A stretch of 37,598 bases of DNA from a virus: the IMG/VR virus record IMGVR_UViG_3300031974_002603, positions 1 through 37,598 of that record, one strand, 5' to 3'. Of the stretch, positions 1-37,598 are shown in pieces; the stretch's first letter is position 1, and every line of letters starts with the position of its first letter. Under the pieces are notes generated by a model. The model was not told the DNA's origin, ran no database searches, and saw only the letters and a program-made list of their open reading frames with translations. A program made the position numbers and the translations under genes.

Positions 1-1
1 G

Positions 2-79
2 CTTGATTATAGCCAAGCACAAGTGATGCCCCAAATCCAAAGAATAGTAGATGCTTTCGCAGAAGCATGGGGGTCGTGA
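2..79 (+). CDS. 3' end of a small head-tail or tail protein (partial)
   Basis: The frame beginning at base 2 is open for 25 codons and ends with TGA at 77-79, one base before the ATG of the next gene at 81. The visible C-terminus is an amphipathic helix-like segment (RIVDAFAEAW followed by GS). The tight spacing to the next tail gene suggests the same operon. Its position before a tail-completion-like gene and the tail tube gene would fit a head-tail connector or tail-completion protein, but that is inference from gene order only. The 5' part lies outside the window. Confidence 0.55.
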   Translation, partial: LDYSQAQVMPQIQRIVDAFAEAWGS

Positions 80-80
80 T

Positions 81-1169
81 ATGGCAATAGCGACAACTAC
101 ACAATACTGGACGAGCAGAATGAACGGTGGCGACCCATCGGATTTAACAGATTACGGTCAAGATAATGAGTCGTTTACGCTGACTGGTTCTGCACTCGAC
201 GGTAGCGTTGAAAACCAAGCATGGAAAATTGACGATGCCAACGGTGGTCAATACTGGTCGGTGACTCCTACAACCAATGACTACACAATGATAACCTGTT
301 TCAAATACAGTTCTACCCCTGCTAATGATACAGTTCTTATGTCTCTTGACAACGGAACATACAAAGTAGAAGTCAAGGCAGATGGTGGCGACCAAAAAGT
401 AAAACTTGTCGGTGCAACAACGGTGACAAGCATTGAGTTAGACCTTAAGCAAGCAGACGATATTGACCCAGTGCCTATCGTCCTCCGATTGACGCTTGAT
501 GCGTCGGGCAACGCTCGATTGTATATGCGTGAGATTATCGAAGATGACGACGCTCAAACTCACTATCTTAGTGTTACTGCGGCAAGCGGTTCATCAAAAA
601 GCATCAAATGGGGTAACGATAGTGGAACTATCTACTGGAACAATGTGTATGTCACGACTCATGGTGCTTTCAATCCCGACGAACTATCCACATCGGATTT
701 CGTAAGCGACAGTCTTTTGAGAATGGCTCTTTCGATGGTGCAGTTGCTCAAGGATAGTAAGAGGTTTAACCTCAAGAATCTCGTGGACGATTCCTCCATT
801 CTTTACGGCTACGACATTTCATCACAGATGGTTTCTCGCATATCCCCGCCATCAGTTCATCTTATTCTACAACAACTCGACTCGCCTTCTTTTACGACTC
901 TCGGAGGCACAAGAATAGAACAGTTCTACACAGTGGTAATGTTCATTACGACTCGTGGAACAGATTACAAAAACGCCTACCGAATGGGTGCTGATATTGC
1001 GGGTGATTGCTTCGATGAAATCTACACAAACACAGGTCTGCAAGGCAATACAGACAGTTTAACATCATACAAAATTACCTTTGACACAAAAACCGATAAC
1101 GATGAAGTCGTCTGCGTTCATCGAATGGAACTCACTTATATGCGAAGGTTGAATATGCTACATCGGTGA
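81..1169 (+). CDS. Virion protein: LamG-like N-terminus with tail-completion-like C-terminus
   Basis: This 362-residue protein starts at ATG 81, directly after the previous stop; an in-frame ATG at 51 would overlap that gene and is less likely. Residues about 1-205 are rich in Asp, Thr and Gly with alternating beta-strand patterns, and look like a concanavalin/LamG beta-sandwich of the kind used in virion adhesion. Residues about 215-362 have a different character: helix, strand, helix, with a segment reading VVMFITTRGTDYKNAYR and a final strand, reminiscent of tail terminator (tail completion) proteins. Its place just before the tail tube gene fits that role. Both assignments rest on pattern and synteny, not on a clear sequence motif. 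Confidence 0.5.
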   Translation: MAIATTTQYWTSRMNGGDPSDLTDYGQDNESFTLTGSALDGSVENQAWKIDDANGGQYWSVTPTTNDYTMITCFKYSSTPANDTVLMSLDNGTYKVEVKADGGDQKVKLVGATTVTSIELDLKQADDIDPVPIVLRLTLDASGNARLYMREIIEDDDAQTHYLSVTAASGSSKSIKWGNDSGTIYWNNVYVTTHGAFNPDELSTSDFVSDSLLRMALSMVQLLKDSKRFNLKNLVDDSSILYGYDISSQMVSRISPPSVHLILQQLDSPSFTTLGGTRIEQFYTVVMFITTRGTDYKNAYRMGADIAGDCFDEIYTNTGLQGNTDSLTSYKITFDTKTDNDEVVCVHRMELTYMRRLNMLHR

Positions 1170-1216
1170 AACCTTCAAATAACAGGTGGGGGATAGCGAG
1201 CAATAGGTGAAACTTA

Positions 1217-2299
1217 ATGTCATCAAATTTTGAATATAGGTATGTCGCCCTCACCCCCGAACATCTAACTGGTGGAACACCACGCTCATACGGAACTGCG
1301 TCGTTAGGTGCGAGTGCTAAAGTGTATGGTGAAGTGGACGACGAATCAGTAGCACACGCATTTGAACTACTAACTCGTGCTGATATGTCCCGCTACGGTG
1401 CGGCAAAATCAGTCAATGGTAAAGAATACTCGGAAGGTGGAGTTAACCTCGTCGCTCAACCCGATGATTTTTGCGGTATGCTTCTTTACGGTGTTTATGG
1501 AGATGACTCATCGGGAGGCTCATCAGCATATACTTTCACTGCGGGTGTAGGTGCAACTGACCCCGATATTCACACATGGACGGAAGATACATCTCATATT
1601 CTCCCATCTTTTACAATGGAAGTTGGTCGTGAAGATAAAGAACACACATACACTGGTATGTGCGTTTCTCGACTAAGCATTTCAGCAAACACTGGCGAAT
1701 ATGTTATGATGAGTGCAGACTTCAACGGTAAGGCAGAATCGGCAGTATCAGCCCTTGCCACACCTACTTTTGACGGTGCATCAGTTGACGGACTTCATTT
1801 CGCAGGTGCAACAATTACATTTGGTGACGGTTCAGCATCAACAACAATCAGCACTGTTAAGTCAATCAGCATTGAGTGGAACATGAACTTGAACACTGAT
1901 GACGCTTGTTCTCTCGGTAGCCGAACCTATGTTCGACAACCCGAACCGCAAATGCGAGAAATCACAGGTAGCATCGAATTTAGCCGACCTCCTATCGCTA
2001 ACGCAGACCAAAATGTTGATTACGAAGATGTCACCGCAATTGGCGGATTGCTTCGTGATGGTGACACTACTCACCCTGCAATCAAGGCTACTTTCATCGG
2101 TGCTTCTGTCGATGATGCACTCGAAATCAAGATTAGAAAAGTCCGATGGGAAGCACCTTCAATGAATGTGTCGGGTCGTGACTCGTCCACCATGAGCCTT
2201 AACTTCGTGGCTCTTGTTGATACCGCAGACAACATTATGTCTGAGATTTCATTCAAGGTTGACAATCAAGGTTCAGCAGGTCGCTACTCCACACTTTGA
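1217..2299 (+). CDS. Major tail tube protein
   Basis: The product has 360 residues and starts at ATG 1217 behind GGTGA. It consists mainly of beta strands. Segments such as SFTMEVGRED (about residue 135), the following RLSISANTGEYVMMSADFNG, and a later SISIEWNMNLN repeat the two-sheet pattern of siphovirus tail tube proteins, in which subunits form the stacked hexamers of a non-contractile tail. It lies between a tail-completion-like gene and the assembly chaperones plus tape measure, the usual order in long-tailed viruses. The extra length over a typical 150-250 residue tube protein suggests a decorative domain. No catalytic motif is seen. Confidence 0.75.
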   Translation: MSSNFEYRYVALTPEHLTGGTPRSYGTASLGASAKVYGEVDDESVAHAFELLTRADMSRYGAAKSVNGKEYSEGGVNLVAQPDDFCGMLLYGVYGDDSSGGSSAYTFTAGVGATDPDIHTWTEDTSHILPSFTMEVGREDKEHTYTGMCVSRLSISANTGEYVMMSADFNGKAESAVSALATPTFDGASVDGLHFAGATITFGDGSASTTISTVKSISIEWNMNLNTDDACSLGSRTYVRQPEPQMREITGSIEFSRPPIANADQNVDYEDVTAIGGLLRDGDTTHPAIKATFIGASVDDALEIKIRKVRWEAPSMNVSGRDSSTMSLNFVALVDTADNIMSEISFKVDNQGSAGRYSTL

Positions 2300-2309
2300 G
2301 GTGAAGTAA

Positions 2310-2504
2310 GTGCCAGTAGCAAACCCCGCCAATGTCAACTGCGTCAAAGTAGTTTCTACTATGGACGATATGGCTTCGGATTTGCAGACATCAATTAGAG
2401 CAACATTAGGTAATAACGATGAACTGCTCGATGTGACAATCGTTAGACAAGACAACGGCAACAAAGTCGTAGTCGTTTATACTTATGAGGATTTGAGTCC
2501 TTGA
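2310..2504 (+). CDS. Small conserved-looking protein in tail operon
   Basis: A 64-residue protein that starts with GTG at 2310, placed 6-7 bases after a GAGGTGA ribosome binding site that overlaps the stop of the tail tube gene. The sequence alternates a helix (MDDMASDLQTSIRATLG) with two strands (LLDVTIVRQDNG and KVVVVYTYEDL). This is a compact alpha-beta fold with no recognised family. The strong ribosome binding site and position between tail tube and chaperone genes support a real tail-module gene. Its role is unknown; a tail-tube accessory or capping protein is possible but not shown. Confidence 0.6.
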   Translation: MPVANPANVNCVKVVSTMDDMASDLQTSIRATLGNNDELLDVTIVRQDNGNKVVVVYTYEDLSP

Positions 2505-2513
2505 GGTGATTAA

Positions 2514-2738
2514 ATGAAGAGAATGAAAGGAACAAAACCGTCAAAGAAAAGCGTTCGATTGGCACAATTGGGTGTTGCAGTCGAAGAACCAGTAGTCGAA
2601 CCAATGGCTGAACCAGTGGTTGAGCCTGTCGAAGAACCACAGGTCGTAGAAGAAAAGCCTGTGAAAAAGCCAAAGGCAAAGAAAAGTAAAGCAAAGAAGA
2701 GTGTGAAGAAAGATGGCGACATTGAAGAAACAGTTTAA
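2514..2738 (+). CDS. Low-complexity Glu/Pro/Val then Lys-rich protein
   Basis: A 74-residue protein beginning at ATG 2514 behind a full-length Shine-Dalgarno (GAGGTGATTAA). It is basic at the N-terminus. It then has an imperfect repeat of EPVVEP/EPMAEP units (residues about 25-45) and a Lys/Ala-rich tract (KPKAKKSKAKKS, about residues 50-64), ending in an acidic patch. Such alternating acidic/basic low complexity indicates a disordered protein. It overlaps the start of the chaperone gene at 2713 by 26 bases. The function is unknown; a tail-assembly or nucleic-acid-binding accessory would fit. Confidence 0.55.
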   Translation: MKRMKGTKPSKKSVRLAQLGVAVEEPVVEPMAEPVVEPVEEPQVVEEKPVKKPKAKKSKAKKSVKKDGDIEETV

Positions 2739-3057
2739 GATTGGAAATAAAGAAATTTGGGTAAGACAAGCAAGCGGCATGGAACGCTTGAAGTTTGAAA
2801 CCATTTTGGCAAAAGTATTCCGAAAATTTAAGCATTTTGGAACAGACCAAACTAAGTGGACGGAAGTTCAGCAAGAAGAGTTCCTTGATGCTTTGGAAGA
2901 AGCAGGTGGTGGAATGACCAACCAACTGTATGAATTAGTCCCCATTTGTGTAATTGATGAAATTGACATTAACATCATTGACCGTGATGAATTGATGGAA
3001 ATTTACAATTTCGTAAGTGGGAATGACGAAGAAGGTGCAGTCCCTTTGGACTCTTGA
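2713..3057 (+). CDS. Tail assembly chaperone, short form (gpG-like)
   Basis: This 114-residue protein sits immediately upstream of the tape measure, where siphoviruses encode the gpG/gpGT tail assembly chaperones that coat the tape measure during tail assembly. It begins with a small beta region (KKQFKIGNKEIWVRQ), followed by helices with an acidic segment. Near its end the frame-0 codons CCT TTG form the slippery heptamer C CCT TTG at 3042-3048, three codons before the TGA stop. The -1 frame is open into the next ORF. The family is inferred from position, size and this recoding signal; chaperone sequences are poorly conserved. Confidence 0.7.
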   Translation: MATLKKQFKIGNKEIWVRQASGMERLKFETILAKVFRKFKHFGTDQTKWTEVQQEEFLDALEEAGGGMTNQLYELVPICVIDEIDINIIDRDELMEIYNFVSGNDEEGAVPLDS

Positions 3058-3335
3058 GCAAGGTAGCCCCTGCCCTTTGTTCATCTTACAAGGGGGTTCT
3101 GCCGAGCGACCTTCTCGAAAAATACACTTGTGAAGGCGGTTGGCAAAAAATGGAATTTGACCTTGCAGTTGTGAATGAAATTCACGACCAAATCAAAGAC
3201 AGTTATGGCGACTCTAAAAAAGATGTCAACGCTATGCAGGCTCGTAAGCAACAAAGACGAGCAAGAAGGCAAGCGGCTACTATCGAAGATGGCGAAGCAC
3301 TACAATTATTAAAGGACGGAGGCTTCATAGCGTAA
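3027..3335 (+). CDS. Tail assembly chaperone T-extension, made by -1 frameshift (gpGT-like)
   Basis: The -1 frame relative to the upstream gene is open from 3027 to the stop at 3333-3335. It has no good start of its own; the first usable codon is TTG 3054, without a well-placed ribosome binding site. Slippage at 3042-3048 would join residue 111 of the short form (a Leu) to GLLSKVAPAL and on through a helix-rich, basic C-terminus (KQQRRARRQAA). In lambda the analogous gpGT fusion is required for tail assembly and its T domain contacts the tail tube protein. The tape measure begins 14 bases later behind a strong GAGGTGATT. Confidence 0.7.
   Translation, partial: RRRCSPFGLLSKVAPALCSSYKGVLPSDLLEKYTCEGGWQKMEFDLAVVNEIHDQIKDSYGDSKKDVNAMQARKQQRRARRQAATIEDGEALQLLKDGGFIA
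3042..3048 (+). other. Predicted -1 ribosomal frameshift site (CCCTTTG)
   Basis: The heptamer fits X XXY YYZ in the reading frame of the upstream gene (C CCT TTG). Slipping back one base re-pairs the tRNAs on CCC and TTT and enters the open -1 frame. It lies in the 31-base overlap between the -1 frame opening at 3027 and the TGA at 3055-3057, as expected for gpG/gpGT recoding. A GAAGGTG element 5-11 bases upstream (3031-3037) could act as an internal Shine-Dalgarno stimulator. Confidence 0.7.
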
Positions 3336-3349
3336 GTCGAGGTGATTGA

Positions 3350-6300
3350 ATGACAAGAGTTGGTGCATCACAAGCGTTCTTTAACATTGTCGCTCAGTTT
3401 CAAGCGGATAAACTAATCGCTGACTCTCGTTCAAAAATGACCGCAGTTAAGGCGGTTATGTTGGATTCTTTCGAGGCTCTATTCAAACCGTTAGACGATT
3501 TGACTAATCAAATAGATGTAGCCATAAATGCGGTAACTCAGTTAGGTAGAGAAGTAGCACTGGCAAGAGTGGAATTTGAAAAATTCTATGACGGTGCAAA
3601 TATGTCGGGTGTTTCAACCAAACTCATAGAAATTGGAGAAAGTTACGGAGTAGTAGCAGACCAAGCACTTGCCGCAGGTTCTCGTGCCGCACAGGTAGGT
3701 AATATCATAGGAAATGAAAATATCCCCAAACTTGTTAAACAAGCCAATATTCTTACTGAAATTTCGGATTTGACCGCAGAAGAATCCATGCGTGGTCTTA
3801 TTTCTCTTAATCAGCAGGCAGGCATAGCCTACGGAGAGTTGACAAAAGCAGAATTCGATAGGCTTGAAGCGGGAGAGCAAGGAGTAATATTGAATGAAAA
3901 CTTAGCACATTCTCTCAATGTCCTCAACACAGTCGCTAACCGTTCGGTTGCTCTTGAAGGAGATTTGGTTAAAACCATGACAAACTTTTCAGCACAGGCG
4001 AAACTGGCAGGTGATTCGTTTGAGTATATGTCGGCTATGTCTGCCGTCCTCCTTGAAGCAGGTGAAGAACACGGTGCTTCGGGTAGAGCCTTGCGTATGA
4101 TTTATGCTCGGCTTGGTGGTGACATCAACGGTGCGGCAACTAAACTTGAGCAAATGAATATTACAGTTCGTGACGCAGAAGGTAATATGCTACCTCTACA
4201 AAAAGTGCTTGAGGATATGAAAAGAAAGGGTTGGGACGAACTAACGCCTGCTTTGAAGCAGAATATTGCTCAAACGATTGCAGGCAACCGTCACTATGTC
4301 CGTTTCCTAAAATTGATGGAAAACTATGACCGTTCAGTTCAATTGGCTACTGCGGCTCAATATGGTCTTGATGACGCACTACAACAAGCAAACAAGGCGA
4401 GAGAAAGCGAAGTTAGAATGTTAGAAATCGCAGAAGCAAGATACAGTAATCTTAAAGGTCAAATGGGCGAGGCTATGATGCCGTTCCAAAGAGGTGTTGT
4501 GACCCAACAGGCTAACTTCTTAGACGCAACTTTGATGCTCGATGATGCTATGGGTGGACTTTCACATACAATAGGTAGACTCTATGCTACTCTAAAAATG
4601 GGAGAAGGGTTTATCAAATTCGGTCTTATGATTCAGTCAATGGGTATAGGACTTGAAATGTTTGATTCGGTCACAAGACAACTTCATGGTCTTGAAGTAG
4701 CGGTCAATAACTTACACAGTAAACAGGCTACTTACTTGAAGTATAACGAAAAAATGTCAAAAGACCAAGAAAGAATTGCTAAATATATGCTCTATCTTCA
4801 ACAAAGAAAAAACGCCCAAGTTCAAAAAGAAGGACACATAAGAGCGAAGTTATCGCAAGAACAAAGAAATATTTCTAAATTAGAAGCACAGGTCGCTCAT
4901 AAGCAAGAATACTTTGTCAATACTTTGAAAGAGAGAATAGTTCATACGCAAGCACATTTTAATCTTAGAAATCAAATGATGCTCGCAGAAGGTCAATCCG
5001 AAGATAGATACTTCAACAAAGTTAGAGCAAGATTGGAATATGAAACGGCTACTGGAAATGAACTTCTTAATACATACAATCAAATTTACATAACAAAAAA
5101 GACTGCGGAAGAAGCCTATATGCGTCAAATGGTTGCTGATTATGAAATAATTGGTAAAATGAGCGACGACGAAGTGCTGAGCATAAGAGCAAGAAAAGAG
5201 GAACTTGAAAAAGTCCACAGTGCTTTGCAGAAAGTAAAATCAGCAAACGAATTAGCAAGAACTCCTTCGATTGATGGTAGAAAAGGCGTAGGTGGTAATT
5301 TATTTACACAGGCTTTTGGTGGTAGAAATACAATAGAATTTAAAGCCGCTATGAAAGAAGTAGAGAGAATGAACGAAGAAATTCAAGCAAAAGCGGGGGG
5401 CTATGAAGAAAAGGACACAAGAGATGTGGCTGAAATGGCTCGTAATTCGGCTAAAAATATGCAAGCGTTTTTCGATGATATGAAATCGGGAAGCGAGTTG
5501 TCTGCACAAGGTTTTCACGGAATGAAAGCGGCATTAAAGAAACTACTTGGTGAAACTATGCACGCACAAAGGACGCTTGACCTTTACGAAGCGTCACAAA
5601 AAGACTTGACGCTAACGACAAAAGAACTTGCTGATGTCGAAAAGAAACTTGCTTATGAAAAAGATTTGCTAAAGGGTCATCAAAAAGAATTGAAAGATTT
5701 AACGATGGAATTAGACAACGCCCAAACTAACTCTTTGGGGACTGAACAAGAACTTGAAAAAGCCATAGAAGCCAAAACACAAGCCATTTTAGAACAGGCA
5801 AACGCAGTTCAAATGTTTGAAAAAGACGCACAAAACTTGACGAGAAAACAAGAAGTGTTGATGAAAGAGTTGCGTAAAAATCCCGAATATCAAGCAGAAT
5901 ATAGTAAAAGCCTCGAAGATACAAAGAAAAGTTTTGGTAGGTTTGCTTTAGCGGGGGCTAACGCAACAAGTATGCTCTTTGGTATGGTGGGAGGGACGAA
6001 AAGTGCTGCTGTGTCAATGGCACTAATGACGGCTAACATAATGCCTGCAATAAACGAAGTAACAAAAGCAGGTAAAGGTTTTTTTCAAACTCAAATGGCT
6101 TTGTATCAAACGGCAAGGCAGTCGGGTCATACAGGGAAAGCAATTAAGGACTTAACGACGAAAATACTTGCGTCTTCACTTGCTTTTGCGGCAGTAGGAG
6201 GTGCTATCTTGTTACTTAACGAGAGAAGCGAGATGTTAGCAGATGCGTTAAAAAAAGCGGGTGAAGGAGTAGAATCAACTCGAAATTCCTTACAACTTCT

Positions 6301-7201
6301 CAGCGATGATAGTAACATAATTACAGACGAAAAGTTAGCAAATATGTTAGACTTAAGCGGAGTAAAAGCAAGTGACTTACAAGGCGATATTAACGGTATA
6401 GAAGATGCTTTGCAGAAACTTGAAGGTGCGGAAGTGGGCTTAGATGATATGCTCGCAAGGTCTGTTGACGAAGCAAGAACATTACTAACAATACTTAAAA
6501 AAATGGAAAGCGGGGAAGATTTGGCAGGTATGATATTAAACGAAGATGAGTTTGATAGGCAAGTAAGAGAGATAGAAAATATTTTTAGTGGTGCAAGCGG
6601 GGCATATGAAGAAATGACAATGTTTCGTAGAGACCAAAAGAAAGCAATTGCCTTAATAAGAGATATAGGAGGCGATATTGGGAGAACACAAGAATATGGA
6701 ATGGGTGGAATCATAGACCATTATGATGTCACGGCAAAAGGTTTAGCGGAACAACTCGTAGAATACATAAGAGCAGGTAATCAATTAACAAAGGAACAAT
6801 ATGACATGCTTGGCGAAATATACGACTCTACCGAAATAACAAATTTGTTTGACAGTCTTGATGACTTGATTTTAAGCGAACAGATGGCGGCTTACCACAC
6901 TGATAATTTGGGTAAGGAGATGGGTGATACAAACGAAAAAATTCAAGCAGTTGCAGATGATGTTAAGAATTTGACACAGGAAATTTATGACTTCGGCAAC
7001 GCAAGAGAAGAGTTGTTCTTTGGTGGCAAGTATGGTAATGTCACTGGTTCATTATACAAGCAAGTAGTCCAACAAGGTGTAGGCACATTATATCACAAGA
7101 ACGAAGTGATTATGAGCAACAACTTTCACGGATTTTTCAATGAAGAAGAAGCGGCTTCAAGAATTATAGCCATATTAGATAGAGAATTAGCAAAGCGATA
7201 G
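3350..7201 (+). CDS. Tail tape measure protein (TP901-type)
   Basis: This 1283-residue, largely helical protein sets tail length and sits inside the tail tube. Residues about 85-370 carry the TP901 tape-measure core: GASGRALRMIYARLGGDING near residue 240, then LEDMKRKGWDELTPALKQN and QTIAGNRHYVRFLKLMEN, close to the family pattern. Long coiled coils follow (about 460-560 and 740-860). Two hydrophobic stretches, near 870-905 and 940-958 (ILASSLAFAAVGGAILLL), could act as membrane-insertion segments during genome entry. It starts at ATG 3350 behind GAGGTGATTGA and follows the chaperone pair, as expected. No lytic domain was recognised. Confidence 0.9.
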   Translation: MTRVGASQAFFNIVAQFQADKLIADSRSKMTAVKAVMLDSFEALFKPLDDLTNQIDVAINAVTQLGREVALARVEFEKFYDGANMSGVSTKLIEIGESYGVVADQALAAGSRAAQVGNIIGNENIPKLVKQANILTEISDLTAEESMRGLISLNQQAGIAYGELTKAEFDRLEAGEQGVILNENLAHSLNVLNTVANRSVALEGDLVKTMTNFSAQAKLAGDSFEYMSAMSAVLLEAGEEHGASGRALRMIYARLGGDINGAATKLEQMNITVRDAEGNMLPLQKVLEDMKRKGWDELTPALKQNIAQTIAGNRHYVRFLKLMENYDRSVQLATAAQYGLDDALQQANKARESEVRMLEIAEARYSNLKGQMGEAMMPFQRGVVTQQANFLDATLMLDDAMGGLSHTIGRLYATLKMGEGFIKFGLMIQSMGIGLEMFDSVTRQLHGLEVAVNNLHSKQATYLKYNEKMSKDQERIAKYMLYLQQRKNAQVQKEGHIRAKLSQEQRNISKLEAQVAHKQEYFVNTLKERIVHTQAHFNLRNQMMLAEGQSEDRYFNKVRARLEYETATGNELLNTYNQIYITKKTAEEAYMRQMVADYEIIGKMSDDEVLSIRARKEELEKVHSALQKVKSANELARTPSIDGRKGVGGNLFTQAFGGRNTIEFKAAMKEVERMNEEIQAKAGGYEEKDTRDVAEMARNSAKNMQAFFDDMKSGSELSAQGFHGMKAALKKLLGETMHAQRTLDLYEASQKDLTLTTKELADVEKKLAYEKDLLKGHQKELKDLTMELDNAQTNSLGTEQELEKAIEAKTQAILEQANAVQMFEKDAQNLTRKQEVLMKELRKNPEYQAEYSKSLEDTKKSFGRFALAGANATSMLFGMVGGTKSAAVSMALMTANIMPAINEVTKAGKGFFQTQMALYQTARQSGHTGKAIKDLTTKILASSLAFAAVGGAILLLNERSEMLADALKKAGEGVESTRNSLQLLSDDSNIITDEKLANMLDLSGVKASDLQGDINGIEDALQKLEGAEVGLDDMLARSVDEARTLLTILKKMESGEDLAGMILNEDEFDRQVREIENIFSGASGAYEEMTMFRRDQKKAIALIRDIGGDIGRTQEYGMGGIIDHYDVTAKGLAEQLVEYIRAGNQLTKEQYDMLGEIYDSTEITNLFDSLDDLILSEQMAAYHTDNLGKEMGDTNEKIQAVADDVKNLTQEIYDFGNAREELFFGGKYGNVTGSLYKQVVQQGVGTLYHKNEVIMSNNFHGFFNEEEAASRIIAILDRELAKR

Positions 7202-7213
7202 ATGGTGTTATGA

Positions 7214-10200
7214 ATGAGAACAGTCAATAAAAGGTTCATTTGGTGGCTTGCAGGTTATTACGATAACTTCATAGCGGCTCGTGTCGTCCCCGACGATAAA
7301 AACACAATGACTGCTACTTGGCAGTCAATCAAAACTCATCACGGCAACGCTATCAACGGCTACGCCCCACTATCAACTCGATACACACACGCATGGTGCG
7401 AGCGTGGTTACGGAGATACCACTACTACTCTCGCAAGTGATGTAGCCGCAGGCAGTTCATCAATTACACTCACTGATGCTACGGCATTCCCAAGTTCAGC
7501 AGTAGAAAAATCAATCGTCATAGGTGACGAAAGAGGTGTCTACACAACAAAAAGCGTGAATACTTTGACAACTCCAATTACGGCATTTTCAAAGGCACAC
7601 AAAGCGGGAGAAAAAGTAATTTTAATGTTTAACGAACAAAGTGCGGAATATCCCTTTGCTCACAACAACGGTATTCACGAATGGCTAACTCTCGATTTCC
7701 AAGGTAGGTATGCAGGCAAATATGAAGGTGTTGCTCATCTACAATATCCCGACTCGATTGTTAATGCCAACAGGCAAAAATACGATGAGGGGACTGGTGC
7801 GGTGGGCGGTAGTGCTACCGCTTACGCTACTGGTGACGCAGTAGAAGGCTACATTCAATTCTGCAACGGTTACGACACCACAGGCAACTACTATGCCGCA
7901 ATAGGAACAAACGATTCTACTTTTGGCAGGGACACTATGCGTAGACCCGATTATAACGCTCTCAATGATTTAGAAGTCGAAGCGGGTGTTCCCGATAATG
8001 CTAATACTCCATCGAAAATGATTAGAACATTCTTGACTGGCGTTTATGGTGGAGAAGTCCTATACGAAGATAATATCCAAAACGGCTCACCGAAAGCATT
8101 TTTGCACCCGATTGAATCCCCATCGGGCAAACCATTTATGGCTATGGAAATATACGATACATCGGCAACTTACGACCCAGTGTTTGCTTATGACGGAACA
8201 CTCAACAGTAAGGGCGACGGGGACATATTTACGATTCGACTTCATGCCTGTGCAGTAGATACGGCAAGTGCAAGAATCAAACTAAAAATCGGTTGCAGTG
8301 GAACTGCTATGACAAGCACCGCAAGTGGAGAGACATCTTACACTCATGCGGCAGTAGAGTATGAAATTACGCCTGTTGCGTTTCAAGAGGCGACCTCATG
8401 GAATCCACCTACTCTTACTTCTCTTTGGGACGATTATGATTTCGTTTTTGATTATGGGGCAGGCACATACGATGTTTACAAAAACGGAACGAGCGTTTCT
8501 ACTGGTAACACCATAGGTAATGATGTAGACGGCAATCCGTTCGTAGCAAGCACAATGTATGGTTGGTCTATCGAGGCTAAAGATTGTGACAAGAAAACGG
8601 CAGTCTTGATTGACCATGTAGGTATGATTCGCCCAGTCAACGACTTCCCCAGTGGAGTTGATATGCCTCCCGCAGTTTCATTCAACTATACTTCAAGTGT
8701 CAACGCAGTCTCTACTGTCAACTTGACCGTGATTGATGATGACGCTCAACTTTCGATGATTGAATTTTTCAATCAATCGTCTTATGCCGATTGGTCTTTG
8801 TTAATGTTTAGAGATGAACCCTACCGCCCATTATGGCGAGGCACTATAACAGGATTGAGTTATAGCCAAAATGCAAACGACAGAACGCCTACTATTCAAC
8901 TCAACGCACAGGATTATTTTTTATTAAATGAGGCACAGTTACCTAACTGGGAACTTGGTCAAGGTGGCGATGATGACTCAACAGAAACAGTAGCATACAA
9001 CAGAAGTGAATCACAAAACCACTTAGACCTTTACTACTTCGGTGCTTCAAGGTTGCAGTCGGCTAACGCTACTCTCGGCTACAATGAAGTTCTTGATGGC
9101 GAAGAAGTATTCATTCCCCATGCAGATTCAAGAATGAGAAACAGGTCTGCTCACCCAATACAAATGTATGTAGGTGAAGATACCGAAGGTGCTAACGACC
9201 CTTACGCTGATTGGGACGCATTCATCACTGCTGACGCAGATGTAACGCCTGCGGCAAGCAGAAGCATACACTCACGGTGGATTAAAGACATAAAGAACTC
9301 TAAGTGGTTTCAACACGCATTTTCAAGAATCAAGCAAAATCCTCTTGCGATAGGAACTTTGGCAAGTGATTTTGATGCAGGCGATTCTTCGATGGTTCTT
9401 GATTTTGGTCTTTACGATGACGATTTCGGTAGCATAGAATTTGTTGATTCAAACGGTAGGGTTGATTCGGGATTCTATACTGCGGCTTCGTATCAGTATA
9501 ACTTAACACCTACTGGTTGGTCATGGGGAATGGTAACGACTAAGCGTGGTGCGGGAACTTCAAGAGAAAGAGTAGAAACTTCTTTTGTTGCTTCGATGTA
9601 TTTCACTCCCGCCCAACTCACTACCGCAGGTATTAGTATTGCTGATTTACACCAAACAGTTGTTAGGATAGAAAACTGCCCTTTAACCGAAGTAGAAGAT
9701 GGCGTGTATAAACTAATAAATGATTCATACCGATGGACTATCAGTGGTATGGGTAGTAATCTATATCGTTTGATATTATGCGATAGCACCAGTAGTGCAA
9801 GAAGAAACTCTTCTTTTGGTTTTACAGGTTATCTATTCGGGCTTCAACAGGCTAAAAAATATTTTGAAAGCACTAACACCTCTACTGTCATAAATGGAAC
9901 AAGGCAGGCGAGTGTCCAACCGTCCGATTCTCCCGCCCTTTACCCCTATGTAGTAAACCCTTATTATTCTATTAGTCAATGGAACAGGTCAAATGGATTA
10001 GGGTTATCGGCATTCCCGTATGCTTGGTCTAATAGCACTTCCGCCACTATTTCCATTGAAAAAAGATATGTGCAGACTGGAACTATGGGTGCTTGTAAGT
10101 TTGGAGAAGTCACACTAACAATCCCCACAACTAACTTTTTCCAATATGACCATTCGGCTAACTCGCAAGTGGTTTTGAGAGACTTAGATAATGACTACAA

Positions 10201-13200
10201 GCACATTTGGATTCTTTGGGCTGATATGCGTAATGACGGCAACGCTGATGCCGATGCAGGTTTTAGAAAAACAGAATTTGGTTTGATGAACCCAATTAAA
10301 AATTCATACACTTTTTCTTTAGTTTATGCAGACTCGGATAACACTTCCGAAGAAAGTAGACAGGAGTTTGTAGATTTAGTCGTCGGTGAAGATTTGCAGA
10401 TATGGTCTATGAACGGGCTGAAAGACCCAATTACTAATGCTTCTTGGTCAAGCATAACTGGTGGTTCGGATAGCGAAAGCAACAGTAAATATCACAACTG
10501 GGGAGACAAGGCGGGGGCATTTCTAATCATTGACACTTCGCAGTTCTTTAACTTAAACACATACACTAACGGTGGTAAAACAGGACAAGTAGCAGGTGGT
10601 AGAAAGGAAATAGGAGATTACCTCGTAGAAACAGAAGGTTTTCCAGTTCTCATAGATAACTACTGGGTTCAAGCACCCTCGATGCCCTCAAACACCTTTT
10701 ACACAAATTCTACATATTGGAATTCAAACGCTACCAAATTGACTTCAAATCCCGCTTCTGTTCTAACAGACATCGAAATCGGAGATAGGCTAATACAACT
10801 ATCCGATGACATTTATCCGTTTGCCAGTGCCACTAATTCAGTTGCACAAATAGTAAGTCATGCAAAAGAAGAAGTGTTTCATTTTGAAATAGGTAGAAAG
10901 TTTAACGAAGAAACATCAGTCCCCTATTCGATAGACGCTAATGGCGTGGCAACCTTTGATACTTCGGGTATAGCCACTGGTAGCATAAAATACCTACGAG
11001 AAGGTCATAGGATTCAAATAACCGACGGAACAAGTAATGTTGTAGATGGCTCAAGAGTAGTAGCGTCAAGCGATGCTGTAATGTCAACAAACTCATTCAA
11101 TACTGAATTCACTGTTACTGGAATAAACGCAACAAGTGGTAGTGGGACTGCGACAATCAATTCGGAATACACTTACGAAATGACAAAATTGACAAAGTTT
11201 GTCAACGGTGGAATAGCAACATCTACTGCGGGAGAGTGGAACGGAACTGGTTACGGAGGAACGAACACTAACAACTCGGCAAGTTCTCTTATTCTTGCGG
11301 CATCTACTACTGGTGCATTGAGAGCGATAAAGGTAACTGGCGAAGGTCAAGATGTCTATACTGACGCTACGGCTTACTGGGGATTGGCTAACATATTCCC
11401 CTTAAGATTGATGATGGAAATTAACGGCTATGTCGAAAACAGGGGAAGTTTGACACATTCCGAATCGGATAAGATTAGAGTCTTATGGAATGATTGTCTT
11501 GTTGACAACTGGCTTTCACAATCTGCTCTCTACGGTATGGTTGACATCAACACTGTCCCAGTCACTAAAAATATGACTACGACTCAACAAGAAGTCCCAG
11601 TAGGTTCTTACATCTTGTCAACTACCGCAAGTGTGGGTTCAACTGTCACAGTCAATACTGCTGATTCGGGAGGCAGTGTAGCACCTCACGGTTTGTTTGA
11701 CGGAACAGTAATCACAATCATAGAAAACAGTGAGTTGACAGATTCGGCAGATGATTACAGGGCAAACTACACTATCTCTAATGTCACACCAACTACCTTT
11801 GACATCACCAAAAGCGGTGCTTCATTGACAAACGGAGAAGGTTATTGGAGAGTAGCGAACACTGTTGACGACTATGGTTCTGTAAACGACTCAAGGACAA
11901 ACAACGCCATGAGCATATTCTCTTCAATACAAGCCAGTAGCGGTGTGTCCGAGACATACGGTGTTCGTAATGTATTTTCTTGGTTAATGGGCCGTGATTC
12001 TCAACCGTCCCTTAGACCTACATACAATAGCGGATTTGCTTTCACAAGAGATAACCTAACCTTTTCATCTCTTGATACTAACTCAGCCGCACAAATCACC
12101 AATGTTCGTGTGTTTTACGGCAACGGTTCTTCATTCGTAGATTATCCCGAACCAACACTAACACAAAAGCCACGATGGGAAATTTTGGAAATGCCCGATA
12201 TTGATAGCAAGGCTGACGCACTTTTGATGGCTAAACAAGAGTATGAAAAGAACAAAGACGCTACAATGCAGGTCAAAACAAGAATTCTGCGACATGGTGA
12301 CTCTCACAACATGGGCGGTGGTAACGACACCATGCTCTATAACGCTCGATACGGTTACATAGCCGACCAATCGAGAACAATCCCAAGAGTATTCACTATC
12401 GGTTCTTCTACATACACCGATAACAAAGCGTGGGCTTGGGCTTCCCTGTGGGGCGGCAACCTTTTCGCAGGCAATACTAATGCTCTCGATGGTAGAAATG
12501 GAAATTCGGGAGAGGCACATATCAGTGGTAGTATGAGTTTCGATGAGAACTATTTTTGGTATGGTGCAAATTCGCTCTCCTACGCACTCCAAATCGTCCA
12601 TATTCCTCACGGTATGCCTAAGACTACCGAGAGGTCAACAAGTGGCTCTAACATCACCGCAGACGGTCATTTGAGGGTAGTCATTGATATTGACGATGCG
12701 GCAGAATTCACAAGCGTAGATAATGCAAGATTTAACATTAGGTTACTTGACTTGGAGTTCGACAGTAGCACCTTTGAGGCTCAAGCGATTGTAACAGACA
12801 ATCTAAGCACCACTACGATTGATGCGAACGGATTCTACGAACTACCAATCCCCGCTTCATACTGGACGAACCAAACAGGAAATGAAAGAATTGTTGTTTC
12901 TGTAAACTATGAGTATCTCAAAGCGTTGCTAAGGACTCGGTGCGGGACTTCAAATCTTCATAAGAATGCTCACACTTGGCTTATTGGATATTCTTCATAC
13001 AATACAGATAGCATATTCCCTCTCGGTGCAAGAAGATTCGGTGATGCTGATTACTGGAACTTGAGAGCAGAATGGTATGCACCTCGACTACACATAACCG
13101 ACGACATTAACTTCGTCCCTGCTACATCTTTGACATTGACGGATTCAGTGTTTTCTTTCAATAACGAGGCTATGCAAATACAAAACATCTCTTGGTCTGT

Positions 13201-14134
13201 AAACGGTGCTGATAGAGAATCCGTTGAATTGACTCTTGAGCGTGATGTATCAAGAGCCGCTAAAGGATTCATGTCTTACATCGTCCCCCCTTCAAGCAAG
13301 AAAACAAGAAGCAGTCATTCGGGCTTTGGTGTAGGTCAAGGAGATGTAAGTTCAAGCACTAACAACGGTAGAAGTTACAACGGACAGTGGGGTGGTCACG
13401 GTTCATGGGGTGACGGATTCACCAATTCAAACCCGAACGCAGAACTTACAATCATCAATAATCCATCAAGGAGAACTGGTGTTCCCGACGGCATCACTGC
13501 AAACATTGGTAACGCAATAAACATTGGCAACAACAGTATTTCACCGAATATGCTCAAGCAAATGAAGGGTGTCATGGAGTTCAATAACGATAGCATGACT
13601 GGTGGTGGATTTGCAGTTTTGGGGCAGAAGAAACCTTCTGCCGCACCACAAAACACTGATGGTGCATACGGAGTGACAATGAGTGCCGAAGGTGGAGATG
13701 CCAACACCGATGCAGACGGTATATCATTTGCAGGTGCTACCGACGACACCACATCTTATTCGTCCCACAGTATCTCAGTGCCAGTGCCACCTGCTACTCA
13801 GTCCGACACATTTACCGTTACTGGTCGTGTCGAAATGACTTCGACTGGGACTGCGGTTCTCTTCTGCAAAGTTCAATGTTTAGAAACTGGTGCAGGTTCT
13901 ACGCTTGAACCTTACACAGTTACTTCGTCAACAAACGGCAGTGTAGTTCTTTTCAGTGGCTCTTTGAGTGGTGCTAACATCGCAGGTAACACTATCAAAG
14001 TATCTATTGCTCGGCAAGCAGGCGAAGGAGATGACACGGCAACTTATTCGGCAGTAACAGTCAAGAATGTGCAGATTAGATTCAACACCAGTTCTGTAAG
14101 CGGTAGTTCCCAATCGGGACAACTTTCTTACTGA
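7214..14134 (+). CDS. Giant tail tip / baseplate hub and host-recognition protein
   Basis: This 2306-residue protein follows the tape measure, where siphoviruses encode the distal tail, hub and receptor-binding proteins; here they seem fused. The N-terminus (WWLAGYYDNF) is followed by a beta-rich region with a LamG-like segment at about 280-475. Residues about 480-580 (VNLTVIDDDAQLSMIEF, then RTPTIQLNAQDYF) resemble the hub domain of gp27/tail-associated proteins. A second hub-like stretch with DIDSKADALLMAKQEYEKN lies near 1655-1675. A Gly/Ser/Asn-rich linker (about 2025-2080) leads to a terminal beta-sandwich (about 2190-2306). The start at 7214 lies behind GGTG. The domain calls are by pattern. 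Confidence 0.75.
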   Translation: MRTVNKRFIWWLAGYYDNFIAARVVPDDKNTMTATWQSIKTHHGNAINGYAPLSTRYTHAWCERGYGDTTTTLASDVAAGSSSITLTDATAFPSSAVEKSIVIGDERGVYTTKSVNTLTTPITAFSKAHKAGEKVILMFNEQSAEYPFAHNNGIHEWLTLDFQGRYAGKYEGVAHLQYPDSIVNANRQKYDEGTGAVGGSATAYATGDAVEGYIQFCNGYDTTGNYYAAIGTNDSTFGRDTMRRPDYNALNDLEVEAGVPDNANTPSKMIRTFLTGVYGGEVLYEDNIQNGSPKAFLHPIESPSGKPFMAMEIYDTSATYDPVFAYDGTLNSKGDGDIFTIRLHACAVDTASARIKLKIGCSGTAMTSTASGETSYTHAAVEYEITPVAFQEATSWNPPTLTSLWDDYDFVFDYGAGTYDVYKNGTSVSTGNTIGNDVDGNPFVASTMYGWSIEAKDCDKKTAVLIDHVGMIRPVNDFPSGVDMPPAVSFNYTSSVNAVSTVNLTVIDDDAQLSMIEFFNQSSYADWSLLMFRDEPYRPLWRGTITGLSYSQNANDRTPTIQLNAQDYFLLNEAQLPNWELGQGGDDDSTETVAYNRSESQNHLDLYYFGASRLQSANATLGYNEVLDGEEVFIPHADSRMRNRSAHPIQMYVGEDTEGANDPYADWDAFITADADVTPAASRSIHSRWIKDIKNSKWFQHAFSRIKQNPLAIGTLASDFDAGDSSMVLDFGLYDDDFGSIEFVDSNGRVDSGFYTAASYQYNLTPTGWSWGMVTTKRGAGTSRERVETSFVASMYFTPAQLTTAGISIADLHQTVVRIENCPLTEVEDGVYKLINDSYRWTISGMGSNLYRLILCDSTSSARRNSSFGFTGYLFGLQQAKKYFESTNTSTVINGTRQASVQPSDSPALYPYVVNPYYSISQWNRSNGLGLSAFPYAWSNSTSATISIEKRYVQTGTMGACKFGEVTLTIPTTNFFQYDHSANSQVVLRDLDNDYKHIWILWADMRNDGNADADAGFRKTEFGLMNPIKNSYTFSLVYADSDNTSEESRQEFVDLVVGEDLQIWSMNGLKDPITNASWSSITGGSDSESNSKYHNWGDKAGAFLIIDTSQFFNLNTYTNGGKTGQVAGGRKEIGDYLVETEGFPVLIDNYWVQAPSMPSNTFYTNSTYWNSNATKLTSNPASVLTDIEIGDRLIQLSDDIYPFASATNSVAQIVSHAKEEVFHFEIGRKFNEETSVPYSIDANGVATFDTSGIATGSIKYLREGHRIQITDGTSNVVDGSRVVASSDAVMSTNSFNTEFTVTGINATSGSGTATINSEYTYEMTKLTKFVNGGIATSTAGEWNGTGYGGTNTNNSASSLILAASTTGALRAIKVTGEGQDVYTDATAYWGLANIFPLRLMMEINGYVENRGSLTHSESDKIRVLWNDCLVDNWLSQSALYGMVDINTVPVTKNMTTTQQEVPVGSYILSTTASVGSTVTVNTADSGGSVAPHGLFDGTVITIIENSELTDSADDYRANYTISNVTPTTFDITKSGASLTNGEGYWRVANTVDDYGSVNDSRTNNAMSIFSSIQASSGVSETYGVRNVFSWLMGRDSQPSLRPTYNSGFAFTRDNLTFSSLDTNSAAQITNVRVFYGNGSSFVDYPEPTLTQKPRWEILEMPDIDSKADALLMAKQEYEKNKDATMQVKTRILRHGDSHNMGGGNDTMLYNARYGYIADQSRTIPRVFTIGSSTYTDNKAWAWASLWGGNLFAGNTNALDGRNGNSGEAHISGSMSFDENYFWYGANSLSYALQIVHIPHGMPKTTERSTSGSNITADGHLRVVIDIDDAAEFTSVDNARFNIRLLDLEFDSSTFEAQAIVTDNLSTTTIDANGFYELPIPASYWTNQTGNERIVVSVNYEYLKALLRTRCGTSNLHKNAHTWLIGYSSYNTDSIFPLGARRFGDADYWNLRAEWYAPRLHITDDINFVPATSLTLTDSVFSFNNEAMQIQNISWSVNGADRESVELTLERDVSRAAKGFMSYIVPPSSKKTRSSHSGFGVGQGDVSSSTNNGRSYNGQWGGHGSWGDGFTNSNPNAELTIINNPSRRTGVPDGITANIGNAINIGNNSISPNMLKQMKGVMEFNNDSMTGGGFAVLGQKKPSAAPQNTDGAYGVTMSAEGGDANTDADGISFAGATDDTTSYSSHSISVPVPPATQSDTFTVTGRVEMTSTGTAVLFCKVQCLETGAGSTLEPYTVTSSTNGSVVLFSGSLSGANIAGNTIKVSIARQAGEGDDTATYSAVTVKNVQIRFNTSSVSGSSQSGQLSY

Positions 14135-14850
14135 TTAGTGTCGTCGGGTTGGTCGGGATAGCGGTCACGCAACCGCAGAATATCTTTGGCTCTCTTTCTG
14201 CCAATTCCCTCTACCCGCATAAGTTGTCTTTGACTCGTCCTTGAACGAAGTATTCTCGGTAGCGAGCCGAACTCACTAAGCAACTCGTGAGCCGCCCTTT
14301 CGGACACACCGTTGATGCTCGATAGAGCCGCAACTCTTGGGTCTACGGTTCTGTTGCTTTTGACTATTTCAGTAGGCATAGCAGTGCTGACACCTCTAAC
14401 TCTCATGTTATGGTGCATTGATGATAACCAATCTACCATTTCGTCCATACTGGATAGTTCCATGTATTGAATTTGAGGAAATGCAAGATATAGATTTTGC
14501 TTGAACTTTTTGATAACCGCCATCATCTTTTTCATCTCTCTTGCGATTGCGACTCGTCCTCCACCTCTAACATACGGCTTGAGTTTCGTCCCATAGACAA
14601 CAAGCATAGGTCTTTCAAAGTTATTCACAAGGTCTGTTAGTTGACCCATAATTGTTCTGCTTCGACCATGACCCAAAATAGAATGATACAGGTCGTTTAT
14701 CTCTTTTGCTTCAATGCCGATTTCACCCATGATATAATCCGCAGAAATAAGACGCTTGACAAAAACATGACCGCCATTCTCCTTCTTACCCATAACAGAA
14801 TACAGTTTGTGTATCAAAAGGTCGTTCTCTCTATCGTCTACTATCAGCAT
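14128..14850 (-). CDS. ERCC4/XPF-Hef-type structure-specific nuclease with HhH domain
   Basis: The first domain has the ERCC4 nuclease signature: VDDRE at residues 4-8, SADY (Asp 38, the GDY position) and EAKEIND (47-53), which keeps Glu, Lys and the last Asp of ERKxxxD but has Ala for Arg. From about residue 170 there are two helix-hairpin-helix motifs (SSINGVSERAAHELL and RVEGIGRKRAKDIL). This family cuts branched DNA at forks and recombination intermediates. There is no helicase domain, unlike Hef. ATG 14850 is preferred to ATG 14862 because a TATA box lies 26 bases upstream of it. Its last 7 bases overlap the convergent tail gene. The role in replication or repair is inferred. Confidence 0.85.
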   Translation of the reverse strand: MLIVDDRENDLLIHKLYSVMGKKENGGHVFVKRLISADYIMGEIGIEAKEINDLYHSILGHGRSRTIMGQLTDLVNNFERPMLVVYGTKLKPYVRGGGRVAIAREMKKMMAVIKKFKQNLYLAFPQIQYMELSSMDEMVDWLSSMHHNMRVRGVSTAMPTEIVKSNRTVDPRVAALSSINGVSERAAHELLSEFGSLPRILRSRTSQRQLMRVEGIGRKRAKDILRLRDRYPDQPDDTNQ

Positions 14851-14872
14851 TGATATACCCATATCTGTGTCT

Positions 14873-14880
14873 CTTTAATA
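14873..14880 (-). promoter_or_regulatory. TATA box for the ERCC4 nuclease gene
   Basis: The minus strand reads TATTAAAG, centred 26 bases before ATG 14850. That spacing predicts transcription starting at or next to the start codon, a leaderless mRNA. It lies in the short gap after the primase stop. Confidence 0.5.
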
Positions 14881-14892
14881 AGACAACGCAGA

Positions 14893-15927
14893 TTAGTTAG
14901 GCGTTTCTACCGTCCCATCGTATCTCCAACACTTACCTGCACACATATTTCTTGCTACGAACCATGCACATGACGGTGTTCTCTTGTATTTCATAGTCGT
15001 CTTGATTCCCTTTCTTGACACAGTAGGATTCCAATTTGACCAATGCAAACTCTTTATGTAATCAAAAATTTCATCTTCGATGAGTTTTTTTTGTTCGGGA
15101 CTGATAGCCTGTGGGTCTGCAAAATCTCTTAAGGTATCAGCCATGTGCTGAACAAGAGCAACACGGACATGATGGGGCGGGTTATCTTGATTGACTGCGT
15201 GAGCGAGACAGGGCATCAGTGGAACTGTGCCTGCGTTCAAGAACCCCTCTTCAAGTTCTACGCTTTCAACTACCGTGTAGTCATCTTTGATAGGTTTGTA
15301 ATCTGCTACCCAAGATACAAAATCAAAGCCATTTTCCGTATCACAGTCACCAAAGGGGTCTAAATGTTCGTATTTCGGGGAAGGAGTGGTAGGTATGTGA
15401 TAGTTTTCGGGGTTTTTGGCAAACTCCTGTGCATCAATAATCACCGCCCACCTATTTCTTTTTGGATTGTATGTTGAGGGGATTCTCGTCATCTTTTCGG
15501 GGAAGCCTACGCCATCGAGAGTGACAAGTCCCTTCGCCATTCTGCGTTGATAGTGTTCAAGCGGCAGACGATACTCTTCGCCTACGACTGATTCCGAGAA
15601 AATTTGGTGGATATGGAAGCCTCGTCCAGTTGCGACCAGTCGCACATCTCCCACCAATCGCCCGATAAGTTTAGCGACATCTTGCTTGACAAGTTCGATT
15701 CCTCCCCGTTCCCCTGCGTCAAAGTCCCACCACGCTCGGTCTATGATAGCGGTTCTGTAATCGGGCTTGCCCTCTTCGTCCACATTCTTGAAAGCGTATA
15801 GACTTGTGTAGCATGATGACAACCTACCGAGTTTGCGAACATAGTTTTCGTAGACTGGTTTTTGATTCACCAATGCTCTCTTTAGCCCTATCTCTCTTGG
15901 GAACTTCAATAGGCTTTGCCTCTCCAT
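14893..15927 (-). CDS. Archaeo-eukaryotic primase, fused PriS-like and PriL C-terminal-like domains
   Basis: This 344-residue protein makes primers for replication. The catalytic AEP domain shows WDFD (Asp 68 and Asp 70, the metal-binding hhhDhD motif), TGRGFHIHQ (about 100-108, the SxH-type motif) and MTRIPSTYNPKRNRW (about 146-160). The C-terminal half has four cysteines (240, 320, 329, 333) arranged as PC, SC, MC and KC, with HHVRVALVQHM between the first two. This matches the PriL C-terminal 4Fe-4S domain. Such PriS-PriL fusions are known from archaeal plasmid and virus primases. ATG 15927 lies behind GGTTGTGGGG inside the upstream gene; TTG 15939 is an alternative. Confidence 0.85.
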   Translation of the reverse strand: MERQSLLKFPREIGLKRALVNQKPVYENYVRKLGRLSSCYTSLYAFKNVDEEGKPDYRTAIIDRAWWDFDAGERGGIELVKQDVAKLIGRLVGDVRLVATGRGFHIHQIFSESVVGEEYRLPLEHYQRRMAKGLVTLDGVGFPEKMTRIPSTYNPKRNRWAVIIDAQEFAKNPENYHIPTTPSPKYEHLDPFGDCDTENGFDFVSWVADYKPIKDDYTVVESVELEEGFLNAGTVPLMPCLAHAVNQDNPPHHVRVALVQHMADTLRDFADPQAISPEQKKLIEDEIFDYIKSLHWSNWNPTVSRKGIKTTMKYKRTPSCAWFVARNMCAGKCWRYDGTVETPN

Positions 15928-16055
15928 TTTTCCCCACAACCTTCTGCTTTACAAGTGTGAACCACAAGCATTTTTTCGTCTGCACCCTCTTGACCCATGA
16001 CCAACATCATAGCATCAGTTTCATATTCCTTTCCTTTGCATTTTGGACATTCCAT
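15906..16055 (-). CDS. TFIIS/TFS-like zinc ribbon microprotein
   Basis: This 49-residue gene has two Cys pairs, CPKC (residues 3-6) and CKAEGC (35-40), the latter followed by the aromatic-basic GEKWRGK typical of TFIIS, TFS and RPB9 C-terminal ribbons. Between them, at the tip-loop position, is QEGADEKM with an Asp-Glu pair (26-27), the acidic pair that in TFIIS/TFS reaches the RNA polymerase active site to trigger transcript cleavage. It may modulate host RNA polymerase; that is inference. A TATA box sits 26 bases upstream and GGAGAGTGA provides a ribosome site. Its end overlaps the primase start by 22 bases. Confidence 0.8.
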   Translation of the reverse strand: MECPKCKGKEYETDAMMLVMGQEGADEKMLVVHTCKAEGCGEKWRGKAY

Positions 16056-16061
16056 GTTTAA

Positions 16062-17027
16062 TCACTCTCCATCGGCAGTATATGAAAGTGTTGGGTCGCC
16101 TTCAAGACCAAGCAGTTGACTTTCACAGGACAGGTTGAACCCGCACCATTCGGTGCAGAAGTAGTCATTCCACTTCATGTCCCAAACGCCATTAGTGATA
16201 CCTTCACAAGCCTTGTTTAAGGATTTGTGCATAGCATTCACACTACGGGTGTTGACCTTCTCAAGAACCGCCATACCCTGCAAATTACCCAACCACACTT
16301 CTGTTCCTTTCTTACCATCTAACTCATGATACAAGTCCGTGTTAGTGCATTCGGGGAACAAATAGTAGAAATAAACTGCTTCTTCGTAACCAAGAAGCGA
16401 AAGCATATACCGATAGTAGCACAGTTCTTTGCGAGTCTTTGTCAATTTACCCTTGGTAGCCTTACCAGTTTTCAATTCAGCAATAACAAGAGAGCCGTCG
16501 GGGTGTCGAAGCACACCGTCAATCATACCTACCAAAATGACATTATGTTCGGGGTGTTTGATAGTATGCTTTACTTCAAACTCCACTGGGGAGAAGCCTT
16601 CTAATCCCCAACGCTTAAGTCGTTCTTCTTCAAGTTCCATCAAAGCCTCGACAGACATCTCATAGGTAGTCTTTTGGTCATCGTCCCAATGTTGATGGGG
16701 GACATGATGACCGTCAGCCTCCCAATCCTTTAGGGCGAGTGGCAACAGTTCAGTAGGTTTCTCGTCCTCTTTATCCCAGTTACCATAAGCATTTTCCAAT
16801 GCTCTATGCACCGCAGTTCCGTGAACCATGTAATGAGTAGGGGGTTCTCTAATTTCTGCTACGGCATTCCACCAGTATTTACGGGGACAAGAATCGTATT
16901 GAATAAACGATGATTTAGACAAACGAACAGGGTAGCCTCCCTGTGCCGCTTTTATCGGGTTTGTATGCCCGAATTCTTGACCGTGTATCTTATACCACTC
17001 ATTCGAGTATTTCTTCACTTGACTCAT
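16062..17027 (-). CDS. Cas4/RecB-like PD-(D/E)XK nuclease with predicted Fe-S cluster
   Basis: This 321-residue protein has the full PD-(D/E)XK order of the Cas4/AddB group: SFIQYDSCPRKYWW (40-53), HGTAVHRALE with His 74, GMIDGVLR with Asp 170, IAELKTGK with Glu 184 and Lys 186, and a Tyr-rich helix ELCYYRYML in place of the QxxxY motif. Cys 47 plus C-terminal Cys 291, 295 and 301 (CTEWCGFNLSC) match the split four-cysteine 4Fe-4S site of this group. It likely processes DNA ends in recombination or replication. ATG 17027 lies behind GAGGCGGT and overlaps the previous gene. No cas1/cas2 is near, so a CRISPR role is not suggested. Confidence 0.88.
   Translation of the reverse strand: MSQVKKYSNEWYKIHGQEFGHTNPIKAAQGGYPVRLSKSSFIQYDSCPRKYWWNAVAEIREPPTHYMVHGTAVHRALENAYGNWDKEDEKPTELLPLALKDWEADGHHVPHQHWDDDQKTTYEMSVEALMELEEERLKRWGLEGFSPVEFEVKHTIKHPEHNVILVGMIDGVLRHPDGSLVIAELKTGKATKGKLTKTRKELCYYRYMLSLLGYEEAVYFYYLFPECTNTDLYHELDGKKGTEVWLGNLQGMAVLEKVNTRSVNAMHKSLNKACEGITNGVWDMKWNDYFCTEWCGFNLSCESQLLGLEGDPTLSYTADGE
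16071..16084 (-). promoter_or_regulatory. TATA promoter (CATATACTGCCGAT) for the TFIIS-like/primase genes
   Basis: The minus strand reads CATATACTGCCGAT, with the TATA part centred about 26 bases before ATG 16055. It belongs to the TATACTGNCGAT family found before several minus-strand genes. It lies within the 3' end of the nuclease gene. Confidence 0.55.
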
Positions 17028-17304
17028 CTGCTACCGCCTCAACTTCTGCGGCAAGTTCCTCTTTCTTAGATTTCTTGCCGTATGTTTTCTTTGGTGCGGG
17101 TTTTGAGCCTCCGAGAACTACATCGTATGCTGAATGGTCTACATCAGCACCGACGAGAGCGTATCGGTCAAGACCGAGTGCTTCGATTCGGAATCTGTTT
17201 TCGACATTCTCGTCCATAGCGAGATAGATGTCCCTCTTACCTGTGTGGGTAAGAGCCTCTTCAACGAGTTTTTCATCGTCCTTAAGTAGTAAAACTCTAA
17301 CCAT
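16999..17304 (-). CDS. Unrecognised 101-residue protein with charged C-terminal tail
   Basis: The N-terminal two thirds look like a small alpha-beta domain (MVRVLLLKDDEKLVEEALTH, later YALVGADVDHSAYDVVLGG). The rest is a Lys-rich then Glu/Ala-rich disordered tail (KKTYGKKSKKEE). ATG 17304 is chosen because GGTG lies 6 bases upstream; GTG codons at 17313 and 17316 are alternatives. It overlaps the Cas4-like nuclease gene by 29 bases and is likely co-translated with it. No family is recognised. The tail could mediate protein or DNA contacts. Confidence 0.65.
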   Translation of the reverse strand: MVRVLLLKDDEKLVEEALTHTGKRDIYLAMDENVENRFRIEALGLDRYALVGADVDHSAYDVVLGGSKPAPKKTYGKKSKKEELAAEVEAVADESSEEILE

Positions 17305-17334
17305 GTTCAACACCACGCACCGTTTGTTTAATAA

Positions 17335-17616
17335 TCATTCTTCTTCTCTTGGAATATCTTCTGTCAAATCGCTTTGACAATGGGGACACTTGGTAGGGGC
17401 AGTGATACCTTCGAGTTTAGGATAACTCAAATCACTGCCACATGAACCGCACTTGAACTCTTCAATCAAGCCCATGTGTTGTAGTAAGCCCGACAACACG
17501 CCCATAATCTGCCCCATATCTTGAGCAACTGCTTGCCCCAATGCTTGAACAGACGCACCGAGTTGTGCTACTGCCTGTGTCAATTCCATTCCTGTCATCT
17601 TTCTTTTGTTTGCCAT
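17335..17616 (-). CDS. Helical protein with C-terminal zinc ribbon
   Basis: This is a 93-residue protein. Residues about 8-50 form a heptad-like Ala/Gln/Leu-rich helix (TQAVAQLGASVQALGQAVAQ) suited to oligomerisation. Residues about 55-82 hold CGSC and CPHC separated by 16 residues, a zinc ribbon. ATG 17616 is chosen because GGTG lies 7 bases upstream and a TATA box 26 bases upstream; an upstream extension would run through the promoter. It may be a small DNA- or polymerase-binding factor. It heads the group with the nuclease genes, immediately downstream of PolB. Confidence 0.7.
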   Translation of the reverse strand: MANKRKMTGMELTQAVAQLGASVQALGQAVAQDMGQIMGVLSGLLQHMGLIEEFKCGSCGSDLSYPKLEGITAPTKCPHCQSDLTEDIPREEE

Positions 17617-17632
17617 ACTTAAACACCTATCA

Positions 17633-17646
17633 CGCCAGTATTTAAA
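17633..17646 (-). promoter_or_regulatory. TATA promoter overlapping the PolB stop
   Basis: The minus strand reads TTTAAATACTGGCG. Its TATA part is centred about 26 bases before ATG 17616 and overlaps the last codons and stop of the DNA polymerase gene (17642). It belongs to the shared ATACTGNCG promoter family. Confidence 0.6.
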
Positions 17647-19903
17647 TCCATTCCACATTCCTTATGCCTCGGTGGGCGTTCCATAAAACTTGTGTGTCCC
17701 AATTGACCAGTTCGTAAATATCACAAGCCTTCTTGACAATGTATCTTTCAGTCATCTCCGACCAATCAACTTCGCTTACGCCCTTGATTGAATCGAGCGA
17801 ATCGAAAGCCATGAACTGCCCTTGCTTGTTCACGGCAGTTAGGAATGCCTCATCAACCTCATAAGAACGGTTGAGATGTTTCTTAGCCCACACCACGCCT
17901 GCGGTAGCACCGCTTAGTGTCTTGTATGAAGAAAGTGGACGCTTGAGTTTGCCAATCATTAGCAAATCTTCGCCCATATCCCCGTCAACACCTTGTCTAA
18001 TTAGAGAACAAACCAAATCATCAATCTCATTTTGGTGTTTACCGTCGAGGATTGCACGAAGTATGCTATCCATACTTTGCTTCATAGCCTTCGGCATTCG
18101 TGCCTGTTTGAGTTCCAAGCCTTTGTAGTAGTAGTCGGGGTCATGGTATCTGCCATCAGTCCATGTGACTTTACCTGCGTAGCGATTCTTAGCCTTGAGA
18201 ATCATTGATTCGCACCACTTTTCAAACTCAGTTTCGATAGGGTGCATAGCCTTGTTGATTTCGGCTACCAACTCAAGACCCTCTTCGGCAGTAGGGACTT
18301 CACAAAAAATAGAATCGGTATGCCCGTATCTCACTGGGTAGCCTCGACTGTTGCACTCATCACGCAGACGATATAGTGTTTGTCTCGATGTGAATGTGAT
18401 AGCAGAAGCGATGTCGGGGTGATACATACCATACTTAGAATCGCCTGCCACACCGTAGAGGGAGGCGACCATTGACTTAGTAGCAAACTGGCTACCGTCA
18501 TACTTCTTGTAAGCCTTCATGTCGCCATCTGCAAGAGCCTGCTTCATCAACGCTTTGTATTCGTTACGCTTGACAGTCAATTTATCCATAGCCCTGCCGA
18601 GCAACCCGCTTCTATCCTTTGTGAATTTAGTTCCGTTGCCGCAATCAATACCGTTCTCATCTATCGTGTCCCACGAAATATTGTGTAGTTTCACATTTGA
18701 GTGATACATCGCTTTAATATCCATGATAGCCATGTTGTGATAGATGCCTGCCTCGACATCTTGCACATCAGCACCCGTATAATCAACCTTAGCAAACTTT
18801 GGTTTGTCGGGTATTCGTAGGTCAAATTCTTGGTCTTGAATGAACAAGCAAGAAGCAGGTAGTGTAGTCAAAGGAGTAGTCTCTATTTCGCATTGAATTA
18901 GATGTTGCAGTGATGTAAAATACCCAGTGGCATTTACTACTTCGTCAAGTTTAGGCAGAAGCCTCACATCTTGGCGATTGTAGTCCACATAAGTTCCTAT
19001 GTCAGTGTAGTAGGTGTCATGACCGTCCTCAAGAGGAACTTTGCGTTCTCCCAAAACAAAATCTGCTATGTCATCGAGTTTCTGCCCTGCGAGTTGCCCG
19101 TTCTTTATCGTCCACAGTTTCTTGAACGCCACCATCAAATCAAAACAGATACGGGCTACGATGGGTTGATTCCAACGCTTGTCCGACCAGTTGTATTTGT
19201 AGATGTGTTTGTTGAGAGGGGATAGTGATTCGGGTTTCAGTCCATTCCTACGCATTCTCGTGCAGATTTGGTAAATATCTGCGTCAACAACATACCAACC
19301 TGCTATGATGTCGGGGTCTTGTTTCTTCATGTGAGCCGCAAAATCAGCAAGTAGTTGCCTCTCGTTAGCAAATGCTTTAGCGGGAGGGTCAAAGACAACT
19401 TCTTGTAACCCATCGGGGTGATTTTTACATGGTATAGAATTCACCATTCCCGCTTTGACTTCGGGGTGGGTGAGCCATGTGTATGTTTTGCCTGTATATG
19501 AATCCAAAGCAGTAAGTATAGTTATCTCACCCGATTCCTGTTTCCATTCACCGTCAAGATACCAAACCCTATGCTCGTAGTTGGGGAATGGTTCTTCTCC
19601 TTCAAGGATTCTATCATTGAGTATTTGATTAGCGAAAGGCATTGAAGCCTCCCATGTCGAACCCCTGTAATGCTTGACCCATTCCGACCTATCATAATCG
19701 GTTCGGAATGAAACCTTCGTCAATTCCTCTCCGTAAACACCTTCGTATTTCTCATCATCTACGATGATACCGTAGGTATCGGAAGGTTTCTTGTCAACAA
19801 AACAGTAGGGGTGTCGAGTAATCAGTTCCTCTTTACGCTCAAGCGTTTCGGGGTCACGATACCTTACCGATATTGTTCTGCCATTCTTGTGTGAAACAAT
19901 CAT
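17642..19903 (-). CDS. polB: Family B DNA polymerase with 3'-5' exonuclease
   Basis: This 753-residue replicative polymerase has an exonuclease domain with LDGEW (ExoI, 116-120), AGWYVVDAD (ExoII-like, 201-209) and YNRQD (ExoIII, 308-312). Polymerase motif A is DIKAMYHS (Asp 395), motif B KSMVASLYG (476-484) and motif C YGHTDS (526-531). Motif C has His 528 where most family B enzymes have Asp, while Asp 530 is kept. The C-terminus ends in NVEWI, a possible clamp-binding tail. ATG 19903 is preferred to TTG 19912 because a TATA box lies 25-26 bases upstream (leaderless). It sits beside the clamp gene cluster, as in a replisome operon. Confidence 0.95.
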   Translation of the reverse strand: MIVSHKNGRTISVRYRDPETLERKEELITRHPYCFVDKKPSDTYGIIVDDEKYEGVYGEELTKVSFRTDYDRSEWVKHYRGSTWEASMPFANQILNDRILEGEEPFPNYEHRVWYLDGEWKQESGEITILTALDSYTGKTYTWLTHPEVKAGMVNSIPCKNHPDGLQEVVFDPPAKAFANERQLLADFAAHMKKQDPDIIAGWYVVDADIYQICTRMRRNGLKPESLSPLNKHIYKYNWSDKRWNQPIVARICFDLMVAFKKLWTIKNGQLAGQKLDDIADFVLGERKVPLEDGHDTYYTDIGTYVDYNRQDVRLLPKLDEVVNATGYFTSLQHLIQCEIETTPLTTLPASCLFIQDQEFDLRIPDKPKFAKVDYTGADVQDVEAGIYHNMAIMDIKAMYHSNVKLHNISWDTIDENGIDCGNGTKFTKDRSGLLGRAMDKLTVKRNEYKALMKQALADGDMKAYKKYDGSQFATKSMVASLYGVAGDSKYGMYHPDIASAITFTSRQTLYRLRDECNSRGYPVRYGHTDSIFCEVPTAEEGLELVAEINKAMHPIETEFEKWCESMILKAKNRYAGKVTWTDGRYHDPDYYYKGLELKQARMPKAMKQSMDSILRAILDGKHQNEIDDLVCSLIRQGVDGDMGEDLLMIGKLKRPLSSYKTLSGATAGVVWAKKHLNRSYEVDEAFLTAVNKQGQFMAFDSLDSIKGVSEVDWSEMTERYIVKKACDIYELVNWDTQVLWNAHRGIRNVEWI

Positions 19904-19918
19904 ATCAAACAATCTATT

Positions 19919-19932
19919 ATCGTCAGTATTTA
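19919..19932 (-). promoter_or_regulatory. TATA promoter for the DNA polymerase gene
   Basis: The minus strand reads TAAATACTGACGAT, centred about 26 bases before ATG 19903. It overlaps the stop codon of the upstream HTH gene (19930). It belongs to the shared TATACTGNCGAT family. Confidence 0.6.
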
Positions 19933-20241
19933 GTTCTTGTTGTAACCACGCTTTCGAGTCTCAATACCATGCTTGTTTAACCAAATGTGGATAGTCATAG
20001 CACTCACACCGCAATAGTCCCCAATAGTCTGCATGGAAAGTCCGTCTTTCTCATACTTTTGTTGAAGCCACTTCTTGTCACGATATGACTCATTTCTACA
20101 CTTGATTTGCATTACTATTTGATTGACCCAACTGCACTGGGGACAAGTCGTGTTTATCTTAGTAGGTTCTGCCTTGATAATAGAATTACTACCAAGAACA
20201 ATAAATCCTACATGACCACAATCCATACATTCATATCTCAT
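19930..20241 (-). CDS. Zinc ribbon plus helix-turn-helix DNA-binding protein
   Basis: This 103-residue protein has CMDCG near the N-terminus (a CxxC) and CPQC about 30 residues on, forming a zinc ribbon. Residues about 55-95 (KKWLQQKYEKDGLSMQTIGD, then YCGVSAMTIHIWLNKHGI) form a helix-turn-helix like those in phage regulators and in DNA-binding regions of homing endonucleases. No nuclease domain is present. ATG 20241 is chosen because GGTGA lies 5 bases upstream; the GTG at 20250 is less well placed. It overlaps the previous gene by 11 bases. It is probably a site-specific DNA-binding regulator; its target is unknown. Confidence 0.7.
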   Translation of the reverse strand: MRYECMDCGHVGFIVLGSNSIIKAEPTKINTTCPQCSWVNQIVMQIKCRNESYRDKKWLQQKYEKDGLSMQTIGDYCGVSAMTIHIWLNKHGIETRKRGYNKN

Positions 20242-20620
20242 CTTCTTCACCTTTCTTCAAATACACTGTTTGTGCGACTCCGCTTTCTCCCAAAACATAT
20301 CTACCGAGTTTCTCGTAGTTTGGGTCTTTGGCACAAATGAACTTCATAAATGCCGCAATCCTTTCGTTAGATACTCTAAGAACTCTACCGTTTCTTCTCA
20401 CTACACAATCTTTTATGTCGTGATTGGTAAACTTCTCACCTTCTTCAAAGTCGTAATGCAAAACGCATAACATGGTTATTTTCCAGTATAGTTGACCCTT
20501 TCTCCTGTTGGAGTAGAGCCAATCTTCAAGGACATGACCACGAATCACTGCTTCTACTTCTTCGACAGTAAACGAAGGTATGTTTTTGAAAACATGAAAG
20601 TCATTATCTCGATTCGTCAC
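20231..20620 (-). CDS. Putative winged-helix protein following the clamp gene
   Basis: This 129-residue protein starts with GTG at 20620. That codon overlaps the TGA of the clamp gene (GTGA), with GGGGG in front, so the two are translationally coupled. Residues 45-125 follow the order helix, helix, VSNERIAAFMKFI helix, then a two-strand wing ending VAQTVYLKK. This resembles the small winged-helix proteins elsewhere in the window, though without their PSxN motif. Lying between the clamp and polymerase genes it could be a replication or transcription regulator, but no family is recognised. Confidence 0.55.
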   Translation of the reverse strand: MTNRDNDFHVFKNIPSFTVEEVEAVIRGHVLEDWLYSNRRKGQLYWKITMLCVLHYDFEEGEKFTNHDIKDCVVRRNGRVLRVSNERIAAFMKFICAKDPNYEKLGRYVLGESGVAQTVYLKKGEEDEI

Positions 20621-21423
20621 AATACCCCCGCTTGAAATACCCAGTCACCGTTAGTAAAACTCAGTATCAGTCGAGTCCCTTGATTGTATTCCGAGAAGTC
20701 AAGGAATGACAGTTTAACCTTACCACTGTAATGCTTGATGATGTTTTCTAATCCACCTTCAAACTCAGCAGTAAAGTCATCACCCGAATACTCGTCGCAC
20801 AGAATACTGGTGGTCATACCTTTGAAATGGTCGCCAACAGAAACAGATAACTCGCTACCGTCGAAGTCAAATCTGTATCGGTTTAACTTCTGCCCGTTGA
20901 TTCCATCGCACCTAAGAGCGTCCCAAAGCACCGAAGATTCTATCTCAGCAGTAAAGAACGGATTGATTTGCTCACCGTCTTTAACAATGTAAGTGTCGCC
21001 TTTGATTTGTTTAGACCTTTCGATAGCCTGTTCTTCTCTTTGGGCGAGAGTATCTCTACTGTTCTCGTAAGCCTTGGAGTTGAAACCACCAACAAGAGTA
21101 GTCTGTTTGTTAGAGGACTTGACAAGCACTGAGTCTTTTTCTTTGTTGAAAGTCAGTGTCACTGTCTCTCCATGATACTTGAGAACACCATTTAGTCTAT
21201 CAATATCGGGAACAGGGATAGTATCGTCTTTCTGCTCGTCCACTTTGCATGAGAATCTTGAGAGACTGGTCTTGCCGTCCTTGACTATGCAGATAGTTTG
21301 GAGGACTGAATCTTTTAGATTCAATACACAACTACTAACCTGTTGTTGATTTTTACCGTTGATGAATTGTTCTCTTGAAGTGGCAGATAACAGATGACTC
21401 AGTATCTTATTATTCACCTTCAT
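20617..21423 (-). CDS. PCNA-like sliding clamp (divergent)
   Basis: This 268-residue protein is mainly beta-stranded and shows the two-domain clamp pattern. The clearest part is the C-terminal domain, FTAEFEGGLENIIKHYSG, followed by the strands VKLSFLDFSEYNQ and RLILSF. These match the PCNA order of strand, helix, strand and the region near the PCNA C-terminus. A charged linker (about 120-155) is longer than usual. Its place in an operon with PolB, RPA-like protein and RFC supports the assignment. ATG 21423 is chosen with GGTGA 6 bases upstream. Identity to cellular PCNA must be low; the call is by fold pattern plus context. Confidence 0.7.
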   Translation of the reverse strand: MKVNNKILSHLLSATSREQFINGKNQQQVSSCVLNLKDSVLQTICIVKDGKTSLSRFSCKVDEQKDDTIPVPDIDRLNGVLKYHGETVTLTFNKEKDSVLVKSSNKQTTLVGGFNSKAYENSRDTLAQREEQAIERSKQIKGDTYIVKDGEQINPFFTAEIESSVLWDALRCDGINGQKLNRYRFDFDGSELSVSVGDHFKGMTTSILCDEYSGDDFTAEFEGGLENIIKHYSGKVKLSFLDFSEYNQGTRLILSFTNGDWVFQAGVL

Positions 21424-21428
21424 GAGAC

Positions 21429-21659
21429 TCACCACATTCTGTGTATCAGCATCGCATCGGGATTCATTTTTGCTACTTCGTCTTGTAGTTCGACAACTGC
21501 CTTATACAACTTCCCATTATCGTCAACATCATCGAGAGCGTTTTCAGTGTCGGCAATTCTTGACTCCAATTCTTCAAGCCTTTTAGTAATCGCCTCGAAA
21601 GTGGAGATGATTAACTCCGATTGCTTAACAACCGCTTCTGCTAATTGTAGTGTGTCCAT
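21429..21659 (-). CDS. Small coiled-coil protein
   Basis: This 76-residue, acidic protein is nearly all helix with heptads (VVKQSELIISTFEAITKRLE, then LESRIADTENALDDV and VVELQDEVAKMN). It would form a coiled-coil dimer or trimer. ATG 21659 follows TGAG of the upstream ATPase gene with GGTGA just before. It lies between the RecA-like ATPase and the clamp, so it may be a structural adaptor in the replication complex. It has no catalytic residues or recognised family. Confidence 0.65.
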   Translation of the reverse strand: MDTLQLAEAVVKQSELIISTFEAITKRLEELESRIADTENALDDVDDNGKLYKAVVELQDEVAKMNPDAMLIHRMW

Positions 21660-21661
21660 GC

Positions 21662-22585
21662 TCACCACTCCAACGGAATACCGTTCCATTCAACCTTCTC
21701 GCCCTTGACTCTAAGAATGTCGTAGGATTTGCCGAGATGTTCCATGTTCTTACCTTTCATTTCTTCGACTACGCCACGGATAACGAACTCGCCTTCTGCC
21801 AAGTTCTTGTCGGCTTCAACGCCTGCCGCCTTGTCACCTTTCTTGGTGTATCGGGTCAAGAAAATCTGTTGACTTACGAATCGCTGAGTGCTATCCACCC
21901 AGTCAACTACCTCGCCTACTTTCATCATAGCCTTAGTGCCGTTACCAATATCCATGTATTGCTTCTTGTCTTTCAAGTGGAAAGTAAAGAACACATAGGG
22001 GATAGGTAGAGCAGTCAATCGGTTGAGAACGCTCTTGAAAATCTTGTTTCGCTCACGCCACTCTTTTTGATTGAAGTTGTCACCTTCTTCTTGAATCACG
22101 CCTCGGTTGATGAGTCGCTCGGTCATAATGAACTCGCACCACTTGAGGAATGTAGAGCCACCATCAAAGATGACTGCCCCGATGTCGTCACTTTGCTCAC
22201 CGATAATCGAGATGAACCATTCAAGTTTGTCAACTACTGCATTCCAGTTGCAGTTGTTTTCTTCGTCCCACATCGCCTCATCGAGTTCGTCAATCATGGG
22301 AATGACTTCGATTTTGTCAGCATTTTTTACCTTGGAGGATAGCAAGTAATCCACCGTGTTTTGAGCCGAGTTGTCACAGTCAATGATAATGATTCGCTTA
22401 TCAGTGTGCTTCAAAGCGAGGTCACAGGCAGTCCCAGTCTTAGTGGTGTTTTCCTTGCCGACCAACGCCATTCGGATTGGGGCATGGTTCTGCCTTTTTT
22501 TGTTGAACTGCTCACGGTAGTAGTCAGCACCGTATTTGACTACGGTTGACTGCTCTACCGCTTGCTTGGAGTTAGCCCACGCCAT
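21662..22585 (-). CDS. RecA/RadA-like (Sak4-type) P-loop ATPase
   Basis: This 307-residue P-loop protein has LVGKENTTKTGTA at 41-53, a Walker A with Thr 48 in place of the usual Gly before Lys 49. IIIIDCDNSAQ follows at about 65-75. A Walker B strand (AVIFDGG) lies near 140, and a PYVFFTFH strand follows. This is the layout of phage Sak4/AAA_24 proteins, short RecA relatives that help single-strand annealing and recombination. ATG 22585 overlaps the RPA-like stop (TGATG) behind GGAGG. The neighbours support a recombination-replication role with the RPA-like protein. The exact subfamily is uncertain. Confidence 0.75.
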   Translation of the reverse strand: MAWANSKQAVEQSTVVKYGADYYREQFNKKRQNHAPIRMALVGKENTTKTGTACDLALKHTDKRIIIIDCDNSAQNTVDYLLSSKVKNADKIEVIPMIDELDEAMWDEENNCNWNAVVDKLEWFISIIGEQSDDIGAVIFDGGSTFLKWCEFIMTERLINRGVIQEEGDNFNQKEWRERNKIFKSVLNRLTALPIPYVFFTFHLKDKKQYMDIGNGTKAMMKVGEVVDWVDSTQRFVSQQIFLTRYTKKGDKAAGVEADKNLAEGEFVIRGVVEEMKGKNMEHLGKSYDILRVKGEKVEWNGIPLEW

Positions 22586-23778
22586 CAGTCCCAACCTCCG
22601 TCATCGGTTTGTGGGCTTGATAGTGCCATAGATTCTGCACACCACCAACCAGTGATTGAGAGTCGTGCTTCATCGTCACGGCTGATGTAAGGTTGTCCTA
22701 CAACAAGCAGTGTGCTACCAACCGAGAAGTCCACATACTGCTCATGAGAAGCAGGCACATAGATGTCAACAGTTCCCGCAGTAGACATAATATCAAGGTC
22801 GCCTACGGTCACAATGTAACCTCCGTTGTCTCTTGGGTCAATGTGGACTACTTCTGTAAGGGCAGAAGCAAGTGCGTCCCATCGTGTTTTGTCATCAAGA
22901 GTTTCTACATAGGAACGAATCTGTTGTAGACCTTCGCTGAGGAACTCGATACCATCAACTCCTTGAATGATAGTGTCGGGTGCATCGCTGAAAATTTGTT
23001 GGATAGAGTCGTCACGGTAGAAAGTAGAGACACCTGCTTTACCCCATGCGACATCACCTCGTCCACTTCGCATAGCAATTCTACCTGCTACGAATGCAGG
23101 GAATTGTTCTTCTGCAAGAGTGCCACTGAAACGGAATGTGTGAAGTCCGACTTCACCGCCATTAGCACGACCCAAGAACATACAGGAACGGTCTTTCTCG
23201 CTCAAAGGTCGAGCGTTGCCGTATTTGAAGTTCTTGTCTCCCGATGGGAATGTCGGGCTTACTTTGTCCCAAACCAAGTGGAAATGAATTCCGTCTGTTG
23301 CTTCGTAAGTGTTCTTTGGTAGTGCCGCAATTTCTGTTGAAGAAACATCGGTGTCAAAGTCCTCACCACGAGCAAGATAGCCGTTGTATTTCTTGGTGAA
23401 TGTGCCGTCATTGTTATCTTCGTAAAGAGTAACAATGCCTTGTTCAACCAATCCATCAATCACTTCTTCGGGTGCATTCGCAATTTGTGTAGCCATTTTC
23501 TTGTAAGCAAGTTCAGCCCAGTCCTTGTATCTTGGAACGCTAAGGAACATACCTTCGTAGACAGTAGCACCGCTTCGGGATAGTCTGTCGTTTTCCGATT
23601 TGATTTGACGACCAACCATTCGTAGAGCCTTGATGTTACAATCCTCTTCCGACAGTCCACTGTCAAGCCATGTGTTCCTTTGTTCTGCAAGGAAGGACTC
23701 CATTCGTGAACGGAGTGCATCTTCTGTGCAACCAATATTCTTACTAATTTTACCAATCATAGTATCTATATCAACCAT
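22585..23778 (-). CDS. RPA-like single-stranded DNA-binding protein
   Basis: This 397-residue protein has a helical N-terminal region (1-75), then beta-rich stretches consistent with OB folds. A clear one lies near 315-385: GGYIVTVGDLDIMS, then VDIYVPASHEQYVDFSVGS and LLVVGQPYISRD. The C-terminal tail DDGGWD is acidic with a terminal aromatic, as in single-strand-binding proteins that recruit partners. It would coat single-stranded DNA at forks. ATG 23778 is preceded by GAGGTAAT and a TATA box about 39 bases upstream. It is directly coupled to the RecA-like ATPase. Confidence 0.75.
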   Translation of the reverse strand: MVDIDTMIGKISKNIGCTEDALRSRMESFLAEQRNTWLDSGLSEEDCNIKALRMVGRQIKSENDRLSRSGATVYEGMFLSVPRYKDWAELAYKKMATQIANAPEEVIDGLVEQGIVTLYEDNNDGTFTKKYNGYLARGEDFDTDVSSTEIAALPKNTYEATDGIHFHLVWDKVSPTFPSGDKNFKYGNARPLSEKDRSCMFLGRANGGEVGLHTFRFSGTLAEEQFPAFVAGRIAMRSGRGDVAWGKAGVSTFYRDDSIQQIFSDAPDTIIQGVDGIEFLSEGLQQIRSYVETLDDKTRWDALASALTEVVHIDPRDNGGYIVTVGDLDIMSTAGTVDIYVPASHEQYVDFSVGSTLLVVGQPYISRDDEARLSITGWWCAESMALSSPQTDDGGWD

Positions 23779-23805
23779 AGTTATTACCTCATTTTTACCT
23801 TCTAT

Positions 23806-23820
23806 ATCGCCAGTATATAA
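23806..23820 (-). promoter_or_regulatory. TATA promoter (TTATATACTGGCGAT) for the RPA-like operon
   Basis: The minus strand reads TTATATACTGGCGAT in the 48-base gap between the RFC and RPA-like genes. It is centred about 39 bases before ATG 23778, leaving a leader of about 12 bases that contains GAGGTAAT. It is the best match to the shared promoter family and likely drives the RPA-ATPase-clamp genes. Confidence 0.7.
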
Positions 23821-23826
23821 ACTGTT

Positions 23827-24726
23827 TCACTCCGCCAACCTTCTACAAAAATCCCAAACCACATAATGCGGTTCGACACCCATAATCAAATCACGGTGAG
23901 CCTGTGTTGACGCATCAACAAGTCTCATTTTGTTATGTGGTTCTGCGGAGGAATCTATACCATAGCGGAATATCGCATCTATCGTCTTGCGTAGATTGTA
24001 TTCGCCTTCAATCATTTTAACTGCTTCTTCGACCTGCTTCTCCTTGAAAAGCAACTTGAGAACCCTGTGACTATTCAGTGGCGGTTCTTGAAGCGAGAGA
24101 ATAAAATCTGTTCTATCTTCGACAGGTAGTGAGTGATATGCTTGTAGTGTATTGATAGCATTCCTCAAGTCACCTTGGTTAGAACTTGCTATGATACCGA
24201 AGTGGTCGGGGTTAGATTCAACTCCCTCCTTACTTTCAATTGTTTCAAGCCTTTGCATCATTTGTTTTTCGTCAATCGGTGCGAATGTTCGCACTTGGCA
24301 TCGAGATTGAAGCCAAGGAGAAACCTTTGACAAATCATTACAAGTCAAGATAAAGAAACCCTGTGCATCTTCGATGACACCTTTGAGAGAGGACTGTGCC
24401 GCTTCGGTCAACTGGTCTGCTTCGTCCAAAAAGAAAATAGTTTCATATTGACCAAGCCGTGTCATCAGTGCTATTTCCTCAACGAATTCGATACCACGCT
24501 GACGCTTGCTTGAAGCATTGTATTTGTGGATAGCATAACCCAGTGTGTTTGCTATGATATGAGCGAGAGAAGTTTTGCCTGTGCCTGCTTCCATAGAATG
24601 AAAGATATAATGTTGCATCGGTGCTTCGCCATCAAGAATGCGAGCGAACTCGTTCTTGATTCTATCTTGACCCTTGAATTCATCAAGAGTTGTAGGTCTG
24701 TGTTTAACCGCCCATACTTCGTCCAT
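23827..24726 (-). CDS. rfcS: Replication factor C small subunit (clamp loader ATPase)
   Basis: This 299-residue AAA+ protein loads the sliding clamp. Motifs in order: the N-terminal VWAVKHRPTTLDEFKGQ, Walker A EAGTGKTS (46-53, Lys 51), Walker B IFFLDEAD (97-104), sensor 1 TCN (Asn 130), the RFC-specific SRC (141-143) and a C-terminal helical collar. It is slightly shorter than cellular RFC small subunits (about 320-330). ATG 24726 has a TATA box 26 bases upstream, so it is probably leaderless. No large subunit is recognised; the 25706-26374 protein is one speculative partner. Confidence 0.95.
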   Translation of the reverse strand: MDEVWAVKHRPTTLDEFKGQDRIKNEFARILDGEAPMQHYIFHSMEAGTGKTSLAHIIANTLGYAIHKYNASSKRQRGIEFVEEIALMTRLGQYETIFFLDEADQLTEAAQSSLKGVIEDAQGFFILTCNDLSKVSPWLQSRCQVRTFAPIDEKQMMQRLETIESKEGVESNPDHFGIIASSNQGDLRNAINTLQAYHSLPVEDRTDFILSLQEPPLNSHRVLKLLFKEKQVEEAVKMIEGEYNLRKTIDAIFRYGIDSSAEPHNKMRLVDASTQAHRDLIMGVEPHYVVWDFCRRLAE

Positions 24727-24737
24727 GAAATATAGTT

Positions 24738-25160
24738 CTAATCTTCACTACTTAAACCCTTTCTGCGACAGGAGAGACACGGTTGTTGGTTTTCGGGTAG
24801 TATTCTTGTTCTACCGCAACGCTCACACTGTATAGCCATCTTGCGTTCTCGTGGTGTCATAACCGAAATTGGTCGTGTGAATATCAAATCCTCCTTGTCC
24901 TTGATTACTTCACGGTCAATATCAAATTGAAAATGATGGGTGTTTATTCCATTTGTCATTTCGACTTTTTCCCGTCCGACGATAACCACTTGCGGATTTT
25001 TTGACATAAGAGCCGAAATGCTATTGGGGGAAGGAACATTCTTCACACCTTTGTAATTTTGCAGGTGTTCTGCAATCTGTTCACGAGTGCAAGCACCGTG
25101 TTCAAACAACAATTCTACGATTGCTCTACGCACTCGCTTGTTGTTGTTATTGGCTGACAC
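24738..25160 (-). CDS. Winged-helix plus zinc ribbon protein
   Basis: This 140-residue protein starts with GTG at 25160. Residues 10-75 are a winged helix: RRAIVELLFEHGACTREQIA, then VPSPNSISALMSKNP, then strands. The PSxN motif followed by Ser and Leu/Met is shared with three other small genes in this window. Residues about 110-133 hold CERC and CLSC, a zinc ribbon. It is likely a DNA-binding transcription factor. A TATA box (TTTAAA) is centred about 26 bases upstream of the GTG, suggesting a leaderless mRNA. It lies directly upstream of RFC. Confidence 0.75.
   Translation of the reverse strand: MSANNNNKRVRRAIVELLFEHGACTREQIAEHLQNYKGVKNVPSPNSISALMSKNPQVVIVGREKVEMTNGINTHHFQFDIDREVIKDKEDLIFTRPISVMTPRERKMAIQCERCGRTRILPENQQPCLSCRRKGLSSED
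24749..24756 (-). promoter_or_regulatory. TATA box for RFC
   Basis: The minus strand reads TTTAAGTA, centred about 26 bases before ATG 24726, at the very end of the upstream winged-helix gene. This predicts a leaderless RFC transcript. Confidence 0.5.
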
Positions 25161-25182
25161 ATTCTATGCTATAAGCATTGTC

Positions 25183-25188
25183 TTTAAA
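25183..25188 (-). promoter_or_regulatory. TATA box for the winged-helix/zinc ribbon gene
   Basis: TTTAAA, within CTTTTAAAG on the minus strand, is centred about 26 bases before GTG 25160. It lies just after the stop of the small membrane protein gene. Confidence 0.45.
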
Positions 25189-25192
25189 AGAC

Positions 25193-25345
25193 CTACTCTT
25201 CCATGCTCAAAAACATAAGAGCGTGAGCAAAGTCACCTTTGTAATCTTTGAAATTAGGATTAGGCTCGATAGGTGGCGGTGGTGGGCTAAAAATAGCGTA
25301 AATCACTGGGTAAATAAAAAATATAATGATTATCGCCAAAAACAT
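25193..25345 (-). CDS. Small single-pass membrane protein (50 residues)
   Basis: This 50-codon ORF begins at ATG 25345, overlapping the tail of the upstream gene's stop region (TAATATG) with GGT before it. Residues 2-19 (FLAIIIIFFIYPVIYAIF) form one hydrophobic transmembrane helix. A run of five prolines follows, then a polar C-terminus ending SMEE. There is no cleavage site typical of a signal peptide, so it is probably a membrane-anchored protein. It follows the gamma-glutamylcyclotransferase-like gene. A role at the host membrane is inferred from the helix alone. Confidence 0.65.
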   Translation of the reverse strand: MFLAIIIIFFIYPVIYAIFSPPPPPIEPNPNFKDYKGDFAHALMFLSMEE

Positions 25346-25346
25346 A

Positions 25347-25715
25347 TTACCAACTCGATGTGATTTCGTTTTCTGTTATTGGTCGGTGGAAATCCCTGCG
25401 GAACATAATGTAAGTCCATGCGGGATATTCTACGCCATCTACAAACACTGGTATGAGTTGTCGGCTATACATTCCGAACACATCAACACCCTCAAGCCTG
25501 TCAATACGAGCAAGAATCTGCTCATCTATCTCATACAATTCACCTTCGACAGACTTATGGCTCATAATCATGGCAGGGTAATGACCCAAATCCACCAAGC
25601 CCCACTGCTTATCAGTCTTTGCTTCTCCAACCAACTTAGCGTCACTTAAGAACGCATTGTGATTAGACTTTCCATTCTTTAGCGTTCCATATACAAACAA
25701 GTATTTCATATCCAT
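25347..25715 (-). CDS. Gamma-glutamylcyclotransferase-like (GGCT/AIG2) protein
   Basis: This 122-residue protein has the family's N-terminal YLFVYGTLKNG loop, which binds the gamma-glutamyl group, the PAMI strand, EGELYEID, and the catalytic Glu in DRLEG (Glu 74). Its length is typical. Enzymes of this fold cyclise gamma-glutamyl amines to release 5-oxoproline. Tailed phages often carry them, with unknown substrates. ATG 25715 lies behind GGTGATAGA and overlaps the upstream stop. The substrate cannot be told from sequence; modification of small molecules or proteins is possible. Confidence 0.9.
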   Translation of the reverse strand: MDMKYLFVYGTLKNGKSNHNAFLSDAKLVGEAKTDKQWGLVDLGHYPAMIMSHKSVEGELYEIDEQILARIDRLEGVDVFGMYSRQLIPVFVDGVEYPAWTYIMFRRDFHRPITENEITSSW

Positions 25716-26374
25716 TCTATCACCTTCTGTTTCCTCTTAGGGAGTTTAGACGGAAGCACTTCGGGTTCGTCACGCCTTATGGCGTTTGAAACCACAACAT
25801 CATTATTGATGATGATTTCCATGTGCTTGTCTGTTTGTCTAACATCGCTCGGCAGTATATAATCGTTGCTCGACTTCTTCTGTGGGTTCTTGAACTCCTT
25901 GACTGGCTTGACACCGTAGGAAATAACTGCTCTCGTGTAATCATCTGCAAGAGTAAACTTGCATCGAGCGAGAATTCTACCGAACTCGATGTCGTTCACA
26001 TTGGCTTTGAGAAAGGCGTTGACATAAGGGATAGGTAGTTGACCCATCATCTTGAATGCCCTGTCCCTATCAGCCCAACAAAGAACCGCACGAGTCATTC
26101 GATACAAGTCTTGCTTGACCTTGAGTTGTTGGTCTACAATGACACAATGTTTGCTCTTATCAGTCAACTTAGGTAGTTTGTTTGTCACGACTACCATTCG
26201 GAACGGGACTACATCAGCCCAGTAAATAGCGTCCTTCTCAGTAAAAGTCTGCCTTGGGTGGTAGATAAATGTAGTATTGGGTGCGGTGGGAGAGATTGTC
26301 ATTTCGCCATACATAGAAATGTAATCGCCCTTTCGATATTTTGTATCGTCATCTGTAAAAATAATTACTCCCAT
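25706..26374 (-). CDS. Unrecognised 222-residue replication-block protein
   Basis: No known family is clear. Residues 1-100 alternate strands and loops (TTFIYHPRQTF, AIYWADVVPFRMVVVTNKLP). Residues 100-160 are helical (QDLYRMTRAVLCWADRDRAF, then PIPYVNAFLKAN), and the last 60 are basic and loop-rich. The C-terminus KVIEWI resembles the NVEWI end of the DNA polymerase, so both may bind the same partner, for instance the clamp. Its place near RFC allows the speculation that it is a clamp-loader partner, like T4 gp62. It starts at ATG 26374, overlapping the upstream gene by 10 bases. Confidence 0.65.
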   Translation of the reverse strand: MGVIIFTDDDTKYRKGDYISMYGEMTISPTAPNTTFIYHPRQTFTEKDAIYWADVVPFRMVVVTNKLPKLTDKSKHCVIVDQQLKVKQDLYRMTRAVLCWADRDRAFKMMGQLPIPYVNAFLKANVNDIEFGRILARCKFTLADDYTRAVISYGVKPVKEFKNPQKKSSNDYILPSDVRQTDKHMEIIINNDVVVSNAIRRDEPEVLPSKLPKRKQKVIEWI

Positions 26375-26658
26375 GAAATCAACTCCGAATCATTTTCGAT
26401 AGCCCAATCAATAAATCGTCGCATTTGATGGGGCGTTAAATCCCACACATCACGCACACTACTTGTCGGGAGTTTGTAATCAGCAACAAGCCACTCATAA
26501 CCATTACCTTTATTCACAAGCCTAAGAGTTAATCCGTCCTCACACATAGCCTTCGCTAAAGATGGGAATTCGTCAGTATAAATAGGTCTTGTATGTAGAG
26601 TTCGTCTACTCTTGTTCCTCCAATCTCGAACCAATATATCCTCTCCATATCCTTTCAT
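26365..26658 (-). CDS. Unrecognised small protein (up to 97 residues)
   Basis: This basic N-terminus is followed by a compact domain with LRLVNKGNGYEWLVADY strands and a C-terminal helix (HQMRRFIDWAIENDSEL). The start is uncertain: ATG 26658 has no ribosome site, whereas TTG 26634 lies behind GGAGAGG and about 36 bases after a TTTAAA box (26667-26672). It overlaps the zinc-ribbon microgene upstream and the 222-residue gene downstream. No family or function is recognised. Confidence 0.6.
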   Translation of the reverse strand: MKGYGEDILVRDWRNKSRRTLHTRPIYTDEFPSLAKAMCEDGLTLRLVNKGNGYEWLVADYKLPTSSVRDVWDLTPHQMRRFIDWAIENDSELISWE

Positions 26659-26758
26659 AAAATGAATTTAAAAGTGCCTGCCTACTGATACAGATTGAGC
26701 AAAACCTCGCTTGAGGATTTGTCAACTGAGCCTTGCAGGTCAAACATCTAATCTTCAT
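26606..26758 (-). CDS. Zinc ribbon microprotein (50 residues)
   Basis: ATG 26758 lies inside the end of the upstream gene with GAGGT 5 bases before it. The protein has CLTC (residues 5-8) and CSIC (20-23), a zinc knuckle or ribbon, then a basic helix (RQALLNSFYERIWRGYIGSR) ending LEEQE. The paired cysteines and strong ribosome site support a real gene despite overlapping the next gene's start by 29-53 bases. Small zinc ribbons with a basic helix often bind nucleic acid; the function is unknown. Confidence 0.65.
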   Translation of the reverse strand: MKIRCLTCKAQLTNPQARFCSICISRQALLNSFYERIWRGYIGSRLEEQE

Positions 26759-27299
26759 CAACTACCTCAAAGTCTGCGTCGTCAATGATGTGCGTAGGTG
26801 CTTGTAGCGTAGCCAACCGCAATTGAATTTGGTCAAGATACACTGGTTCGTTCCTAAGAACTTCTACAAGAATACCCATTACCATGTCTACCTTCTTATC
26901 TGCCAAGAGCAACTGCGAATCAACACCAATCTCCTTCTTCAATTGACCGATGAGTTTCAAGAACCCTTGAGCCTGTGAGAAAAGTTTGGTGGCATCACCA
27001 ATGATTTCAGTAGTCAACCCTTCTTCTGCCTTTCGTTCTTCGAGTTCGTCTACCCAACCCACGAGCCTTTGCACGAGATTCTCGGCTACATTAAGAGTGC
27101 TGATAGATTCATCACGCAACTTCTCAATACGATTCGCTTCAACTGGGTCGTATTCTAAATGTTCCTCCATGTGAGTTGACACAACGCCCCAATTCCAACG
27201 GTATTTAGTCTCCAAGAAAGTTCCCGATATTTCGCCTCGATGAAGTTTGATTTCAACTTCACGACGATTAGCCAAGTTGCATACGGGACAGTCACTCAT
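26748..27299 (-). CDS. Zinc-finger/HTH protein with helical C-terminus (small-terminase-like pattern)
   Basis: This 183-residue protein starts at ATG 27299 behind GGAGG. The N-terminus has the pattern CPVCNLANRREVEIKLHRGE, then a helix and HMEEHL. This CxxC, arginine-rich helix and HxxxH arrangement occurs in many phage HTH proteins, some labelled small terminase subunits. Residues 60-150 are long helices (VAENLVQRLVGWVDELEERK, KLFSQAQGFLKLIGQL) suited to oligomerisation, and the C-terminus is acidic. It probably binds DNA. A packaging role is only a possibility, because no large terminase is in the window. Confidence 0.65.
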   Translation of the reverse strand: MSDCPVCNLANRREVEIKLHRGEISGTFLETKYRWNWGVVSTHMEEHLEYDPVEANRIEKLRDESISTLNVAENLVQRLVGWVDELEERKAEEGLTTEIIGDATKLFSQAQGFLKLIGQLKKEIGVDSQLLLADKKVDMVMGILVEVLRNEPVYLDQIQLRLATLQAPTHIIDDADFEVVDED

Positions 27300-27549
27300 C
27301 GGTAATCCTCCAAAAGTCATATAGTCCTCCCTGTGCGGTTTCGGGGTCGTATTGATATATTTTCACGCTCTCAAACCTATCATCGAGCCTCAAAAGATTG
27401 CTCAACTGATTAGTGTTTGAGGGACATCGTTTAGTGTAGTGCGTTTGTAGTTGTTCAAGAATGGTGCTACATCTCATAGGCTCTTCCGAGTCCTTGAGTA
27501 TTTCGTAGGCTTTGTCACGAGCGAGTCGAAACTTAATTTTGAAAGGCAT
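27292..27549 (-). CDS. Small winged-helix protein, PSxN family (85 residues)
   Basis: The fold is a winged helix: basic N-terminus (KIKFRLARDKAYEILKD), helix, recognition-helix region CPSNTNQLSNLLRLDDRF, then strands ending GGLYDFWRI. It resembles the neighbour at 27533 in the PS-N-S-L-D-RF and GG-Y-WR positions, so the two are probably paralogues. It starts at ATG 27549 behind GGAGGTC and overlaps both neighbours. It is likely a viral transcription regulator; the target is unknown. Confidence 0.7.
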   Translation of the reverse strand: MPFKIKFRLARDKAYEILKDSEEPMRCSTILEQLQTHYTKRCPSNTNQLSNLLRLDDRFESVKIYQYDPETAQGGLYDFWRITDE

Positions 27550-27811
27550 CGTTAGACCTCCAAACCATTATTTCGTAGCCACCTACTTCAAAAGAATTTA
27601 TTCTTTTCCACTCATACATGAACCGCTTGTCGCCTTTCAACTTTTGACTCACTTGGTTTTTGCTCGGTATCTCACGCAAAGGGGTGTTAGTGCGTTTGGT
27701 TCTAACTGTAAGCAAATAGTTCACGATTTCGTGAACATTCATTTCGCCACCAGTCTCAGTCAAGTGTTCGTGTAGCCAGTCTTTCCATATTTTTTTCTTC
27801 ATTCTTGTCAT
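27533..27811 (-). CDS. Small winged-helix protein, PSxN family (92 residues)
   Basis: This protein starts at ATG 27811, coupled by ATGA to the helicase gene with GGAGTTGAT before it. A basic N-terminus leads to HEIVNYLLTVRTKRT, then the recognition region IPSKNQVSQKLKGDKRF, and a wing (VGGYEIMVWR). It shares the PSxN-S-L-D-RF pattern with the 27292 gene and, more weakly, with genes at 24738 and 30986. It is a probable DNA-binding regulator with no recognised named family. Confidence 0.7.
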   Translation of the reverse strand: MTRMKKKIWKDWLHEHLTETGGEMNVHEIVNYLLTVRTKRTNTPLREIPSKNQVSQKLKGDKRFMYEWKRINSFEVGGYEIMVWRSNDAFQN

Positions 27812-29115
27812 TGTATCAACTCCTTGGTTGCCTCTACTGGTTTGTTGCCGATGTAGATAGCGACACCTTTTCGACCACGCCCTGCGTTATCGGACTTTTC
27901 CTCCGAATACCACGATTGGTGGAGTAGGTTGTCACTAATCCATCGCTTCGCTGATTGGTAGTCGCCACCAGTAATCATGCGACTTACCTCTTTGATAAGT
28001 TGGGAACGGCTCATTTGAGTATTCCAAAACGCAGTCTTGATTAGATTCAAGTCGGAATCCATGACATTTCTACGCATCTGCAAACACCTGTCGAGAATAT
28101 CTCGTAGTTCATCTGTCATAGAGATGTGAAGCACATCTCCACCGTCGTAGTCCTCGGACATGATAGCATATCCGAGAGCCAAACGACGAAACAAATCAGC
28201 CTCGTGGCTTCGCACTTCGGGACGGAACAACCATTCATTGAATCCATCTTCAAAGTAGATTGACTTCGGAGGGTTCATGATGACCTCCATAGCCCTCTCG
28301 GTAAAGAAGTTACGAATCTTCTCAGCCATAGCGACGAGTTCTGCTCGCTCGCTTGGACTCATTGATGATTGTCTTGCTTGAGCCTGTTTGTATTTGAGTT
28401 CCTTGTCGGGAGTCATGTCAATGTCAATGACAAAGAACCTTCGGTCAAGACCCGACTCCATTTCAAATCGAGAAGGTTGAGTTCCCGCCCATAGAGTGTA
28501 TCGGGTAGTGTATTCTACCCAACCCGACTTCATTACTTTCTTGACCCTGCCGTTGTCGGTGGAAGTCAAGAGTTGGTTAGTCATGTCAGTGCTATGTTCC
28601 TTCTTACCTGCATCAATCAGTGATGAGAATTCTTCAAAGCCGAGGAATCCACCACACATTTCACGAGCAAGCGGTCTACCGACTACTTCGCCATCTTCAT
28701 TGACCGAACCGAACATACCTGCTTCTGTAATCGAGTTAGCCCCGATGTCAGTTCTAAAACCGATACCCAGTTCTGCGTTTTCCTTATTGTTTAGTAGCCC
28801 AGTTTTTTCACTGAGAAACAGATTGATGAGGATAGATTTACCCGAACCTTTGACACCACGCATAATAATGTGTAGCCTTGTATCAGCGACATGGCTCATC
28901 GGTGTATAGATGGGTGCTTTGTCATGCCGTAGAATACAGGAATCAATTGCGAACCCTTCCAAATCTTCTGTCGGCTCAAAGGGACAAGTCCCGCACTTAT
29001 TCAGCCCGTTGAAGATGTGTGTTCCAATTGAACAAATAAACACAGGCACTTTATCCTCGACATCAATGTAATGATTTCGATTAACATACTCTTCCATAGT
29101 CTTGAAAATATTCAT
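27808..29115 (-). CDS. MCM-like AAA+ ATPase, candidate replicative helicase
   Basis: This 435-residue ATPase has Walker A GVKGSGKSI (87-95), an acidic Walker B-like GFLGFEEF (156-163), sensor 1 AGTQP (210-214, at the place of MCM AANP) and SGLDRRFFVID (221-231, at the place of MCM LLSRFDL, with the arginine finger). The C-terminal 90 residues look like a winged helix, as in MCM. The short N-terminus has four Cys (28, 41, 44, 60; CGTC in the middle), a possible zinc site. It would unwind DNA at the fork. ATG 29115 lies behind GGGG. The relation to MCM is by motif order and needs profile support. Confidence 0.75.
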   Translation of the reverse strand: MNIFKTMEEYVNRNHYIDVEDKVPVFICSIGTHIFNGLNKCGTCPFEPTEDLEGFAIDSCILRHDKAPIYTPMSHVADTRLHIIMRGVKGSGKSILINLFLSEKTGLLNNKENAELGIGFRTDIGANSITEAGMFGSVNEDGEVVGRPLAREMCGGFLGFEEFSSLIDAGKKEHSTDMTNQLLTSTDNGRVKKVMKSGWVEYTTRYTLWAGTQPSRFEMESGLDRRFFVIDIDMTPDKELKYKQAQARQSSMSPSERAELVAMAEKIRNFFTERAMEVIMNPPKSIYFEDGFNEWLFRPEVRSHEADLFRRLALGYAIMSEDYDGGDVLHISMTDELRDILDRCLQMRRNVMDSDLNLIKTAFWNTQMSRSQLIKEVSRMITGGDYQSAKRWISDNLLHQSWYSEEKSDNAGRGRKGVAIYIGNKPVEATKELIQ

Positions 29116-29117
29116 AT

Positions 29118-29921
29118 TCAGCCCCACATTGTATTGTTCGCAGGCTTCGTGTTCATAAGGGCTTCGATTTCAGCCCTCATATCTTCCCCTGCTTTTATCT
29201 GTTCTTTCAATTTTTCAATTGCTTTTTCCATGCTATCGTTCGTGTAGGAAATGCCGAGGTTGTCTTGTAGATAGTTGGCGATAGCCTCAGCACCACCGAC
29301 ATTTACTTTCTCGTCCTTGTCGAATCCTACAAACACACCTTTGGCAGTCTTGAACAAAAGTCTCTTTGCGATTTCAAGCACAATCCAAACTGGCGGATTC
29401 ATGAAGAGATGATTACCTTCTTCTATCTCGGAAAAATCATCGCTTACAAAATCAACAACTTGTATTTCGTGTTGCTCTCGTTGTCTAAACGGGTCGCCTT
29501 CTACCAGTTCGTGAATAGTAGTAGCGGCAAGGTATGTGATGTCCTCTATTCCGTTTGATTGAAGCCATGTAATCAAGTCACGAATCGGAGGGTATGCGTA
29601 AATCCAAGTGCCTCTTGCTTCTTCAAGCGGATAGATTGGTGTATTGGGGTATTCGTTTATGTTGATGATGATTTTATCATCGTAAGTCGAAATCTTCCAC
29701 CCGAATGAATCGTATTCTGCGGTTTGGTTGAAAACCATATTGCTAATCAAATGAGTAGCAATATAACCTGTTGGTTCTGCACCGATACTTTCTATGGCGA
29801 TGCTTGTAGCACCACCATATTCATTCTCCACATAGATGATTGCTTGCTTCACATTGTCTTTGATGTGAGTAAGCGATTGTTCCGTGGCATATATGTCAAT
29901 TGTTCCGTGTTGTGTTATCAT
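29118..29921 (-). CDS. PAC2-like (proteasome assembly chaperone family) protein
   Basis: This 267-residue protein follows the PAC2 pattern: an early loop-helix (SIGAEPTGYIATHLISNM), a helix-strand PIRDLITWLQSNGIEDITYL near 115-135, a GVFVGFDKDE strand near 193-202, then GGAEAIANYLQDNLGI and a long helix. Archaeal PAC2 proteins help assemble the proteasome or associate with it. A virus copy could alter host proteolysis, but that is inference. It starts at ATG 29921, with a TATA box 27 bases upstream (leaderless), directly beside the AT-rich gap. The family call is tentative. Confidence 0.5.
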   Translation of the reverse strand: MITQHGTIDIYATEQSLTHIKDNVKQAIIYVENEYGGATSIAIESIGAEPTGYIATHLISNMVFNQTAEYDSFGWKISTYDDKIIININEYPNTPIYPLEEARGTWIYAYPPIRDLITWLQSNGIEDITYLAATTIHELVEGDPFRQREQHEIQVVDFVSDDFSEIEEGNHLFMNPPVWIVLEIAKRLLFKTAKGVFVGFDKDEKVNVGGAEAIANYLQDNLGISYTNDSMEKAIEKLKEQIKAGEDMRAEIEALMNTKPANNTMWG

Positions 29922-29936
29922 AATAATCTTACTTCC

Positions 29937-29951
29937 ATCGTCAGTATATAA
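29937..29951 (-). promoter_or_regulatory. TATA promoter (TTATATACTGACGAT) for the PAC2-like/helicase genes
   Basis: The minus strand reads TTATATACTGACGAT, centred about 27 bases before ATG 29921. It is nearly identical to the RPA operon promoter at 23806-23820. It lies at the edge of the AT-rich region. Confidence 0.7.
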
Positions 29952-29960
29952 TACTTATGT

Positions 29961-29978
29961 AATTAAGTTGAATAATTT
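29961..29978 (+). repeat. Left arm of 18-bp perfect inverted repeat
   Basis: AATTAAGTTGAATAATTT is the exact reverse complement of 30185-30202. The arms are 206 bases apart and bound the AT-rich region. No target-site duplication is seen next to them. Confidence 0.85.
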
Positions 29979-30184
29979 TGTTTGAAGAAAAAAAATTAAA
30001 CGCAATACTGTTCCGCATTTTGCTGAATTAGTTTTTTTCCCTTTAGAGTTTTAAATTAAATAATAAGTAATAGGTATAGTAAGTAGTAGTAAGGTGGTCT
30101 TTTATTTCTAAACCTTATGAAGAAAAAACTTAATTCCCTTGAATCGCTTGCCAGTCCATCGGTTTTATTTTTTCAGTAACAACT

Positions 30185-30202
30185 AAATTATTCAACTTAA
30201 TT
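30185..30202 (-). repeat. Right arm of 18-bp perfect inverted repeat
   Basis: AAATTATTCAACTTAATT is the exact reverse complement of 29961-29978. It overlaps the second copy of the direct repeat AACTTAATTCCC. Confidence 0.85.
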
Positions 30203-30218
30203 CCCAAAGTATTATAAT

Positions 30219-30989
30219 CTAAATTCCAATCCTCCTTCGGTAAAGCAACTGGTCGTATTCAACTGTCAGCATATTGCCCTGTTCCAATTCAAACTTACAT
30301 GAGTCGGCACTGGGATAATACTTCTCGCACTTCTCCAAGATGACACGAATCTCGCCCCTCTTAGCACCTTCACTCCACGATTTTTTGATTGTCCTTGGGT
30401 AATCTACCCCTTCGGTGATTCCGTCGGCAGAACGACCATACATACGCACATAAATGACATTCTTACCCAAGTCAATTAGTTCAGCCGTAGCGTGACCGAT
30501 TCGATACTTGATTGATTGGCGAATAGCCCAACCGTTAGAATCTCTATACGCAAAGAACCCACGCTCTCCTTGTTGTCTCGTGAAGTATTCAATGTAAGAA
30601 CCTACGGTCTCCAATTCAGTCAACAACGCACGACCACTTAGGTTGTGTATTCCTTGCACTATCGGATTGTCCTCGCCAGTATAAAAGATTAGATACTCAT
30701 TACCCTCTTGGTAAGCATCTTTAACGAAGTCGTTAAGCAAAGCCCACATCGAAGGCGTATCTGTCTTGGGTGCAAAGATGTCGTCCTCGAAAGCGTATCG
30801 AGGTAGCCGTTCATTGAAAAGCGTATCAATGAAATGCCACATCATCTTTTTACCAGTCAAGTAATATGTGTTACCGCCCTCTTCAATCTCGATTGATGGA
30901 TTCTGCACGAGAACCCCCTTGTGATTGCGAGAGTATGGTCTTGCTGATATTACTTTCATGTTCTTGGTAGATACGATGTTGGGTTTCAT
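30219..30989 (-). CDS. Unrecognised 256-residue protein
   Basis: ATG 30989 lies behind GGAGGGG and overlaps the upstream winged-helix stop (ATGA). The protein mixes strands and helices: SIEIEEGGNTYYLTGKKMM near 35-52, FVKDAYQEGNEYLIFYTGED near 90-110, a middle helix, NVIYVRMYGRSADG near 180, and strand-rich ends (RVILEKCEKY, MLTVEYDQLLYRRR). No catalytic motif or family is recognised. It is the last gene before the AT-rich gap, in an operon with a DNA-binding protein. Confidence 0.7.
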   Translation of the reverse strand: MKPNIVSTKNMKVISARPYSRNHKGVLVQNPSIEIEEGGNTYYLTGKKMMWHFIDTLFNERLPRYAFEDDIFAPKTDTPSMWALLNDFVKDAYQEGNEYLIFYTGEDNPIVQGIHNLSGRALLTELETVGSYIEYFTRQQGERGFFAYRDSNGWAIRQSIKYRIGHATAELIDLGKNVIYVRMYGRSADGITEGVDYPRTIKKSWSEGAKRGEIRVILEKCEKYYPSADSCKFELEQGNMLTVEYDQLLYRRRIGI

Positions 30990-31255
30990 TCGATACCCCT
31001 CCAAGTATTGTATCTTTGTATGTCAAGTTGCCACACCGCAACGCTTCTGCTTAGAACAGAAGTGTAGCCTGTCGCAGTATCAATCTTGTCAAGCCCGACG
31101 ATACCTGCCAACTTCGACCCAATGGTATTCCTACTCGGCAACCATCGGGAGTTTCTCGGTTCATCAGCCAACTTGTTGTAGATTTCATACGACGACAAGC
31201 CTTCGGGGTGTTGCATCATTAGTTTTATTACTCTTTGTTCAAATATTTTACTCAT
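30986..31255 (-). CDS. Small winged-helix protein, PSxN family (89 residues)
   Basis: ATG 31255 is chosen because GGAGG lies 7 bases upstream; the longer open frame runs through a proline-rich, non-coding-looking leader. Residues 1-30 (IFEQRVIKLMMQHPEGLSSY) form the first helices, followed by LPSRNTIGSKLAGI as the recognition region and a wing of strands (SRSVAVWQLD). It shares the PSxN motif with genes at 24738, 27292 and 27533. It is a probable transcription regulator and may be controlled by its structured leader. Confidence 0.72.
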   Translation of the reverse strand: MSKIFEQRVIKLMMQHPEGLSSYEIYNKLADEPRNSRWLPSRNTIGSKLAGIVGLDKIDTATGYTSVLSRSVAVWQLDIQRYNTWRGIE

Positions 31256-31390
31256 GTTTAGTCCTCCTATTTTTTTGAAAGTGGGTGGGGGCGGGTGTTG
31301 ATTTGTGAGGGGAACACAGACGCACACAGGAGGATATGGAGAAATAATCACGAAACGAACAAAGTGATTTACTTCAACCCCGCCCCCGTT
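31256..31390 (-). promoter_or_regulatory. Structured 5' leader with possible Shine-Dalgarno sequestration
   Basis: On the minus strand the leader starts with GGGGGCGGGGTTG (near 31387). This can pair with CAACACCCGCCCCC (31287-31300), with one bulge. Inside, AATCAC and GTGATT (31364-31369, 31346-31351) form a hairpin. TCCTCCT (about 31329-31335) is complementary to the AGGAGGA ribosome site of the following gene. The arrangement suggests translational control; it is a prediction from pairing only. Confidence 0.45.
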
Positions 31391-31410
31391 ATATCCTGTA
31401 TGCTCGGCAC

Positions 31411-31420
31411 TACTTAAATG
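31411..31420 (-). promoter_or_regulatory. TATA-like box for the leader and winged-helix gene
   Basis: The minus strand reads CATTTAAGTA. A start about 26 bases downstream would put the RNA 5' end near 31388, at the first G of the GC-rich stem. Confidence 0.4.
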
Positions 31421-31421
31421 T

Positions 31422-31745
31422 TTAAGTCCAGTCCTCCTTTGTATTCCCGTCTTTCGATTCTTTAGATGGCTTGTAGACTGTATCTGTGCAATCAATACAC
31501 AGGAAATCATACCTCTTACCATCTTTGGTTTCAAGATAGTGAATCGTCGGCAACAAACTGCCCCGACTCATATCGAAAGTGTAGGGGTCGCCAATCTCGT
31601 ATTCTTTTTTTAGGTCTGCAAGAACACCAGTGCAACCGCACAGCCCACACAATCCCAATGGCTGAGTGTATAGACCCGCAGGTTTCTCGTAGTCGAACTT
31701 GCCCCTAAAAAGTCCAATCGGATTAACGAATGTTATCACTGTCAC
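31422..31745 (-). CDS. Cys-rich small protein (107 residues), zinc ribbon-like
   Basis: The GTG start at 31745 overlaps the upstream TGA (GTGA), with GGTGAT before it. The protein has CGLCGC near residue 33 and CIDC near residue 83, two cysteine clusters about 50 residues apart that could bind zinc. Between them is a small beta region (DPYTFDMSRGSLLPTIHYLE), and the tail is polar. It is the last gene of a run of eight tiny overlapping genes. No family is recognised. Confidence 0.65.
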   Translation of the reverse strand: MTVITFVNPIGLFRGKFDYEKPAGLYTQPLGLCGLCGCTGVLADLKKEYEIGDPYTFDMSRGSLLPTIHYLETKDGKRYDFLCIDCTDTVYKPSKESKDGNTKEDWT

Positions 31746-31882
31746 TTCTTATCACCTATCGCAAAAAGACGCTTTGAACCACAAGCGAGGCATTTGACTT
31801 CCATCGCTTTTCTATTGGTTCTATCGAGTAACAAGGTCGGTCTAAAATCCCTTCCAAGACACTGATGACATTCAAGTGCCAT
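31742..31882 (-). CDS. Zinc ribbon microprotein (46 residues)
   Basis: ATG 31882 has GAGGC just upstream. The protein shows CHQC (residues 5-8) and CLAC (31-34) with a basic spacer (DRTNRKAMEVK), a classical small zinc ribbon, then GSKRLFAIGDKK. Its stop overlaps the next gene's GTG. It is likely a nucleic acid- or protein-binding module; the function is unknown. Confidence 0.7.
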   Translation of the reverse strand: MALECHQCLGRDFRPTLLLDRTNRKAMEVKCLACGSKRLFAIGDKK

Positions 31883-31887
31883 ACGCC

Positions 31888-32022
31888 TCATTCCATCACC
31901 TGCCTAAGCATTAGTTCGTAGTCCTCTTGCCACAAGGCTACAATGATGTCAGCCTTCTCGTCCTCGGTCAATTCGGGAGGTTTGATAACCACCTTACGAA
32001 TGACTTTCTTGTTTGTCTGCAT
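31888..32022 (-). CDS. Microprotein (44 residues), basic strand plus acidic helix
   Basis: ATG 32022 overlaps the upstream stop (ATGA) behind GGAGGGTTGGTG. The first 15 residues are basic and strand-like (KKVIRKVVIKPP); the rest is one acidic amphipathic helix (LTEDEKADIIVALWQEDYEL). There are no cysteines, unlike its neighbours. It fits a small protein-binding element. No family is recognised. Confidence 0.65.
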   Translation of the reverse strand: MQTNKKVIRKVVIKPPELTEDEKADIIVALWQEDYELMLRQVME

Positions 32023-32225
32023 CACCAACCCTCCACTGCAACCTTCTGTTCGTAGATGAGATTATCTACCTTCGGCTTTTTCTTTTGTTTTCTTTTGACC
32101 GTGTTGTTCAACTTGTATGTTTTACCACCATGCTTACCGCATCGGTTGATGCCATAGGCAGTGGTCACTTCTACTTGTTGAAAGCAACCTGCCACCACGC
32201 AATCCTTGACATAGGTTTTTCTCAT
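32022..32225 (-). CDS. Basic Cys-containing small protein (67 residues)
   Basis: ATG 32225 overlaps the upstream TGA (ATGA) behind GGGGGTGAC. Cysteines and histidine lie as CVVAGC, then about 15 residues on CGKH, giving a possible zinc knuckle. A Lys-rich stretch (VKRKQKKKPK) follows, likely nucleic acid-binding. The C-terminus is short and acidic-hydrophobic. The function is unknown. Confidence 0.65.
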   Translation of the reverse strand: MRKTYVKDCVVAGCFQQVEVTTAYGINRCGKHGGKTYKLNNTVKRKQKKKPKVDNLIYEQKVAVEGW

Positions 32226-32311
32226 TCTGTCACCCCCAAGAATTTTCTAATCGCTTCGATTAGTGGGTCTGTCTGTTTTTTCATCTCGTTTATTTTATCT
32301 TGTTCTTTCAT
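32222..32311 (-). CDS. 29-residue microprotein
   Basis: ATG 32311 overlaps the upstream stop (TAATG), with GGAG 9-10 bases before. Its own stop overlaps the next start (ATGA). The sequence is a single amphipathic helix broken by a proline (DKINEMKKQTDP, then LIEAIRKFLGV). The double coupling is the main support for a real gene; it could instead be a translational link peptide. Confidence 0.5.
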   Translation of the reverse strand: MKEQDKINEMKKQTDPLIEAIRKFLGVTE

Positions 32312-32520
32312 TACAATCTACTCCATCGTATTTCGTTACGCATGGCAGTCTCACCTGCGTATTCCCTTTTACATTCCATGCAAAGTCCGTCCGTGTCCTC
32401 GAAATCAAGCCCCTCACACGAAGGGCATTCGTCCATGTCTGCGTAGCACAGGACACAGGTTGTGTCGTGCTTCTTATCGTCATGGCATTCGCAACCACAG
32501 TCTTGCTTAGGGTGGCTCAT
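32311..32520 (-). CDS. Cys-rich multi-zinc protein (69 residues)
   Basis: ATG 32520 overlaps the stop of the previous gene (ATGA). The protein has nine cysteines: CGCEC with a following His, then CVLC, CPSC and CMEC. That is enough for two zinc sites in a rubredoxin/ribbon-like fold. The loop between CPSC and CMEC (EGLDFEDTDGL) is acidic. The C-terminus is basic (RNEIRWSR). It is probably a protein-interaction or nucleic acid-binding factor with no recognised family. Confidence 0.7.
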   Translation of the reverse strand: MSHPKQDCGCECHDDKKHDTTCVLCYADMDECPSCEGLDFEDTDGLCMECKREYAGETAMRNEIRWSRL

Positions 32521-32621
32521 TGTTGACCACACCCCAAGCAGTAAATGACTACTCTCGGTGTCAAACAGTGCGGTGAAAGAGCAACCTTACAGTTACATTC
32601 TTTGCATCTAATTGGTATCAT
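32517..32621 (-). CDS. Zinc ribbon microprotein (34 residues)
   Basis: ATG 32621 lies inside the end of the previous gene with GGAGATG upstream. The protein reads CKECNC at residues 6-11 and CLGC at 28-31, with one further Cys at 19 (SPHCLTPRVVIYC between). This would form a minimal zinc ribbon. Its stop overlaps the next gene's start by ATGA. It is among the smallest genes here; paired cysteines and coupling support it. Confidence 0.62.
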   Translation of the reverse strand: MIPIRCKECNCKVALSPHCLTPRVVIYCLGCGQQ

Positions 32622-32736
32622 CTGTCACATCTCCTGTCTTACAATCGCAGGTTTTGAAAACCCTTGCGAATCCGTTTTCAAAGGTGACTATGATTGGGTC
32701 ATAGCACACTGGACATTCTACTATTTTTTTACTCAT
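32608..32736 (-). CDS. Zinc ribbon microprotein (42 residues)
   Basis: ATG 32736 lies behind AGGAGGATT. The protein has CPVC (residues 8-11) and CDC (30-32), separated by a strand pair (IIVTFENGFARVF), followed by a polar tail. It heads the run of eight small genes reading down to 31422. It is likely a zinc-binding module of unknown role. Confidence 0.66.
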   Translation of the reverse strand: MSKKIVECPVCYDPIIVTFENGFARVFKTCDCKTGDVTDDTN

Positions 32737-32738
32737 TT

Positions 32739-32978
32739 TTAATCCTCCTTTTTTGAATAGATGATGAAACCAGTTTCACCATCAACATATCTTAGTGTCG
32801 AGTATCTCCTGTGGTTCTGTTCCCTTAGCCACTCCTTGACTTCTGCATACAGTGGTATGGTCATGTCAAAGTCGTTTATGTTCGGGTGTGGGTTGGGGTG
32901 CAACACACACAGGACATAGTTCTGTTCGTAGCGGAACTCCGCTACTCCGTTATCAAATTGTAGTTGTTTGGTTTTCAT
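32739..32978 (-). CDS. Unrecognised 79-residue alpha-beta protein
   Basis: ATG 32978 lies behind GGAGGAACG, with a TATA box about 39 bases upstream. The order is strands (KQLQFDNGVAEFRYEQNYVL), a helix (AEVKEWLREQNHRR) and a final strand (ETGFIIYSKK), a compact single domain. No family is recognised. It begins the transcription unit that reads into the zinc microprotein cluster. Confidence 0.7.
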   Translation of the reverse strand: MKTKQLQFDNGVAEFRYEQNYVLCVLHPNPHPNINDFDMTIPLYAEVKEWLREQNHRRYSTLRYVDGETGFIIYSKKED

Positions 32979-33012
32979 TTTCGTTCCTCCCAATTAAAGC
33001 CACGAAGCCATA

Positions 33013-33022
33013 GGATATAAAG
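33013..33022 (-). promoter_or_regulatory. TATA promoter for the small-gene cluster
   Basis: The minus strand reads CTTTATATCC followed by TATG, centred about 39 bases before ATG 32978. It is similar to the box at 34291-34306. A short leader with GGAGG follows. Confidence 0.55.
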
Positions 33023-33337
33023 TCATCGGGCGTTCAAGTCCTTCAATCGAACATGAATCACGCAGTCGCCCTTGAGAGCAATCGCAGTGTCATATTGATA
33101 CATGAAGGTCTTGGCAATCCATTCATTGTAGTCCTCCGAACTATCGTCCTGTGTCTTTGTGTAGATTCTAATGTCTGTTATGTCCTCAGTCTCAATTGGG
33201 TATTCTTCTACTACCTGTGCGTCGAGCATCTCGCAAACCTTGGATATGATTTTGTCTTGTGACCAATCGAATATCATGTGTTGCTCGGCATACTTAGATG
33301 CCATCGGCTGAAACACGAGAAATTCTTGACTACTCAT
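33023..33337 (-). CDS. Unrecognised 104-residue protein
   Basis: ATG 33337 lies behind GGGGGATTT and overlaps the end of the upstream gene by 8 bases. The product is acidic in the middle (DAQVVEEYPIETEDITDIRI) with strands at the end (DCVIHVRLKDL) and helices between (DKIISKVCEMLD; EWIAKTFMYQYD). No motif or family is recognised. It is the last gene of its small operon. Confidence 0.65.
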   Translation of the reverse strand: MSSQEFLVFQPMASKYAEQHMIFDWSQDKIISKVCEMLDAQVVEEYPIETEDITDIRIYTKTQDDSSEDYNEWIAKTFMYQYDTAIALKGDCVIHVRLKDLNAR

Positions 33338-34007
33338 CGAGCAAATCCCCCACCCAGTCGTCCCAGTCATCAGCAGGCTGAACCTCCACCGTTATTGAAC
33401 CCACGACATCTTCCATGAATACTTGTCTCGCAGTGCGAGTCTCGGTGACTTGTGGTTCACTGCCCTTGACATATCCCCAACGCCACCATGACGGTGCGAA
33501 TGTGCCTCGTTCCCATGTAGCGAATCGTGATTTGTCACGAATGTAGAATTCTCTATATGCGGTCACGGTGTCAATGCTCTCATCGAGCAGGTCGAGGTTC
33601 TCACCTTTGCTTTGGTTCAAGGCACGAACAAACGGTGTCATGCCACAACCGACATCTTCCATGTAGATTGAAGCCAAGTCAAGCATCTGCATGAGTGGTT
33701 TCTCGCAACCATGCGTTGTCTTGTCGTATCGCTTCTTGTATTCTTGTAGAATCGCAATAGCGTGACTCCATAGCCATGCAAAGTTCTCGGTTGATTCTGC
33801 CGCCCAAATCGAACAGGGGTGATTCGGATAAGCACCCTTGTAGTGAGTCCCCTTTTGTGTGAGGGGCATCTCATCGGACGGGCAACCGTTCTTTAGCAAC
33901 GCACCCGCAAGCATCTGTGTTGATTCGACAAGCATCTTAGAGCAGTGCTGGTCTGCCAACATTCGAGCCGCACGAATCGGGTTTTGGTCAAGGACGAAAA
34001 TGTTCAT
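33330..34007 (-). CDS. Conserved tailed-virus protein (MNIFVLD family)
   Basis: The N-terminus MNIFVLDQNPIRAARMLADQ, then HCSKMLVESTQMLAGAL, followed by YKGAYPNHPCSIWAAES and WLWSHAIAILQEYKKRY, is a pattern common in large tailed-phage genomes. Databases sometimes label such proteins as related to pyrimidine dimer DNA glycosylase; the activity is not established. Invariant-looking His and Cys residues (DQH, NHPC) could be catalytic or metal-binding. The C-terminal 60 residues are acidic. ATG 34007 is coupled by ATGA to the upstream gene. Confidence 0.7.
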   Translation of the reverse strand: MNIFVLDQNPIRAARMLADQHCSKMLVESTQMLAGALLKNGCPSDEMPLTQKGTHYKGAYPNHPCSIWAAESTENFAWLWSHAIAILQEYKKRYDKTTHGCEKPLMQMLDLASIYMEDVGCGMTPFVRALNQSKGENLDLLDESIDTVTAYREFYIRDKSRFATWERGTFAPSWWRWGYVKGSEPQVTETRTARQVFMEDVVGSITVEVQPADDWDDWVGDLLDE

Positions 34008-34264
34008 TGTTTCGCCTCCTTGATTTCAGTCTTGATTCGGTTCGCCTCTTGCATGAGGTGGCGGTATCGCTTCGGCATGGAACTGTTGGGTGGTGCTTTG
34101 CGTCCAATCCACCAGTATGCTTCTGCCAGTAGAGAACGCAGGTAGCGAATCTCCGTGAGCAGTTGCTCGTCCACTCCGTCATCGAGTGCCTCGTGCAAGG
34201 CATCAATGTCCTCTTGTGTCATCGGTTCGTATATTCCTTGTAGGTATTCTTTGTAGGTTTTCAT
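34004..34264 (-). CDS. Small helical protein (86 residues)
   Basis: ATG 34264 lies behind GAGGGAT, with a TATA box about 38 bases upstream. The sequence is mostly helical: MTQEDIDALHEALDDGVDEQ, then LLTEIRYLRSLLAEAYWWIG and a basic C-terminal helix (YRHLMQEANRIKTEIKEAK). Such helices suggest an oligomer or adaptor. It overlaps the MNIFVLD-family gene by ATGA. No family is recognised. Confidence 0.65.
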   Translation of the reverse strand: MKTYKEYLQGIYEPMTQEDIDALHEALDDGVDEQLLTEIRYLRSLLAEAYWWIGRKAPPNSSMPKRYRHLMQEANRIKTEIKEAKQ

Positions 34265-34290
34265 GGTTATCCCTCAATTTAATCCACTTA

Positions 34291-34306
34291 GTCATCGGAT
34301 ATAAAC
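34291..34306 (-). promoter_or_regulatory. TATA promoter (GTTTATATCCGATGAC)
   Basis: The box is centred about 38 bases before ATG 34264 in the 42-base gap after the 427-residue gene. The downstream CGATG is shared with the TATACTGNCGATG promoters. A GAGGG ribosome site lies in the predicted leader. Confidence 0.6.
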
Positions 34307-35590
34307 TTACTCTTCCTCCGAGATGACACCGTATGCGGTGAGTTGCTCTTGAACTGTGTGCAATTCTCCGTTCAACTTCTCGATACGGTCTTGTGCGTAT
34401 ACGATACTGGCTTTCAAGTTATCCAGTCCTTGTGAGCCTTTCAAGAGAATGTTACCAACAACAATAACATTATTGTATTTGAATGGTGTGTTCCTCGAAT
34501 CCGCTTTTAGTATCTTTGAGTTGAATGAATCAATCATCTCCCTCAATTCATTGGCTTCGTCACTGGTGTTAGCCTCGTAGTCAATGTTGTAGGTTTTGAG
34601 CATTGATTTTTGCGATTGAAGGTTATGTTCGATACTGGCTTGTTGGTTTTGGAGTCGAACAATCTCAGCGTCCATTGTGTATTTCGTGACCAAGATTTGA
34701 GCCTTCGACAACAATTTATCCATATCTTGTAGCCACAATCCGCCCCAGTCACTACCGAACGCATCACGCCTCTCGCTGAGGTTGTATCGTCGGTAATGCT
34801 TGGGTAGTCTTTGTGTGTTCGGGTCGTCAATAATGTAGACATATGCCTCATCGTTATTCCATTTTTTGCGAGAAGTGATGTAGATTTTTTCGTGCGAACT
34901 AACACTGCGTAGCATTCTATCCATGACTTTGAAAAGGCTCTTTACCTGCTTGACACCAGTAATCGCATTTTTTAGTGAGGTCATCATGTGACTCAACGAC
35001 CCTTCATACTCGCCTCGTCCGTATCTTTCAAAATCGTTTATTACCCTTCTTAGAGTTATATCGGGCAAATTGTAGTTTTTTGGGGCATGAGAGCCGCTTC
35101 GTATAAAGTTGGCTTTACCTGACAGGCTATGCCAAACGCTTGAATATTTGATGTGCATCAATTCAGTCTTGATGATATGCGGGGTATCTTCGGGAATGTC
35201 GGGTTGTTCACTACTGAAAGTGTCACTCCACAGTTTCTTCAAATCCGTTTGATTACCATTTGTGCGATAGTTGTATCGGTATCTTATTGCTTCGGCAACA
35301 TAGACCCTATCGCTAAGTTCTCCGTAGAATTGTTGATGGGCTGACAACCAACGGTTCATTTTAACAATCTCCTGTTCGTCCGACTTAATCGCCTCGATGA
35401 CCTGCTCATCTGCTTTTGCTACTGCATTTGGCAACCACTCGTAGTTTGAGTAATTGGGTGCAAAGCAGTTAAACCCACTGTCGAGTATGGTAATGAGTCT
35501 ACCAACCTCGACCATCGAGCCTGTCCCTTGACAAGCCTTGTTCAATTTTTCTGTCCACATTTTGTTCCTTTTTACTATTTTCTTCTTCAT
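34307..35590 (-). CDS. Unrecognised 427-residue protein with C-terminal coiled coil
   Basis: This is the largest gene of the right arm. ATG 35590 overlaps the upstream stop (ATGA) behind GGAGG. The N-terminal 270 residues are mixed, with a notable EVGRLITILDSGFNCFAPNY near 28-47 and a basic stretch near 230-255. The C-terminal part has long helices (AEIVRLQNQQASIEHNLQSQ; ASIVYAQDRIEKLNGEL) predicted as coiled coil, with a small beta region between (NNVIVVGNILLKG). No catalytic motif or family is recognised. It is probably structural or regulatory. Confidence 0.7.
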   Translation of the reverse strand: MKKKIVKRNKMWTEKLNKACQGTGSMVEVGRLITILDSGFNCFAPNYSNYEWLPNAVAKADEQVIEAIKSDEQEIVKMNRWLSAHQQFYGELSDRVYVAEAIRYRYNYRTNGNQTDLKKLWSDTFSSEQPDIPEDTPHIIKTELMHIKYSSVWHSLSGKANFIRSGSHAPKNYNLPDITLRRVINDFERYGRGEYEGSLSHMMTSLKNAITGVKQVKSLFKVMDRMLRSVSSHEKIYITSRKKWNNDEAYVYIIDDPNTQRLPKHYRRYNLSERRDAFGSDWGGLWLQDMDKLLSKAQILVTKYTMDAEIVRLQNQQASIEHNLQSQKSMLKTYNIDYEANTSDEANELREMIDSFNSKILKADSRNTPFKYNNVIVVGNILLKGSQGLDNLKASIVYAQDRIEKLNGELHTVQEQLTAYGVISEEE

Positions 35591-35850
35591 TTGTATTCCT
35601 CCTTTGTTGAGTCGGGGTCGCCCCCTTGATTTAGACGAGGGGTTACTACTATATCAACCCTTTGTCCGTTATGGTCGCACTCATAATACTGAGTGGCGAG
35701 TGTGTGTTCGTCGTATGGCATGAGTTTCTTGTCGTGCGTTCTAACGAGCCATCGCTCGTCCTTGACTTTGTGAATCACGCCTGTTTCGATGTGACGATAA
35801 TACTTCGTCATGTATATTCCACTACCCTGTCCGTTACTTCGGTGTTTCAT
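35587..35850 (-). CDS. Small beta-rich protein (87 residues)
   Basis: ATG 35850 overlaps the upstream TGA (ATGA) behind GGTGGCAG; ATG 35811 is an alternative. The sequence has strand patterns (IETGVIHKVKDERWLVRTHD, QYYECDHNGQRVDIVV), reminiscent of small barrel or SH3-like domains. The C-terminus is acidic and polar. It is coupled to the 427-residue gene by ATGA. No family is recognised. Confidence 0.62.
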   Translation of the reverse strand: MKHRSNGQGSGIYMTKYYRHIETGVIHKVKDERWLVRTHDKKLMPYDEHTLATQYYECDHNGQRVDIVVTPRLNQGGDPDSTKEEYK

Positions 35851-36404
35851 TCTGCCACCTCCAAGTTCTTCAAGCGGTGTCCTGTCGAAACGACGGTTTG
35901 AGTGTCGTAATCAGCCTGTCGTAGAGCCACCCAGTCCTTGCGTCCGACGATAGTTCCCCCACATTTGAGTTCTTCGGGCGGTAGTCTAAACGGCTCAGCG
36001 AGAGCGTCGTATTCCTCTTCGGACACCCTTTCTTGATAGTCTCCGTTAATCCAAATCCATGTCGCCCTCGGCTCTTGATAGAGCATCGAGTTGTCTACTC
36101 CGATGATGCCCTTCTTTTGTAGAGAGGTCATCACGCCTCGCATTCGGGTGAGCCACTCTTTAGGGTAGTCGTCGCTACTGAGCCACATACAGAATCCGTT
36201 CCCGTCTGTCGAGTGGTCGCTGTATGTGATTTCTCGTAGAAATTCCTGTTCCAGTTTCGTGATTTGCTCTTTGTGTTCTTCTCCCGATGGCAGAATCCTC
36301 TTGGCACATATCGGGCATTCGTCGTAGCCCCAGTCGTAAAACGACATATGCCTTGGGTTTTCTTCGTAGCCCTTTTTCTTGTTTCCAATTTCGCACCAAT
36401 TCAT
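35847..36404 (-). CDS. Unrecognised 185-residue protein with zinc-ribbon-like N-terminus
   Basis: ATG 36404 lies behind GGAGGCGAAGA. The N-terminus has WCEIG, then CPICAKR near residue 30, giving three cysteines that could bind zinc. The middle (GFCMWLSSDDYPKEWLTRMR, then VMTSLQKKGIIGVD) looks like a winged-helix region, with LYQEPRATWIWIN forming strands. The C-terminus has LKCGGTIVGRKDWVAL. A DNA-binding role is possible, but no family is recognised. Confidence 0.62.
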   Translation of the reverse strand: MNWCEIGNKKKGYEENPRHMSFYDWGYDECPICAKRILPSGEEHKEQITKLEQEFLREITYSDHSTDGNGFCMWLSSDDYPKEWLTRMRGVMTSLQKKGIIGVDNSMLYQEPRATWIWINGDYQERVSEEEYDALAEPFRLPPEELKCGGTIVGRKDWVALRQADYDTQTVVSTGHRLKNLEVAE

Positions 36405-36568
36405 TCTTCTTCGCCTCCTTTGAACCAGTCTACGAAGTCATCGTAGCCACATCTGTATGCGATTGGGTCAACCAGTTTCAGCACTCTTGAGGGTGCGTAT
36501 GACAGGCTACCGATGATGACATCGGGTTGTTCGTCAAGGTATTCGTCGTATTCTTCTTGGTATTTCAT
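36401..36568 (-). CDS. Acidic 55-residue protein
   Basis: ATG 36568 overlaps the upstream TGA (ATGA), with GGAGATTG before it; its stop overlaps the next start by ATGA. The protein is acidic (EEYDEYLDEQPDV at the N-terminus, GGEEE at the end), with a central SYAPSRVLKLVDPIAYRCGY. No cysteine pair or recognised motif is present. Its double coupling supports a real gene. Confidence 0.65.
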   Translation of the reverse strand: MKYQEEYDEYLDEQPDVIIGSLSYAPSRVLKLVDPIAYRCGYDDFVDWFKGGEEE

Positions 36569-36750
36569 TTTTTCAATCTCCTTTCATTCATTTCTCGCAC
36601 CAAGATAGCCAGTCCTTCGCTCACGGTAGCGTAGAGAAAACTCTCCTTGCTATCCCCGAACAAGTTCGCTATCTTCATGTCCTCTACGATTCGCTGTGCG
36701 GTTCGTAGTATCTTGTAGTTGTGTATCAGTTTCATTTCTTTTTCGTCCAT
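36565..36750 (-). CDS. Small helical protein (61 residues)
   Basis: ATG 36750 lies behind GGAGGAAT. The sequence is helical and charged (KLIHNYKILRTAQRIVEDMK, then a helix EGLAILVREMNERRLKK). A loop with GDSKESF connects the halves. It could be a small DNA- or protein-binding helix bundle. It begins a coupled chain running to 34307. Confidence 0.65.
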   Translation of the reverse strand: MDEKEMKLIHNYKILRTAQRIVEDMKIANLFGDSKESFLYATVSEGLAILVREMNERRLKK

Positions 36751-36787
36751 TGGTATTCCTCCGTTTCATTCTATGCTAAGTGTCACT

Positions 36788-36800
36788 CCTATATCAACCC
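36788..36800 (-). promoter_or_regulatory. Possible TATA box before the 61-residue gene
   Basis: The minus strand reads GGGTTGATATAGG. The TATA part is about 43 bases before ATG 36750, in the 58-base gap after the last gene's stop. A nearly identical 14-base sequence occurs at 35649-35662 inside a gene, so the promoter call is weak. Confidence 0.35.
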
Positions 36801-36808
36801 TTCTGCCC

Positions 36809-37597
36809 TCAACGATGGTTGGCGAATTCGGGGTCGCACTTGACAAACACGAGCCAGTCGCCACTGTCGGTTCTCTTGACCCAAAAGCCCGCCTCTTTGA
36901 TTTCGGCTTTCTTCTCACGCCATAGCGTCCAAAACTCTTGGGTGGCGTTAGCCCACATGACCTTACCCGATTTGGCGGTCTTGAACTCAGTGCCGAACGC
37001 CTCCATCTTGTTGTAGATTTGGCGGGGCGTTTCCCAGTATTGCAGTTCGACCACACGGTAGAACTTGGAGTTCACCATGTCCTCAAACCGTTCGAGTGCC
37101 TTGTCGTATGCCTTCTCCAAGTCAAGCGAGAGGTTGCCGTTGTAATCACAGAAGTAGTTGCGTAGATGCCCGTTTTCGATGATTCCCTCGTGATACAGGG
37201 TGTAGTATTGTCCCTTCTTACCCGTTCTGCAAATGTGCAGTATGGCTTTGCTTAGGCTTCTACTGTCCTCCACAAGCACCGATTTGTTTTCTACGGGTGA
37301 CTCTACCTCTCGGTCAATGTTAGTGTCGCACACCACAATGATTAGGCGGTTATCATCACTAAAGAGCCACTTGAAGCCGACTCCCTTGTGGTCGGGGTCG
37401 AAGTCGTAGGTCATGTCGCTGAGCCACTCGTCAAGCCCCTCTATGTCCTCCCACCATTCTGCCCTCGTTCGCATCATGTCAATGCGACCCTTTGCTTCAT
37501 CGAGGTAGTGCAAAGCACCTACCCATTCGGCTACCGTTTTATCCGTCTGTTTGTCCTTAATCCATATTCCTGTTTGTTGCATGTGATACCCACTCAT
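36809..37597 (-). CDS. Unrecognised protein at the right edge (262 residues, possibly partial)
   Basis: The frame is open from the window edge; the first ATG is at 37597 and another at 37582, and the true start may lie outside. The sequence has DNRLIIVVCDTNIDREVES near 83-101, SLSKAILHICRTGKKGQYY near 113-131, and a C-terminal half with ELQYWETPRQIYNKM and a final DWLVFVKCDP strand. A Trp-rich first third (EWWEDIEGLDEWL) is notable. No catalytic motif or family is recognised. Confidence 0.65.
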   Translation of the reverse strand: MSGYHMQQTGIWIKDKQTDKTVAEWVGALHYLDEAKGRIDMMRTRAEWWEDIEGLDEWLSDMTYDFDPDHKGVGFKWLFSDDNRLIIVVCDTNIDREVESPVENKSVLVEDSRSLSKAILHICRTGKKGQYYTLYHEGIIENGHLRNYFCDYNGNLSLDLEKAYDKALERFEDMVNSKFYRVVELQYWETPRQIYNKMEAFGTEFKTAKSGKVMWANATQEFWTLWREKKAEIKEAGFWVKRTDSGDWLVFVKCDPEFANHR

Positions 37598-37598
37598 T

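Follow-up and report, generated by a model that had tools for sequence, protein, structure and literature searches.

A fast-turnover string of zinc-type microprotein genes beside a constant four-cysteine gene and a candidate leader RNA in a marine tailed virus

We have found that eight minus-strand open reading frames, A to H, at 31422-32736 of a 37,598-nt stretch of viral DNA (the window) are genuine genes, and that they form a fast-turnover set of zinc-type microproteins rather than a fixed complex, since related viruses carry other, mostly unrelated microproteins with paired cysteines and only H is constant. A gene string of this kind has already been described in archaeal tailed viruses; the part worth following is the leader RNA beside the constant four-Cys gene.

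The explanation we favour, and consider somewhat better than evenly probable, is that the string encodes hypervariable, individually acting zinc-type adaptors or regulators, with H retained through a tie to the virus's own expression programme. A long run of co-directional genes on the replication arm of the virus, probably polycistronic, has the string at its 3' end; we infer co-transcription of the string and the timing of its expression. The products, with their paired cysteines, are probably stabilised by zinc, and each would act as a solo small adaptor or regulator whose target could be nucleic acid or a host protein, to be won and dropped rapidly as hosts change. The gene order and tiling would then reflect translational coupling and not subunit stoichiometry. 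H would be the exception, a retained four-Cys protein encoded directly before the promoter and structured leader of a winged-helix gene. Judging by analogues in haloviruses and haloarchaea, individual adaptor or regulatory function is most likely.

The virus and its tiny-gene string

The window covers part of the genome of a marine tailed virus. Its minus strand encodes a DNA polymerase B (PolB), an RFC-like AAA clamp-loader protein, an ERCC4-HHH nuclease and a PD-(D/E)XK nuclease (Pfam); the PolB, RFC-like and ERCC4 genes suggest that the host is probably archaeal, and the longest-covering matches of PolB are to haloarchaeal tailed viruses, at ~23% identity. As a marker we used another minus-strand product, a protein of 439 aa in which inspection shows a Walker-A-like motif (GxxGxGKS); a Pfam scan did not recognise it, and "MCM-like" is a convenience label only. 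Its profile retrieved 27 IMG/VR loci, most of them 62-79% identical to the marker, and a winged-helix profile search yielded no contig beyond this set. The contig L002 matches the window at 99.96% identity over 19.8 kb, and nothing but this near-identical contig was returned when IMG/VR was scanned singly with H, C, E or the Pyr_excise protein. Profiles of the ATPase and of A found no relative in 84,980 bacterial and archaeal genomes, and hence neither a provirus nor a host was found; none of four proteins (the ATPase, a structural protein and two replication proteins) had a tblastn match among 50,697 isolate phage records.

The initial annotation described eight consecutive minus-strand genes joined mostly by overlaps, and both the genes, at the lengths first given, and the overlaps are present (Table 1). 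The longest chain of adjoining minus-strand ORFs covers 1,315 of 1,330 nt, a length that none of 500 dinucleotide shuffles equals (mean 254 nt, maximum 709 nt), and the opposite strand holds a single 381-nt ORF across the region. A and B overlap by 14 nt, and the joins that follow are ATGA (B/C), TAATG (C/D), ATGA (D/E) and TGATG (E/F); F and G are separated by 5 nt or joined by ATGA, depending on the start of G (the start at 31891 restores the overlap), and G and H are joined by GTGA. Intergenic gaps from 37597 to 31422 are all <60 nt. A simple gene caller built for this study, based on codon usage and SD sequences, finds all eight genes; B, C, G and H escaped a version of it in which Cys codons carried a penalty.

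Paired cysteines, claimed from the outset for six of the products, are indeed found in A, B, C, E, G and H, while D and F lack Cys. Against Pfam, PHROG and PADLOC the eight proteins gave sub-threshold matches only, among them weak Pfam zinc-ribbon matches for G and a weak match of C to PHROG 16351 (E 0.014), so that no family in these three collections lends at-threshold support to zinc binding. When the small genes of the relatives were clustered, B matched no family, F had no significant match, and the best matches of D (fam33, E 0.008; fam10, E 0.028) were not significant. A conserved set of metal ligands is present, with four Cys invariant both in the 18 aligned H sequences, where they are the sole invariant residues, and in the five aligned sequences of A, and the Cys-paired proteins of the string probably bind zinc.

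Table 1. Positions of the string genes, the winged-helix gene and the elements of its leader in the window
Feature	Position	Strand	Description
Gene A	32608..32736	(-)	42 aa; CxxC...CxC, zinc-ribbon-like microprotein
Gene B	32517..32621	(-)	34 aa; CxxC(xC)...CxxC; found in the window and near-identical contig L002 only (tblastn)
Gene C	32311..32520	(-)	69 aa; nine Cys, several CxxC; window and L002 only (IMG/VR scan)
Gene D	32222..32311	(-)	29 aa; no Cys
Gene E	32022..32225	(-)	67 aa; C-x4-C...C-x2-H; C-terminal half basic; window and L002 only
Gene F	31888..32022	(-)	44 aa; no Cys
Gene G	31742..31891	(-)	49 aa, or 46 aa with start at 31882; CxxC...CxxC, zinc-ribbon-like
Gene H	31422..31745	(-)	107 aa; CxxC-x46-CxxC; final gene of the string, before the leader
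Promoter-like motif TTTAAGTAGTGCCG	31405..31418	(-)	implies a start site near the P1 stem
Leader of winged-helix gene	31256..31421	(-)	166 nt between H and the winged-helix gene
P1	31374-31387 with 31287-31301	(-)	long stem in leader
P2	31364-31369 with 31346-31351	(-)	local hairpin in leader
P3	31328-31334 with 31262-31268	(-)	anti-SD to SD pairing in leader
Winged-helix gene	30986..31255	(-)	89 aa; in all relatives, 36-58% identity (alignment)

Turnover and selection among relatives

In 19 genomes, the window included, the winged-helix gene is preceded by a string of tiny genes, joined mostly by 4-nt or 1-nt overlaps. Its content differs from one genome to the next. B to G were found in no relative but L002, both by family clustering across the 19 genomes and, for C and E, by the IMG/VR scans. 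A has homologues in seven relatives (a family of eight members), where its position varies, and H is intact in 18 of the 19 genomes, the window among them, adjoining the leader of the winged-helix gene in each. The set is not conserved in related contigs, H alone being fixed, and the suggestion in the initial annotation that the products might be subunits of one complex is not supported.

What recurs is the type of protein. In the same 2.5 kb the relatives carry one to four small genes with at least two Cys pairs, mostly unrelated to those of the window, which has five. Such genes make up 46 of the 144 small genes in this 2.5-kb stretch before the winged-helix gene, as against 54 of 321 in the rest of these loci (odds ratio 2.3, p = 4e-4, the genes of related genomes not being independent). 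Selection could be assessed for A, H and the testable microproteins of the relatives; B to G have no diverged homologue, their other copy being 99.96% identical. Pooled pN/pS is 0.44 for A, 0.33 for H and 0.19-0.44 over the set as a whole, and by this measure these genes are under purifying selection. Reading frames broken between intact flanking genes, which would speak against genuine genes, occur in one of the 19 genomes: at 7400-7830 of contig L024, the only relative with a broken H, the H reading is split over two frames, the leader is absent, and the ATG of the winged-helix gene overlaps the stop upstream.

Two other readings of the string concern its coding status and its unity, and we hold both to be very improbable. 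One is that most of the frames lying between A and H are decayed or arose by chance in a non-coding or degenerating stretch, as the want of homologues for B to G and the very short length of some of them (29 and 34 aa) might suggest; against this stand the gap-free tiling with overlapping start and stop codons, unequalled in the shuffles, and the observation that the same region is filled with genes in every relative, with purifying selection wherever it can be tested. The other, that the eight proteins are subunits of a single zinc-rich complex, would account for the tight translational coupling and the consecutive order, but B to G were found in none of the other 18 genomes, which keep the flanking genes, and A is found in only eight genomes, at differing places. 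We rejected an eight-subunit complex because the set is not conserved. It is also possible, though in our judgement unlikely, that each genome carries its own early host-takeover or anti-defence set and that an arms race with host immunity drives the turnover. The genes resemble those of anti-defence islands in their rapid turnover, small size and accessory position; however, PADLOC returned no match, no known anti-defence gene lies nearby, and the enrichment is specific to Cys pairs, while the Cys-free tiny genes of the region turn over fast as well.

Gene H and the leader of the winged-helix gene

An AlphaFold2 model of H (pLDDT 67) comprises a knuckle, strands and a C-terminal helix, the elements being strand 24-32, Cys33/36, strands 39-42, 67-72 and 78-83, and helix 84-91, with the second CxxC in the first turn of the helix. 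Foldseek found no significant match for the model (E above 0.9), and VIA gave weak matches to ribosomal L24e proteins (Z 2.0-2.3 over 42-44 residues). The order of the elements is compatible with a treble clef and the model confidence is moderate; the predicted fold may be treble-clef-like. The winged-helix protein is modelled with higher confidence (pLDDT 85) and has winged-helix matches in VIA with Z up to 8.2. Nothing among the PDB sequences matched a profile of H or of the winged-helix family. In Foldseek the best match for the winged-helix model is 2od5 (E 3.3e-3, probability 1.00), a putative nucleic-acid-binding protein from an uncultured marine organism. As H always directly precedes a promoter and a structured leader, we tie its role to the virus's own expression programme, which, though a guess, is the most economical assignment.

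Apart from the leader, the replication arm has a single gap longer than 153 nt. We read the TTTAAGTAGTGCCG motif within the leader as a promoter because it recurs upstream of other genes in the related viruses, and in seven sequence clades a promoter-like motif of the TTAWATAGTGSCG type lies 24-32 nt upstream of P1. The order of elements in the seven clades is motif, 5' arm of P1, P2, tail-complementary segment, 3' arm of P1, SD tail and ATG. Because MAFFT mis-aligns the leader across clades, the helices were tested by arm pairing, shuffles and cross-pairing. With the P1 arms set by eye, the automatic arm finder having over-extended them, the own partner of an arm was the most stable in its column for six of the seven clade representatives.

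The pairing of the loop with the tail, P3, was significant against shuffled loops (p < 0.05) in 12 of 17 genomes, and over the seven clades Fisher's method, taking the median p for clades with several genomes, gave p = 2.6e-6, a value uncorrected for the leader having been noticed before the test. A control with reversed tails gave p = 0.0012 (Wilcoxon, 13 genomes). The SD is part of the helix in clades I, II, III, V and VII; in clade IV (L004, L005, L008 and L041) P3 lies upstream of the SD, which is left uncovered, and in L006 and L023 P3 is not significant. The claim of a pseudoknot rests on the relatives, since P3 of the window itself has only 7 bp (p = 0.034) and fails the reversed-tail control. 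Rfam searches gave no match over the whole window and, for the leader alone at a permissive threshold of E 10, nothing but a chance miRNA match. These patterns make the leader a candidate pseudoknot RNA, resembling a translational switch, in which the loop would pair with the SD in most relatives. We note that the inverted repeat could also act at the level of DNA, as an origin or terminator, but the promoter-like motif just upstream and the complementarity to the SD make a role in RNA more likely.

We put forward tentatively, as a possibility well short of even, that the conserved unit is not the string but this junction, in which the retained H is followed by a viral promoter and by an H-type pseudoknot leader of 120-170 nt masking the SD of the winged-helix gene. 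If so, the junction would be a translational switch of a new class, belonging to archaeal tailed viruses and set perhaps by H or by the winged-helix protein itself. Such a ligand would make the end of the string and the leader a feedback switch on the next operon, and the constant adjacency of H and leader, the winged-helix product with its nucleic-acid-binding type of fold, and the SD pairing in most clades are all consistent with this; we nevertheless think it rather improbable that either protein is the ligand, given that the link is one of adjacency and that L024, with no leader and a split H, still keeps the downstream gene.

Comparison with known systems

The initial annotation could name no system that the string matches, but small CxxC proteins are known from haloviruses of the HF1 group (PMC7230728, PMC8707807). 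The members of this group have 12-14 CxxC proteins <100 aa each (14 of 23 in Serpecor1, 12 of 21 in Hardycor2), and the assembly region is free of them (PMC7230728); those of HF2 are encoded in the first-transcribed part of the genome and have been named as candidate regulators of viral promoters in intergenic repeats (PMC8707807). The window virus is likewise a tailed virus with a family B DNA polymerase and many CxxC proteins <100 aa, and it resembles HF1, HF2, Serpecor1 and Hardycor2 in having these microproteins outside the virion assembly genes. It has seven small genes with at least two CxxC and 18 with at least two C-x1-5-C, as called on one strand, where the caller over-calls, and the small ORFs on the plus strand at 2310-3335 (64, 74, 114 and 93 aa), which lie tiled between large genes, have no CxxC, in a window that may hold only part of the assembly region. 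The differences are that the contigs are marine, that no sequence relation goes beyond that of PolB, and that the string is gap-free and ends at a conserved four-Cys gene adjoining a structured leader. The virus works like the HF1 group; we do not file it there because the four other proteins were unmatched by tblastn and PolB is only ~23% identical. The CxxC-microprotein habit of haloviruses thus extends to an uncultured marine virus group absent from isolate databases, in which the string turns over rapidly around one fixed member. H and the adjoining leader RNA offer two concrete, testable targets in a region that gene callers would mostly leave hypothetical.

Cellular counterparts are found in Haloferax volcanii, where deletions of zinc-finger microproteins give varied phenotypes, and a related protein, Brz of Halobacterium salinarum, activates transcription (PMC6562870). 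Brz and the C(P)XCG proteins of H. volcanii are also single-domain, four-Cys, archaeal and mostly <100 aa, but they are cellular and not viral, and the window proteins mostly have CxxC without the conserved P and G.

SAM-II and preQ1-II are H-type pseudoknot riboswitches that sequester the SD, with the arm order a-b-a'-b' and the SD in b'. The viral leader would share this order, with the SD in b', but it has no Rfam match, and its P1 arms and loop sequences vary between clades, which argues against a single conserved ligand pocket. A viral precedent is the leader of the T4 gene 32 mRNA, known for autogenous repression by gp32 (PMC535899), where a pseudoknot can control translation of a nucleic-acid-binding protein; the present leader is not homologous and would differ in that its pseudoknot includes the SD itself in most clades.

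The minus-strand gene at 33330-34007 encodes a member of the Pfam family of pyrimidine dimer DNA glycosylases (PF03013, E 1.3e-6), which is kept in 18 of the 19 genomes at positions that shift within the microprotein region. An 86-aa Cys-free protein with no Pfam match, encoded at 34004-34264, belongs to a family that is likewise present in 18 of the 19. Finally, a 297-nt AT-rich intergenic stretch at 29922-30218, conserved in the relatives, precedes the genes for a 267-aa protein and the ATPase; it contains repeats of the GGAATTAAGTT / AACTTAATTC type, with the motif TATATACTGACG at its end, and is a candidate replication origin.
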